Assembly (NCBI GenBank): GCA_028689145.1
Contig: JAQTWT010000011.1
Span: 1 to 64,000, forward strand
Length of the DNA: 64,000 bases
Reading direction: 5' to 3'
Source of the DNA: Gallionella sp.
GTDB lineage: Bacteria > Pseudomonadota > Gammaproteobacteria > Burkholderiales > Gallionellaceae
The translations under genes and the position numbers were made by a program. The notes below the pieces were generated by a model. The model made no database searches, had not been told where the DNA came from, and was given only the letters and a program-made list of their open reading frames with translations. Shown piece after piece: positions 1 to 64,000 of this stretch; the first letter of the stretch is position 1, and every line of letters starts with the position of its first letter.

Positions 1-527
1 TGCTCACTGGTGCCGTCGTGCTCACCGGAGCAGTGGTGCTCACCGGAGCAGTGGTGCTCACTGGAGCAGTGGTGCTCACTGGAGCAGTGGTGCTCACTGG
101 TGCAGTGGTGCTCACTGGTGCAGTAGCGCTCACTGGTGCAGTAGCGCTCACTGGTGCAGTAGCGCTCACTGGTGCAGTAGCGCTCACTGGTGCAGTCGTG
201 CTCACCGGAGCAGTGGTACTCACCGGAGCAGTGGTACTCACTGGAGCAGTGGTACTCACTGGAGCAGTGGTGCTCACTGGAGCCGTGGTGCTGACCGGGG
301 CCGTAGTGCTCACTGGTGCAGTAGTGCTCACTGGTGCTGTGGTGCTGACTGGAGCCGTTGTGCTGACCGGAGCGGTGGTGCTGACCGGAGCGGTGGTGCT
401 GACCGGAGCGGTGGTGCTGACCGGAGCGGTGGTGCTGACCGGAGCGGTGGTGCTGACCGGAGCCGTAGTGCTGACTGGTGCGGTGGTGCTCACTGGAGCA
501 GTCGTGCTGACTGGTGCCGTTGTAGTT
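1..527 (-). repeat. 18-bp tandem repeat array, about 29 visible copies, encoding (TTAPVS)n on the minus strand
   Basis: Plus strand reads ctcactggtgcagtggtg-type 18-mers in an uninterrupted array. The minus-strand frame of the CDS reads T-T-A-P-V-S. Neighbouring units share variants (gcgctcactggtgcagta block, gctgaccggagcggtggt block). Confidence 0.95.
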
Positions 528-1123
528 GTCGGTGCTGCAGTTTTTTCTGTCGCAGGTGTCACCACGGCCTCAGGTGTCACCGCTGCCTCAGCAGTCACTG
601 CAGCCTGATCACCCTGCTCCACAAAATCGGCAGATGCTGCTGCACCACCAGATGTTGCACCGCCGCCGATAGGCGTTTCAACGTCTGGCGCTTGTTGGCT
701 TGGTGTTGCATCTCTTGCAATGGTTGGATTGTCAACATCCACTTCGGCTTGGGGAAGCGTCTGATCAACAAGAGGAACGGGAATTTGCTGTCCGTCGCTG
801 CTGTGAGCATCCATGACAGGCACTGCATTTCCGGTCGAGACATCACGACTCTTTACACTCAAAGCCTCGTCGCGAAGCGTACCCTCATCAACACGAGCGC
901 GATCACGCGCATCGTCTTTCTTTATGTCGGATTGGATATTCTCGTTGCCGGCACTGTCAACCCGCGTCTGCGTTTCGGTTGCATTTTCAGCCTTGCCAAT
1001 ATTCTCTTCGTCCTGATCCTGACTAAGCACCGTCATTTCGTCAAACGCAACGGCTTCCTGATCGCCCGCTGCATTCACGTCGGCCGGTTGGTTTTGAGTG
1101 TTGTTTTCGTCGCTTGTTGCCAT
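1..1123 (-). CDS. N-terminal part of a large acidic T1SS-type secreted/adhesin-like protein with a TTAPVS repeat array (partial, continues beyond the left edge)
   Basis: Manual minus-strand translation from ATG at 1123 (SD-like AAGGGG upstream): MATSDENNTQNQPADVNAAGDQEAVAFDEMTVLSQDQDEENIGKAENATETQ...TEKTAAPTTTTAPVSTTAPVS..., open to position 1 with no stop. Acidic, no Sec signal, downstream of HlyD and ABC exporter genes. Absent from the ORF track because it has no stop inside the window. Confidence 0.85.
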   Translation of the reverse strand, partial: MATSDENNTQNQPADVNAAGDQEAVAFDEMTVLSQDQDEENIGKAENATETQTRVDSAGNENIQSDIKKDDARDRARVDEGTLRDEALSVKSRDVSTGNAVPVMDAHSSDGQQIPVPLVDQTLPQAEVDVDNPTIARDATPSQQAPDVETPIGGGATSGGAAASADFVEQGDQAAVTAEAAVTPEAVVTPATEKTAAPTTTTAPVSTTAPVSTTAPVSTTAPVSTTAPVSTTAPVSTTAPVSTTAPVSTTAPVSTTAPVSTTAPVSTTAPVSTTAPVSTTAPVSTTAPVSTTAPVSTTAPVSTTAPVSTTAPVSATAPVSATAPVSATAPVSATAPVSTTAPVSTTAPVSTTAPVSTTAPVSTTAPVSTTAPVS

Positions 1124-1391
1124 GATCAATCCCCTTGGGTTAGTGGCTGGCTGATTGAACAATCCGTTTCAATCAACTTTCAGTGATGCCATATTACAAG
1201 GGGGAATTGCAACTTTGTAGACAGCCGGAAGTTATAGGCTATTGCTTCGGGTTACATTGCTAATACGATCAAACAACTCTGCTAACAACACTTCAGGCTA
1301 TCACTTAACAATATGTTTATTAATGATCTTTAAAATAAAATAACATTACTTACCCCAAACCGTTTCGGATGCCAATAGAAGCCCAATAGAA

Positions 1392-1418
1392 GAAAGGGCA
1401 CGATAATCGTGCCCTTTC
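1392..1418 (-). terminator. Perfect 12-bp stem / 3-nt loop hairpin downstream of HlyD
   Basis: gaaagggcacga-taa-tcgtgccctttc, 30 bp after the HlyD stop (minus strand), followed by a T-rich stretch on that strand. Confidence 0.75.
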
Positions 1419-1447
1419 ATATTATTTTGCTACTGATTCAGGCAACT

Positions 1448-2833
1448 TTACCGCTCATGGAACGACATCGACACCACGTCAATTAGCGGTTTAATCAAAT
1501 ATGCCAGCAGGGTTTTCTCTCCAGTGAGAATCTCGGCTTCCACGCTCATGCCGGGTTGCAGGAGATTGCGCCCCGGCACATCGCCGACATAGGGATTGTC
1601 CAACTCGACAACACCCTGATAATACGGCGTTTTATCTTCCCCCACGATACTGGATGCGCTCACCCGTTTCAGGCGGCCTTTGACAAAGCCGAATCTGGAG
1701 TAATCATAACTCGTTACCCGCAGATTGACCGGCTGACCGACTCTGACAAAACCGATATCGCGTGGCGTGATACGCACCTCAGCCTCGAATACAGCATTAT
1801 TGGATACAATCTGCATGAGCAATGCCCCAGGTTGGATAACCTGACCAACGTTTTGTACTCGCATATCCAGAACAAACCCACGGATGGGCGCGCGCACTTC
1901 AAGACGGTCAACGCGGGCCTGCAGACGCTGCAGCGTCTCTTCCACCTCGGCCATCTCAGCCCGCACGTTTCCCAGTTCGGCCAAGGCATCGCGCCGCGAT
2001 TGATTCAGGGAATCAATGCGGCGGCTTTGAATCTCCGACAGCTCCTGCTTAACCACACCAATTTCTGCCGTCAAACGTGCCGTTTCGCCCAAAGCCGTTG
2101 ACTTTGCACGCCGCGTCTCCAGCAGCACGGTGCGGTTTATCAACTGACGGGCAGCCAGATTCTCGCGCATTGTGGCAAGCTCGCCGGTCATGGCTTGCTG
2201 CTCTCTGGCCACAGATAACGCTATTTCCAGTTGGCGGATACGCTGCTTGCGCTGGTCAATTTGGCTGTCCAATATCGACAGCATCGAGTCCTGTGCCGCC
2301 AGCTGCGTGGAGTATATTTCCTGCTGGTTGGAAACCATGCCCGGCTGTTCTATTCCGAGCGCGATAAAGTCGGGTTGCTTGTCTTCGGTAAACGCTTTCA
2401 GCCGTTCCTCGCGCAGCCGCAGCGAATCGAGGCGCGCTTTCATTTGCCCGTAATCGGCGTTGGCCTGCGTACCCTCGATGCGCAGCAATACCGAGCCCTG
2501 CTCGACCAGCTTGCGCTCTTCGGCCACGATTTCCGACACCACTCCTCCATCCAGATGCTGCACCACTTTGACGCTGCCGGAAGGGATGACTTCGCCCGGC
2601 GCGCGCGCGACTTCCTTCATGCGTGTCAACGCCGCCCATAGCAGGAAAATTACCACCAATGCCACAACCAGATACATGATCGGCCGGACAAAGGCCGGAA
2701 CCAGCTCTTCCTCGATATGAATGCTCTCGGAAAGCAGACTGCGTTCCCTGCTACCCATCGGTATTTGGCCCGTGGGTTCGGGCTCGTGAGGCACCTCTTT
2801 TTTCTTGAACAGCAGTCTATTCTTGAAAAACAT
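1448..2833 (-). CDS. HlyD-family type I secretion periplasmic adaptor (membrane fusion protein)
   Basis: Single N-terminal TM, APGEVIPSGSVKVVQHLDGGVVSEI biotinyl-lipoyl-like motif, long coiled coil, C-terminal GEDKTPYYQGVVELD...LQPGMSVEAEILTGEKTLLAYLIKPL. Confidence 0.93.
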   Translation of the reverse strand: MFFKNRLLFKKKEVPHEPEPTGQIPMGSRERSLLSESIHIEEELVPAFVRPIMYLVVALVVIFLLWAALTRMKEVARAPGEVIPSGSVKVVQHLDGGVVSEIVAEERKLVEQGSVLLRIEGTQANADYGQMKARLDSLRLREERLKAFTEDKQPDFIALGIEQPGMVSNQQEIYSTQLAAQDSMLSILDSQIDQRKQRIRQLEIALSVAREQQAMTGELATMRENLAARQLINRTVLLETRRAKSTALGETARLTAEIGVVKQELSEIQSRRIDSLNQSRRDALAELGNVRAEMAEVEETLQRLQARVDRLEVRAPIRGFVLDMRVQNVGQVIQPGALLMQIVSNNAVFEAEVRITPRDIGFVRVGQPVNLRVTSYDYSRFGFVKGRLKRVSASSIVGEDKTPYYQGVVELDNPYVGDVPGRNLLQPGMSVEAEILTGEKTLLAYLIKPLIDVVSMSFHER

Positions 2834-5800
2834 TTAGGTTAGCTCCGACATAATTTTGTCTTTGATCTTTTCAAAAGAATCCATGGCAACAACGCTGCCG
2901 CGGTGCATCAGGATAACACTGTCGGCAGCGCGCATGTGTGCAGGGCGGTGAGTGACCATAATAACTGTAGAGCGCCCGCGCAACCAAGCGATACAACGCT
3001 CCAGCGCCTCGTCACCGCTCCGGTCCATCCCGGTGCCGGGTTCGTCGAGCAAAACGATGTCGGCCGGCTTGAGCATGGCACGCGCCAGCGAAAACCGCTG
3101 GCGAAAACCATGCGGCTGTTGCGACGAGCGGCTACTGGAAATACGGGTATTAAATCCCTGCGGAAGCGCCGCAATATCTTCGGCAAGCCCGGCCATCCCC
3201 ACAGCCCAATTCATCTCCGCATCCGATGCCGTCGGGTTGATCAGGCGCAGATTTTGCGCCACCGTACCGTAATACAATTCGCATTCCTGCGGCATATAAC
3301 TGATCTTGGCTCGCAGATCATCGGCGGTAAGCTGGCGTATATCCACATTATTGATGCGTATCGTTCCGGCTTGCGGAACATAAATGCGCTCCAATAGTTT
3401 GAGCAGGGTGGATTTGCCCGAGCCGTTACCGCCGACAATGGCAATAACCTGCCGCGGTGTCACGGAAAACGACACCCCCAGCAGAACCGGATCGGCATCG
3501 TTGGCATAGCGAAACGAGACCCGCGCAAAACTGAGCGAACCTCCCGAACCGGGGCTGATGGTTTGCACTACACCGGTATCCGATTCACCGCGGATACGCA
3601 TCAGATTTTCAACCTGACGGATACCGGAACGGATATGCACCACCGAGGTGGCCGCTAGGAATATGTTCTGGATCGGGCCGGTAACGCGCCACAGGATCAT
3701 CATGGTTGCCATCATGGTACCGCCGCTGATAGTACCCTGTATCGTAAGGTAAGCAGACAGCGCCAATGCCATCAGGCCGGTAGCCGAGCCAAGTATCTGC
3801 GCCATGCTATTAACGCGCGCATGCAGCTGGTTATTTTTAAAGTTGGCCATGACCGATTTGCCGCTCAATTCCCGGAACCGGCTTACCCACGACTGATCCG
3901 CACCCACCGCGCGAATGGAATGCATATCGGTCAAAGCTTCGTTCAAAAACTCCCAGCGTGCCGAGGCCAATAATCCGGATTTCGCCACCGATATTTCGCT
4001 GGATTTTCGCGTCAACAACCACAGCAGCGCAAACGACAGTACCGATGCCAGAATCACCAGCAACACCCATGGATTGATCACTGCAATCGCTACCAATAAC
4101 ACCAGCGTCGAGGGTAATTCAAACACCAGCAATGAAGCCGGGCCCAGGAAAAAATCACGCAAACTTTCCAGATTTTTAAACCGTCCCACCTGATTGCTGA
4201 CCGTAGCACCGTCGGTAGAAGAAGTCGGCAGATTAATGATGCGGTTAAACAGGGTGTTTCCCAGAATATATTCGAAGCGGCCGCCGACAAAAGCCATGAT
4301 CTGGCTTTTTAGATTGCGCAACAAACCGTCTGCGGTAATTGCGATAACCACCCCGATCATCAGAAAAGCGCCCATCACGATATCGCCGGACGGCAACACC
4401 AAATCGTAGATAGCCCGCACGAATAACGGCGCGGCCATGGCCAGCAACGCGCCTGCTATCGTCAGGATAAACGCCAGAAAAATATGATTGCGAAAACGCA
4501 ACAATAACGCCCCGATCCAGCTGGTTTCCTGACGGCGCGATTTGGCCACAACCTCCGCTTTCTGAAACAGATAGATTTCTCCCATATCGGCGGTAGGCTG
4601 TATTTCAGTTTCGGCACGCAAGTTACTGTCGAATATTTTTACATTTCCATTGGGCAACCGTTCCAAAACAATCATTGCCGGCTTGCCGAAAGGAGCAAAC
4701 AGGCAGGGCATCAGACGCGAGTCCAAACGCGCCAGATGACCGTTCAGATGCTTGGGGAAAAATTCCAGATTGGCCATGACCGAACACAGCACGGTAATAT
4801 CCATGCGCTTCACCAAATGCGGCATGGCATCGGCCAATTCGCGCGGCTGCCCCTCCCATCCAACCGCATGCAACAGCGGCAGCAGGCTTACCGACAGATC
4901 GGATTCCTCGTCAAACTGGCGGCGGATAACAGCGGCAAGATCCACGACCGATTCGGGACGTGCCGACAAATTGGTCACGTCTGTAGAAGTAGATGCCGCG
5001 ACAGCGATGTCGGAACGGGTCTCGATGACTCCTTCATGCAAGCGTCCATCGAGCAGCGAATAGGTTTTATCGGCAAGATTGATCAGCGAAGGACGGTGCG
5101 TCACCAGCACCACGCTGCATTTACCCTTCTGCTCCGCCAGATAATCGCGCAGCAGATTATCCAGACGCATATCCAGAGCGATATTGGCCTCGTCGAACAG
5201 AATAACACTGGGCTTGCGCACCAAGGCTCTGATGATGGTAATAATCTGGCGCAGACCTGCCGGCAGGGTATCGGCCACACCATTTCCGACATTGGTTTCA
5301 TAGCCCAACTTCATGCCTGCCACAATTTTATCCAAACCCAGTTTGCTTGCGAGGCCCAGCGCTTCCTCGTTCAAACTGGCATCGAACATGGTCATGTTTT
5401 CAAGGATATTGCCGGACACAATGGTGCCGGTTTGCGGCAACATCGCAATTTCCTTGTGCAGACTGCGCGTGGCAAATCTGTCCAGCGGCTCTCCATCCAC
5501 CAAAACCTGTCCCGAGTCGGGGGTGATCAAACCGTTCATCAACGACAACAGGCTGGTTTTACCGCTTCCGCTGGCCCCCAGAATAGCAACGAACTGACCG
5601 GCTTCAAGATTAAAAGACAGATTGGAAAACAACTCGCCGCGTTCATTGTTATTTTGCGGAGCCCCGCCGTAAAGCGCGCTCTTTCCCAGGGATTTAACGG
5701 CCATGGAATCGGCACCTTTAAACTTCAGGGTAATATTGCGCAGCTCCAGCGCTTTTGTAACAGGCGGCATAAGCGGTTTGCCCTCATCGTGTTCATAGGG

Positions 5801-6832
5801 CATGGCGAACACCTGATTAAGCCTGTCCTGCGCCGCGATAAAAGACTGGTAGCGCATCCATACCGACAGGCCGCGGCGCAACGGTTGCAGAGCGCGGACC
5901 GAAAGCATCATGCACGCGGCCAGACCGCCGGGGGTCATTTTTCCGCTGATCACAATCCACGAACTGGCAAAAACCACCGCCACAATCATGACCTGCGAAA
6001 ATAACGTGCCTATATTCGACGCCAATGCGTTGCCGCGTATCAGCGCCTCGCCCAGCCCGGAATTAGTTTCCTGCAACCGTTCATAGCGCCGCAGCATCAA
6101 CGATTCCATCGTCAGCGTCTTCACCGAATATATACCGGCCAATACTTCGGTCAAAAACCCCAGACGGCGGTCATCCTGAATGTTGCGTTTTTGAACCTGA
6201 TCGCGCATCCAGTTACCGAAGTAATAAATCAGGTAAGAAAACAGCAGCAGCAGAGCAACCGGCACAAGGAACAGCCACCCGCCGATGATGTAAATCAGCA
6301 GCGGATAGAGTGCCACGAAAGGCAGATCGAATAACACCAGTAGTGCCTGGCCCGAATAAAATTCGGCCACTTTGGTGGTAGCCAGTATCCTTTCTTCATG
6401 GATGCCCGGCTCCTCCTTTTGATAACGCTGCAACGGAACATGCATCAGCCGTTCGAGCGCGGCAACGCTGGTGTTATGTTCGAAGCGCGCGCCCAACCAG
6501 CTGGTAACCCGCCCGTTGACGGCACGTAAAATCTCTTCCAAGAATAACGCGACGACGACCCCGATCACCAGAAATGCCAGGGTCTCCAGAGATTGATTGG
6601 ACACCACACGGTCAAGAATCTGCAGAATTGCAAGAGGAAGCGCCAACGCCAGAACGTTGGATAATAAAGACGAGACCCCAAGCCACGGCAATACCCGGCG
6701 CAAATCGGGCGAACGAAATAACTGGCGCAAAGCACTTTCCCCCGGCTCCCCCCCGGTCGGCCTGCCATTGCCATGCGTATTCCGGTCAAGTGTCGAACGC
6801 GCTTTTTCCATGCTATCCAAAAATCCAGTCAA
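2834..6832 (-). CDS. Single-chain double type I secretion ABC transporter: TMD-NBD, C39-like domain, TMD-NBD (1332 aa)
   Basis: Two Walker A motifs (GASGSGKTS, GGNGSGKST), two Walker B (VILFDEA, IVLLDEP), two H-loops (VTHRP), two six-TM blocks, and a middle domain (SLLPLLHAVGWEGQPRELADAMPHL...) resembling the C39-like domain of LapB/HlyB-type exporters. Confidence 0.9.
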   Translation of the reverse strand: MTGFLDSMEKARSTLDRNTHGNGRPTGGEPGESALRQLFRSPDLRRVLPWLGVSSLLSNVLALALPLAILQILDRVVSNQSLETLAFLVIGVVVALFLEEILRAVNGRVTSWLGARFEHNTSVAALERLMHVPLQRYQKEEPGIHEERILATTKVAEFYSGQALLVLFDLPFVALYPLLIYIIGGWLFLVPVALLLLFSYLIYYFGNWMRDQVQKRNIQDDRRLGFLTEVLAGIYSVKTLTMESLMLRRYERLQETNSGLGEALIRGNALASNIGTLFSQVMIVAVVFASSWIVISGKMTPGGLAACMMLSVRALQPLRRGLSVWMRYQSFIAAQDRLNQVFAMPYEHDEGKPLMPPVTKALELRNITLKFKGADSMAVKSLGKSALYGGAPQNNNERGELFSNLSFNLEAGQFVAILGASGSGKTSLLSLMNGLITPDSGQVLVDGEPLDRFATRSLHKEIAMLPQTGTIVSGNILENMTMFDASLNEEALGLASKLGLDKIVAGMKLGYETNVGNGVADTLPAGLRQIITIIRALVRKPSVILFDEANIALDMRLDNLLRDYLAEQKGKCSVVLVTHRPSLINLADKTYSLLDGRLHEGVIETRSDIAVAASTSTDVTNLSARPESVVDLAAVIRRQFDEESDLSVSLLPLLHAVGWEGQPRELADAMPHLVKRMDITVLCSVMANLEFFPKHLNGHLARLDSRLMPCLFAPFGKPAMIVLERLPNGNVKIFDSNLRAETEIQPTADMGEIYLFQKAEVVAKSRRQETSWIGALLLRFRNHIFLAFILTIAGALLAMAAPLFVRAIYDLVLPSGDIVMGAFLMIGVVIAITADGLLRNLKSQIMAFVGGRFEYILGNTLFNRIINLPTSSTDGATVSNQVGRFKNLESLRDFFLGPASLLVFELPSTLVLLVAIAVINPWVLLVILASVLSFALLWLLTRKSSEISVAKSGLLASARWEFLNEALTDMHSIRAVGADQSWVSRFRELSGKSVMANFKNNQLHARVNSMAQILGSATGLMALALSAYLTIQGTISGGTMMATMMILWRVTGPIQNIFLAATSVVHIRSGIRQVENLMRIRGESDTGVVQTISPGSGGSLSFARVSFRYANDADPVLLGVSFSVTPRQVIAIVGGNGSGKSTLLKLLERIYVPQAGTIRINNVDIRQLTADDLRAKISYMPQECELYYGTVAQNLRLINPTASDAEMNWAVGMAGLAEDIAALPQGFNTRISSSRSSQQPHGFRQRFSLARAMLKPADIVLLDEPGTGMDRSGDEALERCIAWLRGRSTVIMVTHRPAHMRAADSVILMHRGSVVAMDSFEKIKDKIMSELT

Positions 6833-6922
6833 TCCTGAGCCGGATGAGCCATTTTCCCGCTAAACCGCATGTTCTTGGGGTTTGCCGGTGCTTGTTCGGG
6901 TTTGCGTTTGCTTTAAGCAACA

Positions 6923-8578
6923 TCATTCCATAGCCAGATTGCCTATTGCCCGACGCAGCAACGGATGGGTGAACGAAAGCCATCCATCCGCACTGTATGC
7001 CAATACCCCCGCCGCTATCGCATGCTCCACCTGGTTGCACAGTGCCGCGGCATCCTCGCCCAGATTCGCCGCCGCCTCAGCCAGACTTGTGCCAACGGCA
7101 TTTTTGGCCACTTCTCGCAACAAATGATGATCCAGATGCAAACTGTCAAGACGGGCAGTGATCGCCACCCGCAACGGCAGAGCCAATTGCTCCGCATCAT
7201 GATGCCGCGCCAGCCCGACTGCGAACAACGGCACTCCGGCTGCCGCACTGGCGATCCGCTGAACCTTGCTCGCACGTCCATCGATTGCACCTTTACCCAA
7301 TGCATCGCGCACCAACACCTGAACAGAGTGCGCGGACAAACGCCGCAGACTGATCATCCCGAATGCGTTCGTTCCGGTTTGACGGGCGGCATTTTCGCGT
7401 ATCCCTCTGCGCCCCGAAAAAATCACCAATTTCCCTTTGCCAACAGCCTCCGCCCCGGCTGCCGACAGCAATATTTGCTGGTCTTGGGTTAACAAATGAA
7501 AGTCGTCGACAACGACAAGATCCGGAAAACGAACCGGCTCGGCGCGTAGCGATACCGCTGCCTGCTCCACAGAACATTCCACCCCCTTTACAGTATCGTA
7601 CAGGCAGTTGCCCAGCACTGACGGTAAACTGCGGCAGAACGACACATCACCCTCATGCTTGAGACAAAGTTTTGCAATGGCATCGCAAAGGCGGGATTTG
7701 CCCATGCCCATCTCGCCTTCTACAACAAACAGCTTGCCGTGACCTTTCGCCGCTTCAGTCAAAGCGGCATAAAGCTGGCCCAATTCATCATCGCGTCCGA
7801 CCAGATGATAAGCGCGCCGCGATCCTGTCCAGTGCAGGTTTTTCAGCTCCGGCAATCGCATCGTCGGTGACACCTGCTGCATTCCCCCTATGCCAAACAA
7901 TTCAATCAAATCGAGCGCGGTTGGGTCGAATGCAAACTGACCCGGCTGAACATCGTTCAGCAACTCGCGTGCGGTTGCGATAGCAACACTGGCAATTGCC
8001 TCGCCAGTCCAGCCGCCAAATCGTTTCATGCTCGCAAATGCCACTCCCGCCGTCATACAACCGCGCAATGTCCCGGCGATCCCGGCATCCATCGCTTGTA
8101 GGTCGTCATATACCGCGCGTGCAGTTTGTACGGCAATTGCCAAATCGTATTCGGTGACCCGCTGGATACCGAAAATAACATCCCCGGCATTGCCGTTGCG
8201 CGCCAGAAAAACAGCATCGTTGGCCGATGCCATCGCCGCCAGGCTGCCATACATAAGTTTTGTTGCCAGCTGGCTTGCGTCTTCCGGCAGTGCAATACTC
8301 AGCACGACACAGGGGCGGCACTCCAGCAAATCGGCCATCGGCAGAACAGATTCGCGGCTTTCCTGCTCATGAAGCATCTCCATGCCATGTGATACCGCCA
8401 TCGCCCGGTTGCTAACATTTAACTTTTTGAAAATCGCGACCAGATGCTGCTTGACTGTGCCGAGGCCGATACCCAACTCCTGCGCAACCTCCTTATTCAC
8501 CTTTCCCGCCTGCAACAGCTTGAGTATCTGGTGCTGGCGCTGGCTGAGTTCGGGCTGATTCCTTGTCTTCCCGTTCAT
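6923..8578 (-). CDS. Multidomain regulator: N-terminal LuxR-type HTH, degenerate nucleotidyl-cyclase-like domain, AAA/STAND-like ATPase
   Basis: LSQRQHQILKLLQAGKVNKEVAQELGIGLGTVKQHLVAIFKKLNVSNRAMAV (LuxR/GerE HTH), then VVLSIAL...GDVIFGIQ...GGWTGEAIASVAIATARELL (cyclase fold-like), then GEMGMGKSR (Walker A) and LVVVDDF (Walker B). Confidence 0.8.
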   Translation of the reverse strand: MNGKTRNQPELSQRQHQILKLLQAGKVNKEVAQELGIGLGTVKQHLVAIFKKLNVSNRAMAVSHGMEMLHEQESRESVLPMADLLECRPCVVLSIALPEDASQLATKLMYGSLAAMASANDAVFLARNGNAGDVIFGIQRVTEYDLAIAVQTARAVYDDLQAMDAGIAGTLRGCMTAGVAFASMKRFGGWTGEAIASVAIATARELLNDVQPGQFAFDPTALDLIELFGIGGMQQVSPTMRLPELKNLHWTGSRRAYHLVGRDDELGQLYAALTEAAKGHGKLFVVEGEMGMGKSRLCDAIAKLCLKHEGDVSFCRSLPSVLGNCLYDTVKGVECSVEQAAVSLRAEPVRFPDLVVVDDFHLLTQDQQILLSAAGAEAVGKGKLVIFSGRRGIRENAARQTGTNAFGMISLRRLSAHSVQVLVRDALGKGAIDGRASKVQRIASAAAGVPLFAVGLARHHDAEQLALPLRVAITARLDSLHLDHHLLREVAKNAVGTSLAEAAANLGEDAAALCNQVEHAIAAGVLAYSADGWLSFTHPLLRRAIGNLAME

Positions 8579-11500
8579 GGCGCACTCCCTGTTGCATCTT
8601 GGCTGGAATTACTTTTGGAAGACTCCGCTTTGATTGATTCCTGCTCTTCCAGTATCTTCCATTCGCTGCCGCGATCTTTGCGGATCAAAATCAATTGCTT
8701 CCGCGAAGTCTTTTTATAACCGCCAACTTCAAGCGTTTCCACAAAATATGCCGCCGCTCTCAGAGCACCGCGTGGTTCAATTTTGAGATTTTCCGCACGC
8801 ACCCTGATTGAGGCAGCCTCGCCAATCCGGCTGCCGCGTTTATTTTCCCATGCTGCACGCTCTTCCCCGCCTGCCGGCTGAAACTTGATGTCATAGTGAG
8901 ACAGATAACCCGCCACATTCTTTGCCGACCAATCATTTAACCAGCGTGCAACCAGCAATTCCGGGGAACCTGCCGGAATTTCTGCAGATTGTTTGGCTTC
9001 CGCTTCCGCCGCAGCTTTGGCCGACTGCTCCGCTTTTATGCGCGCGGCCTCAATCTTTGCCGCACGCTTGGCCTCTTCAGCGGCCTGTTTCTCCGCAGCT
9101 GCTTTGACTTTCTGCTCGGCCTTCAGCTTGGCTGCTTCGGCTTCCGCTTCCTGTTTGGCTTTCAGCTTTGCCGCTTTGGCCTCTGCGTCCAACTTGGCTT
9201 GCTCTGCCGCTTTAGCTTGCTGCTCCGCTCTCACCCGAGCAGCCTCGGCTTTGGCTTCTTCCTTTGCCTTGAGCTTGGCAGCCCTGGCTTCCGCTGCCAA
9301 TTTTGCTTTCTCTTCTGCTGCCGCTTTGGCAACTGCCTCACGTTGCGGGCGTGCGGCTTCCGCTCCCGCAGCAGCCATGGCCTGCTGCCCCGGTTTGACA
9401 CGTGCAGCTTCTGCCAGTGCCGCGCGTTTGACCTCATCGGCTGCTTGTTTCTCCGCTGCTGAATTGGCTTTCTGCTCGGCCTTCAGCTTGGCTGCTCCGG
9501 CTTCCGCTTCCTGTTTGGCTTTCAGCTTTGCCGCTTTGGCCTCTGCGTCCAGCCTGGCTTGCTCTGCTGCTTTCGCTTGCCGTTCAGCTTTCACGCGTGC
9601 CGCTTCGGCTTTAGCTTCTTCCTGTGCCTTGAGCTTGGCAACCCTGGCTTCCGCTGCCAATTTCGCTTTCTCTTCTGCTGCCGCTTTGGCAGCTGCCTCA
9701 CGTTGCGGGCGTGCAGCTTCCGCTTCCGCAGCAGCCATGGCCTGCTGTTCCACTTTGACACGTGCAGCTTCTGCCAGTGCCGCGCGTTTGGCCTCATCGG
9801 CTGCTTGTTTCTCCGCTGCTGATTTGGCTTTCTGCTCGGCCTTCAGCTTGGCTGCTTCGACTTCCGCTTCCTGTTTGGCTTTCAGCTTTGCCGCTTTGGC
9901 CTCTGCGTCCAACTTGGCTTGCTCTGCCGCTTTAGCTTGCTGCTCCGCTCTCACCCGAGCAGCTTCGGCTTTGGCTTCTGCCTTTGCCTTGAGCTTGGCG
10001 GCCCTAGCTTCCGCTGCCAATTTTGCTTTCTCTTCTGCTGCCTCATGAGCTTCAAACTTTGCACGGGTTTCTTCTTTCTCTTCCAAAATCTTCCATCCGC
10101 CATCCGGACCGCTGCGAATCAACACCAATTGTTTCCATGAGTTCTCTTCACGCCCATCAACTTCTCTTGACTCTACAAAACGGGCAATCGCCATCAGCTT
10201 GCCCTGCTGCACAATCTTCAGCTTTTCCGCGCGCGCTTTGACTGGGGCAGCTTCGACAATTTGCTTGCGGCGTTGCGCTTCCCATGACGCACGATTAGTC
10301 CCGTCTTCCGGGCGGAAAGCGATGTCATAATGCGACAAATAGCTCGTCACATTTATTCCCGACCAATCCTGCAACCAGCGTTCAACCAATATTTCCGGTG
10401 AACTCATCGGAATTTGGACAACTTCGGCTTCTGCCGCTTGATTGGTTTCCGGCACTGCCGTTTTTTCCGCTGGCAGTTCTGCTTTTTGCCCGGACTTTAC
10501 CGATGGCATCTCAACTCCGGTGGCAACTCCTGTATCCCTCTTATCCTCGACGTTATTAGCCGGTACAGGCAAACTATTTTTTCCAGTCAGCGCTTGCGAC
10601 GATACGACACCGCAACGCTGCTGCTCTGCACGCAACACGGCACAAAACTCTTCGGCTATCTGCTTCTCGGAAAATTGTGCAATAAATAACTGATACTGCG
10701 GGGGCTGCGCATCGCCTGCATCACCCGTCCCGTGTTGACGGCGCGGAAGTATCGTCCGGCCTTCCATCTGTTTTGGAAAACGGGCACGCAAGTCACGCCA
10801 TACGGCGGTAACCGCGCGTCGATCATGCACATCGGACATTTCCACCAGCCAAAACCGCTGATTGGACCAGTCCACCCCGTCGAATTTTTCCTGATTCGGC
10901 AAGGTTGCAGCGGTTGCGGGTGCGGCTTCCTGTTCCGCAATTATGCGCGGAGCTTCTGTATTCGCTGCACGTTTGGCCTCTTCCGCTACTTGTTTCTCCG
11001 CAGCTGCTTTGGCTTTCTGCTCGGCCTTCAGTTTGGCTGCCCCGGCTTCCTGTTTGGCTTTCAGCTTTGCCGCTTTGGCCTCTGCGTCCAGCCTGGCTTG
11101 CTCTGCTGCTTTCGCTTGCCGTTCAGCTTTCACGCGTGCCGCTTCGGCTTTAGCTTCTTCCTGTGCCTTGAGCTTGGCAACCCTGGCTTCCGCTGCCAAT
11201 TTCGCTTTCTCTTCTGCTGCCGCTTTGGCAGCTGCCTCACGTTGCGGGCGTGCAGCTTCCGCTTCTGCAGCCGCCTTAACTTCCTGTTCCGCTTTGACAC
11301 GTGCTGCTTCTGCCTGTGCCGCACGTTTAACCTCGTCAGCAGCTTGTTTCTCCGCTGCTGCTTTGGCTTTCTGTTCTGCTTTCAGCTTCGCTGCAGCGAC
11401 TTCAGCTTCCCGTCTGGCTTTCAGCTTCGCCGCTTTAAGCTCCGCGTCCACCCTGGCATTCTCAGCCGCTTGGCCTTGCTGCTCTGCTTTCAACCGCGCC

Positions 11501-12783
11501 ACTTCGGCTTTGGCTTGTTCCAGTGTATTGAGTTTCGCCGCTTTGGCTTCTGCAGCCGCACGAGCTTGCTGTTCCGCGACTACGCGCGCTACTTCAGCCT
11601 TCTCCGCCTGCCGGGCTTCTTCAAACGCTTGTTTTTCTGCATTCGCTCTAGCCAGCTTCTCGGCCTTCAACCGATCAACATCGGTTTTCAACCGCAAAAT
11701 TTCCGCTTCAGTTTCCTGCCGGACTTTCAACTTTGCGTCCTTGGCTATAGATTCCAGATACGTTCTTTCTGCTTCAGCATGCGCGTCATGTTCGACTTTC
11801 AGGCGAGCGGCTTCCGCATCGGCTTTGGCTTTCTGCTCAACCTGCAGCCTGGCCGCCACGGCTTCCGCTTCCCGCTTGGCTTTCAACTTCGCCGCTTTAG
11901 CCTCCGCGTCCTGCCTGGCTTTTTCCGCTGCCTTGGCTTGCAGTTCAGCTTTCACACGTACCGCTTCGGCTTTGGCTTCTTCCTGCACTTTAAGCTTGGC
12001 GGCTTTGGCCTCCTCCGCCAGCCTCGCTTTCTCTTCTGCAGCGGCAGCCTTGGCATCCTGCTCAGCTTTGACACGCGCGGCTTCAACTTGGGCAGCCTGT
12101 TTAGCTTCTTCTGCAGCCTGTTTTTCCGCATCATCCTGCGCGGTTCTCGCGCTAATAACCCCGGCTGCTTTATTAGCGTCTGCTCTGGCCTGCCTCTCGG
12201 CCTTCAACCGCGCCACATCAGCTTTTAAACGCAAAATTTCGGCTTCAGTTTCCCGCTGTACTTTCAACTTTGCGGCCTTGGCTATGAATTCCAGATAGGC
12301 TCTTTCTTCCTCTGCCACCTGCGCTTCACGCCCCGACTCCTTGGCTACAGCCTTTTCCGGCTGACTTGGCGCTATATTGTTTTCAGCTTTCGGCACCATA
12401 CCGGCCTCTGCCACAACCAACCGGTAGCCGTTCACACCGGATGACCCTGCTGTCTGCGAAGCGCCTGTGCGCGGGGTGGAATCGAACGTCAAAGATTTTT
12501 CGTGTTGCCGGTAAAGTTCGAGCGCATACACATTGCCGCTACCCGACAACAACAAAAAACACAGCGCGCCAAACGCCGCGTTGCGCAAACACAAACTCTG
12601 CCGATACAGGTGTTCCATATATACCCACGCCTCCAATCCCGCGCATGCGATCAGCCAATACCCCTGCAAACTTCTGTTCCAACGCGTGCAGATGCGTATT
12701 GGCAAGTGGAATGTAAAATCGCCCCCCGATAACCGCCAATCCGGCGACCTCCATTTTGTGTCTTCATTGGAATATTGCTTCAT
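8575..12783 (-). CDS. Large TolA-like Ala/Lys/Glu coiled-coil protein with one SPOR domain and two NTF2/Cds6-like domains
   Basis: 1402 aa with repetitive KAAEEAKRAAQAEAARVKAEQ coils. SPOR-like FWLVEMSDVHDRRAVTAVWRDLRARFPK...YQLFIAQFSEKQIAEEFCAVLRAEQQRCGVV. Two copies of SPE(I/L)LV.RWL.DWS..NV..YLSHYDI.F.P...WKILEE. Possible alternative start at 12618 (MEHLYRQSLCLRNAAFGALCFLLLSGSGNVYA). Confidence 0.8.
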   Translation of the reverse strand: MKQYSNEDTKWRSPDWRLSGGDFTFHLPIRICTRWNRSLQGYWLIACAGLEAWVYMEHLYRQSLCLRNAAFGALCFLLLSGSGNVYALELYRQHEKSLTFDSTPRTGASQTAGSSGVNGYRLVVAEAGMVPKAENNIAPSQPEKAVAKESGREAQVAEEERAYLEFIAKAAKLKVQRETEAEILRLKADVARLKAERQARADANKAAGVISARTAQDDAEKQAAEEAKQAAQVEAARVKAEQDAKAAAAEEKARLAEEAKAAKLKVQEEAKAEAVRVKAELQAKAAEKARQDAEAKAAKLKAKREAEAVAARLQVEQKAKADAEAARLKVEHDAHAEAERTYLESIAKDAKLKVRQETEAEILRLKTDVDRLKAEKLARANAEKQAFEEARQAEKAEVARVVAEQQARAAAEAKAAKLNTLEQAKAEVARLKAEQQGQAAENARVDAELKAAKLKARREAEVAAAKLKAEQKAKAAAEKQAADEVKRAAQAEAARVKAEQEVKAAAEAEAARPQREAAAKAAAEEKAKLAAEARVAKLKAQEEAKAEAARVKAERQAKAAEQARLDAEAKAAKLKAKQEAGAAKLKAEQKAKAAAEKQVAEEAKRAANTEAPRIIAEQEAAPATAATLPNQEKFDGVDWSNQRFWLVEMSDVHDRRAVTAVWRDLRARFPKQMEGRTILPRRQHGTGDAGDAQPPQYQLFIAQFSEKQIAEEFCAVLRAEQQRCGVVSSQALTGKNSLPVPANNVEDKRDTGVATGVEMPSVKSGQKAELPAEKTAVPETNQAAEAEVVQIPMSSPEILVERWLQDWSGINVTSYLSHYDIAFRPEDGTNRASWEAQRRKQIVEAAPVKARAEKLKIVQQGKLMAIARFVESREVDGREENSWKQLVLIRSGPDGGWKILEEKEETRAKFEAHEAAEEKAKLAAEARAAKLKAKAEAKAEAARVRAEQQAKAAEQAKLDAEAKAAKLKAKQEAEVEAAKLKAEQKAKSAAEKQAADEAKRAALAEAARVKVEQQAMAAAEAEAARPQREAAAKAAAEEKAKLAAEARVAKLKAQEEAKAEAARVKAERQAKAAEQARLDAEAKAAKLKAKQEAEAGAAKLKAEQKANSAAEKQAADEVKRAALAEAARVKPGQQAMAAAGAEAARPQREAVAKAAAEEKAKLAAEARAAKLKAKEEAKAEAARVRAEQQAKAAEQAKLDAEAKAAKLKAKQEAEAEAAKLKAEQKVKAAAEKQAAEEAKRAAKIEAARIKAEQSAKAAAEAEAKQSAEIPAGSPELLVARWLNDWSAKNVAGYLSHYDIKFQPAGGEERAAWENKRGSRIGEAASIRVRAENLKIEPRGALRAAAYFVETLEVGGYKKTSRKQLILIRKDRGSEWKILEEQESIKAESSKSNSSQDATGSAP
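9000..10050 (-). repeat. Three ~360-bp (120-aa) near-identical tandem units within the coiled-coil gene
   Basis: Lines 9121, 9481 and 9841 start with nearly the same sequence (cttcagcttggctgct(t/c)c(g)(g/a)cttccgcttcctgtttggct...), a 360-bp period. A further close copy lies at ~10980-11340. Confidence 0.88.
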
Positions 12784-15638
12784 GGCTTATGCCCGCCAAG
12801 TCCGGATTCAGGCATGGCTGCATTGGTCTCCGCCCCAACTCCTGCTTTTTCTTCCTCATCCAACAGTGCTTTTTGCTCCGCTTTCAAGCGCTCCAGTTCT
12901 GCTTCCACTGCCGCACGGGCTTCCCGCTCCGCTTTCTCGCGTGTCGCCTCAGCTTTGGCTGATTGCTCTGCCGCAGCATGTTGTTGCACGTGTGCCGCAT
13001 TTTTTTGTTCCGACTTTAATTGCGACGTTTCGGCTGTCAACCCGGCATTTTCTTCTTCGTCCAGCAGTGCTTTGTACTCTGCTTTTAAGCGCGCCAGTTC
13101 GGCTTCCGCTGCTTCTCTGGCTTCATATTCCGCTTTCGCGCGCGCGACACCGGCCTGCACTCGCCCCACTTCAGATGTTAATTTTTCCGGTGCATTGCTT
13201 ATCGCGACAGACGCTTCACCTGCCAGTCCAGCTTTTGCTTCCCCATCCAGCAGTGCCTGTTGCTCTGCTTTCAGACGTTCCAATTCAACTTCCGCAGCAG
13301 CCCTTGCTTCCCGTTCCGCTGCCACGCGCACAGCCTCTATTTTGGCAGCCAGACCAGCTGCTGCCTGCACTGCCTCAGGCTCAGCAGTTTTTTCAACAGG
13401 CATTTGCCCATCCTGCGCTGCTGCACCATCCGCATGATCCGATGGATTTCCGTCTTTATCATTCCTGCCAGAAACTTTCGCACCCGCCGTCGTGGTCGCA
13501 GTGATTGCTCCGCTAGCGGCGTTTGGCTGCAGATCAGATGCCGGAGGCACCACAAAGCCGTCTCTTCCCTCCAGCGATCGGGAAGAAACTGCTTCGCAAC
13601 GTTGCTGCCCGGCACGCAGTGTTATACAAAAATCTTCTGCTACTTTCTGATCGGGGAAGGTTGCGATAAATAACCGGTACCATGCAGCGCGCTCCTTCCC
13701 CGCCGCATTCACTTGCCCTTGCCGCTGCGGGAGCAGAGTTCGCCCGTCCATCAGTTGCTGCGAAAAGCGCGAGCGCAAGTCCCTCCAGGCGGGCAACACA
13801 GCACCCCGGTCATACACGCCGGAAAGCTCCACCAGCCAATGCACTTTTCCGTCGTTCAGCGTATTCCCCTCCCAGTCCACCGCTTTAGCTTCGTTAGCCT
13901 GCTCCCTGCTTCTGGCTTTATCATCTTCTCGTTTTTTGTACTTGCCAAATAATGTCGGAGCAACTTCCCCGACCGCGTTATCTGCCTTGTCTGCAATATT
14001 TCCTGTCCGGTTTTGCGCAGCACCCTCAACCCCCTGCTTTGCGCCAGACTCCGCAAAAACAGTGCCATAATCGGCCTCGTCTGCCAACGGCGCGGGACGC
14101 GCGCCGTCTCCCGGCATGACATCGCCGCCGGATACACCTCCGCCCAACGCGCTGAACAAATTGATCAGCCCGCGGTAGCGATCCATGCGTACACTGTACC
14201 AGTCATCCAGATTGCGCTGATAGGCGCGTTGCGCATCCAGCACAGCCAGATAATCAACCGCTCCGGCCATATAAGTTTCCTGGCTGTAATTCCATGCGCG
14301 CAGCGATGAATCAACGGCCACACCCTGCGCTTTCAGGCGCTTGCCGATAAAACTGATCGCGCTCAGCGAATCATCGACTTCGCGTACCGCGTCATAAATC
14401 ACGCGCATATAAGTTTCCAGCAACTCTTCATGCATAGCCTGCGCAAATTCCACTTCCTTGGATCGCTTGCCGCTGTCGAATATAGTTGCTGAAAGATTGG
14501 CAATCGTGCTCCAAAACAGTGCCTGCGGCGTGAACAACCCAGACATGTAGATACTACCGTAACCTATTTGCGCAGTCAGATCGAGCGGTGGCAGCACCCG
14601 CGCACGCGCAACGTCAATATCGGCATCAGCCGCCAACATCCTCGCCTCCACCGCACGCACGTCGGGTCTGCGCAACAACAATGCCGAGGGTACGCCGGGA
14701 AGCACCGGCAAAAATTTTACCGAGTTTAATCCATTACGCGAAAGCTTCAGCGCCACCGGTGCCGAGCCGGTCAACGCAGCCAAACGATTGAGTACGGTTT
14801 CACGCTGTTGTTCAAGTACCGGAAAGGTAGCTTTTACCGCAAAAACAGCCGCCTTCTGCTGCTCCATTTCCGTTATGGTTGCATCCCCCACAGCCAAACG
14901 TTCGCTTACCGAGACCAGCATCTCGCCCAGTGAATTCTCGGTCTCGCGCGCGACTTTCAAACGGTCATTGAGCGACAGGTATTCGATGTAAGCGGCAGCC
15001 ACATCGGCGGCCACTTTTCTCTGCATATCATCGCGCTGGTAGGTTGCCCGCAACAACTGCAACTCGGCGGACTCATACAACGATTCAGTTTCACCCCAAA
15101 TATCGGGACGCCAATCACCCTTGAGACTGATCTGATGGCTGGAGCGCGACTTGTTATTGCCCGTCGCACTACCTCTCCCGACACCAAATTCCGGATACTC
15201 GTTTTTAACCTGGGCCGGCAGCGTAACAACCGGAACCTTATCCGCTCCCGCCTGATCGAGCCGTGCTTTGCTTTGCGCGATACGCAATGCCGCAATCCGC
15301 AGATCCGGATTATTCGCCAGCGCGCGATCCATCAAACCGTTGAGTTCCTGGCTCCCCAACAGTCGCCACCACTCTGCCAGCGCAGCCGTCAATGGCGACG
15401 AAGCAGACAGTGCAGGGCGGGATACCGGTGAAGGCGAGGTGATATTTTTAGAATTGGCTATATCAACAACCGTTGGAGCGGCCGGATACTGCTTGGGAAG
15501 ATCAAGCGCGGGCACATTGTATTTATCGCGTTTTGCCGCACAGCCTGCCAACAGCAAAAAACATGACAGCATGAACGTGATGCCGCGCAAACACGACAAC
15601 CGATGATATTTCGGATAAGTCAATTTACTCACCGGCAC
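12780..15638 (-). CDS. NodT/TolC-type outer-membrane efflux lipoprotein fused to a C-terminal SPOR-like domain and coiled coil
   Basis: Lipobox LLLAGC; OMF features WWRLLGSQELNGLMDRALANNPDLRIAALRI, LLRRPDVRAVEARMLAADADIDVARA; then HWLVELSGVYDRGAVLPAWRDLRSRFSQ...WYRLFIATFPDQKVAEDFCITLRAGQQRCEAV (SPOR-like) and an Ala/Glu/Lys coiled coil. Confidence 0.88.
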   Translation of the reverse strand: MPVSKLTYPKYHRLSCLRGITFMLSCFLLLAGCAAKRDKYNVPALDLPKQYPAAPTVVDIANSKNITSPSPVSRPALSASSPLTAALAEWWRLLGSQELNGLMDRALANNPDLRIAALRIAQSKARLDQAGADKVPVVTLPAQVKNEYPEFGVGRGSATGNNKSRSSHQISLKGDWRPDIWGETESLYESAELQLLRATYQRDDMQRKVAADVAAAYIEYLSLNDRLKVARETENSLGEMLVSVSERLAVGDATITEMEQQKAAVFAVKATFPVLEQQRETVLNRLAALTGSAPVALKLSRNGLNSVKFLPVLPGVPSALLLRRPDVRAVEARMLAADADIDVARARVLPPLDLTAQIGYGSIYMSGLFTPQALFWSTIANLSATIFDSGKRSKEVEFAQAMHEELLETYMRVIYDAVREVDDSLSAISFIGKRLKAQGVAVDSSLRAWNYSQETYMAGAVDYLAVLDAQRAYQRNLDDWYSVRMDRYRGLINLFSALGGGVSGGDVMPGDGARPAPLADEADYGTVFAESGAKQGVEGAAQNRTGNIADKADNAVGEVAPTLFGKYKKREDDKARSREQANEAKAVDWEGNTLNDGKVHWLVELSGVYDRGAVLPAWRDLRSRFSQQLMDGRTLLPQRQGQVNAAGKERAAWYRLFIATFPDQKVAEDFCITLRAGQQRCEAVSSRSLEGRDGFVVPPASDLQPNAASGAITATTTAGAKVSGRNDKDGNPSDHADGAAAQDGQMPVEKTAEPEAVQAAAGLAAKIEAVRVAAEREARAAAEVELERLKAEQQALLDGEAKAGLAGEASVAISNAPEKLTSEVGRVQAGVARAKAEYEAREAAEAELARLKAEYKALLDEEENAGLTAETSQLKSEQKNAAHVQQHAAAEQSAKAEATREKAEREARAAVEAELERLKAEQKALLDEEEKAGVGAETNAAMPESGLGGHKP

Positions 15639-16193
15639 AGCAACCCGCGCACGGAATCAATGAGAAGCCGACAGCTTCATGCACGGGCAGTGTGATGTGA
15701 ATAACCATTTGCGATGACGCAAAAATTATAAGCAAGCGCTGTTTTTCTTGCATGGACATGATGTGTACAACTTAGCCAATCAGAGTGATTTTCATTTGAA
15801 AATACTACCAAGCGGGCAGGGGTTAATAACTATCCAATACCCCCCAAAAAACAACCCTATTCGCGACTTAAAAAGCATCAGGGGAACCCCGCTGACTCGC
15901 AGCGCAATCCGACTCCAATCAGTGCCAACAAAACAGATGAGTGGCAGCGCGCCTCCGTTGCTATTGCCGAGCCACACGCTGAGCTTTTATCCGAAATAAT
16001 ACTATCAATACACAGTGTTTTTAAGCTGACAAATACTGACAACTCGCCGTTCAAACGCTCGTCGTCCGAACGGGGAAAAACTTGCGGGGAGAAATTTTTG
16101 AATGGCGCTCTAGATCACCAACCGAACATACTGTAGAAAAAGTACAGCAAACGAAACGTCGGGCAAATATTGCTGAAGTTTTATTACAAGAAA

Positions 16194-16898
16194 CTACTCC
16201 AACACAACCAGCGGGCGAATGAATTTATAACCCACTCCGCGCACGGTTTGCAGGGAATCACTGTCATTATCAAACCCCCGCAATTTGCGCCGTAACCGGC
16301 TCATACAGGCTTCCAGAGCGCGCGGATCGTAGTGCGACGGGTTCTTGCCCATAGCCCGGATCAGGGTATCGCGATCTGCCTGCTGATTTTCAGCAGCAGC
16401 CATTGCCCGCAACAGCGATAACTCCCAACCGGTCAATGGAATGGCAGGCTCACCCGGCGGCCTCAGCTCGGATCGCGCCTGCAGCAACTGCCACGCTTGA
16501 TTCAGCGTTGGCAATGAATTGTGATGCACCGCTTCAAGGCGATTGACCATGTTGCCGATGAGTGCCAGCAACTCGGTGAAGTTGATCGGTTTAACGAGGT
16601 AATTATCCGCACCGGCAAGGCGGCACTCGATACGGTCACTCCCCCGGTTAAGCGCCGTCACCATGACAATGCCGATCAATGCACCAAACTTCTTGCGCAA
16701 CCGTTCCGCCAGAATTGAACCGCTATCGCCGGGAAGGCAATAATCCAGCAGTGCGATCTCGGGAGTGAATTGCGATAACTTGCTTTCCAGCTCCGCGCCA
16801 TTCGTTGCACCGTGTACTTCATGCCCGGAAAACTCAAGAAAAGAGACTAGCTCTTCAAGTTGTCCGATATCATCTTCCACTACAATAATGCGTGTCAT
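16194..16898 (-). CDS. OmpR-family response regulator
   Basis: Receiver domain IIVVEDDIGQLEELV...LLDYCLPGDSG...VMVTAL...GADNYLVKPI plus winged-helix C-terminus ...LEACMSRLRRKL...QTVRGVGYKFI. Confidence 0.93.
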   Translation of the reverse strand: MTRIIVVEDDIGQLEELVSFLEFSGHEVHGATNGAELESKLSQFTPEIALLDYCLPGDSGSILAERLRKKFGALIGIVMVTALNRGSDRIECRLAGADNYLVKPINFTELLALIGNMVNRLEAVHHNSLPTLNQAWQLLQARSELRPPGEPAIPLTGWELSLLRAMAAAENQQADRDTLIRAMGKNPSHYDPRALEACMSRLRRKLRGFDNDSDSLQTVRGVGYKFIRPLVVLE

Positions 16899-16928
16899 AA
16901 GGTCACCCAGGTTCAGGATTTGAATTCT

Positions 16929-19004
16929 ATGTTTAATTTACAAAATCGTCTGCATGGTGTGCAACTATTTTTAGCCCGGCAAAGCCTGCAAACCCGCTTT
17001 ATATTGATCTTCGCGCTACCGTCATTGTTGTTTGCACTGGCTGCCTGGACGACTTTCAACGGCGTTGCCGAACGGATGGTGGAGCGCATCGGAGCGCGTT
17101 TTGCCGAACAGCAGGCACTCTATGACAAAGCACGCACCCTGCAACCGCTTATCCGCGAAGTGGCGCTGGCGCGCCAGATGGCCGCCAACACCATTATTCG
17201 GCAATGGGCGGCAAACGAACATGATCCGCAACTATACCGGCAGGCAATGGCGGAGCTGGAAAAATATCGCCAACGTTTTCAGGACGGAAATTATTTTCTG
17301 GCACTTACCCAGTCGGAGCATTGTTATTTTAACGATGCCCGTGTGCAAGATAGTCATCCATCTACCAAAGACAAGCAACTCCGCTACACCCTCAACCCGA
17401 TGAAACCGGCGGATGCATGGTTCTACTCCGCCATCAAAAATTCCGACAGCTACAACCTCAATGCGGAAACCAATCCGAACCTAGGCATCACTAGGCTCTG
17501 GATCAACGTGCCGTTGCTCCATAACGGCAAAGTGCTGGGCGTACTGGGAACAGGCCTGAATATGGATAGTTTCACCAGCTATACAGCAGGGACTCACCAA
17601 ACCGGCATAACCAGCATGCTCATTGACCGCAATACGGCCATCCAGATTTATCGCGACACCGGCAGCATCGACTTTTCCGGCATGACCTTGCTTTCCAGCT
17701 CAAAACCTTCGTTCACGCGGCTACTGGACAAACCGGAAGACCGCGCATGGATACAGCAGACCATCACTCAACTTGATGCCGTCAACCCGACTGCAACGGC
17801 AAAATCCGTGTATATCAATGGCCAGCGCTATTCGGGCAACTCGATCGTGGCGACCAGATTCCTGCACATCAAAGGCAAGCGTTATCTTGCCAGTATGGTG
17901 TCATTGCCGGAAACCGGCTGGTACAACCTCACGCTGCTCGACATGTCGGTGATACTGCCAACACATGATTATCTGGGAGTGATGCTGGCTATCGGAGGCG
18001 TCTCGCTCGGGCTGATGATCATCCTGCTGTTTGCACTGCGCAGGCTGGTATTAAAGCCCGTAGCTGTCCTGACTGCCGCCTCAGAGCGTATCCGCCGCGG
18101 TGATTACGCGGGTACGCCGGCGGAGAAAAGCGGCGGTGAAATCGGGCAACTCACCGCACAATTTCAGGCGATGCGCCATGCCGTCCACAAGACGCACCAC
18201 TGGATGGAAGAAGAGATCGAGAAACGCACCCGCGAACTCAGCGAAGCCAAGCAAATGCTGGAGGTCTCGTTGCAACAGGAAAAAAATAGCCGCGAAAACC
18301 AGGTCAATCTGCTATCCCTAATGGCACACGAAATCCGCAGTCCGATCGCGGTAATAGGCAATACCGCGCAAATGCTGAATGCGCTGGCACGATCGCAACA
18401 ACCCGACTGGCAACCGCGTATCGAGAAGATCATGGGGGCAGTGTTGCAACTTGCCTTGCTGATGAACAAATTTCTCGACCAGGACCGACTCAACATGGAA
18501 AGCACCGAGCTCGATATGCAAACGGGCGACCTGAATATTTTCTGCGAGGGACTCGCGGATACACTGGCATCAAACCATTGCCGCCGCATTTGCTTCACGC
18601 CCTGTGACGGCGACACCATGCTGCTGGCAGACTGGCATCTGGTCGGTATTGCCGTCAATAATCTCATCGACAACGCCGTCAAATACTCGCCGCCGGATAG
18701 CGGCATCGATATATGCATTACGCGTGACCAGACAAACATCCTGTGCGTCGAAGTAACCGACCATGGCCCGGGTATCGCCCCGGAGTTGCAACAGCGCATT
18801 TTCAACGAGAAATTTATCCGCGGCGAACACGGCAGCAATATCCGCGGCACCGGCCTCGGACTGTACCTGATCAACTGGATCGCCACTTCCCACGGGGGGT
18901 ATGCCGAAGTATTCTCGACACCGGGCAGCGGCAGCACGTTCCGTTTTTGCCTGCCGGTGTCGCATACCAGACTTGCAGGGAATAAAAGACTTGCCCGTGA
19001 ATAA
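16929..19004 (+). CDS. Membrane sensor histidine kinase (periplasmic sensor, HAMP, HisKA, HATPase)
   Basis: LLSLMAHEIRSPIAVIGNTAQML (H-box), NNLIDNAVKYSPP (N-box), DHGPGIAPE, GTGLGLYL. Start chosen at MFNLQ (16929) because the listed ORF start overlaps the divergent regulator. Confidence 0.92.
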   Translation: MFNLQNRLHGVQLFLARQSLQTRFILIFALPSLLFALAAWTTFNGVAERMVERIGARFAEQQALYDKARTLQPLIREVALARQMAANTIIRQWAANEHDPQLYRQAMAELEKYRQRFQDGNYFLALTQSEHCYFNDARVQDSHPSTKDKQLRYTLNPMKPADAWFYSAIKNSDSYNLNAETNPNLGITRLWINVPLLHNGKVLGVLGTGLNMDSFTSYTAGTHQTGITSMLIDRNTAIQIYRDTGSIDFSGMTLLSSSKPSFTRLLDKPEDRAWIQQTITQLDAVNPTATAKSVYINGQRYSGNSIVATRFLHIKGKRYLASMVSLPETGWYNLTLLDMSVILPTHDYLGVMLAIGGVSLGLMIILLFALRRLVLKPVAVLTAASERIRRGDYAGTPAEKSGGEIGQLTAQFQAMRHAVHKTHHWMEEEIEKRTRELSEAKQMLEVSLQQEKNSRENQVNLLSLMAHEIRSPIAVIGNTAQMLNALARSQQPDWQPRIEKIMGAVLQLALLMNKFLDQDRLNMESTELDMQTGDLNIFCEGLADTLASNHCRRICFTPCDGDTMLLADWHLVGIAVNNLIDNAVKYSPPDSGIDICITRDQTNILCVEVTDHGPGIAPELQQRIFNEKFIRGEHGSNIRGTGLGLYLINWIATSHGGYAEVFSTPGSGSTFRFCLPVSHTRLAGNKRLARE

Positions 19005-19063
19005 AGCGCAAGCGTTCTTGCACATGCCGCCCCCGCACGCTTTATCGGGCCAGCAGCCCGGAA

Positions 19064-20146
19064 TCAGGCGTTGCCGATACCGCGCGTCGGCAGGTGTATC
19101 TGTCTGGCGAAATCCAGCATGCGCTGTACCGGCAGCACCGCGCGCCGCCCGATAGCCGGATCGATATGAATCTCGTTGTGGCCGTGTTCCAGCACCTCCG
19201 CCAGATTGACCAGCCCGTTCATCGCCATCCACGGGCAATGCGCGCAGCTCTTGCAGTTCGCGCCGCTGCCTGCCGTCGGCGCTTCGATGAACAGCTTGTG
19301 CGGCGACAGGGTGCGCATCTTGTGCAGGATACCGTTGTCGGTCGCGACGATGAATTCGCCGGCATCCGCTTGTTGCGATGCCTTGATGATCTGCGTGGTA
19401 GAGCCGACCACATCCGCCAGCGCGATCACCGCCGCGGGCGATTCGGGATGCACCAGCACCCTGGCGTTGGGATGTTGCGCCTTGAGCGCCGCCAGTTCAC
19501 CGGCCTTAAATTCGTCATGCACCATGCATGAGCCTTGCCACAGCAGCATATCCGCACCGGTCTGCTGGCGGATGTAATCGCCCAGATGTCGATCCGGTGC
19601 CCAGATAATCTTTTGCCCCTGCTCCTTGAGATGTTTGACCACGGGCAAAGCGATCGAGCTGGTCACCATCCAGTCGGCACGCGCCTTCACCGCCGCGCTG
19701 GTGTTGGCGTACACCACCACGGTGTAGTCGGGGTGCGCGTCGCAGAACGCGCTGAACTCGTCGGCCGGACAGCCCAGATCGAGCGAACAAGTCGCGTCCA
19801 AATCCGGCATCAGCACACGCTTTTCCGGATTGAGTATTTTCGCGGTCTCACCCATGAAGCGCACCCCGGCGACCACGATGGTTTGAGCCGGATGCTGGTG
19901 ACCGAAGTTTGCCATATCCAGCGAGTCGGAGACCATGCCGCCGGTGGCTTCCGCCAGATCCTGCAAATCCGGATGCACATAATAATGCGCCACCAGCACC
20001 GCATCCTGCTCAATTAACAAGCGCTTGATGCGCGCGATCAGCTCGGGCTTGTCCTGAGCATCCGGCTCATGCGGGGCTTTCGCCCAAGCCGCAGCAGTCG
20101 CGCAACCGGGATGGTCGTAAGCAATCGGGATGATGTTTTCGCTCAT
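19064..20146 (-). CDS. nadA: Quinolinate synthase
   Basis: [40 protein letters not shown]...[41 protein letters not shown]...CPWMAMN. Start at [14 protein letters not shown]; the upstream ORF extension comes from a dispersed repeat. Confidence 0.97.
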
Positions 20147-20175
20147 GGTGTTTGGCCCGTCATATAGTGCAATGT

Positions 20176-20310
20176 TGTAGGGGCGCGATTTATCGCGCCC
20201 TTGTTTCCGACACACGAATAAATTGGGTCGCGATGATAAGTAGTGGCTTAGACGCAGATTCTTCGCGTCTTAGTCCAATACTTAGTAGTTCCATCAATCA
20301 CGCCCCTACA
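20176..20310. repeat. Dispersed inverted-repeat element upstream of nadA
   Basis: Ends tgtaggggcgcgat ... atcacgcccctaca are inverted repeats; internal hairpin gggcgcgatttatcgcgccc. Confidence 0.7.
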
Positions 20311-20361
20311 TGGTCATTGTTGTCTTGAAAGACAGTGGAATTATATGCTGTTCCGCAAATG

Positions 20362-20391
20362 AAAAGCCCCACCTTGCGGCAGGGCTTTTTT
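20362..20391 (-). terminator. Rho-independent terminator downstream of rplU-rpmA
   Basis: aaaagcccc accttgcggc agggctttttt stem-loop with T/A tracts; probably bidirectional. Confidence 0.7.
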
Positions 20392-20450
20392 GCGCCAATT
20401 GGCGCGACAACTATTCTTTGCATAAACCTCCCCATGCGGGAAGGTTCAGG

Positions 20451-20708
20451 TCAGGCAGCTACTACGGAAACAGTCCTGCGCTGCTGCGCGCCCTTGATGG
20501 CGAACACGACTTTGCCGGTAATCTTGGCAAACAGCGTGTGATCCTTGCCCATGCCGACGTTGTCACCGGGGTGGAATTCGGTGCCGCGCTGACGCACGAT
20601 GATGCTGCCCGCGCTGATCAATTCGCCGCCGTAGCTCTTCACGCCCAGACGTTTTGAGTGTGAGTCGCGTCCGTTACTGGTACTGCCGCCGCCTTTTTTT
20701 GATGCCAT
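20451..20708 (-). CDS. rpmA: 50S ribosomal protein L27
   Basis: [61 protein letters not shown]. Confidence 0.99.
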
Positions 20709-20743
20709 GTTATCTGCTCCTTACGAGAATTACGCGCAAAAAC

Positions 20744-21055
20744 TTAAGCCGAGATGCCGTCGATGCGGATTTCGGTGTAGTTTTGACGATGACCTTGATT
20801 CTTCTGATAGTGCTTGCGGCGGCGCATCTTGAAGATACGCACCTTGTCGCCGCGACCGTGCGCGACAATCGTCGCTTTCACCGAAGCGCCGATCAGCATA
20901 GGCTTGCCCACGGACAGCTTGTCGCCGTCGGCTACCATCAGCACTTTGTCCAGCACGATTGCGCTGCCCACGTCGCCGGGAATGATTTCAACTTTTAAAG
21001 TTTCACCGTTCGTAACGCGATATTGCTTACCACCGGTTTTAATGACTGCGTACAT
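20744..21055 (-). CDS. rplU: 50S ribosomal protein L21
   Basis: [30 protein letters not shown]...[28 protein letters not shown]. Confidence 0.99.
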
Positions 21056-21248
21056 AACAACCTCGACTTAATGCGTTTTTTGCGAAGGCGCGGATTATAC
21101 ATAAATATCCGGCCCAGTCAAAAGCATTTTTAGTGGCGAAAATGCAGGGCTGGGTATCAGGTTGCGGGATTCTCGGCTAATTTAAGGTTTGGGCACTTGG
21201 CATGGCTACCCAGAAACCAAGGTGAGGCAGCCAACAATGCCCGCACGT

Positions 21249-22481
21249 TCACCACGGCGCAGCCGACACGTCGCTCCACAGTTCCTGAATGTCGCGGATG
21301 TCCCATTCCGCCGGGTCTTCGTGCGAGACGATCCTGTCCTTGCAGAACGGTTTCGACAGATCCACTATCTCCGGCGGGATGCGCGCGTTGGATTTGATGG
21401 AGAAAAATACTTTAACAACCGGGGTGAGCAGCGATTGTTCGGTCTGTCCGATGACAACGCCCAGCCGCTCGGATGACAGTTTGACCATCGAACCGATCGG
21501 GTAGATGCCGATGCTGCGCACGAAGGCCTCGAAGATGCGCTGGTCGAAATGGCCGTGGCTCCATTCGGCCATCTTGCGGATGGATTCGGCGGGTTCCCAG
21601 CCGTTTTTGTACGGGCGGTTGGAGGTGATCGCATCGTACACGTCGCACACCGCGCCCATCTTGGCATACAGGCTGATTTGCTCGTTGGTGAGCCCGTCTG
21701 GGTAGCCGCTGCCGTCCACTTTTTCGTGGTGGTGCAGGCAAACGAACAGCGCGACATCGCTGGTTATTCCGTTGCTCCCCAGCAAAATTTTGTTGCCATC
21801 GACCGGGTGGTTCTTCATCACCTTGAATTCCGCATCGGTCAGCTTGCCGGGTTTATTGAGAATATCCGGCGGCGACAGGGTTTTGCCGATGTCGTGCATC
21901 AGCCCAGCCAGCCCGGCCTCGTGGATTTGCTCGTTATTCAGCCCCAGTTGGCGTGCCAGCGACACCATCAGCGCGCATACCGCGACCGAGTGCATATAGG
22001 TGTAATCGTCCTTGTTTTTCAGGCGCGCCAGGCTAATCAGCGCGCCGGGATTGCGCATCACCGAGCTGGTGATTTCCTCGACGACCGGCAGCGCATCGCT
22101 GGCGTTCAGGGCTTGGCCCATGCGCGCCTCCTTGAACATCGAAGAGACAGCCTGCTTGGATTGGTTGCAGATACTGACAGCGCGCGCGGCTTCCCGCGCG
22201 ATGTCGAGCTGGGGCGCAACATGCCGGCTTGCGTCGGCCCGCGCCAGCGTGTCGTCGATTTCCGCGGCAACCGTCTCTTCGGTCTTGCCGCCCTCGACAT
22301 CCAGCCCCTTGTCGGTGTCTATCCAGACTTCCTTGATGCCGGTGGACAGGACATTGCGCAGATCTTCCGGGTTGTCCAGCTTGAACGCCTTGCGCCAGAA
22401 CGGATGGTCGTACCACGAGCCGCAAAACTCGTGGATGTACATGCCGATGCGCAGTTGCTTGACTGGGATACGGACCAACAT
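21249..22481 (-). CDS. HD-GYP domain protein with DUF3391-like N-terminus (copy 1)
   Basis: LVRIPVKQLRIGMYIHEFCGSWYDHPFW, GLMHDIGKT, HHEKVDGSGYPDGL. Confidence 0.95.
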   Translation of the reverse strand: MLVRIPVKQLRIGMYIHEFCGSWYDHPFWRKAFKLDNPEDLRNVLSTGIKEVWIDTDKGLDVEGGKTEETVAAEIDDTLARADASRHVAPQLDIAREAARAVSICNQSKQAVSSMFKEARMGQALNASDALPVVEEITSSVMRNPGALISLARLKNKDDYTYMHSVAVCALMVSLARQLGLNNEQIHEAGLAGLMHDIGKTLSPPDILNKPGKLTDAEFKVMKNHPVDGNKILLGSNGITSDVALFVCLHHHEKVDGSGYPDGLTNEQISLYAKMGAVCDVYDAITSNRPYKNGWEPAESIRKMAEWSHGHFDQRIFEAFVRSIGIYPIGSMVKLSSERLGVVIGQTEQSLLTPVVKVFFSIKSNARIPPEIVDLSKPFCKDRIVSHEDPAEWDIRDIQELWSDVSAAPW

Positions 22482-22596
22482 GGTTAGCTCGCTGTGCCGG
22501 TGGGAGGACAGATTCTACCGCAAAGAATAACGGCGCTGGATAGTGTTCTGCAGGATGCGTTACACGCATCACTATAGCTTCAGCCATAAACAGTTT

Positions 22597-22675
22597 GTAG
22601 GCTGGCGGTGAGGCACAAACCCCAGCGTTTGTTTGCCTCGAACATGCTGGGGTTCGTGCCTCACCGCTAGCCTAC
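22597..22675. repeat. 79-bp near-palindromic hairpin element between HD-GYP genes 1 and 2
   Basis: gtaggctggcggtgaggcacaaaccccagc ... gctggggttcgtgcctcaccgctagcctac; ~30-bp imperfect inverted arms. Confidence 0.85.
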
Positions 22676-22764
22676 GCAAGCGACCTTTCAATCTATTTAA
22701 TAATCAAGGTCGATAACGTTGGTGCGCATGCTGCCCCCTGTTCTTCCTGCATTTGCAAACGCAC

Positions 22765-23994
22765 CTACCAGGGTGCGGCGGAGATATCGCTCCACAGCTC
22801 CTGAATGTCGCCAATATTCCATTTGGACGGGTCTTCGTGCGCGACGATTTTGTCCGTGCAGGACGATTTCGACAGGTCCAGTATTTCCGGCGGGATGCGC
22901 ATATTGGACTTGATGGAGAAGAACACTTTCACCTTGGGGGTAAGCAGCGATTGTTCGGTCTGCCCGATCACCACCCCCAGATGTCCGGAGGCCAGCCTGA
23001 CCAGTGAACCGACCGGGTAGATGCCGATGCTGCGCACGAATGCCTCGAAAATGCGCCAGTCGAAATGGCCGTGGCTCCACTCGGCCATTTTGCGGATAGA
23101 TTCGGCGGGTTCCCAGCCGTTCTTGTAGGCGCGTATCGAAGTAATTGCGTCATACACATCGCATACCGCAGCCATCTTGGCAAACAGGTCGATCTGCTCA
23201 TTGGCGAGCTTCTCGGGATAGCCGCTGCCGTCTATTTTTTCGTGATGACGCAAACAGACATGCAGCGCGATATCGCTGATGCCCTGACTTTCCAGCAGGA
23301 TGATGTGCCCGTCGATCGGATGGTTTTTCATCACCTGAAATTCGGTCTCTGATAGCTTGCCGGGCTTATTGATGATCTCCAGCGGGATCATCGTTTTGCC
23401 GATGTCGTGCATCAAACCGGCCAGTCCGGCCTGTCGGGTCTGCTCTTCGTCCAGCCCCAATTGGCGTGACAGGGAAACCATCAGGGCGCATACCGCCACC
23501 GAGTGCATGTAGGTGTAATTATCCTTGTCCTTCAGGCGAGCCAGACTAATCAGCGCGCCGGGGTTGCGCAGCACCGAGGTGGTGATCTCCTCGACCACCG
23601 GCAGCGCGTCGCCTGCATTCAGCGCTTTGCCCATGCGCGCTTCATGGAACATCGAAGCGACCGCCTGCTTGGATTGGGCGCAGATTTTGACGGCGCGGGC
23701 GGCCTCTTGGGCGATATCGGCATGGTGCGCTACCTTGCTGCCGGTGCTGGCCCGTGCCAGCGTGTCATCGATTTCCGATGCAACCGCCTTCTCGCTCTTG
23801 CCACCCTCGACATCCAGCCCTTTTCCGGTATCGATCCAGACTTCCCTGATGCCGGTGGTCAGTATTTCCTGTAAATCTTCGGGCTTGTCCAGCAGAAATG
23901 CGGTGCGCCAGAACGGGTGGTCATACCACGAGCCGCAAAACTCGTGGATGTACATGCCGGTGCGCAATTGTTCAATGGGGATACGGACTAACAT
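22765..23994 (-). CDS. HD-GYP domain protein with DUF3391-like N-terminus (copy 2)
   Basis: Paralogous to its neighbours over its length: GLMHDIGKTM, RHHEKIDGSGYP, C-terminal WNIGDIQELWSDISAAPW. Confidence 0.95.
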   Translation of the reverse strand: MLVRIPIEQLRTGMYIHEFCGSWYDHPFWRTAFLLDKPEDLQEILTTGIREVWIDTGKGLDVEGGKSEKAVASEIDDTLARASTGSKVAHHADIAQEAARAVKICAQSKQAVASMFHEARMGKALNAGDALPVVEEITTSVLRNPGALISLARLKDKDNYTYMHSVAVCALMVSLSRQLGLDEEQTRQAGLAGLMHDIGKTMIPLEIINKPGKLSETEFQVMKNHPIDGHIILLESQGISDIALHVCLRHHEKIDGSGYPEKLANEQIDLFAKMAAVCDVYDAITSIRAYKNGWEPAESIRKMAEWSHGHFDWRIFEAFVRSIGIYPVGSLVRLASGHLGVVIGQTEQSLLTPKVKVFFSIKSNMRIPPEILDLSKSSCTDKIVAHEDPSKWNIGDIQELWSDISAAPW

Positions 23995-24070
23995 GGATGA
24001 GCCGATTTGCCGGTGAAATGCTTATTTTACTCTAATGGTTTCTTTGAAATTGTACCGTGCGCGCGGGCAT

Positions 24071-25318
24071 TTACCACGGTGTAGCAGGCATGTCGCTCCA
24101 CAACTCTTGAAGATCATGGATATCCCATTTTGCCGGGTCTTCGTGCGAGACGATCTTGTCCTTGCTGGACGGTTTTGACAGATCCAGTATTTCCGGAGCA
24201 ATCCGGGCATTCGACTTGATCGAAAAAAATACTTTTACCACGGGGGTAAGCAGCGATTTTTCGGTTTGCTCGATGATCACGCCCAGACGATTGGACTCCA
24301 ACTTGACCAGCGAACCGATCGGATAAATGCCGATGCTTTTGACAAAGGCCTGAAAAATACGCAGATCAAAATGACCGCTGCTCCACTCCGCCATTTTTCT
24401 CAGCGATTCGGCGGGCTCCCAGCCGCTCTTGTACGGGCGGTTGGAGGTGATCGCGTCATATACATCGCACACCGCGCCCATCTTGGCATACAGGCTGATC
24501 TGTTCGCCGCTGAGCTTCTCTGGATAGCCGCTGCCGTCCACTTTTTCGTGATGGTGCAGGCAGACATCCAGCGCAACCTCGCTGATCCCCTTGCCTTCCA
24601 ATAGCATTTTGTGCCCCTGGCTGGGATGGTCTCTCACCGTCATAAATTCGGCATCGGTCAGCTTGCCGGGTTTGTTGAGGATTCCCAGCGGGATCATCAT
24701 TTTGCCGACATCGTGCAACAAACCGGCCAATCCGGCCATGCGGGTTTGCTGCTCATCCAAACCCAGTTGGCGGGACAGGGAAACCATCAAGGCGCATACC
24801 GCCACCGAATGCATGTAGGTGTAATCGTCCTTGTCTTTCAGGCGCGCCAGACTAATCAGCGCGCCGGGGTTGCGCATCACCGAAGTGGATATTTCCTCGA
24901 CAATCGGTAGCGCGTCTTCGGCATCCAGCGCCTTGCCCATGCGCGCTTCATGAAACATCGAGCTGACCGCCTGTTTGGATTTGGCACAAATCTTGACGGC
25001 GCGCGCGGCTTCTTGCGCGATATTGACGCGTTCCACTATCGGGGCGCTCTTGTCAGCCTGTGCCAGCGTGGCTTCGATCTCTTCCGCAACCGCCTGTTCC
25101 GATGCTCCCGCATCCCCCTCTTCATCGACAGCGATGCCCAGACCTTTGGCGGTATCTATCCATACCTCCTTGATGCCGGTGGCCAGCAGGGTCTTCAAGT
25201 CTTTGGGATCATCCAGCGTGAAAGCGCCACGCCAGAACGGATGATCCATCCACGATCCGCACAGCTCGTGTACATGCATACCGAGGCGCAGTTGTTTGAC
25301 TTGGATGCGTATTAGCAT
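24071..25318 (-). CDS. HD-GYP domain protein with DUF3391-like N-terminus (copy 3)
   Basis: GLLHDVGKMM, HHEKVDGSGYPEKL, C-terminal WDIHDLQELWSDMPATPW. Confidence 0.95.
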   Translation of the reverse strand: MLIRIQVKQLRLGMHVHELCGSWMDHPFWRGAFTLDDPKDLKTLLATGIKEVWIDTAKGLGIAVDEEGDAGASEQAVAEEIEATLAQADKSAPIVERVNIAQEAARAVKICAKSKQAVSSMFHEARMGKALDAEDALPIVEEISTSVMRNPGALISLARLKDKDDYTYMHSVAVCALMVSLSRQLGLDEQQTRMAGLAGLLHDVGKMMIPLGILNKPGKLTDAEFMTVRDHPSQGHKMLLEGKGISEVALDVCLHHHEKVDGSGYPEKLSGEQISLYAKMGAVCDVYDAITSNRPYKSGWEPAESLRKMAEWSSGHFDLRIFQAFVKSIGIYPIGSLVKLESNRLGVIIEQTEKSLLTPVVKVFFSIKSNARIAPEILDLSKPSSKDKIVSHEDPAKWDIHDLQELWSDMPATPW

Positions 25319-25445
25319 GGAAATTCAGGAAGCCGGGTTATGGTGAAAGTTTTTAATAGCCGTATAAAACGCAAAAAACTAAACCGCTGACTCCGTGATT
25401 TTACTTGCGAGTCGCCAAAAATACTGACGATTGCTGAAAAATATT

Positions 25446-26720
25446 TCAGTTGACAGCCGACAGCATCATGATGATTTGCAGTGATTTATCTGTCGCGCCG
25501 CGATTATGCTGCACGAATCCGGCGCACTGTCGGTGCATGCCGGACAATGCTTCCGGATCATCCAGCAGGTGTTGCAATATCACCGTAAATTCACCGGCAT
25601 CCTTCACCTGTGCTGCCGCTCCGGCAGCGACCGCCAGCCGGGTCGCCTCGGTAAAATTATAGGTGTGCGGCCCGACCAGCACCGGCGTTCCGACCGCGCA
25701 GGCTTCGATCAGATTCTGTCCGCCGTACGGCAGCAGGCTGCCACCGATGAAAGCGAGATCGGCGGCAGCATAGTAGGCAAACATCTCGCCCATGCTGTCG
25801 CCCAGCACCGCTTGAATCTCCGCAGATACCCCGCTATCACGCCCCATTTCACTCCGGTGCAAAAATGCGATGCCTTGCTGTTCCAGCAACTGTGCGACTG
25901 CGCTGAATCGTTGCGGATGGCGCGGCACGATGACCAACAGCAATTCAGGAATCTGCAGCGCCCGCAGCGCATCCAGCAGCAATGCCTCTTCCCCGTCGCG
26001 GGTGCTGGCGGCGAGCAATACTTTGCGCCCGGCACCGAACTGCGCGCGCAATTGCCCGCCCAGTTGCAGCATGGCCACAGGCGGTTCGATGTCGAATTTG
26101 AGGTTACCCGTCACGGCAACCTGCCGCGCACCCAAACCGGTCAGGCGCGCGGCATCGTCGCCGGTTTGCGCGGCGACGGCGGCCAGTTCTCCGAGTGCGT
26201 TGCGAGTCAGTCGCGCAAACCGCGCATAATTGCGCGCCGATTTTTCCGACATGCGCGCATTCAGCAACAACAACGGCATGTTGGTTTTGTGGCAGACATG
26301 GATCAGGTTGAACCAGATTTCCGTTTCCATCAGGATGCCGAGTTGCGGCCGGAAGTGTCGCAAAAACCGCTTCACCGCGAACGGATAGTCGTAGGGCAGA
26401 TACACGCGCAGCACACTGTCGCCATATAGCTGTTCACTGGTGGCGCGCCCGGTGGGGGTGGTGTGGGTGAGCAGTATCTGATGGCGCGGATAAGTCTGGC
26501 GCAGCCGGGCGATGAGGCTCTGCGCGGCGCGGGTCTCGCCCACCGACACAGTGTGCAGCCAGATGACCGGCTTGCCGCTGCGCACGGCATAACAGCCGAA
26601 CCGTTCGCCGATGTGGCGCAAATATTCCGGCTGTTTGCGCGCACGCCACAGCAGGCGCAGGAAAATGTACGGCAGCAGCAGCCACAGCGCAAACGTGTAA
26701 AAAAACCTCGCGTTCAACAT
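25446..26720 (-). CDS. waaA: 3-deoxy-D-manno-octulosonic acid transferase
   Basis: IGERFG...IWLHTVSVGETRAAQSLIARLRQTYP...TTPTGRATSEQLYGDSVLRVYLPYDYPFAVKRFLRHFRPQLGILMETEIWFNLIHVC. Confidence 0.96.
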   Translation of the reverse strand: MLNARFFYTFALWLLLPYIFLRLLWRARKQPEYLRHIGERFGCYAVRSGKPVIWLHTVSVGETRAAQSLIARLRQTYPRHQILLTHTTPTGRATSEQLYGDSVLRVYLPYDYPFAVKRFLRHFRPQLGILMETEIWFNLIHVCHKTNMPLLLLNARMSEKSARNYARFARLTRNALGELAAVAAQTGDDAARLTGLGARQVAVTGNLKFDIEPPVAMLQLGGQLRAQFGAGRKVLLAASTRDGEEALLLDALRALQIPELLLVIVPRHPQRFSAVAQLLEQQGIAFLHRSEMGRDSGVSAEIQAVLGDSMGEMFAYYAAADLAFIGGSLLPYGGQNLIEACAVGTPVLVGPHTYNFTEATRLAVAAGAAAQVKDAGEFTVILQHLLDDPEALSGMHRQCAGFVQHNRGATDKSLQIIMMLSAVN

Positions 26721-27703
26721 ACTGCCGCCTGTTGCAGCGCAGCGACCACCGCCGCGACATCGGGCGCATGCTGGGCGCCGCCCAGATTGGTGACATTCGT
26801 ACCGGCATACAGCCCGGTCAGCGCCGGATCGGTTGCGGTGTAAATGCCGACCGTGGGCACATTCAGCGCCGCCGCAAGATGGGCGAGGCCGGTGTCCACG
26901 CCGATCACCGCCCGCGCTCCGCCGAGCAATGCGGCTGCTTCATTCAGATTCAGACGCGGCGGTACGATGGCATCGGGAATCGCGGCGGCAAGGCGACGGC
27001 TGCGCGCCTGTTCCGTTGCATTGCCCCACGGCAACACGCAGCGGATATTTTTTTCCTGCAGAAAACGCCCCAGCGCGATCCAACTCGCCTCATCCCACAG
27101 CTTGTCGGCGCGGCTGGTGGCGTGCAGCAGCACCATATATCGTTCCTCTGCAAGCCATGCCGGGCATGGGATTGCTGGCGGCGCAATGCCGTAATCGGCA
27201 CGATCTTTTAGCGTGTAACCGAGTGCCTGCGCCGCCAGTTGGCGGTTGCGCTCGACGGCATGTTGCCCGGTCACAACCGGGAAGGTTTGTTGATACAGGC
27301 GGGCTGCCAGCGGTTCGCGTGCGCTGTGCCGGTCGAAACCGCAGCGCAACCCGTGAGCGCAGCGCATCAGCAAGGCGCTCTTGAGCAAACCCTGGGTATC
27401 GATCGCGATGTCGTAGGTTTGGGAGGCCAAGGTGCGGCGCAGCGCGGCGATCTCGTGCCAAGTCGCCGCACTCAGCAGCTTGTCGCGCCAGCGCCGTATC
27501 GCAACCGGGATGACGTTGCGCACCGCCGGATGCAGTCCGGGCAATGCGGCAAAACTTTCTTCCACCAGCCAATCGATCTGCGCCCCCGGATAATGGCGTG
27601 CGATATCGCTGACCACCGGCAGGTTGTGCAGCACATCGCCCAGCGAGGAGGTTTTGACCAACAGGATGCGCGGTTTACGGGGATCGGCGAAAGGATGCGC
27701 CAT
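26714..27703 (-). CDS. waaC: Lipopolysaccharide heptosyltransferase I
   Basis: PRILLVKTSSLGDVLHNLPVVSDIARHYPGAQIDWLVEESFAALPGLHPAVRNVIPVAIRRWR; GVDTGLAHLAAALNVPTVGIYTATDP. Confidence 0.95.
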   Translation of the reverse strand: MAHPFADPRKPRILLVKTSSLGDVLHNLPVVSDIARHYPGAQIDWLVEESFAALPGLHPAVRNVIPVAIRRWRDKLLSAATWHEIAALRRTLASQTYDIAIDTQGLLKSALLMRCAHGLRCGFDRHSAREPLAARLYQQTFPVVTGQHAVERNRQLAAQALGYTLKDRADYGIAPPAIPCPAWLAEERYMVLLHATSRADKLWDEASWIALGRFLQEKNIRCVLPWGNATEQARSRRLAAAIPDAIVPPRLNLNEAAALLGGARAVIGVDTGLAHLAAALNVPTVGIYTATDPALTGLYAGTNVTNLGGAQHAPDVAAVVAALQQAAVC

Positions 27704-27792
27704 AAATTAAAGTGCCAAACTATCGGAGATAATGGGAACGCATCTTATAGGATGGTGTGCTGCTTTAGGAAGTATCACGACGTAATGCTAAA

Positions 27793-28803
27793 ATGCGCGA
27801 CCTTAAACTGATGGTAAATGGCATGACCCTTTACGCCCCGCTGATTAGCATGCTGGCAACGCTGGCGCTGGCGTTCGTCTTGACGACGGGCAAGGTCGGC
27901 GGCATCGTTCACGACATTCCCAACGAACGTTCGCTGCATGAAAAACCGGTGCCGCGCACCGGCGGCATTGCGCTGATGGCCGGCGTACTGGCAGGCTGGT
28001 CGCTGCTGCAATATTGGCCGCTGTGGATTGTGCTGCCCGCGTTGGGCTTGTTCGCGCTGTCGCTGCTGGATGATGTGCGCAACCTGTCACCCGGAGTACG
28101 GCTGATCGGGCATTTCATCGCCGCACTGGTCGCGGTAGCAGGCGCGGGGGTGTCATTGGCATGGTTCATCCCGGTATTGTTATTTGTGGTATGGATGACC
28201 AATTTGTACAACTTTATGGACGGCTCGGACGGATTGGCGGGCGGCATGGCGTTATTCGGTTTCGGCTGCTACGGGGTCGGTGCATGGATGGGCGGGAATG
28301 AAGCGTTCGCGCTGCTGAATTTTTCGGTTGCGGCGGCGGCGCTGGGTTTCCTGTTTTTAAATTTTCATCCCGCCAGAATATTTATGGGCGATGCGGGTTC
28401 CATCCCGCTTGGTTTTATGGCTGCCGTCTTCGGCGTGTGGGGTTGGCAAACGGGGTATTGGCCGTTCTGGTTTCCGCTGCTGGTCTTTTCCCCGTTCATA
28501 GCCGACGCAACCGTCACGCTGCTCAAGCGCGCGCGGCGCGGCGAAAGACTTTCGCAGGCGCATCGAAGCCATTATTACCAGCGTCTGGTGCAAATGGGCT
28601 GGGGGCATCGCAATACCGCGCTCGCCGAATATGCGCTGATGTTGCTGGCGGGCGCGTCAGCCCTGTGGGGGATCGGCATGGACAATACCGCGCAGGGTTG
28701 CCTGTTGCTGGTTTGGGGTATGGTTTATCTTGCACCGACTATCTGGATAGACAGACGTTGGCGTGAATATCAATTTGTGGAAAAAAAGGCTGCCGATGTT
28801 TAA
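27793..28803 (+). CDS. MraY/WecA/WbpL-family UDP-sugar:undecaprenyl-phosphate glycosylphosphotransferase
   Basis: HDIPNERSLHEKPVPRTGGIALM, LDDVRNLSPGVRL, NLYNFMDGSDGLAGG, HPARIFMGDAGSIPLGF, HRSHYYQRL. Confidence 0.92.
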   Translation: MRDLKLMVNGMTLYAPLISMLATLALAFVLTTGKVGGIVHDIPNERSLHEKPVPRTGGIALMAGVLAGWSLLQYWPLWIVLPALGLFALSLLDDVRNLSPGVRLIGHFIAALVAVAGAGVSLAWFIPVLLFVVWMTNLYNFMDGSDGLAGGMALFGFGCYGVGAWMGGNEAFALLNFSVAAAALGFLFLNFHPARIFMGDAGSIPLGFMAAVFGVWGWQTGYWPFWFPLLVFSPFIADATVTLLKRARRGERLSQAHRSHYYQRLVQMGWGHRNTALAEYALMLLAGASALWGIGMDNTAQGCLLLVWGMVYLAPTIWIDRRWREYQFVEKKAADV

Positions 28804-30673
28804 ATCCAACGCACGCACTATCCTGGCCATGCTGCACGATGCCGTTGCCGCGGCATTGGCATGGAGTTGCGCCTATCTGCTGCGCTTCAATTTCGAACTG
28901 CCGGGCAGTTTTGTCACAGAATTGCAGCAAACCGTGCTTTGGATAGTACCGCTACAACTGATAATTTTCTGGCAATTCGGCCTGTATCGCGGGATTTGGC
29001 GCTATGCTAGCACCACGGATTTGCGGCGTATCTTTCTGGCGGTCATGCTGTCTGCAGCCGTGATTCCGCTGGTATTCTGGATGCTGCGCCTGGGCCTGGT
29101 AGTTCCGCGCGCTGTACTGATCATCAATCCGCTGTTACTGATTCTGCTGATGGGCGGCAGCCGTTTCATTTATCGTTTGTGGAAAGAACAGGGGCTGTAC
29201 AGCACCCTCAAACTGCGCGGCGAACCGGTACTGGTGCTGGGTGCCGGCGATGCGGCGGCAAGCTTGGCCAAGGAACTTGCCAAGAGCAGCACATGGCGGC
29301 TGGTGGGTTTTCTCGACGATGACAGCGAACACCATGGACGCACCCTGAACGGTATCCGCGTGCTGGGCGGTCTGGACAGTTTGCCGGAATGGGCAAAACG
29401 GCTCGGCGTAGCGCAAGTGATTATCGCCATGCCATCCAGCTCGCACCAGCAGCGCAAGCGGGCGATCCAGCTGTGCAATCAGGCCCAGCTGAAAGCGCTT
29501 ACCGTCCCCTCTTTCGACGACCTGATGAGCGGCAAAATCGAGGTGTCGCAATTGCGCGCCATCGAGCTGGACGATCTGCTGGGACGCGACCCGGTGGTGC
29601 TGGACGATGCCGGCTTACACGGCCTGTTGAGCGGCAAGACGGTGATGGTAACCGGCGCGGGCGGCTCGATCGGCTCGGAATTATGCCGCCAGATCGCGCG
29701 TTTCGCACCCGCCAAACTGATGCTGTTCGATTCATGCGAATTCGCCTTGTACACCATCGAGCAGGAGCTGAAACAGACATTCCCGGCGTTGAATTTCGTC
29801 TGCCTGATCGGCGATGTGCGCGATACCGCGCGGGTAAATGAAGCCATGCAGCGACACCAGCCCGGCGTGTTATTCCATGCGGCTGCTTACAAGCATGTGC
29901 CGATGATGGAGCAGCACAATGCCTGGCAGGCGATCCGCAACAATGTGCTGGGAACCTGGACAGTGGCACGCGCGGCACAGCAACACGGGGTAGGCAAATT
30001 CGTGATGATCTCCACCGACAAGGCGGTCAACCCGACCAATGTGATGGGTGCCAGCAAGCGGCTCGCCGAAATGGTGTGCCAGGCACTGCAGCCGCCCTCG
30101 CCCCAGACTCCGCTCCCGCTGAATGGCGGGAGCGACGGGCGTACCCGCTTTGTGATGGTGCGTTTCGGCAACGTGCTGGGCAGCACCGGCAGCGTGATCC
30201 CCAAATTTCGCGCGCAAATTGCACAGGGCGGACCGATCACCGTCACCCATCCCGAGATTACCCGCTACTTCATGTCCATTCCCGAAGCGGCGCAACTGGT
30301 ACTGCAAGCCGGCCTGATGGGACAGGGCGGCGAGATCTTCGTGCTGGATATGGGCGAGCCGGTCAAGATCGTTGATCTGGCAAAAGACCTGATCCGCCTG
30401 TCCGGCCTGACCGAAGAGGAGATCAGGATTGAATTCACCGGCCTGCGCCCCGGCGAAAAACTTTACGAAGAACTGTTGGCGGACAACGAACAAACCCTGC
30501 CCACCCCGCATCCGAAACTGCGCATCGCGCAAGCCCGGCAGGCCGACGCCGAATGGCTGGCACAACTGCTGGAGTGGACGGAAGCCACCACGATGGATGA
30601 TGAAAATGTGCGCAGCGCATTGCAGGTTTGGGTTCCGGAATATCAACCGAACGGGCAAGGGCAGCCTCAATGA
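28796..30673 (+). CDS. Membrane nucleotide-sugar 4,6-dehydratase/epimerase (CapD/WbpM/PglF-like)
   Basis: TMs, then KTVMVTGAGGSIGSELCRQI...DVRD...YKHVPMMEQ...FVMISTDKAVNPTNVMGASKRLAE...RFGNVLGSTGSVIPKF. Confidence 0.93.
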   Translation: MFKSNARTILAMLHDAVAAALAWSCAYLLRFNFELPGSFVTELQQTVLWIVPLQLIIFWQFGLYRGIWRYASTTDLRRIFLAVMLSAAVIPLVFWMLRLGLVVPRAVLIINPLLLILLMGGSRFIYRLWKEQGLYSTLKLRGEPVLVLGAGDAAASLAKELAKSSTWRLVGFLDDDSEHHGRTLNGIRVLGGLDSLPEWAKRLGVAQVIIAMPSSSHQQRKRAIQLCNQAQLKALTVPSFDDLMSGKIEVSQLRAIELDDLLGRDPVVLDDAGLHGLLSGKTVMVTGAGGSIGSELCRQIARFAPAKLMLFDSCEFALYTIEQELKQTFPALNFVCLIGDVRDTARVNEAMQRHQPGVLFHAAAYKHVPMMEQHNAWQAIRNNVLGTWTVARAAQQHGVGKFVMISTDKAVNPTNVMGASKRLAEMVCQALQPPSPQTPLPLNGGSDGRTRFVMVRFGNVLGSTGSVIPKFRAQIAQGGPITVTHPEITRYFMSIPEAAQLVLQAGLMGQGGEIFVLDMGEPVKIVDLAKDLIRLSGLTEEEIRIEFTGLRPGEKLYEELLADNEQTLPTPHPKLRIAQARQADAEWLAQLLEWTEATTMDDENVRSALQVWVPEYQPNGQGQPQ

Positions 30674-30876
30674 ACGCAACTGCCGCGGCGAATCTTTTGC
30701 AACGATTCGCCATGCCGCCCCTGCGTACCGCCGCAGTATTGATTGGCTTTACTATACCCATCGCGGTAGCGCTGGATAATATATTGCTGGCATTGCTGCC
30801 CCAAAATACCGGCGGCCGGTTAATCGTCCGGTGCCGCGTAACAAACTGCCCGATGCAGTGCGTCCATGCGCTATGA
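30670..30876 (+). pseudogene. N-terminal remnant of an O-antigen ligase-like gene
   Basis: MNATAAANLLQRFAMPPLRTAAVLIGFTIPIAVALDNILLALLPQ resembles the N-terminus of the intact ligase at 38519 (FARVLLALLGFSVPISTVLDNVLLVAVLIF); similarity stops abruptly and the ORF ends within ~30 codons. Confidence 0.6.
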
Positions 30877-30922
30877 ATATGGGCACATATTTTGCCGATG
30901 CCGGATTGACGGGTGATGCGGC

Positions 30923-32422
30923 GTGAAATTGGGTAGAAATCTGCTAGCAGGGCTAGCCAATTCAATCTGGTCTGCGCTCATCGGCTTGGCAGTTATCCCG
31001 TTTTATCTCAAGTATCTGGGAATAGAAGCTTACGGCTTGATAGGCTTTTTCGTTACCACGCAAGCGGTGCTGAGCCTGCTCGATATGGGTATGGCTCCGA
31101 CCATCAACCGCGAAGTGGCACGCTGTTCGGCATTGGGAAATCTGCGGGAAGCGGGAGGACTGCTGCACACCCTTGCCGTCGTCTACGGGTGCATGGCGCT
31201 AATGATTGCCTTGCTGATCGCAGCACTCGCACCATGGATTGCGGAATACTGGCTGCAATCCAGCCGGCTTTCATCGCAAACTATTTCAAACGCGATCATG
31301 TTGATGGGACTGGTGATCGCTTGCCGCTGGCCGGTCGGTTTGTATCAGGGGGCATTGATCGGGGCGCAACGTTTGACGGTATCGAGCGGCATCAGTATTG
31401 TCATGACGACGGTCAGCAGTCTGGGAGCAGTGGCAGTACTCGCCTTTGTTTCGCCGACGATCGAGGCATTTTTCATCTGGCAGGCACTGGCCGGTCTCGC
31501 TTATGTGGCCGCCATGCGTCTGGGGGCATGGCGTGTTATCGGACGCATCACGGATGTCCGGTTTGATGTGAACGCACTGAAAAATATCTGGCGCTTTTCT
31601 GCGGGAATGAGCGGCGTTGCTTTATCTGCGACAGTATTTAACCAGTTGGATAAATTAATTCTCAGCAAGACCATCGGGTTGGAAGCATTCGGGAACTACA
31701 TGCTTGCTACGGTTGTAGCGAGTGGTTTGTACGTTTTGGTTATACCGATGTTCAACGCAATATATCCCCGCCTGTCCGCGCTTGTGGTTACTGGCGAGAC
31801 CGACAAATTAACTAACTTATACCGATGGGGAACACGCCTGCTTGCAACTGCGCTTTTCCCGATTGCAATGGTGCTAGCCGTCTTTTCAGAGGAATTAATA
31901 TATATCTGGACGGGAAATTCAGATATTGCTCTAAGCGCAGCCCCGGTTGTTTCACTACTGGCAATAGGCTCTGCGCTGCACGGTGTCATGTTTTTTCCGT
32001 ATGCCCTGCAATTGGCTTACGGAATGACTCGATTGCCTTTAACCATCAATGCCATTCTGATGACTATTTTAGTTCCGCTGACCATTTTTTTCTCACTGAA
32101 ATATGGCGCAGTGGGCGGAGCCATGGCATGGCTGGTACTTCATGTGCTTTATGTATTGCTCGGAACCTGGCTTACGCATCGGCAATTGCTAAAAGGCATC
32201 GGCATGACATGGCTTCTGCAGGATGTCGCAGTCCCGTTTGGTTTGTCGATCATGGCGGGACTTATTGGATTTTACGCAATCAAGGAGTCAGGGTATTCAC
32301 TTAGCTTGAAATTGATCTATGCAGGTATGCTAGCATTGGCGACCACTGTACTTTTGTTTGCCGCAATGCCCAAAGCACTTCAGGCTGCTTTATTGCATAA
32401 AATCAATTGGAAAAATCAATGA
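30923..32422 (+). CDS. Oligosaccharide flippase (Wzx-like, MATE/MOP superfamily)
   Basis: 499 aa polytopic; KLGRNLLAGLANSIWSALIGLAVIPFYLKYLGIEAYGLIGFFVTTQAVLSLLDMGMAPTINREVAR. Confidence 0.9.
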   Translation: MKLGRNLLAGLANSIWSALIGLAVIPFYLKYLGIEAYGLIGFFVTTQAVLSLLDMGMAPTINREVARCSALGNLREAGGLLHTLAVVYGCMALMIALLIAALAPWIAEYWLQSSRLSSQTISNAIMLMGLVIACRWPVGLYQGALIGAQRLTVSSGISIVMTTVSSLGAVAVLAFVSPTIEAFFIWQALAGLAYVAAMRLGAWRVIGRITDVRFDVNALKNIWRFSAGMSGVALSATVFNQLDKLILSKTIGLEAFGNYMLATVVASGLYVLVIPMFNAIYPRLSALVVTGETDKLTNLYRWGTRLLATALFPIAMVLAVFSEELIYIWTGNSDIALSAAPVVSLLAIGSALHGVMFFPYALQLAYGMTRLPLTINAILMTILVPLTIFFSLKYGAVGGAMAWLVLHVLYVLLGTWLTHRQLLKGIGMTWLLQDVAVPFGLSIMAGLIGFYAIKESGYSLSLKLIYAGMLALATTVLLFAAMPKALQAALLHKINWKNQ

Positions 32423-32450
32423 AAACCAGCCCGACGACGGTATTGGCGAT

Positions 32451-33227
32451 ATGAAAACAAGGGATAACAAAATGTATTATTCTCAGTTTGGCGAAGATAA
32501 AATACTTGCTAAAATTTTCAAGGGAAAAAGCAGTGGATTGTGCATCGAAGTTGGCGCAAATGACGGGGTCAATGACAGCACCACCATGTTCTTTGAGAAA
32601 GCCGGTTGGCACTGTATTCTGGTCGAGCCAAACCCTGTTTTATGCAAACTGATCCGTGCCTCGCGAAACTCGACATTGTTTGAATTTGCCGCCTCCGATA
32701 GCAGCGGAGAAGTTACGCTCCTTGTGGCAGAAGGCACAGAGAGAGCCCACGGGGTATCTGCCATAAACTCCGTGGCAGAGGCACCAAATACAATCGAGTC
32801 ATACGGATTTACTTACAGCAAGGTACGGGTTAAGACAAAAACACTGGACGAAATATTAAGCGATTTAAGGGGTGACCAGAAAATCGATTTCATTTCCGTG
32901 GATGTTGAAGGCCATGAACTCGAAGTGCTCAAGGGCTTTTCCATTGAACGATGGGCACCGACGATTATCCTGATAGAAGATAACTCGAATTGTGAAAATA
33001 ATGTTGTATGCGATTATCTGAAACAGTTTAATTACTTTCGTTTTAAGCGCACAGGAGTAAATGACTGGTACGCGCATAAAAACAACCATGAACTGGTGAA
33101 TTTGCACAACAGAAGCATGTATCTCTTGTCAGTAATAAAAAATAAAATAAAAAATAAAATAAAAAAGATTCCGGGAGCTATCAAACTCAAGCGCTTTTTA
33201 TCAAACTACTTTATGAAATCCGCATAA
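32451..33227 (+). CDS. FkbM-family SAM-dependent methyltransferase
   Basis: YYSQFGEDKILAKIF...CIEVGANDGVNDSTTMFFEKAGWHCILVEPNP...IDFISVDVEGHELEVLKGF. Confidence 0.9.
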   Translation: MKTRDNKMYYSQFGEDKILAKIFKGKSSGLCIEVGANDGVNDSTTMFFEKAGWHCILVEPNPVLCKLIRASRNSTLFEFAASDSSGEVTLLVAEGTERAHGVSAINSVAEAPNTIESYGFTYSKVRVKTKTLDEILSDLRGDQKIDFISVDVEGHELEVLKGFSIERWAPTIILIEDNSNCENNVVCDYLKQFNYFRFKRTGVNDWYAHKNNHELVNLHNRSMYLLSVIKNKIKNKIKKIPGAIKLKRFLSNYFMKSA

Positions 33228-33301
33228 AATTTTCCCGGATACCAGGTTGACTGCTTTATCTATTGACTATCGTGCTTATTACGTTTGTCCATTGTGATTA
33301 A

Positions 33302-33365
33302 GAGCCTATTTCGGCAGGCTTCAACCCCGCGGAGAATGAAAAATGAAACCGGCTGAAATAGGCTC
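33302..33365. repeat. 64-bp inverted-repeat element
   Basis: gagcctatttcggcaggct ... aaccggctgaaataggctc, with ggct(t/c)caaccccgc repeated directly at its edge. Confidence 0.7.
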
Positions 33366-33406
33366 CAACCCCGCATCAACCCTCCATGACACCGGCAAGA
33401 TTCTGT

Positions 33407-34429
33407 ATGATACCTCTAACAATTTGTATCCCGATCTATAACTGTGCCGAATTTGTCGGGCAGGCGCTGGACTCCATTTTGCCGCAGACCGGGGACGGAT
33501 TTGAGATTGTCGTTTATGACGGCGGCTCAACCGATCAGACACCTGCCTTAATGGAAAAGTACACCGGCAAATGGGGCAATTTGCACTATCACCGGGGAAA
33601 CACGCGCGGCGGTATTGATGCGGATATGGCAACCTGTGTGAATTTTGCCAAAGGCGAATACTGCTGGCTATTCAGCGGTGATGATGTGATGCGGCCGGGC
33701 GCGATAAAACGGGTTCTGGAATGGATAAAGCGGGATGCCGACATTTACATTTGCAAGCACACCATCTGCAACAAAAAAATGGTGGTATCCCATGAGCATC
33801 CGGTATTAAAACCGGATCAGGCATTCACGGTAAATCTGAAAAATCAAAACGAGCGGCAGGAATGGTTCCGGCGTGCCGTAAAGACGGAAGCTTTTTTTAG
33901 CTTCATGAGCGGGCTGGTGGTTCGCAGAGAAAAATGGCTGGCCGGCGAACTGCCCGAAGCATTCAACAGGAGTTGCTGGGGCCATGTCGCGCGTTTTTTT
34001 GGCCTCGCAGCTTCGGGCTTAACGGTTTGCTATGTTGCCGAGGTGTGGCTGGATCAGCGCGGCGAAAACGATTCGTTCGCGGACAAGGGACTGGTTAACC
34101 GCTATAGAATCGGCATCGACGGCTACCATCGGCTCGCAGATTGCTACTTCGGGCATGAAAGCATCGAAGCTTTCCATATACGCAGGGTGATACGGAACGA
34201 GTTCTCACTCTTGCACTTACTGAAAGGCAAGCTGTACTGCTTCAAGTACCCGCAGCGTGAAAACCGGCAGCTGATGGACGAACTGGCAAGAATGGCGTAT
34301 TGCGATAGCTCGCCGACAGCACAAATAACATTGTTCATCTACTTTGCCATGCCCTATTGGTTATTGGCGATAGCCCAGCTTGCCGAAACACCGCTCAGAC
34401 GCGTACTCCGGGCGATGAAAAGTTTCTGA
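33407..34429 (+). CDS. Glycosyltransferase family 2
   Basis: PLTICIPIYNCAEFVGQALDSILPQTGDGFEIVVYDGGSTDQTPALMEKY...CWLFSGDDVMRPGA. Confidence 0.88.
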   Translation: MIPLTICIPIYNCAEFVGQALDSILPQTGDGFEIVVYDGGSTDQTPALMEKYTGKWGNLHYHRGNTRGGIDADMATCVNFAKGEYCWLFSGDDVMRPGAIKRVLEWIKRDADIYICKHTICNKKMVVSHEHPVLKPDQAFTVNLKNQNERQEWFRRAVKTEAFFSFMSGLVVRREKWLAGELPEAFNRSCWGHVARFFGLAASGLTVCYVAEVWLDQRGENDSFADKGLVNRYRIGIDGYHRLADCYFGHESIEAFHIRRVIRNEFSLLHLLKGKLYCFKYPQRENRQLMDELARMAYCDSSPTAQITLFIYFAMPYWLLAIAQLAETPLRRVLRAMKSF

Positions 34430-34618
34430 TTGGAAATTGCGTTTGCCGGTGAACCTTGCTTCAAGTTCCGGCCAAATGCGGAAAACCGCAGCAATGTCCG
34501 TCTCGCGGGGTTATTCGTGCTTTATAATTACGGGGTTTGAAGTATTGGGCCGTTATGGCAAATATGTTGCGGTGATTATTCATCGGGCATTTTATATTAG
34601 TTAAAGGGGCGTGGCGCG

Positions 34619-35854
34619 ATGTACTCAAAAGTTGAAAAATGCAGAATTTGCGGCAATAGCCGCCTCGAGCGTGTATTGGATCTGGGAGAGCAAATGCTCA
34701 CCGGGGTATTCCCGCGCGAGAAGGGTGCAGATGTCACGACCGGCCCGCTCAGACTGGTAAAATGCACGGGGGGCGATGATGTGTGCGGACTATTGCAGCT
34801 GGAACATTCCTACGATCTGGGGGAAATGTACGGCGAAAACTACGGCTATCGATCCGGCCTCAATGCCAGCATGGTTGCGCATTTGCACGGCAAGGTTAAA
34901 AAAATTCTCGGGCTGGTCGAATTGCGCGACGGCGATCTGGTAATTGATATCGGCAGCAACGACAGCACCACGTTGCAGGCCTACCCGTCCGGCACAGTGC
35001 TGGTGGGGATTGATCCAACCGGCATCAAATTTCACAGTTATTACCCTGCGCATATTCAGCTGATTCCGGATTTCTTTTCCGCATCGCTGGTGAATGCACG
35101 CTTTCCCGGAAAAAAGGCCAAAGTAGTCACCTCCTTTTCCATGTTCTACGATCTGGAAGACCCGGTGGGCTTTATGCGGCAGGTTTCCGACGTTCTCGCG
35201 GATGACGGGATATGGGTATTTGAGCAAAGCTACATGCCCACCATGCTGGAGACTAATTCATACGACACGGTTTGCCACGAGCACCTTGAATTCTATGCGC
35301 TGCGCCAAATCAAGTGGATGACGGACAAAGTCGGACTCCGAATTGTCGATGTCGAGTTCAATGATGTGAACGGCGGAAGCTTCTCGATAACGGTATCGAA
35401 AGCCAACGGCAATTTATCCGTTGCCCCGGCAGTGCAAAAGATTCTCGATGCGGAACGCGCGCAGGGACTCGACACACTGGCCCCCTATCAGGCATTCGCA
35501 AAGCGCGCGGAACAAACCAGAAGCGATTTGCGGGAATTTATAACCGCTGCGCACGCCCAAGGCAAAACAGTCGCCGCGCTGGGCGCATCGACCAAAGGCA
35601 ATGTGCTGCTGCAATACTGCGGGTTCACGGAAAAAGATATCGCTTATGTCGGCGAAGTGAATACCGAGAAGTACGGGTGTTTTACACCCGGAACATGGAT
35701 ACCCATCATTCCTGAAACAGAATTGCTGTCGAAAAATCCCGATTATTTGATCGTCTTGCCATGGCATTTCAGAAAGTTCTTCCAGGGGCAGGAAAGATAC
35801 CGGCAATCCAATCTGGTGTTCCCGTTACCGGTTCTGGATGTTGTACGCAAATAA
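34619..35854 (+). CDS. Class I SAM methyltransferase with N-terminal zinc-binding region (sugar C-methyltransferase-like)
   Basis: KCRICGNSRLERVLDLGEQMLTGVF...LVIDIGSNDSTTLQAYP...VFEQSYMPTMLETNSYDTVCHEHLEFYALRQIKWM. Confidence 0.88.
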   Translation: MYSKVEKCRICGNSRLERVLDLGEQMLTGVFPREKGADVTTGPLRLVKCTGGDDVCGLLQLEHSYDLGEMYGENYGYRSGLNASMVAHLHGKVKKILGLVELRDGDLVIDIGSNDSTTLQAYPSGTVLVGIDPTGIKFHSYYPAHIQLIPDFFSASLVNARFPGKKAKVVTSFSMFYDLEDPVGFMRQVSDVLADDGIWVFEQSYMPTMLETNSYDTVCHEHLEFYALRQIKWMTDKVGLRIVDVEFNDVNGGSFSITVSKANGNLSVAPAVQKILDAERAQGLDTLAPYQAFAKRAEQTRSDLREFITAAHAQGKTVAALGASTKGNVLLQYCGFTEKDIAYVGEVNTEKYGCFTPGTWIPIIPETELLSKNPDYLIVLPWHFRKFFQGQERYRQSNLVFPLPVLDVVRK

Positions 35855-35862
35855 GCACTGAC

Positions 35863-36960
35863 GTGAAAATCGCCATCGTTCACGACTACCTTTGCGGGCT
35901 TGGCGGTTCAGAGCGTGTTTTTCAGTATATGTGCGAGGAATTTCAGGAAGCGGATATTTACACGCTCGCATACAACCCTGACGCGACTTACCCTTATTTC
36001 AGGGAACGCCAAATAAAGACCACCTGGTTGAACCCGTTTGTTCGCACCATGGAGGCGTTCCGCTGGTCGTTCCCGCTGGCGACCTTCGCCATGGCGGGGC
36101 TGGACTTGCGCAAATACGATGTGGTGCTCAGTTCGTCCGCCACAGTGGCAAAATACGTGCGCGTGCCGAACGGTCACCATATTTGCTATTGCTACATACC
36201 GACGCGAGCCCTATGGCAGTTTGATGAATATTTCGGCTCAAGCTGGAAATCAAAGCTGGTAAAGCTGTTTCTGCCTTATCTCCGCAAGCGCGATTACCGG
36301 GCCGCGCAACGGGTGGACAAGTTCATTGCAATTTCCAATGTCACAAAAGAGCAGATCCTTGCCTGCTACGGCAAACAATCCGACATCATTTACTCTCCGA
36401 TCAACCTGAAAAACTTTCACCCCGCGGCAGGCAAAAAAGATCATTTCCTGCTCGTTTCCCGGCTTGAACAATGGAAACGCGTGGATTACGCTGTCGAGGC
36501 ATTTAACCGTCTCGGGTTGCCGCTCAGGATCATTGGGACAGGCATCGAAGAAGCGCGACTGAAAGCGCTGGCGCTACCCAACATTGAATTTCTCGGGTCG
36601 GTTGACGATGCAACGCTGGCCAGAGAGTACGGCGAAGCGAGGGCGGTCATATTCACCCCGTTTCTCGAATACGGCCTGATACCTCTCGAAGCCAATGCAA
36701 GCGGAACGCCGGTAATTTGCCTGGGAAAAGGCGGCATAACGGAAACAATGGTGCCATTTGAAGAGGGAGCAAGCGGATCGGGCAAAGCCCCGACGGCAGT
36801 GTTCTTTTATGAACAGACGGCGGATGCCCTGATGGAAGCGGTGGAACGTTTTGGCAGGGCCACTTTTGATGCTGCGCAATTGGTCAATCATGCGTCACAA
36901 TGGGATGTTCCCGCTTTCAAGAGCAAAATCCGGCACGAGATTGAAGCATTTATTGATTAG
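35863..36960 (+). CDS. Glycosyltransferase family 4, probable GTG start
   Basis: VKIAIVHDYLCGLGGSERVFQYMCEEFQEADIYTL...FLLVSRLEQWKRVDYAVEAFNRLGLPLRIIGTG...LEYGLIPLEANASGTPVICLGKGG; GTG at 35863 in frame. Confidence 0.9.
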   Translation: MKIAIVHDYLCGLGGSERVFQYMCEEFQEADIYTLAYNPDATYPYFRERQIKTTWLNPFVRTMEAFRWSFPLATFAMAGLDLRKYDVVLSSSATVAKYVRVPNGHHICYCYIPTRALWQFDEYFGSSWKSKLVKLFLPYLRKRDYRAAQRVDKFIAISNVTKEQILACYGKQSDIIYSPINLKNFHPAAGKKDHFLLVSRLEQWKRVDYAVEAFNRLGLPLRIIGTGIEEARLKALALPNIEFLGSVDDATLAREYGEARAVIFTPFLEYGLIPLEANASGTPVICLGKGGITETMVPFEEGASGSGKAPTAVFFYEQTADALMEAVERFGRATFDAAQLVNHASQWDVPAFKSKIRHEIEAFID

Positions 36961-37052
36961 CGAAACCCCGCACGGCATCTTGGTAATTTCATTCACGAGC
37001 GTATTCGTTACCGATAGGTTTTATATTTTTCTGACCCTACATAACCGACACA

Positions 37053-38450
37053 ATGAACAACAGTTTGCTCCGCCCCCACCACTCGGGAATTTCAGTATCC
37101 CAACGCATCATTGATGCGGGACTGATTTGCGTCACACTGTGGGCTTCGCACAGGTTGTACGGGGTCGAAATTTCCGATCACAATATCGTGTCGCTGGTAC
37201 TGGCGGTTTCCTGTTTTTACTTCGCCGCGGAAGCCAAAAGCTTGTACGCTTCATGGCGCATGGGGGGATTGGTTGTAGAGATCACCGATCTCGCCACGGC
37301 TTGGGGAGTGGTTGTCGTCGTGTTGGTCATGCTGGCTTTCATGAGCAAGACATCGACCGATTTTTCACGTCTGGTGGTCATGAGCTGGTTTATCATGGCC
37401 CCTTCCGGCATGGTGATGGCGCGGGTGCTGGTCAGGTTAATTCTGCGCGAGATGCGCCGCGCGGGAATGAACATCAGAACGCTGGCAATCGTCGGTGCCA
37501 ATTCACAGGCAGTGCGTTTAATCGAAAAGTCACAACAGGCACCGTGGATGGGTATGTCGCCTTTGGGTATATTCGACGACGTGTCGGGCGTACCGATCCC
37601 GGATGAAGTTAAACCCTATTTAAAGGGGGATGTGGCAGACCTGATTCGCGAATCGCGGGACGGGCGGATCGACTATATCTATATCGCTTTATCAATGCAG
37701 CAGGAAAACCGGATTATAGAATTGATCGATTTGCTCGCGGACACCACATCTTCCGTGTACATCGTTCCCGATATGTTCATCTCGGATTTGCTGCAGGCAA
37801 AGTGGACTAATTTCCACGGCGTGCCGGTAGTCGGGGTTTACGAAACACCCTTTATGGGTGTAAATGCCGTGATCAAACGCCTGGAAGATGCAATTCTGGG
37901 CGCAATATTCATGGCCATTGCAATCGTGCCGATGATTGCAATCGGCATGATGATCAGGCTATCTTCGCCGGGGCCGGCGATTTTCAAGCAGCGGCGCTAC
38001 GGCTTAAACGGGGAGGTTGTCGAGGTATGGAAATTTCGCACCATGTCAGTTTGCGAGGACGGCGACAAAATTCCGCAGGCTAAACAGGGCGATCCCCGCA
38101 TCACGCCGCTGGGGAAATTTCTCAGAAAAACATCACTGGATGAATTTCCGCAATTGATAAATGTCCTGCAGGGGCGGATGTCGTTGGTGGGTCCGCGCCC
38201 GCACGCTGTCGCCCACAATGAGCAGTACCGCAAGTTGATCCACGGATACATGCTGAGACACAAGGTAAAACCGGGAATAACGGGGTGGGCACAGGTTAAC
38301 GGATGGCGCGGCGAAACCGACACCCTCGACAAGATGGAAAAAAGGATTGAATACGACCTGGAGTACATCCGCAATTGGTCGTTATGGCTGGATATCAAGA
38401 TAATATGGCTGACCGTGCTGCGCGGATTTTACGGCAAGAATACCTACTGA
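37053..38450 (+). CDS. Undecaprenyl-phosphate glucose phosphotransferase (WcaJ-like polyisoprenyl-phosphate hexose-1-P transferase)
   Basis: C-terminal SSPGPAIFKQRRYGLNGEVVEVWKFRTMSV...RITPLGKFLRKTSLDEFPQLINVLQGRMSLVGPRPHAVAHNEQY...KPGITGWAQVNGWRGETDT. Confidence 0.95.
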   Translation: MNNSLLRPHHSGISVSQRIIDAGLICVTLWASHRLYGVEISDHNIVSLVLAVSCFYFAAEAKSLYASWRMGGLVVEITDLATAWGVVVVVLVMLAFMSKTSTDFSRLVVMSWFIMAPSGMVMARVLVRLILREMRRAGMNIRTLAIVGANSQAVRLIEKSQQAPWMGMSPLGIFDDVSGVPIPDEVKPYLKGDVADLIRESRDGRIDYIYIALSMQQENRIIELIDLLADTTSSVYIVPDMFISDLLQAKWTNFHGVPVVGVYETPFMGVNAVIKRLEDAILGAIFMAIAIVPMIAIGMMIRLSSPGPAIFKQRRYGLNGEVVEVWKFRTMSVCEDGDKIPQAKQGDPRITPLGKFLRKTSLDEFPQLINVLQGRMSLVGPRPHAVAHNEQYRKLIHGYMLRHKVKPGITGWAQVNGWRGETDTLDKMEKRIEYDLEYIRNWSLWLDIKIIWLTVLRGFYGKNTY

Positions 38451-38518
38451 ATCCCGTGTCCACTATTTGTTCCGGCGGCACATAAAAGCCGCTTTATTAA
38501 CTCAAACCATCCGCAGCC

Positions 38519-39775
38519 ATGGGTTCACTCAACAAATTATTGATTAACGACGTGCAGTTTGCGCGAGTGTTGCTGGCGCTGCTGGGATTTTCAGTACCCA
38601 TATCAACCGTACTGGACAACGTGCTGCTGGTGGCGGTGCTGATTTTCGGGCTGATAATCTGCTGGCGGGACGCGTTGAAAATCAGCTATCAAAATCCGGT
38701 TGCACAAGCCGCACTGCTATTGTTCGGCATGCTGCTAATCGCGACCTGTTACGGGGAAACGCCGTTTGATAAAGCCTTCGGCATACTGGGAAAATATCTG
38801 GATATCGCCATGATTCCTTTGTTTATCGCGATGATAAGAAAAGAGCAAAACCGGGACAGCGTATTAAACGGATTTCTGCTGGCGATGCTGGTTACCCTGA
38901 TACTTTCATATCTGGTTTTCTACCAAGTCTTGAGCCCCAAGCCCTGGATGTGGTGGCAAGCCAGCGTGGGCAGCCCGGCAATTTTCCGTCACCAGCTCAC
39001 GCAAAACACCTTTATGGCGCTGGCGGTATTCTTCGCGCTATTGCGGATGCGCAAAGCGACCGTCCCCTTCCATCGGACTTTCTGGTGCACATTGGCAGTG
39101 CTGGGTATGTTCAATGTATTTTTTATGGTTGAAGGCCGCACCGGATACGCGACGCTGCTCATACTGCTGGGCTGGTTTGCTTGGACAACGCTCTCCGGAT
39201 ATTTGGCCGCACGGGGCAAACACATAAGCTTGCGGCATGGCATCGCGGTGGCTCTGATCATGGCGCTCACTATTGTCAGCGTTTACTTTTCTTCAGCGCG
39301 ATTGCAAACCAGAATGGACTTGATTGTTGCGGAACTCGGTGCCTGGAAGCCGCACGCCGGCAATGAAACATCCGTCGGGATTCGCATGGAGTTTTACTAC
39401 AACACCCTGCACATCATTCGCCAAAATCCGCTGCTCGGTGTTGGAACCGGCGGCCTGCCGGCGGCCTATGCGGAGCAAGACAAACATTTCAGTCTGGGGA
39501 GAGTAGACAATCCCCATAACGAGTATTTGATGATTTCGGTGCAAACCGGAATCATCGGGCTGGCCTTACTGTTGTATTTATTCTATGCGCAATGGCGCTT
39601 TGCGCCCCTGCTTGATTCCGCTTTCCAACGGGACGCCGCAAGAGGACTGGTTTTGGCCACCATGACCGACAGCCTGTTTAACTCCCCGCTGCTTGATCAT
39701 GCCCCGGGCTTGCTGTTTGCCTTGATGAGCGCAACATTTTTTGCCAACCTGAAGGCGAGCCGGAACCATGGCTAA
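38519..39775 (+). CDS. O-antigen ligase/polymerase (Wzy/WaaL-like)
   Basis: Polytopic; NPLLGVGTGGLPAAYAEQ...RVDNPHNEYLMISVQTGIIGLALLLYLFYAQWRFAP. Confidence 0.9.
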   Translation: MGSLNKLLINDVQFARVLLALLGFSVPISTVLDNVLLVAVLIFGLIICWRDALKISYQNPVAQAALLLFGMLLIATCYGETPFDKAFGILGKYLDIAMIPLFIAMIRKEQNRDSVLNGFLLAMLVTLILSYLVFYQVLSPKPWMWWQASVGSPAIFRHQLTQNTFMALAVFFALLRMRKATVPFHRTFWCTLAVLGMFNVFFMVEGRTGYATLLILLGWFAWTTLSGYLAARGKHISLRHGIAVALIMALTIVSVYFSSARLQTRMDLIVAELGAWKPHAGNETSVGIRMEFYYNTLHIIRQNPLLGVGTGGLPAAYAEQDKHFSLGRVDNPHNEYLMISVQTGIIGLALLLYLFYAQWRFAPLLDSAFQRDAARGLVLATMTDSLFNSPLLDHAPGLLFALMSATFFANLKASRNHG

Positions 39776-40538
39776 ACTCTCCGTCATTATCATCACCAAA
39801 AACGAAGCCGCCAATATTCAGGCCTGCCTTGAATCGGTGGCGTGGGCCGACGAGATCATCGTGGTGGATTCCGGCAGCAGCGACAAAACGGTGGAGATTT
39901 GCCGGCAATTTGCCGCGCACGTTCAGGTTCATCTACACGACTGGCCGGGGTTCGGCGCGCAGAAAAACCGTGCGCTCGGCTACGCAACAAATGTATGGGT
40001 ATTTTCCATCGACGCGGACGAGCGCGTGACACCCGAATTACGCGGCGCGATCGAAGCGGTATTGCGCGATGATGGCGACACCTGCGCCGCCTATCGCGTC
40101 TCGCGACTGTCCAGCTATTGCGGGCGCTTCATGCGCCATTCCGGCTGGTACCCGGACTGCATTGTGCGGCTGTTCAAACGCGATGCCGCACACTTCTCCA
40201 ATGCGGCGGTGCATGAATCCATCGAAGTTAACGGCAGCACCGGCATGTTGAACGGTGAATTACTGCATTATTCTTACGTGAATCTCGAACAAACCCTGGA
40301 CAAACTCAACAGCTACTCCACGGCTGCCGCCCGGATGCAGCAGCAACAGGGCAAACAGGGGGGGCTTGCAACGGCTATCGGCCACGGGCTGTGGAGCTTC
40401 GCCCGCACTTATTTTCTGCGCGGCGGATTTCTCGATGGCCGCGAAGGCTTTATGCTGGCGGTACTCAATGCGGAACACAGCTACTACCGCTATCTCAAGC
40501 TGATGCTGTTAAACGAACCGCGCGACGGCAATCAATGA
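39768..40538 (+). CDS. Glycosyltransferase family 2 (WaaE/KdtX-like)
   Basis: KLSVIIITKNEAANIQACLESVAWADEIIVVDSGSSDKTVEICRQF...FSIDADERVTPELR...RRDAAHFSNAAVHESI-type C-terminus. Confidence 0.88.
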   Translation: MAKLSVIIITKNEAANIQACLESVAWADEIIVVDSGSSDKTVEICRQFAAHVQVHLHDWPGFGAQKNRALGYATNVWVFSIDADERVTPELRGAIEAVLRDDGDTCAAYRVSRLSSYCGRFMRHSGWYPDCIVRLFKRDAAHFSNAAVHESIEVNGSTGMLNGELLHYSYVNLEQTLDKLNSYSTAAARMQQQQGKQGGLATAIGHGLWSFARTYFLRGGFLDGREGFMLAVLNAEHSYYRYLKLMLLNEPRDGNQ

Positions 40539-41581
40539 AGCTGATTCATGTGGTGCGCCGCTACGGGCCGGTCGGCGGCATGGAACGCTATGTGTGGGAG
40601 CTGACGCACGAGCTGCACAATCTCGGCCATGAGGTACTGGTGCTGTGCGAACGATGCCTTGCCGAAAAGCCGCACGGTATTGCCGTGTACGAGCTGGGCG
40701 AAATCGCACCGCGCCCGCGCTGGCTATCGCTGCTGCGTTTCGGTCGGCGCGTGGCCCGCTGGCTGGAGCACAACCCGCACCCGGGCTGGCTGATTCACAG
40801 CCATGAACGCTTGAGTTCGCATCACATCACCACCTTCCACGGCCCGCCTTTCGCCTCGGTGCGCGAGATGCCCTGGTGGCGCAAAATCTCGTTGCGCGTG
40901 GCGATGCAGTTTTATCTGGAACGGCGCGAACTCACAGTGGCGTGGCAGATCGTGCCCAATTCGCCGTTTATCCGCGAACGTCTGGCGCATTATTATCCCG
41001 AACTGGCACACAAGCTCACCGAACCGGTTGTACCCGGTGTCGCCGCCATGCCGCTGCGCGAAGCGCGCAGCGTTGCCGAGGACGGCGGCGTGATCGGCTT
41101 CGTCGGCAAGGAATGGCAGCGCAAGGGGTTGCCCTTGGCGGTTAAAATTGTCGGGCAATTGCGCCGTACCCGCCCCAACATTCAACTGCAGGTGGCAGGC
41201 CCCGCATCTGCAGAAGTGATGCATCTGTTTGCCGGCTGGCCGGGCGGTTATCGTTTGCTGGGCTGGAGCGATCAGGCACCTTACGCCGGATTCGATGTGC
41301 TGCTGCACCCCGCAAAGGCCGAGCCTTACGGCATGGTAATCAGCGAAGCGATGGCGGCGCGCGTGCCGGTGGTGATTTCCGACGTGTGCGGTGCGGCGGC
41401 GCAGGTCACGCCGGACGCGGGCGCGATATTGCCGCTTGCCGCCTCGCCCGACGCATGGGTAAACGCTGTCGAACAGCAACTGCGGCGTAGCAGCGCGCCG
41501 CCCGTATTTGTGCGGGGCTGGAACCGGGTCGCACAGGAATACGAAAAAATTTATCTCCATAATTTTACAGAGCAGCCATGA
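40535..41581 (+). CDS. Glycosyltransferase family 4
   Basis: MKLIHVVRRYGPVGGMERYVWELTHELHNLGHEVLVLCE...GFVGKEWQRKGLPLAVKIV...VLLHPAKAEPYGMVISEAMAARVPVVISDVCGAA. Start at 40535 gives a 4-bp overlap with the upstream gene. Confidence 0.9.
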   Translation: MKLIHVVRRYGPVGGMERYVWELTHELHNLGHEVLVLCERCLAEKPHGIAVYELGEIAPRPRWLSLLRFGRRVARWLEHNPHPGWLIHSHERLSSHHITTFHGPPFASVREMPWWRKISLRVAMQFYLERRELTVAWQIVPNSPFIRERLAHYYPELAHKLTEPVVPGVAAMPLREARSVAEDGGVIGFVGKEWQRKGLPLAVKIVGQLRRTRPNIQLQVAGPASAEVMHLFAGWPGGYRLLGWSDQAPYAGFDVLLHPAKAEPYGMVISEAMAARVPVVISDVCGAAAQVTPDAGAILPLAASPDAWVNAVEQQLRRSSAPPVFVRGWNRVAQEYEKIYLHNFTEQP

Positions 41582-42303
41582 ATCCAAGTTTCATCTACCG
41601 CAATCTCAAAGCGCGTTACCGCGACCAGAAACAGGAAATCAGCGCCTTGTTGGCCTGCATCCAGCCCGGCGACAGCGTGGTGGATTGCGGCGCGAACAAA
41701 GGCAGCTATGTCTGGACACTGAGCCGGGCGGTCGGAAAGAACGGGCAAGTCACCGCCTTCGAGCCGCAGCGCAAACTCGCGGCTTACTTGAGGGCAATGG
41801 TGCAAAGCTGCGGCTTGGCCAATGTGCGCATCGAGGAAAAAGGCATCTCGGACCACGCCGGAACCATGCAGCTGATGATTCCGGGCAGCGACACTTCGCC
41901 GGGGGCTTCGCTGGAACAAAGCATTTTGCAGCGCGAAGATTGCGCCACCTACCCCGTCGAAGTGGTGTCTCTGGACGAGTATTTCGCCGCGCGCAAGCGC
42001 AGGATTTCCGCGCTCAAAATCGACGTCGAAGGCCATGAATTCGCCGTGCTGCAGGGTGCCAAAAATATTCTGGCACAGGACGGGCCGCTACTGGTGTTCG
42101 AATGCGAGCAACGCCATCTGACCGGAATCACCGTGCCGGAGATTCTGGCGTGGCTGCAGGCACAGGGCTATGACGGCTGGTTTATCCTGCGCGGCGAGTT
42201 GCGCCCCATCGCCGAATTCCGTATCGAGCTGCATCAGAAGCAGCAAGGCGAGCGCTTCTGGGATGCGCCGGATTACTGCAATAATTTCATCATGAAGAAA
42301 TAG
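41578..42303 (+). CDS. FkbM-family SAM-dependent methyltransferase (second copy)
   Basis: GDSVVDCGANKGSYVWTLSRAVGKNGQVTAFEPQ...ISALKIDVEGHEFAVLQGAKNIL. Confidence 0.9.
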   Translation: MNPSFIYRNLKARYRDQKQEISALLACIQPGDSVVDCGANKGSYVWTLSRAVGKNGQVTAFEPQRKLAAYLRAMVQSCGLANVRIEEKGISDHAGTMQLMIPGSDTSPGASLEQSILQREDCATYPVEVVSLDEYFAARKRRISALKIDVEGHEFAVLQGAKNILAQDGPLLVFECEQRHLTGITVPEILAWLQAQGYDGWFILRGELRPIAEFRIELHQKQQGERFWDAPDYCNNFIMKK

Positions 42304-42466
42304 CTTGGCTGCTGTTCAGACTTAATCTCTTCGAGTAAATCCCCCACATCTTGATGCGAGGACTGGCGGCAGCCAGCAGCTTGAATATCTGTGTTTGGGT
42401 GTTTGGGTGTCTTGGTGTCATAACAAAAGGGCGTATTGAGAATGGCGCGCATGGGTGTTATATTGT

Positions 42467-42482
42467 GTACCTCATTAGGTAC
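42467..42482. promoter_or_regulatory. Perfect palindrome upstream of the toxin-antitoxin operon (candidate autoregulatory operator)
   Basis: GTACCT-CATT-AGGTAC, 11 bp before the antitoxin ATG and just 3' of a tatatt -10-like box. Confidence 0.6.
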
Positions 42483-42493
42483 TGGAGAGTGTC

Positions 42494-42799
42494 ATGGATT
42501 TTGTTACCACCAAAGAATTGCGCGCTGAATCCGGCAAGGTGTGGGCCAAGCTGGAAGCGGGCGAAGACATTGTCATTACGCGCAACGGCAAGCCCTTTGC
42601 GTTGATGGTGCATACCGAATCTGCAAGTCTGGAAGACGATCTGCGCTCTATTCGTGCAGAACGTTTTGCCGAGAGCATGCGCAAATTACAACAACGCTCC
42701 GTCGAACAAGGGCTGGATAAAATTACCATGGAAGAGATTGATGCCGAAATCGCGCTGGCACGCAAAGAGCGAAAGGAACGCAGTGCGAGCAGTCATTGA
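42494..42799 (+). CDS. Phd/YefM-family antitoxin
   Basis: MDFVTTKELRAESGKVWAKLEAGEDIVITRNGKPFALMVHT. Confidence 0.88.
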   Translation: MDFVTTKELRAESGKVWAKLEAGEDIVITRNGKPFALMVHTESASLEDDLRSIRAERFAESMRKLQQRSVEQGLDKITMEEIDAEIALARKERKERSASSH

Positions 42800-43184
42800 T
42801 ACCAACATTCTGGTATCGGCACTTCTTACCCCCGGCGGGGTGTCTGCACAATTGATTGCAGCAATACGCAGTCGGACTCTGATGCCGGTTGTCAGCGCAA
42901 TGATTCTTGCGGAGTATGCCGAAGTTTTGAACCGCCCTAAATTTAGTTTCGCAAATAAACTGACAGCCAGCCTGCTAGAAGATCTGAAAGGGCTAGCGCT
43001 GTTTCTAAAACCGCTGCCCATCCCACTCCAAGACTTGCCGGATCCGGACGATGCGCCTTTTATCGCGGCTGCACTCACCGCAGCTTGCCCTGTCATTACC
43101 GGCAACAGCAAACATTTTCCACAAGGTATAGGTATAGAAACTCTTTCGCCCTCCGAAGCCTTGGCCCGTCTGCAAGCCAAGTAG
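42783..43184 (+). CDS. PIN-domain toxin (VapC-like ribonuclease), GTG start
   Basis: VRAVIDTNILVSALLTPGGVSAQLI...VVSAMILAEYAEVLNRPKF...LPDPDDAPFIAAALTAACPVITGNSKHF; overlaps the antitoxin by 17 bp. Confidence 0.9.
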   Translation: MRAVIDTNILVSALLTPGGVSAQLIAAIRSRTLMPVVSAMILAEYAEVLNRPKFSFANKLTASLLEDLKGLALFLKPLPIPLQDLPDPDDAPFIAAALTAACPVITGNSKHFPQGIGIETLSPSEALARLQAK

Positions 43185-43344
43185 AATCCGATTCATACAC
43201 ACGTGAAGTACCGCTTGTGGCACACTGCCAAACTTCGTGCTATCAAATTGCTGGACGAAAAGCGGGCGCTTGCGACCGAATCTTAACCAATTTTAAGTCA
43301 ATCTCAGACACTGCCTATCAGATCAAATCACTACCGCTACCCCA

Positions 43345-44748
43345 TTATTTTATGGAGGTAGTTGTGCAGGCAGCACCCCGGCACACCAGAAAAGTCTGGT
43401 CCCCCGCCACCTGATAAGTTTCAACTAGCGTGCCTGATGCGTCATCTGCAAAAGGTGTAATGACAAAGCCGTCATTCCATCCCGCCTGCGGACTCACCAG
43501 CGGTGCTTGCGGCCAGCGCAGCATGTCGATATTACCGACGATATTCAATCCGATCGAGCGGTTATCCTGCACATACAGCGGGAACCCCTCGGTGCGGCGG
43601 ATGATTTCACGCGCAGTCTGGGCATAATTTTCACCCCGGAAATGGCCCTGATAATAAGGCACCAGAATCAGCGCAAACACAAATTTGAAAATGATGATTC
43701 CGGCGAACCAGCGCAACGCGAGGGTTATTGCCGGTTCTCCCGCACGCCAGATAATGCGCGCGCTGACCAGCGCGATCAGCGCATAAATCGGCAGCAGATA
43801 GCGGATGCTGCTCTGCGGCGACAGCCAATAGGGCAGGAAGCACAATCCGGTTACCAGCAACACGGCCTGAAAATTAACCGGTTCGGCCTCGGTCTGCGTT
43901 ACCCGTTTGCGCAGCAGCAGATAAACGGCCAGCAGCACGGCGGGAGAAAGGCGGAATGCTATTTCAAACGGAAACAGGGCGAGCTGTGCGAAATAACCGG
44001 GCGTATTGACTGCCGATAGTTTGCGCACAATTTCCTCCAGCATGGATGAGCTGTGCCCGCCCACTTGGGGCAGCGCCGAAAACCACGCAACCGGCACGGC
44101 CAGCGCCAGCAGAAAAATAAACAGCGCAAACGGGGACAGCAGAAAATTTCGCGCGGGACGCTGCCGCAGCAATACCAGTATCACCGTGCCATAAAAAATA
44201 TACGCGGTGAACGCTTTGGTCAGCATGGCACAACTGACCAGCAGCACGGAAACCACCAGCCAGCCTCTGCGCCGTTCGATGGCGGCAACCCACAGCGTTG
44301 CCATCGCGCCGAAGGTGAAAAAAGCGAATACCGGGTCGGTGTAGGTAAGCCAGCCGCGGTAAAGCAACAGATCGGCCAGAGATAAACCGGCCAGCGCGGC
44401 AAACAGTGCGAAAGATTGGTCGGCAAATAACTTCCGGCTCAGCCAATACAGCCAGCCGATCATACCCAGCGTTGCGGCAACCGCAACCAGACGCGCGGCA
44501 ATCACGACATGCGACCAGCCCAGCAAATTTGCCAGCGGCATGATCAGCCAATTCACCAGCGGCGGGCGCTGGTTATCCGCGCCGTACATGATCTGCTGCA
44601 CCCAATTATTCCGGTGCCACATTTCCATCGAAGTGATGGTGTAAATCCCCTCCTCGCCAACCAGATAAAAAAACAGCGTCGGCAAAAAACTGGCCGCAGC
44701 GAAAAATATCAGCCATTTGGTGAAATAATCCGTTTTGCAGGTCAACAT
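43345..44748 (-). CDS. ArnT/GT39-like integral-membrane glycosyltransferase
   Basis: 467 aa polytopic: GEEGIYTITSMEMWHRNNWVQQIMYGADNQRPPLVNWLIMPLANLLGWSHVVIAARLVAV. Confidence 0.85.
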   Translation of the reverse strand: MLTCKTDYFTKWLIFFAAASFLPTLFFYLVGEEGIYTITSMEMWHRNNWVQQIMYGADNQRPPLVNWLIMPLANLLGWSHVVIAARLVAVAATLGMIGWLYWLSRKLFADQSFALFAALAGLSLADLLLYRGWLTYTDPVFAFFTFGAMATLWVAAIERRRGWLVVSVLLVSCAMLTKAFTAYIFYGTVILVLLRQRPARNFLLSPFALFIFLLALAVPVAWFSALPQVGGHSSSMLEEIVRKLSAVNTPGYFAQLALFPFEIAFRLSPAVLLAVYLLLRKRVTQTEAEPVNFQAVLLVTGLCFLPYWLSPQSSIRYLLPIYALIALVSARIIWRAGEPAITLALRWFAGIIIFKFVFALILVPYYQGHFRGENYAQTAREIIRRTEGFPLYVQDNRSIGLNIVGNIDMLRWPQAPLVSPQAGWNDGFVITPFADDASGTLVETYQVAGDQTFLVCRGAACTTTSIK

Positions 44749-44804
44749 GGGGATTACCTTTTGAAAAATGAGTACAAGCGATGTCTCCGGCCTATCCGGA
44801 TATT

Positions 44805-45179
44805 TTATTTGGCCAGCACGAAACGGCTCGCCAGAAATGTAACCGGGATCGTCAGGATAATCACGCCGATCATCGAGATGGCCGGTGAGATTCCGGCCCG
44901 GTCAACGAGCAGCCAGAGAATCCCAGCACCCAGACAATACTGGATAACATAAACAGCCGGAAACTTTATAAAGCTGCCAAAGGAGGCGCGCTTTTTAAAA
45001 ACGAAATACACATTCAGGAAATACGAGATCACGATGCCGATGCAATAAGCGAGCGAATAGGCCAGCAGGTAAACGAGAAATTCAAGCAGAAATAAATACA
45101 CCAGATAACTTAGCAGCGTGTTGGTTGCGCCAACCAGCAGAAACCGCGCAAACTCGCCTTGAATAATTTTCCGAACCAT
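44805..45179 (-). CDS. GtrA-like four-TM protein
   Basis: GEFARFLLVGATNTLLSYLVYLFLLEF...AYCIGIVISYFLNVYFVFKKR; start MVRKIIQG at 45179. Confidence 0.88.
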   Translation of the reverse strand: MVRKIIQGEFARFLLVGATNTLLSYLVYLFLLEFLVYLLAYSLAYCIGIVISYFLNVYFVFKKRASFGSFIKFPAVYVIQYCLGAGILWLLVDRAGISPAISMIGVIILTIPVTFLASRFVLAK

Positions 45180-46123
45180 CAAAGCTTGCCGACCAGCGCC
45201 TCGAACTCGCCATAGTCCCTGATGTAATCGTCCGGATCGTAATAGTCCGAAGCAAACACCAGCAGCACCGCGTCGCTCGAGTATTTGTACTGTATGCCCC
45301 ATGTCATGGCGGGTAAATAAATCCCCAGATTGGGGCGATCCAGCAGGAATTCGCGGCGCTGCATCCCGTCATCCGCAACCACCATGCAATTGCCTTTGAT
45401 GCAGATCAGGAATTGCCGGCAAGTCCGGTGCGCGTGTTCGCCGCGAATCTCGCGGCTGGGGACATCGAATACCAGAAAATATCGCTTGGGCGTAAACGGA
45501 ACGGAGCGGTCAAATTCCCCGACGCTCAGGCTGCCGCGCATATCTTCAATATGCGGGAGTTCGTGCAGACTGACCCCCCGCACATCGGATGAAGTGATTT
45601 TTTGCCGGCCCGGTTCGGATACCTTGGTGGCCGGAGTACCCTGTGCCGTGTCGCAGGTACCTACATAGCCGGTGATACGCGCCGGATTACCGACGGCAAT
45701 CGCGTTGGGCGGAACGGAGCGCGTGATCACCGCACCGGCCCCGATCATCGCGCCGGAGCCGATTTCCAGCCCCGGCAGAATCGTCGCATTCGCCCCGATG
45801 GAAGCCCCTTTGCGGATAATCGTCCGGGAGAATTGTTCGGGATAGATTTTGCTGCGCGGGAAACGGTCATTGGTGAAAGTGGCATTCGGCCCGATGAAAA
45901 CATCGTCCTCGACGGTCAAACCGTCCCAGAGTTGCACCCCGCATTTAACCGTGACCCGGTCACCGATGCGCACGTCGTTTTCGATAAACACGCCGTCGCA
46001 GATATTGCAGTCCGCGCCGATGACCGCTGCGGGCAACACATGCGCAAATGCCCATATTCTGGTGTTGTCCCCGATGGCGGCGGATTCGCAGATTGCCTGT
46101 TCATGCACGAAATAATTTGTCAT
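45179..46123 (-). CDS. Bifunctional WxcM-like protein: hexapeptide-repeat N-acetyltransferase fused to dTDP-sugar 3,4-ketoisomerase (FdtA/QdtA-like)
   Basis: LbH repeats ([58 protein letters not shown]) plus cupin [31 protein letters not shown]...[10 protein letters not shown]. Confidence 0.9.
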
Positions 46124-46160
46124 ATCTTTTTTACCCTTGGCTTAACTCTTGGCTGCGCGG

Positions 46161-47129
46161 TCAGTTTGCCGCAGCCGCGCCATCGAATTTTTGCGCGACC
46201 ATGACAACCGCCAGCGGCCTGCTCTTGGTGTTCTCGAACGCGCGCCACGCGTACGCCCCGACGATGCCCAGCCCGAGCGAGTTGAGGCCGCCGAAGAAAA
46301 TCACCGTCAGTACCGTCGCGGTATAACCGGGAACCGCGATGTCGCCGAATGCCTTGGCCAGCAGTATCACGATGCCCAATAATACGGAAGCAATGACACC
46401 GAGCAAGCCGAACAGTCCCAGCAGTTTAATCGGCAGGTCGGTAAACGAGAACACGCTATCCAGCAGATAATTTAATTTCTTTTTCAGTGTCCAGGCGCTC
46501 TTACCATGCTGGCGCACGCGCCGCTCGTAGGTGACCTCGCCGCGCCTGAATCCCAGCCAGAAAATCAATCCGACCAGCGAAGTGTTCGCCTCGCCGAGCG
46601 CGATCAGCTGGTCGCGAAACGCCTTGTTGCAGCCGAACACATCCACGCCTTTTTCCGGAATCTCGCGGATGACGAATTTTTTGTAAAGCTTCCAAAACAG
46701 GTTCGATGCGCTGCGCGACAGCAACGGGTCATGGCGGTTCTCGCGGCATCCAACCACCACGTCGCAATCTCCCGCTGCCAGTTTTTCCAGAAATTGCAGC
46801 AGCAGTTCGGGCGGTTCCTGAAGATCGGCAGCCACCACGCCGAAATAATTTCCGGTGGCGGCCTGCAAGCCGGTGCGGATCGCCGCAAAAGAACCGAAGT
46901 TGCGCGAATGCAGCAACAGCTGTGATACAAAAGGTACCGAAGGGAGTGCCTGCGCAAGCATCGCATAGCTGTTATCCGGACTGCCGTCCACGACGAAAAT
47001 CACCTCGGTGGCGCAATTAAAATCCTGTTTTGCCCGCTGTGCGACATCCGCCAGCGCCGCGATCAAATGCGGGAGGGATTCTTCATTGCGATACACCGGG
47101 ATGACAATGGAAAGCATAGGGGTCACCAT
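46161..47129 (-). CDS. Glycosyltransferase family 2 with two C-terminal TMs (DPM1/ArnC/GtrB-like)
   Basis: LSIVIPVYRNEESLPHLIAAL...VVAADLQEPPELLLQFLEKL...RQHGKSAWTLKKKLNYLLDSVFSFTDLPI. Confidence 0.9.
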   Translation of the reverse strand: MVTPMLSIVIPVYRNEESLPHLIAALADVAQRAKQDFNCATEVIFVVDGSPDNSYAMLAQALPSVPFVSQLLLHSRNFGSFAAIRTGLQAATGNYFGVVAADLQEPPELLLQFLEKLAAGDCDVVVGCRENRHDPLLSRSASNLFWKLYKKFVIREIPEKGVDVFGCNKAFRDQLIALGEANTSLVGLIFWLGFRRGEVTYERRVRQHGKSAWTLKKKLNYLLDSVFSFTDLPIKLLGLFGLLGVIASVLLGIVILLAKAFGDIAVPGYTATVLTVIFFGGLNSLGLGIVGAYAWRAFENTKSRPLAVVMVAQKFDGAAAAN

Positions 47130-48223
47130 GAATTGACTCGGTCGCAAATCATATCCACTTCAGCATTGGACATTTCCGGGAAGCATGGCAGCGTCAGCAC
47201 TTCGGCGCAGGCTTGCGCTGTAACCGGTTTGTCGATAGCCTCGAACAGGTGGCGGCAGGATGCCTGCAAATAATCGGGGACGGGATAGTGGATGTCGCTC
47301 GGAATACCGGCCTCTGCAAGATGCTGTTTCAGGCCATCCCGCTTTGCCGAGCGGATGACATAGAGATGCGCGACAGACTCCTCCGCATGAATCGCCGGAG
47401 CGCTCACCGCGGGATGGGAAATTTTTGCGCTATAGCGCGCGGCGATCTCGCGGCGCCGCGCATTCCACCCGTCGAGTTTCGGCAGCATGACGCGCAGCAG
47501 CGCCGCCTGAATTTCATCTAGGCGGCTGTTGCAGCCGCCCGCCATTTCCGCATGATATTTTCCGCTCCAGCCGTATTGCCTTAACTGGCGCACCTTGTCC
47601 GCGAGATCGGCGCGACCGGTCACGATCGCCCCGCCATCGCCCAGCGCGCCGAGATTCTTGGTGGGATAAAAACTGAAACAGCCGATATCGCCGAACGCCC
47701 CGGCCTTCTGCCCGCGCAGCATCGCACCATGCGCCTGCGCGCAATCCTCGATGAGCGGGATGCCGCGGTCGCGAACCAGCCGGACGATTTCCGGAATGTC
47801 GCCGAGCAAGCCGTACAGATGCGTCACGATCACCGCGTCGACCGGCTGTTGATCCAGCACACGCCGCAAGTCGGCAACATCCATCAGCAAAGTGTCCGGC
47901 AAAATGTCGGCATAAACAGGCTTGGCTCCAGTGGCCAGAATGGCGACGCTGCTATACATCCCGGCATTGGCGACGGTCAGGACCTGCTTGCCCGGCCCGA
48001 TACCCAGCGCGCGCAAAGCCAGTTCCAGCGCATCGGTCCCATTGGCCAGCGACACGCAATGCGGCGCGCCGCAATAAGCGGCGAATTCCGCCTCGAATGC
48101 TTTCACTTCCGGGCCAAGCACAAACCAGCCACTGTGCAGCACCCGTTCAATGGCGGCGCTCAGCTCGGTTTGCATAGGCCGGGTGTGCCGGTTCAGGTCG
48201 TTGATGGATTTCAGTGTCGGCAT
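47123..48223 (-). CDS. DegT/DnrJ/EryC1 PLP-dependent sugar aminotransferase (FdtB/QdtB-like)
   Basis: SGWFVLGPEVKAFEAEFAAYCGAPHCVSLANGTDALELALRALGIGPG...EDCAQAHGA...GCFSFYPTKNLGALGDGGAIVT. Confidence 0.93.
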   Translation of the reverse strand: MPTLKSINDLNRHTRPMQTELSAAIERVLHSGWFVLGPEVKAFEAEFAAYCGAPHCVSLANGTDALELALRALGIGPGKQVLTVANAGMYSSVAILATGAKPVYADILPDTLLMDVADLRRVLDQQPVDAVIVTHLYGLLGDIPEIVRLVRDRGIPLIEDCAQAHGAMLRGQKAGAFGDIGCFSFYPTKNLGALGDGGAIVTGRADLADKVRQLRQYGWSGKYHAEMAGGCNSRLDEIQAALLRVMLPKLDGWNARRREIAARYSAKISHPAVSAPAIHAEESVAHLYVIRSAKRDGLKQHLAEAGIPSDIHYPVPDYLQASCRHLFEAIDKPVTAQACAEVLTLPCFPEMSNAEVDMICDRVNSW

Positions 48224-48228
48224 GTCAT

Positions 48229-49422
48229 CTATTTGGCGGTTGTTTGCTGCAATGTCCGGTTCAGTAGCGCATTTGATCGGCCGTCATTTTGCCAGAAAGC
48301 CGAGAAAATTTTCTGGTAACAGCTTTGCGTCGCGTGGTGCTCGTCGGTAAATTCATTGCTCGTACAACCGAATTGCTCCGATTGCCCGGCATCGAGCAGC
48401 ACCAGATTTTCCTGCCTGGCCCAGTCAAGCAGCATTTGTTTGGTCTGTGCCAAATAAACCGACCATTCCGGATGTTGCATAAATTCCGCTTCCATTCCGC
48501 TTAACAGCGGCGGCATGAAGAAAATCGCCGCACCGCCGCGCTTTTCCGCCCGGTGCGCCACCGCAGCCAGCCGCTGCAGGTACAGCGGATTGGGAACGCC
48601 GCGCGTTTTCAGCAGATTCTGCGGGTATTTTGAATTGGATGCGGTGGCCAGCATGATTAACCGGCGGGCATCGCCCACCCGTTCCATGCCGCTATATGTC
48701 CAGCTGCCGTCCGCGCGAAACCCACGGCAATTGCCCCGGCTTTGAATATCGAAATCTTTGGCACGCGTACCGTCCGGGCACAGATATTCATCGCTGGCCG
48801 GTTGCAGGAAAATCTGGCGGAATGCGGCGTAGCGATGTTCCGCGGCAAAAATATTCTGCAACAATTTGAACAACCCGGCGATGCGCGGATAGGACAGCGA
48901 ATCGCGTATTTTTTGCAGCCATGACGCTTGCTGCCCCCCGCTCTGCGGCGGGTCAATCGAAAGGTTTGTCGCGGGCGGCGTATCGTTTTGATAAACGAAT
49001 CCGATAGACCAGTCCAGCGGTATCACCAGCCACTTCACGTTGTCGGCATGCTCCGTCAGATATTCCGCCTCGCCGATGATAGTGCCTAGCCCGATGCCGT
49101 TCTTGGAAAAATTGTAAATATGCAGCGGCGCGGGAAACATGCTCTGCTCTATGGCAAAAGAGGTGGATGCGCCAAAAACCACGGTGTTGATTTCCGGCAG
49201 CCGGTCACGCAGGCGTAGCGATTTGAAACGATTGTTGTCCAGCACGCTGGGCGCGCTGACGATGCCGCCGGTAGCCTGCTGCCAATTGCTGGCCTGCAGG
49301 GTATTGCCGCGACTGTCCAGAGAGTTGCTGACCAGAATCAGGTTCAGCGCGAGGATCGGCAGCAGCGTCGCGCCGAAGCAGGCTATCACTATCCAGAAAA
49401 AACGTTTGTGTGAGGTGCGCAT
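48229..49422 (-). CDS. Membrane-anchored SGNH-hydrolase-like protein partnering the MBOAT gene
   Basis: INTVVFGASTSFAIEQSMFPAPLHIYNFSKNGIGLGTIIGEAEYL; immediately downstream of an AlgI-like gene. Confidence 0.6.
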   Translation of the reverse strand: MRTSHKRFFWIVIACFGATLLPILALNLILVSNSLDSRGNTLQASNWQQATGGIVSAPSVLDNNRFKSLRLRDRLPEINTVVFGASTSFAIEQSMFPAPLHIYNFSKNGIGLGTIIGEAEYLTEHADNVKWLVIPLDWSIGFVYQNDTPPATNLSIDPPQSGGQQASWLQKIRDSLSYPRIAGLFKLLQNIFAAEHRYAAFRQIFLQPASDEYLCPDGTRAKDFDIQSRGNCRGFRADGSWTYSGMERVGDARRLIMLATASNSKYPQNLLKTRGVPNPLYLQRLAAVAHRAEKRGGAAIFFMPPLLSGMEAEFMQHPEWSVYLAQTKQMLLDWARQENLVLLDAGQSEQFGCTSNEFTDEHHATQSCYQKIFSAFWQNDGRSNALLNRTLQQTTAK

Positions 49423-49423
49423 A

Positions 49424-50983
49424 TCAGAACTGGAAGTACAGGAACACCGACTGCTTGTTCAGATTGATGATCGCGACCAGCCCCAGCACGCAGACCAGCA
49501 GTGCCGAAAACACCGACGGTTGCCACAGCAAGCGTTTGGCCTTGCCGCCCTCGGGCACATCCAGCGCCGGTTTGTAGGATGCCATGATCTGCTGGGTGTT
49601 GGGTGCCAGCCACACGACCAGCAGCGAGATCCAAATCCAGTTGATCGCCCCGCCCATGATCAGGTCGTTGGTCGCGCCGAACGACACGCCCTGCTGCGCC
49701 AGCCACTGCCCCGCCCCGCCCCATTTGGCCAACCATGCATCCGGCAGCACCAGCCCGTTCATACCCGCCATCGCCTTGAGTAGTGACGTGGCGGTGGCCA
49801 AGTTGTCGGCGCGGAACACCACCCATGCGGCGACCACCGCAAGGAAGGTTATCAATACCGCCAGCATATGCAGCGGTTTGGACAATGGCTTAGCGGGGTT
49901 CTGTCCGGCCGCCCTGCGCAAGCTGTGCCAGCCGTGGTTGACCACCAGATACAGGCCGTGCAATCCGCCCCAGATCACGAACGTCCAGCCCGCGCCGTGC
50001 CACAGCCCGCCGAGCAGCATGGTGGCCATCAGGTTCAGGTAGCGGCGCGGTGTGCCGTAGCGGTTGCCGCCGAGCGGTATATACAGATAGTCGCGCAGGA
50101 AGCGCGACAGGGTCATGTGCCAGCGCCGCCAGAATTCGATGATGTTGGCCGACTTGTACGGCGAGTGGAAATTCAGCGGCAGCGTCACGCCGAACATTCT
50201 GGACAGGCCGATAGCCATGTCCGAATAGCCGGAGAAGTCGAAGTACAGTTGCAGGGTGTAGCACAGCGCGCCGCCCCATGCGTCGATGAAGGTCAGCTCG
50301 ACCCCGGCGGCCGGTGCGGCGAATACCGGACCGACATAGACTGCCAGACCGTCGGCGAGGATGACTTTCTTGAACAGGCCGATGAAGAAGATGGTCAGCC
50401 CCACCGACAGGTTCTCGTAGTTGAAGCGGTAGGTGGAGGCCAATGCGAACTGCGGCATCATCTCCCGGTGGTGCAACACCGGCCCGGCGATCAGGTGCGG
50501 AAAGTAGGTGACGAACAGCAGGTAGTGGACGAAGTTGTATTCCTTGACCTTGCCCTGATAGGTATCGACCAGATAGGCGATCTGGGTGAAAGTGAAGAAC
50601 GAGATACCCAGCGGCAGCATGATCTCGCCGAGGCTCCACTGCGTGCCTGCGATCCCGTTGATGCTGCCGACAAAAAAGTTGGCGTATTTGTAGTAGCCCA
50701 GCAGCAGCAGGTTGGCGGCGATGGCAACGACGAGCAGTTGTTTTTTACGGGTTGCGTCATGCCGCACGCCAGCCTTGGCAATCCATAACCCGAAAGCGTA
50801 GTTGCAGACGATGGAGCCGAGCAGCAGCCCGACATAAGCGGGGTTCCAGTAGCCGTAGAAGAACAGCGAGGCCAGCGCCAGCCATCCGGCGGCAAAGGCA
50901 TGGCTGATCCGCGCCAGCCAGAAGAATCCCAGTAGGGCGGCAGGCAGGTACAGGAAGATGAAGCCGTAGGAGTTGAACAGCAT
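49424..50983 (-). CDS. MBOAT-family membrane-bound O-acyltransferase (AlgI-like)
   Basis: FNSYGFIFLYLPAALLGFFWLAR...DFSGYSDMAIGLSRMFGVTLPLNFHSPYKSANIIEFWRRWHMTLSRFLRDYLYIPLGGNR...GLWHGAGWTFVIWGGLHG. Confidence 0.95.
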   Translation of the reverse strand: MLFNSYGFIFLYLPAALLGFFWLARISHAFAAGWLALASLFFYGYWNPAYVGLLLGSIVCNYAFGLWIAKAGVRHDATRKKQLLVVAIAANLLLLGYYKYANFFVGSINGIAGTQWSLGEIMLPLGISFFTFTQIAYLVDTYQGKVKEYNFVHYLLFVTYFPHLIAGPVLHHREMMPQFALASTYRFNYENLSVGLTIFFIGLFKKVILADGLAVYVGPVFAAPAAGVELTFIDAWGGALCYTLQLYFDFSGYSDMAIGLSRMFGVTLPLNFHSPYKSANIIEFWRRWHMTLSRFLRDYLYIPLGGNRYGTPRRYLNLMATMLLGGLWHGAGWTFVIWGGLHGLYLVVNHGWHSLRRAAGQNPAKPLSKPLHMLAVLITFLAVVAAWVVFRADNLATATSLLKAMAGMNGLVLPDAWLAKWGGAGQWLAQQGVSFGATNDLIMGGAINWIWISLLVVWLAPNTQQIMASYKPALDVPEGGKAKRLLWQPSVFSALLVCVLGLVAIINLNKQSVFLYFQF

Positions 50984-51100
50984 CAGGCAGCGCCGCTTTT
51001 CAAATCAGGATGAACAACTGGAAATAGATGGATGGATTTCATCAGAACAACGCAAAAATCTGTTACGCTATTTTACAGGTAAACACGGCGGGAAAGCGCG

Positions 51101-51922
51101 ATGGCGATTTATGCGGTGGGCGATGTGCAGGGCTGTTATGCCGAGCTGATGCGGCTGCTGGACGATGTCCGTTTCGACGCGGCAGCGGACAAGCTGTGGC
51201 TGGTCGGCGACCTGGTTAACCGCGGGCCCGAATCGCTGGCGGTGCTGCGGATGGTCAGATCGCTGGGCGACAGCGCGATCACCGTGCTCGGCAACCACGA
51301 CCTGCACCTGATCGCCGTCGCGGAAGGCATCGGGGAATTGCACCGCACCGACACGCTGGACGAAATACTCAACGCGCCGGATCGCGACGAACTGCTGCAC
51401 TGGCTGCGCAACCAGCGCCTGCTGTATGCGCAGGACAACTACGTGCTGGTGCACGCAGGACTGCTGCCGCAATGGAGCGTAAAGCAGGCCGAAAGGCTGG
51501 CGCGCGAAGTCGAAACCGCGCTGCGCGGCGACGACTACACCACCTTCCTCGAACGCATGTACGGCAACTCCCCGCACAACTGGGACGACGAACTGACCGG
51601 CTACAAACGCCTGCGCGTCATCGTCAACGCCTTCACCCGCATGCGCATCTGCACCAAAAGCGGCGAGATGGAATTCAAGTTCAAGGGCGAGGTGGAGAAT
51701 ATTCCCACAGGCTACCTGCCGTGGTTCGACATCCCCAAACGCGCCAGCCGCGATACCACCGTCATCTTCGGCCACTGGTCGGCGCTCGGCCTGCTGAACC
51801 GGAAAAACGTCATCGCGCTCGACACCGGCTGCCTGTGGGGCGGCCCGATGAGCGCCGTGCGCCTGGAAGACCGCCAGCTGTTCCAAGCTGCCTGCAACAA
51901 CCCGGTCGCGAAGCATTGGTGA
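51101..51922 (+). CDS. apaH: Symmetrical bis(5'-nucleosyl)-tetraphosphatase
   Basis: [52 protein letters not shown]...[14 protein letters not shown]...FGHWSALGL...DTGCLWGG. Confidence 0.97.
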
Positions 51923-52011
51923 TGGCGGTTAATGATTTTGTTACAAAAATAAAAGCAGTGTCAAAACATATGACGTTTTACCATCTCTTTCTGCTTTAGG
52001 CATTAAAGGTA

Positions 52012-52629
52012 ATGATTGAATCCATTCTAAATTTAGTTTCAAACCTTATCACTCCCATAGTGGTGTGGTTCATTGGTCGTTTCAAACGACCAACAGTCAC
52101 GCGAACGCGTGCTCCGGAAAATATTTTTGAACAGTTATGTCCAGGTACGTCATTGGAGCGCATGAAAGAAATTTTGGGTGTTCCCCATCGGGAAAGCAAA
52201 GGGCAGTACAGTTATTCGTTTAGTGATGCACTTGTCCAAGTCCGCTCAAACGACAGTAGCTCCATAACTACACTAGCCGTTGCACTTCCAAAAATTAAAA
52301 AGAGATCGCACTTCGCAATCCACCCAATGCACTTCGTACTTGGCAAGGCTCGCTTGAACGAAGTACTTGATACTGATTCTGCAATCAAGAAGGACAATTC
52401 CTCCAAGCACTGGACATTTTGGGTAAGAAACTACTACGGTTTTCCCGGCCTATATCGCTACTACACATTTGGCGTATTGGAGGCTCCGTGTTTGGAGTGC
52501 CCGCCTTTTGAATGGGATCACGACAAAGGTAACTTAAAGAGCGATCCGAAAGACATAACTATTAACTGGGCTTCGGTATCTGGAAGTTCCGAAGATGGAG
52601 AGTATTTTGATTTTTGGGCATTCGTGTAA
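52012..52629 (+). CDS. Hypothetical protein (205 aa) with hydrophobic N-terminus; possibly ETEC_3214-domain-like (weak recollection)
   Basis: Full-length ORF with clearly lower local GC. LCPGTSLERMKEILGVPHRESKGQYSYSFSDALVQVRS resembles a lipoprotein/SmpA-like 'G.P' pattern, but I cannot assign it firmly. Confidence 0.6.
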   Translation: MIESILNLVSNLITPIVVWFIGRFKRPTVTRTRAPENIFEQLCPGTSLERMKEILGVPHRESKGQYSYSFSDALVQVRSNDSSSITTLAVALPKIKKRSHFAIHPMHFVLGKARLNEVLDTDSAIKKDNSSKHWTFWVRNYYGFPGLYRYYTFGVLEAPCLECPPFEWDHDKGNLKSDPKDITINWASVSGSSEDGEYFDFWAFV

Positions 52630-52669
52630 CTACTTGTATCCTACTCGGCATTTTCATACACCTCCATTT

Positions 52670-53010
52670 CCCCCTGAGCGCCGCCGAGTAGCGCAGGCTG
52701 GTCAGGGGTTTTCGGCGAGGACTGTCTGAGCGCGTAGCGCGAGTTCCGCAGCCGCCTGACCAGTCGAGCAACGCAGGGAACCCGAAGGGCGGCAAACTGG
52801 GGTCGCCTTCTTTTTGGTTACTTTTTCTTGGCGAAGCAAGAAAAAGTGACTAGCTGCCGGGCTACCCCCGGCGGTGTTGATTTTGCTTTGGTTCAACAAG
52901 CAGATTATGAGCCTGAGTTTCTACCCTCTCCCTAGCCCTCTCCCTAGCCCTCTCCCTGCAAGGGAGAGGGGATATTGCTCACCCTTCGACAGGCTCAGGG
53001 CGAACGGCCA
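52670..53010. repeat. Stack of at least three dispersed-repeat families
   Basis: Hairpin ggttactttttcttggcgaagcaagaaaaagtgac (~52818-52852); tandem ccctctcccta x3 with ctctccctgcaagggagag hairpin (52923-52971); half-element cccttcgacaggctcagggcgaacgg (52982-53007). Confidence 0.8.
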
Positions 53011-53035
53011 TTCATTTTAGGAGCCGGATACCAGG

Positions 53036-54595
53036 CTATTCCCCGGTACGGTTCAAACGCGGATCGAACGCATCGCGCACCGCGTCGGCGAACAGGTTCG
53101 CCGCCAACACCAGCGCCAGCATGAAACTGAACGCCGCCGCCAGCGCCCACCACACCATCGGCTCGCGTCCCATTTCCATACGCGCCGCGTTGATCATGGT
53201 ACCGAAGCTGATGGTGGAAGGATCGACGCCCACGCCGACATAGGACAGCACCGCCTCGGCCAGCACTAATCCGCTGAAGTCCATCACCAGCGCGATCAAA
53301 ATAATATGCATCACGTTCGGCACGATGTGGCGGGTGAGGATGCGGAACGACGACACGCCGAACGCCTGCGCCGCCTGGATGTATTCCTGCTCGCGCAGCT
53401 TGAGTGTCTCGCCGCGCAGCAGTCGGCACAGCCCTGTCCAACTGGTCATACCGAGGATCAGGCACAGAAATACCAGTCGCAGGTCGGCGCGCGACGCGGC
53501 GGTATCGAACCACTCGGGGTGGGTGTCGATGGTGACCTGCATCATCAGCACCGCCGCCGCGATCAGCAGCACGCTAGGGATCGAACTTAACACGGTATAG
53601 ACATACTGGATCACATCGTCCACCCAGCCGCGCAGATAGCCCGCCGCGATGCCGAGCAGCAACGCCAGCGGCAATGTCACCAGCGTGGTCACCGTGCCGA
53701 TGATCAGCCCGGTGCGGATGCTTTTCAGCGACAGGTACAGCACGTCCTGCCCGACCTTGTCGGTGCCGAGGATGTGATAGGCGGTAGCAAGATTGATGGT
53801 GATGCCGATCAGGGTGAAGATGATCAGAGTGGCGATAAGCATGGGGCGTAGCGGCAAACCCAGCCCCCTCTCCCGCAGGCGGGAGAGGGTTGGGGTGAGG
53901 GATGTTGGGCGAACTTTGCTCTCGAAAATGTCCTGCTTCGATTGAACACCCTCTCCCTCAATCCCTCTGATGGAACTACTAGCCATTCGACTAGGCTGGG
54001 GAACTACTCCAGCCAAGTCGCTGGTTATCCCGCTTGCGGGAGAGGGAAGCAAAAGCCAGGCACCGCAAAATGCAATCAGCAATCCCACTGCAAACCCCGC
54101 CAGCGCACCCACCAAAGCCCTCTTCACCACATCCCCGTCGCGCTGCGCCATATCCGCCAGATGCACGCCTCCGAATTTCAAGCGCGGATAGACGCGCAGC
54201 ACCCTGCCCTGCGCGTCACTGAAGCTTTCCTTGGCATACAGCGTCAGCGCCAGCGGCGCGGAATAGGTCTTTTCGGTCTGGGTGCGCAACGGCTCGACCA
54301 GTTTATCGAACACGCTCAGCACTTCCGGTGAATACACGGTTGCGCCGCCGTTGCTTTCCGGCAGGGCGGCGCGGTAATGCAGCGTATCCAGCAACCCGAC
54401 CAGCAGGAACAGCGACAGCACCAGCAGCGACACCATCGCCGTCGCACTGCGCGCCACGCGCCGCCACGGCAGCAGCAGATGCTCGCGCTGCCTGATGTAC
54501 CATGCACCGGCGAGGCACGCCGCCAGCAGCAGGAATACCAGCGCGTCGCTCCACAGGATCACCGGCATGAAGTTCATGGAATCGATGGCCTCCAT
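53036..54595 (-). CDS. Peptide/oligopeptide-type ABC transporter permease (OppC/DppC-like) with N-terminal extension and internal repeat insertion
   Basis: C-terminal YHILGTDKVGQDVLYLSLKSIRTGLIIGTVTTL...EYIQAAQAFGVSSFRILTRHIVPNVMHIILIALVMDFSGLVLAEAVLSYVGVGVDPSTISFGTMINAAR. Start at MEAIDSMNFMPV because upstream codons lie in a repeat. Confidence 0.85.
   Translation of the reverse strand: MEAIDSMNFMPVILWSDALVFLLLAACLAGAWYIRQREHLLLPWRRVARSATAMVSLLVLSLFLLVGLLDTLHYRAALPESNGGATVYSPEVLSVFDKLVEPLRTQTEKTYSAPLALTLYAKESFSDAQGRVLRVYPRLKFGGVHLADMAQRDGDVVKRALVGALAGFAVGLLIAFCGAWLLLPSPASGITSDLAGVVPQPSRMASSSIRGIEGEGVQSKQDIFESKVRPTSLTPTLSRLRERGLGLPLRPMLIATLIIFTLIGITINLATAYHILGTDKVGQDVLYLSLKSIRTGLIIGTVTTLVTLPLALLLGIAAGYLRGWVDDVIQYVYTVLSSIPSVLLIAAAVLMMQVTIDTHPEWFDTAASRADLRLVFLCLILGMTSWTGLCRLLRGETLKLREQEYIQAAQAFGVSSFRILTRHIVPNVMHIILIALVMDFSGLVLAEAVLSYVGVGVDPSTISFGTMINAARMEMGREPMVWWALAAAFSFMLALVLAANLFADAVRDAFDPRLNRTGE
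53865..54046. repeat. ~180-bp segment bounded by ccctctcccgc/gcgggagaggg palindromes, inside the permease CDS
   Basis: ccctctcccgcaggcgggagagggttggggtgaggg ... cccgcttgcgggagaggg; encodes ...RPTSLTPTLSRLRERGLGLP in frame. Confidence 0.75.
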
Positions 54596-54596
54596 C

Positions 54597-54692
54597 CCGT
54601 TCGTGGTGAGCCTGTCGAACCATGCACGGGGTGACAACACCGCCCTTCGACAAGGCTCTCCTGAGCAATGTCGAAGGGCTCAGGGCTAACGG
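54597..54692. repeat. REP-like element at the permease 5' end
   Basis: ccgttcgtggtgagcctgtcgaacca ... cccttcgacaaggctctcctgagcaatgtcgaagggctcagggctaacgg; reverse-complement match to the element in lnt at 63756-63836. Confidence 0.85.
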
Positions 54693-54713
54693 TGTTTTGG
54701 CTTATAAAATACA

Positions 54714-55691
54714 TCATGACAGCCTCACCCTCGGATCCACCATCGTATAGGAAATATCGGTCAGGATCAGCCCTACGATGTACAGCAATGAGCCGAGAAA
54801 CACCATCGCGCGCACCACACTGAAATCCTGCGCGTTGATCGCGTCGATGGTGTAACTACCCAAGCCGGGGATACCGAAGAACGACTCGGTGAGCAGGCTG
54901 CCCATAAACAACAGCGGAATGACCACCACCACGCCGGTGAGGATCGGGATCATGGCGTTCTTCAGCACATGGCGGAACAGCACCGCCAGTTCGGACAAGC
55001 CTTTTGCGCGCGCGGTGCGCACATAGTCCTTGCCGATCTCTTCGAGGAAGATGGTACGGTACCAGCGGCTGCTTGAACCGATGCTGCCGACCACGCCGAT
55101 GACGATGGGCAGCGCCACAAATTTGAAGCCGCCGAGTCCGCCGTCGTAACCGGAGATCGGCACCAGATGCCACAACTTGCTCACCACGAATTGCCCGCCG
55201 ATGATGTAGAACAGCCCGGACACCGACATCAGCAGCACGCACAGCGCCACGCCCGCGATGTCCAGCGCGGTGGCGCGGAACAGCGTCATCAGCAGCGCGA
55301 AGCTGATATACACCACCAGTCCGACCAGAAAAGTCGGCAGCGCAATCGCCAGACTCGGCCCCATGCGCGTGGCAATCTCCCGCGAAATGCTGCGCCCGTC
55401 GTCCGAGTAGCCGAAATCCAGCACGAACATGCTGGCGGACTTCTGCCAGAAGATCGTGTCGGTAAGTTTGCCCGCGCCACTCGCCGCACTGTTGAGCAGC
55501 AGCGGCTTGTCGTAGCCGTGCTGCTGCTTCCATTTGTCGATGGCTTCCGGCGTGACGCGCTTGATGCCGAGCTGCATGCGCGCCATATCGTCCGGCGTAT
55601 TCACCACGAAAAACAGCGTAAAGGTGAGCAGGTTCACCCCGATCAGGATCGGCACGGCGTAAAGGATACGGCGCAGCAGGTAGGCAAGCAT
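54714..55691 (-). CDS. Peptide/oligopeptide-type ABC transporter permease (OppB/DppB-like)
   Basis: MLAYLLRRILYAVPILIGVNLLTFTLFF...EIGKDYVRTARAKGLSELAVLFRHVLKNAMIPILTGVVVVIPLLFMGSLLTESFFGIPGLG. Confidence 0.93.
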   Translation of the reverse strand: MLAYLLRRILYAVPILIGVNLLTFTLFFVVNTPDDMARMQLGIKRVTPEAIDKWKQQHGYDKPLLLNSAASGAGKLTDTIFWQKSASMFVLDFGYSDDGRSISREIATRMGPSLAIALPTFLVGLVVYISFALLMTLFRATALDIAGVALCVLLMSVSGLFYIIGGQFVVSKLWHLVPISGYDGGLGGFKFVALPIVIGVVGSIGSSSRWYRTIFLEEIGKDYVRTARAKGLSELAVLFRHVLKNAMIPILTGVVVVIPLLFMGSLLTESFFGIPGLGSYTIDAINAQDFSVVRAMVFLGSLLYIVGLILTDISYTMVDPRVRLS

Positions 55692-56106
55692 CGGGCGTTT
55701 ATGGTCGGCAGGTAATGGTTGCGCGAATTATAGGGCAATATCCGCTTGCGGTCGGTTAGATACGCCAGTTGCGGCCAGCATTTTAAAAGCAGGCTCCTTA
55801 CATACCGCCCTGCTGCGCGGGGATTCGTTCAAATACCCCATGTATTTTGTCAGATACCTCCCGCATCCCATACGGATGAACATTACAGGTGCGACAGAAT
55901 GACGCACCTTTGGTTTTTTTGCGGTAACTGGCATAATGCCCGACCTCAAGCGCAATTTTCATTCATAAACATGTGCCTGAATTAAAGTTGAACTCATAAG
56001 CCCCAAACAATATGAACTCAAAATATAAATCCAACCTCGGGCAACATGCGGCCATTCGCAACCGCAGCCTGACGTTCGCGGCCGCGTCGCGCAGGACTTT
56101 TTAACC

Positions 56107-56979
56107 ATGAACGAACTTTCCGCAGACCTGAATAAAAAACTTGGCGAAGCCGTGGAACGAATGCCGGCTTTTCCGAAGAGCGTGCAAAAAGTCCTCGAGC
56201 TAACACGCGATCTGAACTGTTCGCCCAAGGTGCTGGTACAAGTCATCGAGAACGATCCGGTGATGACGATGAAGATCCTGCGGGTGTTGAACTCGGCTTA
56301 CTACAGCCTGCCCAGCAAGATCACTTCGATCAACCATTCGGTGGTGTTTCTCGGCTTGAATACGGTCAAGAACATTGCGCTGAGTATCGCCGCAATCGGC
56401 ATCCTGCCCAAGCAGAACGCCGCCGATTTTGATGTTAACCAGTATCTGCTGCATTCCCTGACAACCGCCGCCATTGCCAAGCATCTGTGCGGCAAGGTGG
56501 GCGGTGCCGATCCGATGGATTGTTACGTTGCGGGTTTGCTGCACGATTTCGGCAAGGTGGTTTTTGCCCAGTTCATGCCGGAACAATTCAAAATATCGCT
56601 CGAAAAATGCCAAGAAGGCGAGATGTCGCTGTTTACCGCGGAACAGGACGCGATTGGAACGGACCATACCGTGGTCGGTTCGATGCTGGCCGAAAAATGG
56701 CAGTTCCCCCAGCCGTTGATCGACAGCATCCGCAACCATCACTCTGAAAAAGCCGGCGAAACGGCAATGGGTGCGTGTGTCTATACCGCCAATCAGATCA
56801 GCAAGAAATTGGAATTCGGCTTCGCCGGGGATGCGCGTCTGGAGAGCTTGCCTCCCGCCGTTGCCAAACACTTCGGTGTCAATATCAACCTGGACACTTT
56901 GATTTCTTCAATCGGCGAAGCCGAACTGTCGAAGATTCTCGAGCAGGCCAGACAATTCTCGCAAATGGACGGATCATGA
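56107..56979 (+). CDS. HDOD-domain signalling protein
   Basis: LPAFPKSVQKVLELTRD-type start, VLVQVIENDPVMTMKILRVLNSAYYSLPSKITSINHSVVFLGLNTVKNIALSIA, LLHDFGKVVFAQF. Confidence 0.93.
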   Translation: MNELSADLNKKLGEAVERMPAFPKSVQKVLELTRDLNCSPKVLVQVIENDPVMTMKILRVLNSAYYSLPSKITSINHSVVFLGLNTVKNIALSIAAIGILPKQNAADFDVNQYLLHSLTTAAIAKHLCGKVGGADPMDCYVAGLLHDFGKVVFAQFMPEQFKISLEKCQEGEMSLFTAEQDAIGTDHTVVGSMLAEKWQFPQPLIDSIRNHHSEKAGETAMGACVYTANQISKKLEFGFAGDARLESLPPAVAKHFGVNINLDTLISSIGEAELSKILEQARQFSQMDGS

Positions 56980-57863
56980 AAGTAAAATTCTGGGGTGTAC
57001 GCGGTTCAATTCCCTCGCCTCGTGCCGGCACGGTACGCTACGGTGGCAATACCACCTGTATCGAAATCCGCACCGACAACAACGAGCTAATCATCATTGA
57101 CGGCGGAACCGGAATATTCCCGTTGTCGCAAACTCTACTGAAAGAGTTGCCGGTCACCGCCAATGTATTCATCAGTCACAGCCACTGGGATCACATCCAC
57201 GGCTTACCTTTCTTCATTCCCAACTTCATCCCGGGCAACAAGATGATCTTGCACGGCGCGATCGACCCGGTTTCCGGGCGCGGTGTCGAACAAGTCATGG
57301 ATGTACAGCTGCAATACAGCTACTTCCCGGTGCGCGAGGCCGAGATGAAAGCCAGTATCGAATATGTTTCGCTCTCCCCCGGCCAGACTGTTCAGGCCGG
57401 TTCGGCCACGGTAAAGGCAACGCTGCTGAACCATCCTGTGGTCAATTTCGGTTACCGGGTGGAATGCAACGGCAAGTCGGTGTTCTTTACCGGCGACCAC
57501 GAACCGTATTCAAATATCTACTCGCCGGAAGACGAAAGTTATGAGGAATACCGCGGGCTGATCGCGGCGCAGGAAAAGATGGTCTTCGACGCGATGCAGG
57601 GCGTGGATGTGCTGATCGCCGATTCCTCATACACCATCGAGGAATATCCGGCCAAAAAAGGCTGGGGCCACGGCACATTCGATTCCTGCATGAGCATGGC
57701 CGATGCGGTCGGCGCAAAGATTCTTTACTGCACCCACCACGAACCGACTCGCGACGATGACGTACTGGAACGCGAATTCGCCAAGGCGCTGGCAAGACAT
57801 CCACGCAGCGAAGGAATGGCCGATTTCCGGCTGGCACGCGAGGGCATCGAAATCGAATTTTAA
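56976..57863 (+). CDS. Metallo-beta-lactamase-fold hydrolase
   Basis: MKVKFWGVRGSIPSPRAGTVRYGGNTTCIEIRTDNNELIIIDGGTGI...SHSHWDHIHGLPFF...FFTGDHEPY...THHEPTRDDD. 4-bp overlap with the HDOD gene. Confidence 0.92.
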   Translation: MKVKFWGVRGSIPSPRAGTVRYGGNTTCIEIRTDNNELIIIDGGTGIFPLSQTLLKELPVTANVFISHSHWDHIHGLPFFIPNFIPGNKMILHGAIDPVSGRGVEQVMDVQLQYSYFPVREAEMKASIEYVSLSPGQTVQAGSATVKATLLNHPVVNFGYRVECNGKSVFFTGDHEPYSNIYSPEDESYEEYRGLIAAQEKMVFDAMQGVDVLIADSSYTIEEYPAKKGWGHGTFDSCMSMADAVGAKILYCTHHEPTRDDDVLEREFAKALARHPRSEGMADFRLAREGIEIEF

Positions 57864-57905
57864 TCGCTGGCATTATTGGCATGGCAACGCTATTGAGCGC
57901 CATGC

Positions 57906-59288
57906 ATGGAGCAAGTCATGAGTTCCACCTTTAATAGTTCCAAGATCAATCCCGCAAATGCTGTTGCGGAACTGGCGGCCGAGCGCGATGCCCATGCGGG
58001 AACACGCGCCAGATTAAAGCTGCTCGAACACACGGTATTGCAATTCGTCCCGCGCGACTTGATCTCTTTTTTGGGCAAGGCTAGTCTGCTCGACGTAGAG
58101 CTCGGCGACCAGGTTGAAAAAACCATGTCGGTGGTATTTACCGACATACGCGATTTCACCACGTTGTCGGAAAGCATGACACCGCAGCAAACCTTCAACA
58201 TGATCAACTCCTACCTGTCGGTGATGAACCCGGTTATCAGCACGCATCAGGGGATCATCGACAAGTACATGGGCGACGCGATCATGGCGCTGTTCCCCAC
58301 CTCGGCCGATGACGCGCTTGCCGCGGCCTTGTCGATGCTGGCACGTCTCGACGAATACAATAATGGCCGTTCACGGGCCGCTTATCCGCCGATACGGATC
58401 GGGATTGGTGTCAATACCGGGTTATTGATGCTCGGCGTGATCGGCGGCGGCAACCGGATGGAAGGCACGGTGATCAGCCATGCGGTTAATCTGGCATCGC
58501 GTCTGGAAACCCTGACCAAGACCTACGGCGTACCTTTGCTGATCAGCGAACATACCCTTTACAGTCTTTCCGATTCGGACCGGTTCTCGGTACGCTACCT
58601 CGGCAGGTCAAAAGTGGCCGAAAACACCCCGGCAGAATCGGTCTATGAAGTGTTCAACCATGACCCGCACCCGGTAAGGGATATGAAGACCAGATCGCTG
58701 AAGAAATTCGAGGAAGCGATTGCCTATTATCATATCCGCGCGGCGAAAAAAGCGCTGCCGATGCTGGAAGAGATCGTGCAGGAAAACCCCGGCGACAAAC
58801 CCGCAAAAGTTTATCTGAAACGCTGCATCGATTACATCAAGACCGGTGTCTACATCGGCACCGAAGAGCTGGCGGATGAAATAGCCTGGCGCGCGGAATA
58901 TGAAACCGGCATCGAAGAGATTGATCGCCAGCTCAGCGAACTGTTGGCTCTTATCCGGCAATTGCACGAAGCCGTGACCGTCACCAGCAACATCGACGAT
59001 ATATTGTCAACCATGGATATTCTGGAAAAGTGTATTCAGGAACATTTTGACTTTGAAAACGAATTAATGACAAAACATTACTACCCGTTTTCTTCCGATC
59101 ACATTGCCCAGCACAATTCCTACAAAAACTACTTCCATAAACTCAGGTCCGAAATTGAGGCCAACACAGAGAACTCGCTTTATCTCGGTTTCCGCATTAA
59201 CTTGTCCCTTTCAAACTGGCTGCTGAACCATTTGTCACGCGATGATCGCCACCTTGGCCGCTTCCTGAATGAACGCGGGGGCATTTGA
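57906..59288 (+). CDS. Class III adenylate/guanylate cyclase with C-terminal bacteriohemerythrin-like domain
   Basis: MSVVFTDIRDFTTLSESM...DKYMGDAIMALF...RMEGTVISHAVNLASRLE (cyclase), then YETGIEEIDRQLSELL...EHFDFENELM...HIAQHNSY...NHLSRDDRHLGRF (hemerythrin-like). Confidence 0.88.
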   Translation: MEQVMSSTFNSSKINPANAVAELAAERDAHAGTRARLKLLEHTVLQFVPRDLISFLGKASLLDVELGDQVEKTMSVVFTDIRDFTTLSESMTPQQTFNMINSYLSVMNPVISTHQGIIDKYMGDAIMALFPTSADDALAAALSMLARLDEYNNGRSRAAYPPIRIGIGVNTGLLMLGVIGGGNRMEGTVISHAVNLASRLETLTKTYGVPLLISEHTLYSLSDSDRFSVRYLGRSKVAENTPAESVYEVFNHDPHPVRDMKTRSLKKFEEAIAYYHIRAAKKALPMLEEIVQENPGDKPAKVYLKRCIDYIKTGVYIGTEELADEIAWRAEYETGIEEIDRQLSELLALIRQLHEAVTVTSNIDDILSTMDILEKCIQEHFDFENELMTKHYYPFSSDHIAQHNSYKNYFHKLRSEIEANTENSLYLGFRINLSLSNWLLNHLSRDDRHLGRFLNERGGI

Positions 59289-59323
59289 TACTTACCGGGC
59301 TGGCAGGGAGTGACATGCACAAC

Positions 59324-59352
59324 TAAAAAACCAGCCGAAGCTGGTTTTTTAG
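59324..59352 (+). terminator. Rho-independent terminator after the cyclase-hemerythrin gene
   Basis: aaaaaaccagc cgaa gctggttttttag stem-loop with T tract, ~35 bp after the stop. Confidence 0.88.
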
Positions 59353-59648
59353 TTTTCTTATTTTTACTTGGCACCTGATAAACCGTTACAGCATCCACTA
59401 ATCAAACATGGCCTGTCACTACGGTGCCTATTGATGCTACATCAGCGATAATCGCCGTTTTTCTCCTCCCGAGAGAACCGAATCGAGCCGGATAACCGAC
59501 TCAAGCTGATGTGAATCGTAACATAATTTTTTGTACTGACAATCCATTTTTACCTGATAACCATAAAATTAACAGGCGCGAGGGCAAATTGGCCGCTGAT
59601 CGTTAACTTTAGACGTTCCCACCAAAATTTGAAAAACGATATTCCAGA

Positions 59649-60971
59649 ATGACCGAAAAACTTTATATCAAAACTTACGGCTGCCAGATGAACGAATACG
59701 ATTCGGACAAGATGGCGGATGTGCTGCGCGCCTGCGCGGGCATGGAACAGACCGACAACCCCGAAGAGGCCGATGTCATCCTGTTCAACACCTGTTCGAT
59801 TCGCGAGAAAGCGGAGGAAAAAGTATTTTCGGATCTGGGGCGGGTGCGCCCGCTCAAGCTGAACAACCCCGCTTTGCTGATCGGCGTGGGGGGCTGCGTG
59901 GCCAGCCAGGAAGGCGCAACGATCATACGACGCGCGCCCTATGTGGATATCGTATTCGGCCCGCAAACCCTGCACCGCTTGCCGCAACTTATCCGGGCTT
60001 GCCGGGCTACCGGCCGCCCGCAACTGGACATCAGTTTTCCGGAAATCGAAAAATTCGATCATTTACCCGCCCCGCAAACCACCTCCGGTACGGCGTTTGT
60101 CGCCATCATGGAAGGTTGCAGCAAATACTGCACCTATTGCGTGGTGCCCTATACACGCGGCGAGGAAGTATCGCGCCCCCTTGCCGATGTGCTGCACGAC
60201 GTACAGGAACTGGTCGCGCAAGGCGTGGCGGAAATCACCCTGATCGGGCAGAACGTGAACGCCTACTGCGGCGCAAGCGATGACGGCGACACGGTGGATT
60301 TTGCGTTCCTGCTGCAAACCATCGCCGCGCTGGAAGGACTGCAAAGATTGCGCTACACCACCTCGCACCCCAGAGAAATGACACAACGGCTGATCGACGT
60401 GTATGCCACCACCCCAAAACTGGTCAGCCATTTGCACCTGCCGGTACAATCCGGCTCGGACCGGGTGCTGGCGGCGATGAAACGCGGCCACACCGTGCTC
60501 GAATATAAATCCATCATCCGGCGGATACGCGCGGTGCGCCCCGATATCTGCATCACTTCGGATTTTATCGTCGGTTTCCCCGGCGAGACCGAACAGGATT
60601 TCGAGGCCACCATGAAGCTGATCGACGAGATCGGTTTCGATAACAGCTTCAGTTACCTGTACAGCCCGCGCCCCGGCACACCGGCCGCGGAAATGCACGA
60701 CGACACGCCGCACGAGGTAAAGGCCGCACGCCTGAAGCGCCTGCAGGATCGCATCATGGAGCAGGAGGCGGCAGTGGCGCAGTCGATGCTCGGCACGGTG
60801 CAGCGCGTGCTGGTGGAAGGCTTCTCGAAAAAAGATGCGCATGAACTGGCCGGGCGTACCGACAATAACCGCGTGGTAAATTTCAGCGGCCCGCCCGACC
60901 TGATCGGCCGCTTTGCCCATGTCAAAATCACCCAAGTGGTGCGTCACACTTTGCGCGGTGAACTGGCATAG
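59649..60971 (+). CDS. miaB: tRNA-2-methylthio-N6-dimethylallyladenosine synthase
   Basis: [23 protein letters not shown]...[19 protein letters not shown]...[23 protein letters not shown]. Confidence 0.98.
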
Positions 60972-60979
60972 GATTAGAC

Positions 60980-61474
60980 ATGAAAAAACAGCCCCTGAAT
61001 AATCGCCCCGCCCATACGCTTTCCTTGTCCGTGCAATATGCCAGCACCGCGCCGGACATGCCGACCCGCGCGCAATTGCGCCGCTGGATAAAAACCGCAT
61101 TGCAAAAGGATGTGCAAATGACCCTGCGCATCGTCGACGAAACCGAGGGGCGCGAGCTGAACAGCAATTATCGCGGCAAGGATTACGCAACCAATGTGCT
61201 GACGTTTGTTTACGACGATGCTGCCACGGTGTCCGGCGACGTGGTGATCTGCGCGCCGGTAGTTGAGCGGGAAGCCGGCGCGCAGCACAAGGACAGGCTG
61301 GCGCACTATGCCCATCTGGCCATTCATGCCGCGCTGCATTTGCAGGGCTACGACCACGAAAACGATACCGAGGCTGCGCAGATGGAAGCACTGGAAACCG
61401 CGCTGATGGTAAAATTGCATTACCCCGATCCTTATCAGGAAACACGCACCAAAAATGGACGAAACAGAAAGTAG
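60980..61474 (+). CDS. ybeY: Endoribonuclease YbeY (rRNA maturation factor)
   Basis: LRIVDETEGRELNSNYRGKDYATNVLTF...HLAIHAALHLQGYDHENDTEAAQMEALE. Confidence 0.96.
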   Translation: MKKQPLNNRPAHTLSLSVQYASTAPDMPTRAQLRRWIKTALQKDVQMTLRIVDETEGRELNSNYRGKDYATNVLTFVYDDAATVSGDVVICAPVVEREAGAQHKDRLAHYAHLAIHAALHLQGYDHENDTEAAQMEALETALMVKLHYPDPYQETRTKNGRNRK

Positions 61475-62294
61475 TAAACCCAGCCTGCTGGAACGCCTGT
61501 CGGCATTGCTGCTGCGCGAACCGGAAGACCGGGAACAACTGGTGCAGCTGCTGCACTCCGCCTACGAGCACAACCTGCTGGATGCCGATGCACTGTCGAT
61601 GATGGAAGGCGTACTGCAAGTCTCCGAGCGCCAGGTGCGCGAAATCATGATTCCGCGCGCGCAAATGGATGTCATCGACATCAGCCAGCCCCCCGAACAA
61701 TTCATCCCCTTTGTCATCGATGCCGCGCACTCGCGTTTTCCGGTGATCGACGGCGACAAAGACAACATCATCGGTATCCTGCTGGCGAAAGACTTGCTGC
61801 GCTATTACGCGGGCGAAGAATTCGACGTGCGTGACATGCTGCGTCCGGCGGTATTTGTGCCGGAAGCCAAACGGCTCAACGTGCTGCTGCGCGATTTCCG
61901 CAGCAACCGCAACCACATAGCACTGGTCGCGGACGAATACGGCGGCGTATCCGGCATGGTGACCATCGAGGATGTGCTGGAGCAGATCGTCGGCGACATC
62001 GAGGACGAATACGATTTTGACGAGGACGAGGACAATATTATTCCGGATGGCGCGGGACACTATCGCGTCAAAGCCGACACCGAGATCGCCGATTTTAACG
62101 GGGTGCTCGGTACCGAATTCAGCGACGAGGAATACGACACGGTAGGCGGTCTGGTATTAAAAGCCGCCGGTCAGCTTCCCAAACGCGGCGACCATATCCA
62201 CTTCGGCGAGCTAACCTTCACCGTGCTGCGCGCGGATAGCCGCAGGCTGCATTCGCTGTTGGTGGAACGCCAGAAAGTCGAAGAAGACTTGTAG
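61455..62294 (+). CDS. corC: HlyC/CorC family CBS-domain protein
   Basis: MMEGVLQVSERQVREIMIPRAQMDVID...HSRFPVIDGDKDNIIGILLAKDLL...ADEYGGVSGMVTIEDVLEQIVGDIEDEYD. Confidence 0.93.
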   Translation: MDETESSKPSLLERLSALLLREPEDREQLVQLLHSAYEHNLLDADALSMMEGVLQVSERQVREIMIPRAQMDVIDISQPPEQFIPFVIDAAHSRFPVIDGDKDNIIGILLAKDLLRYYAGEEFDVRDMLRPAVFVPEAKRLNVLLRDFRSNRNHIALVADEYGGVSGMVTIEDVLEQIVGDIEDEYDFDEDEDNIIPDGAGHYRVKADTEIADFNGVLGTEFSDEEYDTVGGLVLKAAGQLPKRGDHIHFGELTFTVLRADSRRLHSLLVERQKVEEDL

Positions 62295-62354
62295 GAAATT
62301 ACGCGCCAAAATACCTCTGCACAACGTAGCGAGCGAAGTAGTTGTGCGGAGGTT

Positions 62355-63086
62355 TTAGAACTGTTCGTTTTCGCCCAAATACCGCCACTGTCCGACCGGC
62401 AGATTACCCAGCTTGACCTTGCCGATGCGGATGCGTTTCAGTCCTGTCACTTTCAATTCGACCAGTTCGCACATGCGGCGGATCTGGCGCTTCTTGCCTT
62501 CGCGCAACACGAAGCGAAGTTGATCTTCGTTCTGCCACGTTACCTTGGCGGGCTTGAGATATTCCCCGTCCAGTTTTAGACCCTGATTGAGCAAAGCCAG
62601 TCCGGTATCCTTCAGTGTACCCTGCACGCGTACCAGATATTCCTTGTCCACTTTGGAATCGTCGCCGATCAGTTGCTTGGCGACACGGCCATCCTGGGTG
62701 AGCACCAGCAAACCCTGCGAATCAATATCCAGACGGCCTGCCGGAGCAATTCCGAGCAACTGGCTGCGATGAAAGCGCAGCGGCGACGGGTCTTCCGCCC
62801 AGTGGGTCGCGTCGTCGATCAGCGTGACGGCGGGTTTGTAATTGTGCTCGGCCTGCCCGGATACATAACCGACCGGTTTGTTGAGCAGGATTGTCACGCG
62901 CTGCTGCTGGGTGTTCTGCGCGGCGGTGCGCAAAGTGATTTTCTGGGTAGCATAGACTTTGCTGCCCAGTTCGCTGACGACTTCGCCATCGACCTCCACC
63001 CAGCCTTTTTCAATATAGACATCCGCTTCGCGGCGCGAGCACAGCCCGAGTTCTGACATGCGTTTGGAGAGGCGAATCTTTTCCAT
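62355..63086 (-). CDS. S4-domain rRNA pseudouridine synthase (RsuA/RluF family)
   Basis: RLSKRMSELGLCSRREADVYIEKGWVEVDGEVV...LLNKPVGYVSG...GRLDIDSQGLLVLTQDGRVA...EGKKRQIRRMCELVELKVTGLKRIRIG. Confidence 0.93.
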   Translation of the reverse strand: MEKIRLSKRMSELGLCSRREADVYIEKGWVEVDGEVVSELGSKVYATQKITLRTAAQNTQQQRVTILLNKPVGYVSGQAEHNYKPAVTLIDDATHWAEDPSPLRFHRSQLLGIAPAGRLDIDSQGLLVLTQDGRVAKQLIGDDSKVDKEYLVRVQGTLKDTGLALLNQGLKLDGEYLKPAKVTWQNEDQLRFVLREGKKRQIRRMCELVELKVTGLKRIRIGKVKLGNLPVGQWRYLGENEQF

Positions 63087-63187
63087 GGTGTGCGGCATTT
63101 CTGAGTAGCGAGGTCGCGATTTAATCACAAATGCCGTATCGGAAGGAATCGGTTATTCTTGGCAGGTTGAATGTTTATGTCTGTCAG

Positions 63188-64000
63188 ATGAACAAAACTA
63201 AAAAATCATTGGCTGGCGCATTTGCGGCAGGCCTGCTGTGCGTGTCCGGTTTCGCGCCGTTCGGAATATTTGTCATGCCGGTGCTGGCACTCGCTGCGCT
63301 GTTTGCATTGTGGAGCCGCACCGATAAGCCATCTGCGGCGGCATGGCTGGGCTTTGCTTTTGGCTTGGGACTGTTCGTCGCGGGTGTCGGCTGGATCTAT
63401 GTCGCGCTGCACGATTACGGCGGCATGCCGCTGCCGCTGGCGCTGCCCGCCACGCTGCTGTTTGCCGCCTTTCTCGCGCTGTTTCCGGCGCTGGGCGGTT
63501 ATGCGCAAGCGCGTTTTCCGGTATCGAATGGATGGCGTGCGGTGCTGGTCATGCCCGCTGCATGGGTGCTGATCGAATGGCTGCGCGGCACTATCTTCAC
63601 CGGTTTCCCGTGGCTCACCTTCGGCTATGCACATCACGACAGCCCGCTGGCTGGCTACGCGCCGCTGTTCGGCGTGTACGGCGTGTCGCTGGTCGCAGCG
63701 GTAAGCGCGGGTTTGCTGGCAATTCTATTGGATCGACTATGCAGTAATTTAAAGCCCGTTCGCCCTGAGCCCTTCGACATTGCTCAGGAGAGCCTTGTCG
63801 AAGGGTCTGGTGGTTCGACAGGCTCACCACGAACGGTAGGGGGATTCTCAAAGCAGATTAGCCGTGATTTTATAACGGCAATCGTCGCAATCGTATTGCT
63901 CTGGAGCCTTGGCGCACTACTGCGCAACGTCGCATGGACGCAGCCGCTCGGCGAGCCGTTCAGCGTCGCATTGGTGCAGGGCAATATCGCGCAGGACATC
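63188..64000 (+). CDS. lnt: Apolipoprotein N-acyltransferase (partial, runs off the right edge)
   Basis: Manual translation from ATG 63188: MNKTKKSLAGAFAAGLLCVSGFAPFGIFVMPVLALAALF...GFAFGLGLFVAGVGWIYVALHDYGGM...PAAWVLIEWLRGTIFTGFPWLTFGYAHHDSPLAGYAPLFGVYGVSL...FSVALVQGNIAQD. Not in the ORF track because no stop lies inside the window. Confidence 0.95.
   Translation, partial: MNKTKKSLAGAFAAGLLCVSGFAPFGIFVMPVLALAALFALWSRTDKPSAAAWLGFAFGLGLFVAGVGWIYVALHDYGGMPLPLALPATLLFAAFLALFPALGGYAQARFPVSNGWRAVLVMPAAWVLIEWLRGTIFTGFPWLTFGYAHHDSPLAGYAPLFGVYGVSLVAAVSAGLLAILLDRLCSNLKPVRPEPFDIAQESLVEGSGGSTGSPRTVGGFSKQISRDFITAIVAIVLLWSLGALLRNVAWTQPLGEPFSVALVQGNIAQDI
63756..63836. repeat. 81-bp REP-like element inserted in frame within lnt
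   Basis: ccgttcgccctgagcccttcgacattgctcaggagagccttgtcgaagggtctggtggttcgacaggctcaccacgaacgg; CCGTTCG/CGAACGG termini; reverse-complement copy at 54597-54692. Confidence 0.88.

What the first reader, a model, noticed from the sequence alone, without database searches (positions are those of the whole stretch)
2834..6832. Single-chain double ABC exporter with degenerate signature motifs in both NBDs
One ORF contains TMD-NBD, a C39-like domain and another TMD-NBD. Both Walker A/B and H-loops look intact, but the LSGGQ positions read ADTLPAGLRQ and SQQPHGFRQR. T1SS ABC proteins are usually ~700-aa homodimers. A fused pseudo-heterodimer with the C39-like domain only before the second half suggests asymmetric function.
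Basis: partly seen in the sequence, partly recalled or inferred. Interest (0 to 1): 0.65.

Follow-up and report, generated by a model that had tools for sequence, protein, structure and literature searches.

The report
Fused asymmetric type I secretion exporter
A protein pump that bacteria normally build from two identical halves is here one long chain of two unlike halves, both with an altered ATP-sensing motif; it belongs to a widespread and apparently undescribed branch of these pumps, sitting beside large secreted surface proteins.

Summary
ORF 2834-6832 (-) is one intact 1332-aa chain, TMD-NBD-CLD-TMD-NBD. Both Walker A/B motifs, catalytic Glu and H-loops are intact; both signatures are non-canonical (LPAGLRQ, QPHGFRQR). 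It is no assembly error: 12 orthologs (57-85% identity) share the fusion and degeneracy, as does a homolog in a one-contig genome and, more distantly, two cultured Azospirillum strains. Of 54 pairs examined, the signature core SGG survives in 1 N-type and no C-type half. In a careful tree the fused forms lie on one side of a single branch (96/95), so one fusion suffices. The operon holds a LuxR regulator, outer-membrane factor, HlyD adaptor and an RTX-tailed repeat protein, the probable cargo. Most likely it is a T1SS exporter with two unequal ATP sites: C-half Walker A/B/Glu/His plus N-half LPxG signature hydrolyses; the other is degenerate. The only two-ABC T1SS found in the literature (RtxB/RtxE) appears different. 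Evidence is sequence-only; AlphaFold models were too poor to use.

The parts
2834..6832 (-). Fused double ABC exporter, 1332 aa (likely start ATG at 6811)
5843..6700 (-). TMD1 (residues ~45-330), N-type, directly at the N terminus without a C39-like domain
   Evidence: Pfam ABC_membrane 52-312; N-half matches the LssB model only from position 156
5018..5755 (-). NBD1 (residues ~360-605): Walker A GASGSGKT, Q467, D547/E548, H579
5246..5266 (-). Non-canonical signature of NBD1, LPAGLRQ (residues 523-529)
4538..4915 (-). C39-like domain (residues ~640-765), catalytic residues absent
   Evidence: C-half matches TIGR03375 from model position 3; alignments
3608..4510 (-). TMD2 (residues ~775-1075)
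2858..3541 (-). NBD2 (residues ~1098-1325): Walker A GGNGSGKS, Q1182, D1263/E1264, H1295
3095..3118 (-). Non-canonical signature of NBD2, QPHGFRQR (residues 1239-1246)
1448..2833 (-). HlyD-family periplasmic adaptor, 461 aa
   Evidence: TIGR01843, 342.8 bits, over its cut-off; next to the ABC gene in the relatives
1392..1418 (-). Terminator-like hairpin (12 pairs) between hlyD and the cargo gene
   Evidence: consensus match only
1..1123 (-). N-terminal 374 aa of the probable cargo, a Thr/Pro repeat protein running off the contig edge; its likely C-terminal part is on contig C15, bases 2-2152 (RTX repeats and conserved tail)
6923..8578 (-). LuxR-type regulator with AAA domain, conserved upstream neighbour
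8575..12783 (-). Ala/Glu/Lys-rich repeat protein with two Cds6_C (NTF2-like) domains
12780..15638 (-). NodT-type outer-membrane factor with a long C-terminal extension, the probable exit channel
   Evidence: TIGR01845, 288.8 bits; conserved neighbour in the relatives

Best explanation
This is the inner-membrane ATPase of a type I secretion system, built as one chain from two unlike halves that in many relatives are still separate neighbouring genes. It works with the adjacent HlyD adaptor and NodT-type channel and most likely exports the adjacent RTX-tailed repeat protein. Its two composite ATP sites are unequal. The probable hydrolytic site is C-half Walker A/B, Glu1264 and His1295 facing the N-half signature LPxG. 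The other site (N-half Walker A/B facing the C-half signature) probably binds ATP with slow or no hydrolysis. The single, catalytically dead C39-like domain of the C-half receives the unfolded cargo. Shown: architecture, conservation, pairing, single fusion branch, operon. Inferred: cargo identity, which site hydrolyses, role of the C39-like domain.
For: Domain order. Conserved fusion and motifs in 12 orthologs. Unfused N-type/C-type pairs in the same order followed by hlyD. Separate N and C clades, with canonical single exporters outside. Fused rows on one side of one branch, 96/95, linker columns removed. Across 54 pairs: C-type keeps Walker A Lys 52/54, Glu 51/53, His 46/53; N-type His only 21/54; N-type signature keeps its second Gly 52/54, C-type 35/53. 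In G078/G123/G130 the N-half has lost catalytic Glu and His (and, in G078/G123, Walker A Lys) while the C-half keeps all three. Purifying selection, dN/dS about 0.13. Conserved operon and RTX cargo.
Against: In the window protein itself both NBDs look catalytically complete except for the signatures, so inequality of the sites is inferred from relatives. Four orthologs (L011, L046, L047, L048) have lost the H-loop His in both halves, which does not fit a simple one-good-site model. Cargo assignment rests on gene order and the RTX tail only.
Confidence: 0.72

Rival explanations
1. Two separate genes were joined by an assembly or sequencing error.
For: The window starts at a contig edge, and unfused pairs exist in relatives.
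Against: Same fusion in 12 orthologs from independent assemblies, in G339 on a single contig and in two named Azospirillum plasmids. The linker region is alignable among orthologs.
Confidence: 0.01
2. Both ATP sites work as in an ordinary symmetric exporter; the signature changes are neutral drift and the fusion is only packaging.
For: Walker A, Q-loop, Walker B, Glu and D-loop are intact in both halves of the window protein.
Against: The signature changes are conserved and half-specific over the whole family (Ser to Pro in 50/54 N-type), N-half catalytic residues are lost in several relatives, and H-loop loss is biased to the N-half.
Confidence: 0.15
3. A decaying exporter, or a regulatory protein that no longer hydrolyses ATP.
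For: Both H-loop His lost in four orthologs; a distant Phaeobacter pair has lost Walker A Lys and the Walker B Asp in both NBDs.
Against: Intact reading frame, dN/dS about 0.13, conserved operon with adaptor, channel and cargo.
Confidence: 0.08
4. It is the known two-ATPase T1SS (MARTX RtxB/RtxE type) in fused form.
For: RtxB and RtxE are both needed for MARTX secretion (PMC3034196).
Against: A Vibrio coralliilyticus pair with the ABC-HlyD-ABC order keeps LSGGQ in both genes and scores near-equally against the N- and C-type profiles, unlike family members. That it is RtxB/RtxE proper was not verified.
Confidence: 0.04

Closest known systems
T1SS ABC exporters of the LssB/LapB group (TIGR03375) and HlyB (TIGR01846)
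   Same: TMD-NBD fold, C39-like domain in the C-half, HlyD partner, RTX-type cargo
   Different: Known ones are ~700-aa single proteins with LSGGQ; here two unlike halves in one chain, one C39-like domain, both signatures non-canonical; each half alone falls below the curated cut-off
PrtD group (TIGR01842)
   Same: The N-half lacks a C39-like domain, as PrtD does
   Different: The N-half scores better against the LssB model (331 bits) than PrtD (259 bits) and is fused to a half that has the domain
MARTX RtxB/RtxE four-component T1SS
   Same: Two different ABC proteins needed for one T1SS (PMC3034196)
   Different: Separate genes; the Vibrio pair examined flanks the adaptor gene, keeps canonical motifs in both and scores alike against our two profiles
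Asymmetric ABC exporters with one degenerate site (TAP, TM287/288, MRP1, Pdr5; PMC7756269)
   Same: Unequal halves, altered signature, Glu or His losses on one side
   Different: There the review places the signature change in one NBD; here the SGG core is lost in both halves, and the cargo is a large protein through a T1SS
Eukaryotic full-length ABCB transporters (P-glycoprotein, plant ABCB19)
   Same: Two TMD-NBD halves in one chain; best sequence matches in the PDB
   Different: Both signatures canonical in the ABCB alignments shown, no C39-like domain, different cargo

Membership tests
Type I secretion system (ABC + HlyD + outer-membrane factor) | ABC gene linked to a TIGR01843 adaptor | tested here: met
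   HlyD 342.8 bits vs cut-off 208.65; adjacent in the relatives
Type I secretion system (ABC + HlyD + outer-membrane factor) | Outer-membrane factor in the operon | tested here: met
   TIGR01845, 288.8 bits vs cut-off 210.05; conserved neighbour
Type I secretion system (ABC + HlyD + outer-membrane factor) | Linked RTX-type cargo | tested here: met
   HemolysinCabind in cargo of L043 and L045; RTX-like tail of the own cargo on contig C15
Type I secretion system (ABC + HlyD + outer-membrane factor) | ATP-dependent secretion of the cargo | not testable with these tools
   needs an experiment
LssB/LapB group TIGR03375 | Curated score cut-off (693.1) met by one exporter unit | tested here: not met
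   C-half 376, N-half 331 bits; the full chain passes only by adding both
LssB/LapB group TIGR03375 | C39-like domain plus TMD plus NBD in one unit | tested here: met
   C-half covers model positions 3-692
Canonical T1SS ABC exporter | LSGGQ signature | tested here: not met
   SGG core in 1/54 N-type and 0/54 C-type halves; single exporters mostly LSGGQ
MARTX RtxB/RtxE pair | Membership of the same clades as RtxB and RtxE | tested here: inconclusive
   A Vibrio ABC-HlyD-ABC operon is canonical and scores like single exporters, but its identity as RtxB/RtxE was not verified
ABC exporters with one degenerate site | One site consensus, one degenerate | tested here: inconclusive
   Asymmetric residue loss across the family, but both sites have altered signatures in the window protein

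The most novel reading that the evidence does not exclude
The N-type/C-type exporters are an undescribed, ancient branch of T1SS in which the canonical signature was abandoned on both sides and ATP use drifted down to none in some lineages (Phaeobacter pairs lacking Walker A Lys and Walker B Asp in both NBDs yet under purifying selection), so that large adhesins are exported with little or no hydrolysis by the translocator itself.
Probability: 0.2. Interest if true: 0.87.

Novelty: new variant of a known kind. Interest (0 to 1): 0.62.

Why it matters
T1SS exporters are usually treated as symmetric homodimers, so it is hard to ask what each ATP site or each C39-like domain does. A natural, covalently fixed asymmetric T1SS exporter lets the two sites and the single C39-like domain be mutated separately, bears on whether ATP binding or hydrolysis drives protein export, and points to an unstudied set of surface proteins in Gallionellaceae, Azospirillum and others. 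Automatic annotation hides it: in Azospirillum it is named only 'ATP-binding cassette domain-containing protein'.

Tried and rejected
Assembly error: rejected. RtxB/RtxE type: not supported. AlphaFold: the full chain exceeds 1200 aa; two partial models from 12 sequences gave pLDDT 52 and 56 and were not used for fold searches. LapG-type release of the cargo: a LapG-like Peptidase_C93 exists elsewhere in the genome, but no conserved cleavage motif was seen by eye across the cargo N termini; not pursued. Exact end overlap of contigs C18 and C15 in the repeat array was not found, only a shared 120-base stretch, so the link rests on the shared array and tail homology. A NpdA S-layer paper found by keyword concerns a type II secreted protein and is unrelated.

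Full report
The ORF. 2834-6832 (-) is a 1332-aa uninterrupted frame; its TTG start is probably superseded by ATG at 6811, because Met8 is conserved. Pfam finds two ABC_membrane and two ABC_tran domains. The C-half aligns to the LssB model TIGR03375 from position 3 (C39-like domain included); the N-half's best match to it starts at 156. The whole-protein scores that would name it LssB or PrtD (693.4 and 534.2 bits) arise from adding the halves; singly they fail the cut-offs. Walker A, Q-loop, Walker B, Glu and H-loop are intact in both halves; signatures are LPAGLRQ and QPHGFRQR.

Real and conserved. The window lies at the start of contig C18 of a 2.74-Mb genome. Twelve orthologs, mostly Gallionellaceae including Nitrotoga, with two Comamonadaceae MAGs and one MAG labelled Geobacter, share the fusion at 57-85% identity. 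Comparison with L045 gives dN 0.09 and dS 0.67. Both Walker A Lys, Glu548 and Glu1264 are invariant in these 13. The signature Ser is never retained in the N-half; in the C-half it is Pro in most, Ala in one, and Ser in two that lack the following Gly. Four orthologs (L011, L046, L047, L048) have lost H-loop His in both halves.

A wider family. Profile searches of 399 genomes of the order, 369 of the class and 399 of the phylum (drawn samples, unnamed) recovered more fused forms and many unfused neighbours: a gene without the C39-like domain (mostly ~575-655 aa, stop to stop) followed by one with it (mostly ~715-790 aa) and hlyD. Named members are Azospirillum lipoferum 4B (WP_244442643.1, 1378 aa) and Azospirillum sp. 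B510 (WP_148219661.1, 1363 aa), both fused, beside HlyD and a giant Ig-like protein (RTX and cadherin repeats shown for 4B). Distribution is patchy: 10 of 150 sampled genomes of the window's family, its own included, gave matches over 1600 bits.

History. On 47 half-exporters the N-type and C-type halves form separate clades (SH-aLRT 98 and 92), a strongly diverged pair in G040 joins each side accordingly (99), and single exporters with LSGGQ fall outside (a quick tree with long branches). On 51 concatenated pairs with linker columns removed, the 34 fused rows lie on one side of one branch (ultrafast bootstrap 96, SH-aLRT 95). One fusion event is sufficient; the root is not inferred, so one fission is not formally excluded.

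Asymmetry. Over 54 pairs: N-type signature Ser is Pro in 50, Ala in 3, Ser in 1, and its second Gly is kept in 52; C-type Ser is Pro in 30 and Ser in 17, with the second Gly kept in 35 of 53. The intact SGG core occurs in 1 N-type and 0 C-type. Catalytic Glu: 48/54 N, 51/53 C. H-loop His: 21/54 N, 46/53 C. In G078/G123 the N-half has Walker A Lys to Arg, Glu to Asp, His to Gln; in the unfused G130 pair the N-type has Glu to Ala and no His, while the C-halves there keep Lys, Glu and His. In ABC exporters each site pairs Walker A/B of one NBD with the signature of the other (PMC7756269). Hence the inferred assignment: hydrolytic site = C-half Walker A/B/Glu/His + N-half LPxG; degenerate site = N-half Walker A/B + C-half signature.

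Neighbours and cargo. In the Gallionellaceae-type loci the order is NodT-type channel, optional Cds6-type protein, LuxR-AAA regulator, ABC, HlyD, then a repeat protein. Repeat proteins share an N terminus (FDEMTVLS ... GNENIQSD), Thr/Pro, TD, AD or SD repeats, and mostly a tail ending (S/D)NID(K/R)IEW; L043 and L045 carry RTX repeats. In this genome the gene breaks at the contig edge in an 18-bp repeat array; a matching array, an SD repeat, RTX-like repeats and the tail (75% identical to L045) are at contig C15:2-2152. The two contigs share a 120-base stretch of the array but no clean end overlap.

Known systems. RtxB and RtxE are both required for MARTX secretion (PMC3034196). A Vibrio coralliilyticus operon with order ABC-HlyD-ABC has LSGGQ, Walker and H-loop motifs intact in both genes (the first seen only in its last 310 residues) and its complete ABC scores near-equally against the N- and C-type profiles (305 and 333 bits), unlike family members. 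Nine literature searches found no fused or obligately asymmetric T1SS exporter of this kind; the library is open-access only, so absence is weak evidence.

An extreme. Phaeobacter plasmid pairs align to this family (27% identity) but lack Walker A Lys and Walker B Asp in both NBDs, while dN/dS between two species' copies is about 0.10-0.13.

Limits.

Noticed in passing
L152:7878-11668 (Phaeobacter gallaeciensis pP128_a, RS18295/RS18300); L155:5878-9668: A two-gene T1SS ABC pair in which both NBDs have lost Walker A Lys and Walker B Asp, yet the genes are intact and under purifying selection between species.
   Followed up: partly
L052:7330-11108 (G040): Unfused pair whose first member has no recognisable Walker A and Asp-His in place of the Walker B Asp-Glu, followed by HlyD and a very long adhesin-like ORF.
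   Followed up: partly
L160:2228-9359 (contig C15 of the same genome): Beyond the cargo tail lie a large ORF and, on the other strand, a long protein that reads like CapA, kinase and Mur-ligase parts; Mur-ligase- and kinase-like genes also follow the cargo gene in L069. Possibly a linked surface polymer or protein modification.
   Followed up: no
window 8575-12783 and 12780-15638: The channel protein and its neighbour both carry long Ala/Glu/Lys-rich stretches and a similar segment (VDW...WLVE(M/L)S.V.DR.AV..WRDLR.RF), suggesting a shared extra domain.
   Followed up: no
G000:C23:4048-4410 (L154): LapG-like Peptidase_C93 elsewhere in the genome, suggesting a separate LapA-type adhesin system.
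   Followed up: no
L040: MAG labelled Geobacter sp. UBA6151 carries a copy nested among Gallionellaceae sequences; probably a misbinned contig or recent transfer.
   Followed up: no
L094, L095, L096: Pairs that are in frame with only a single stop codon between the N-type and C-type reading frames, showing how easily a fusion could arise.
   Followed up: partly
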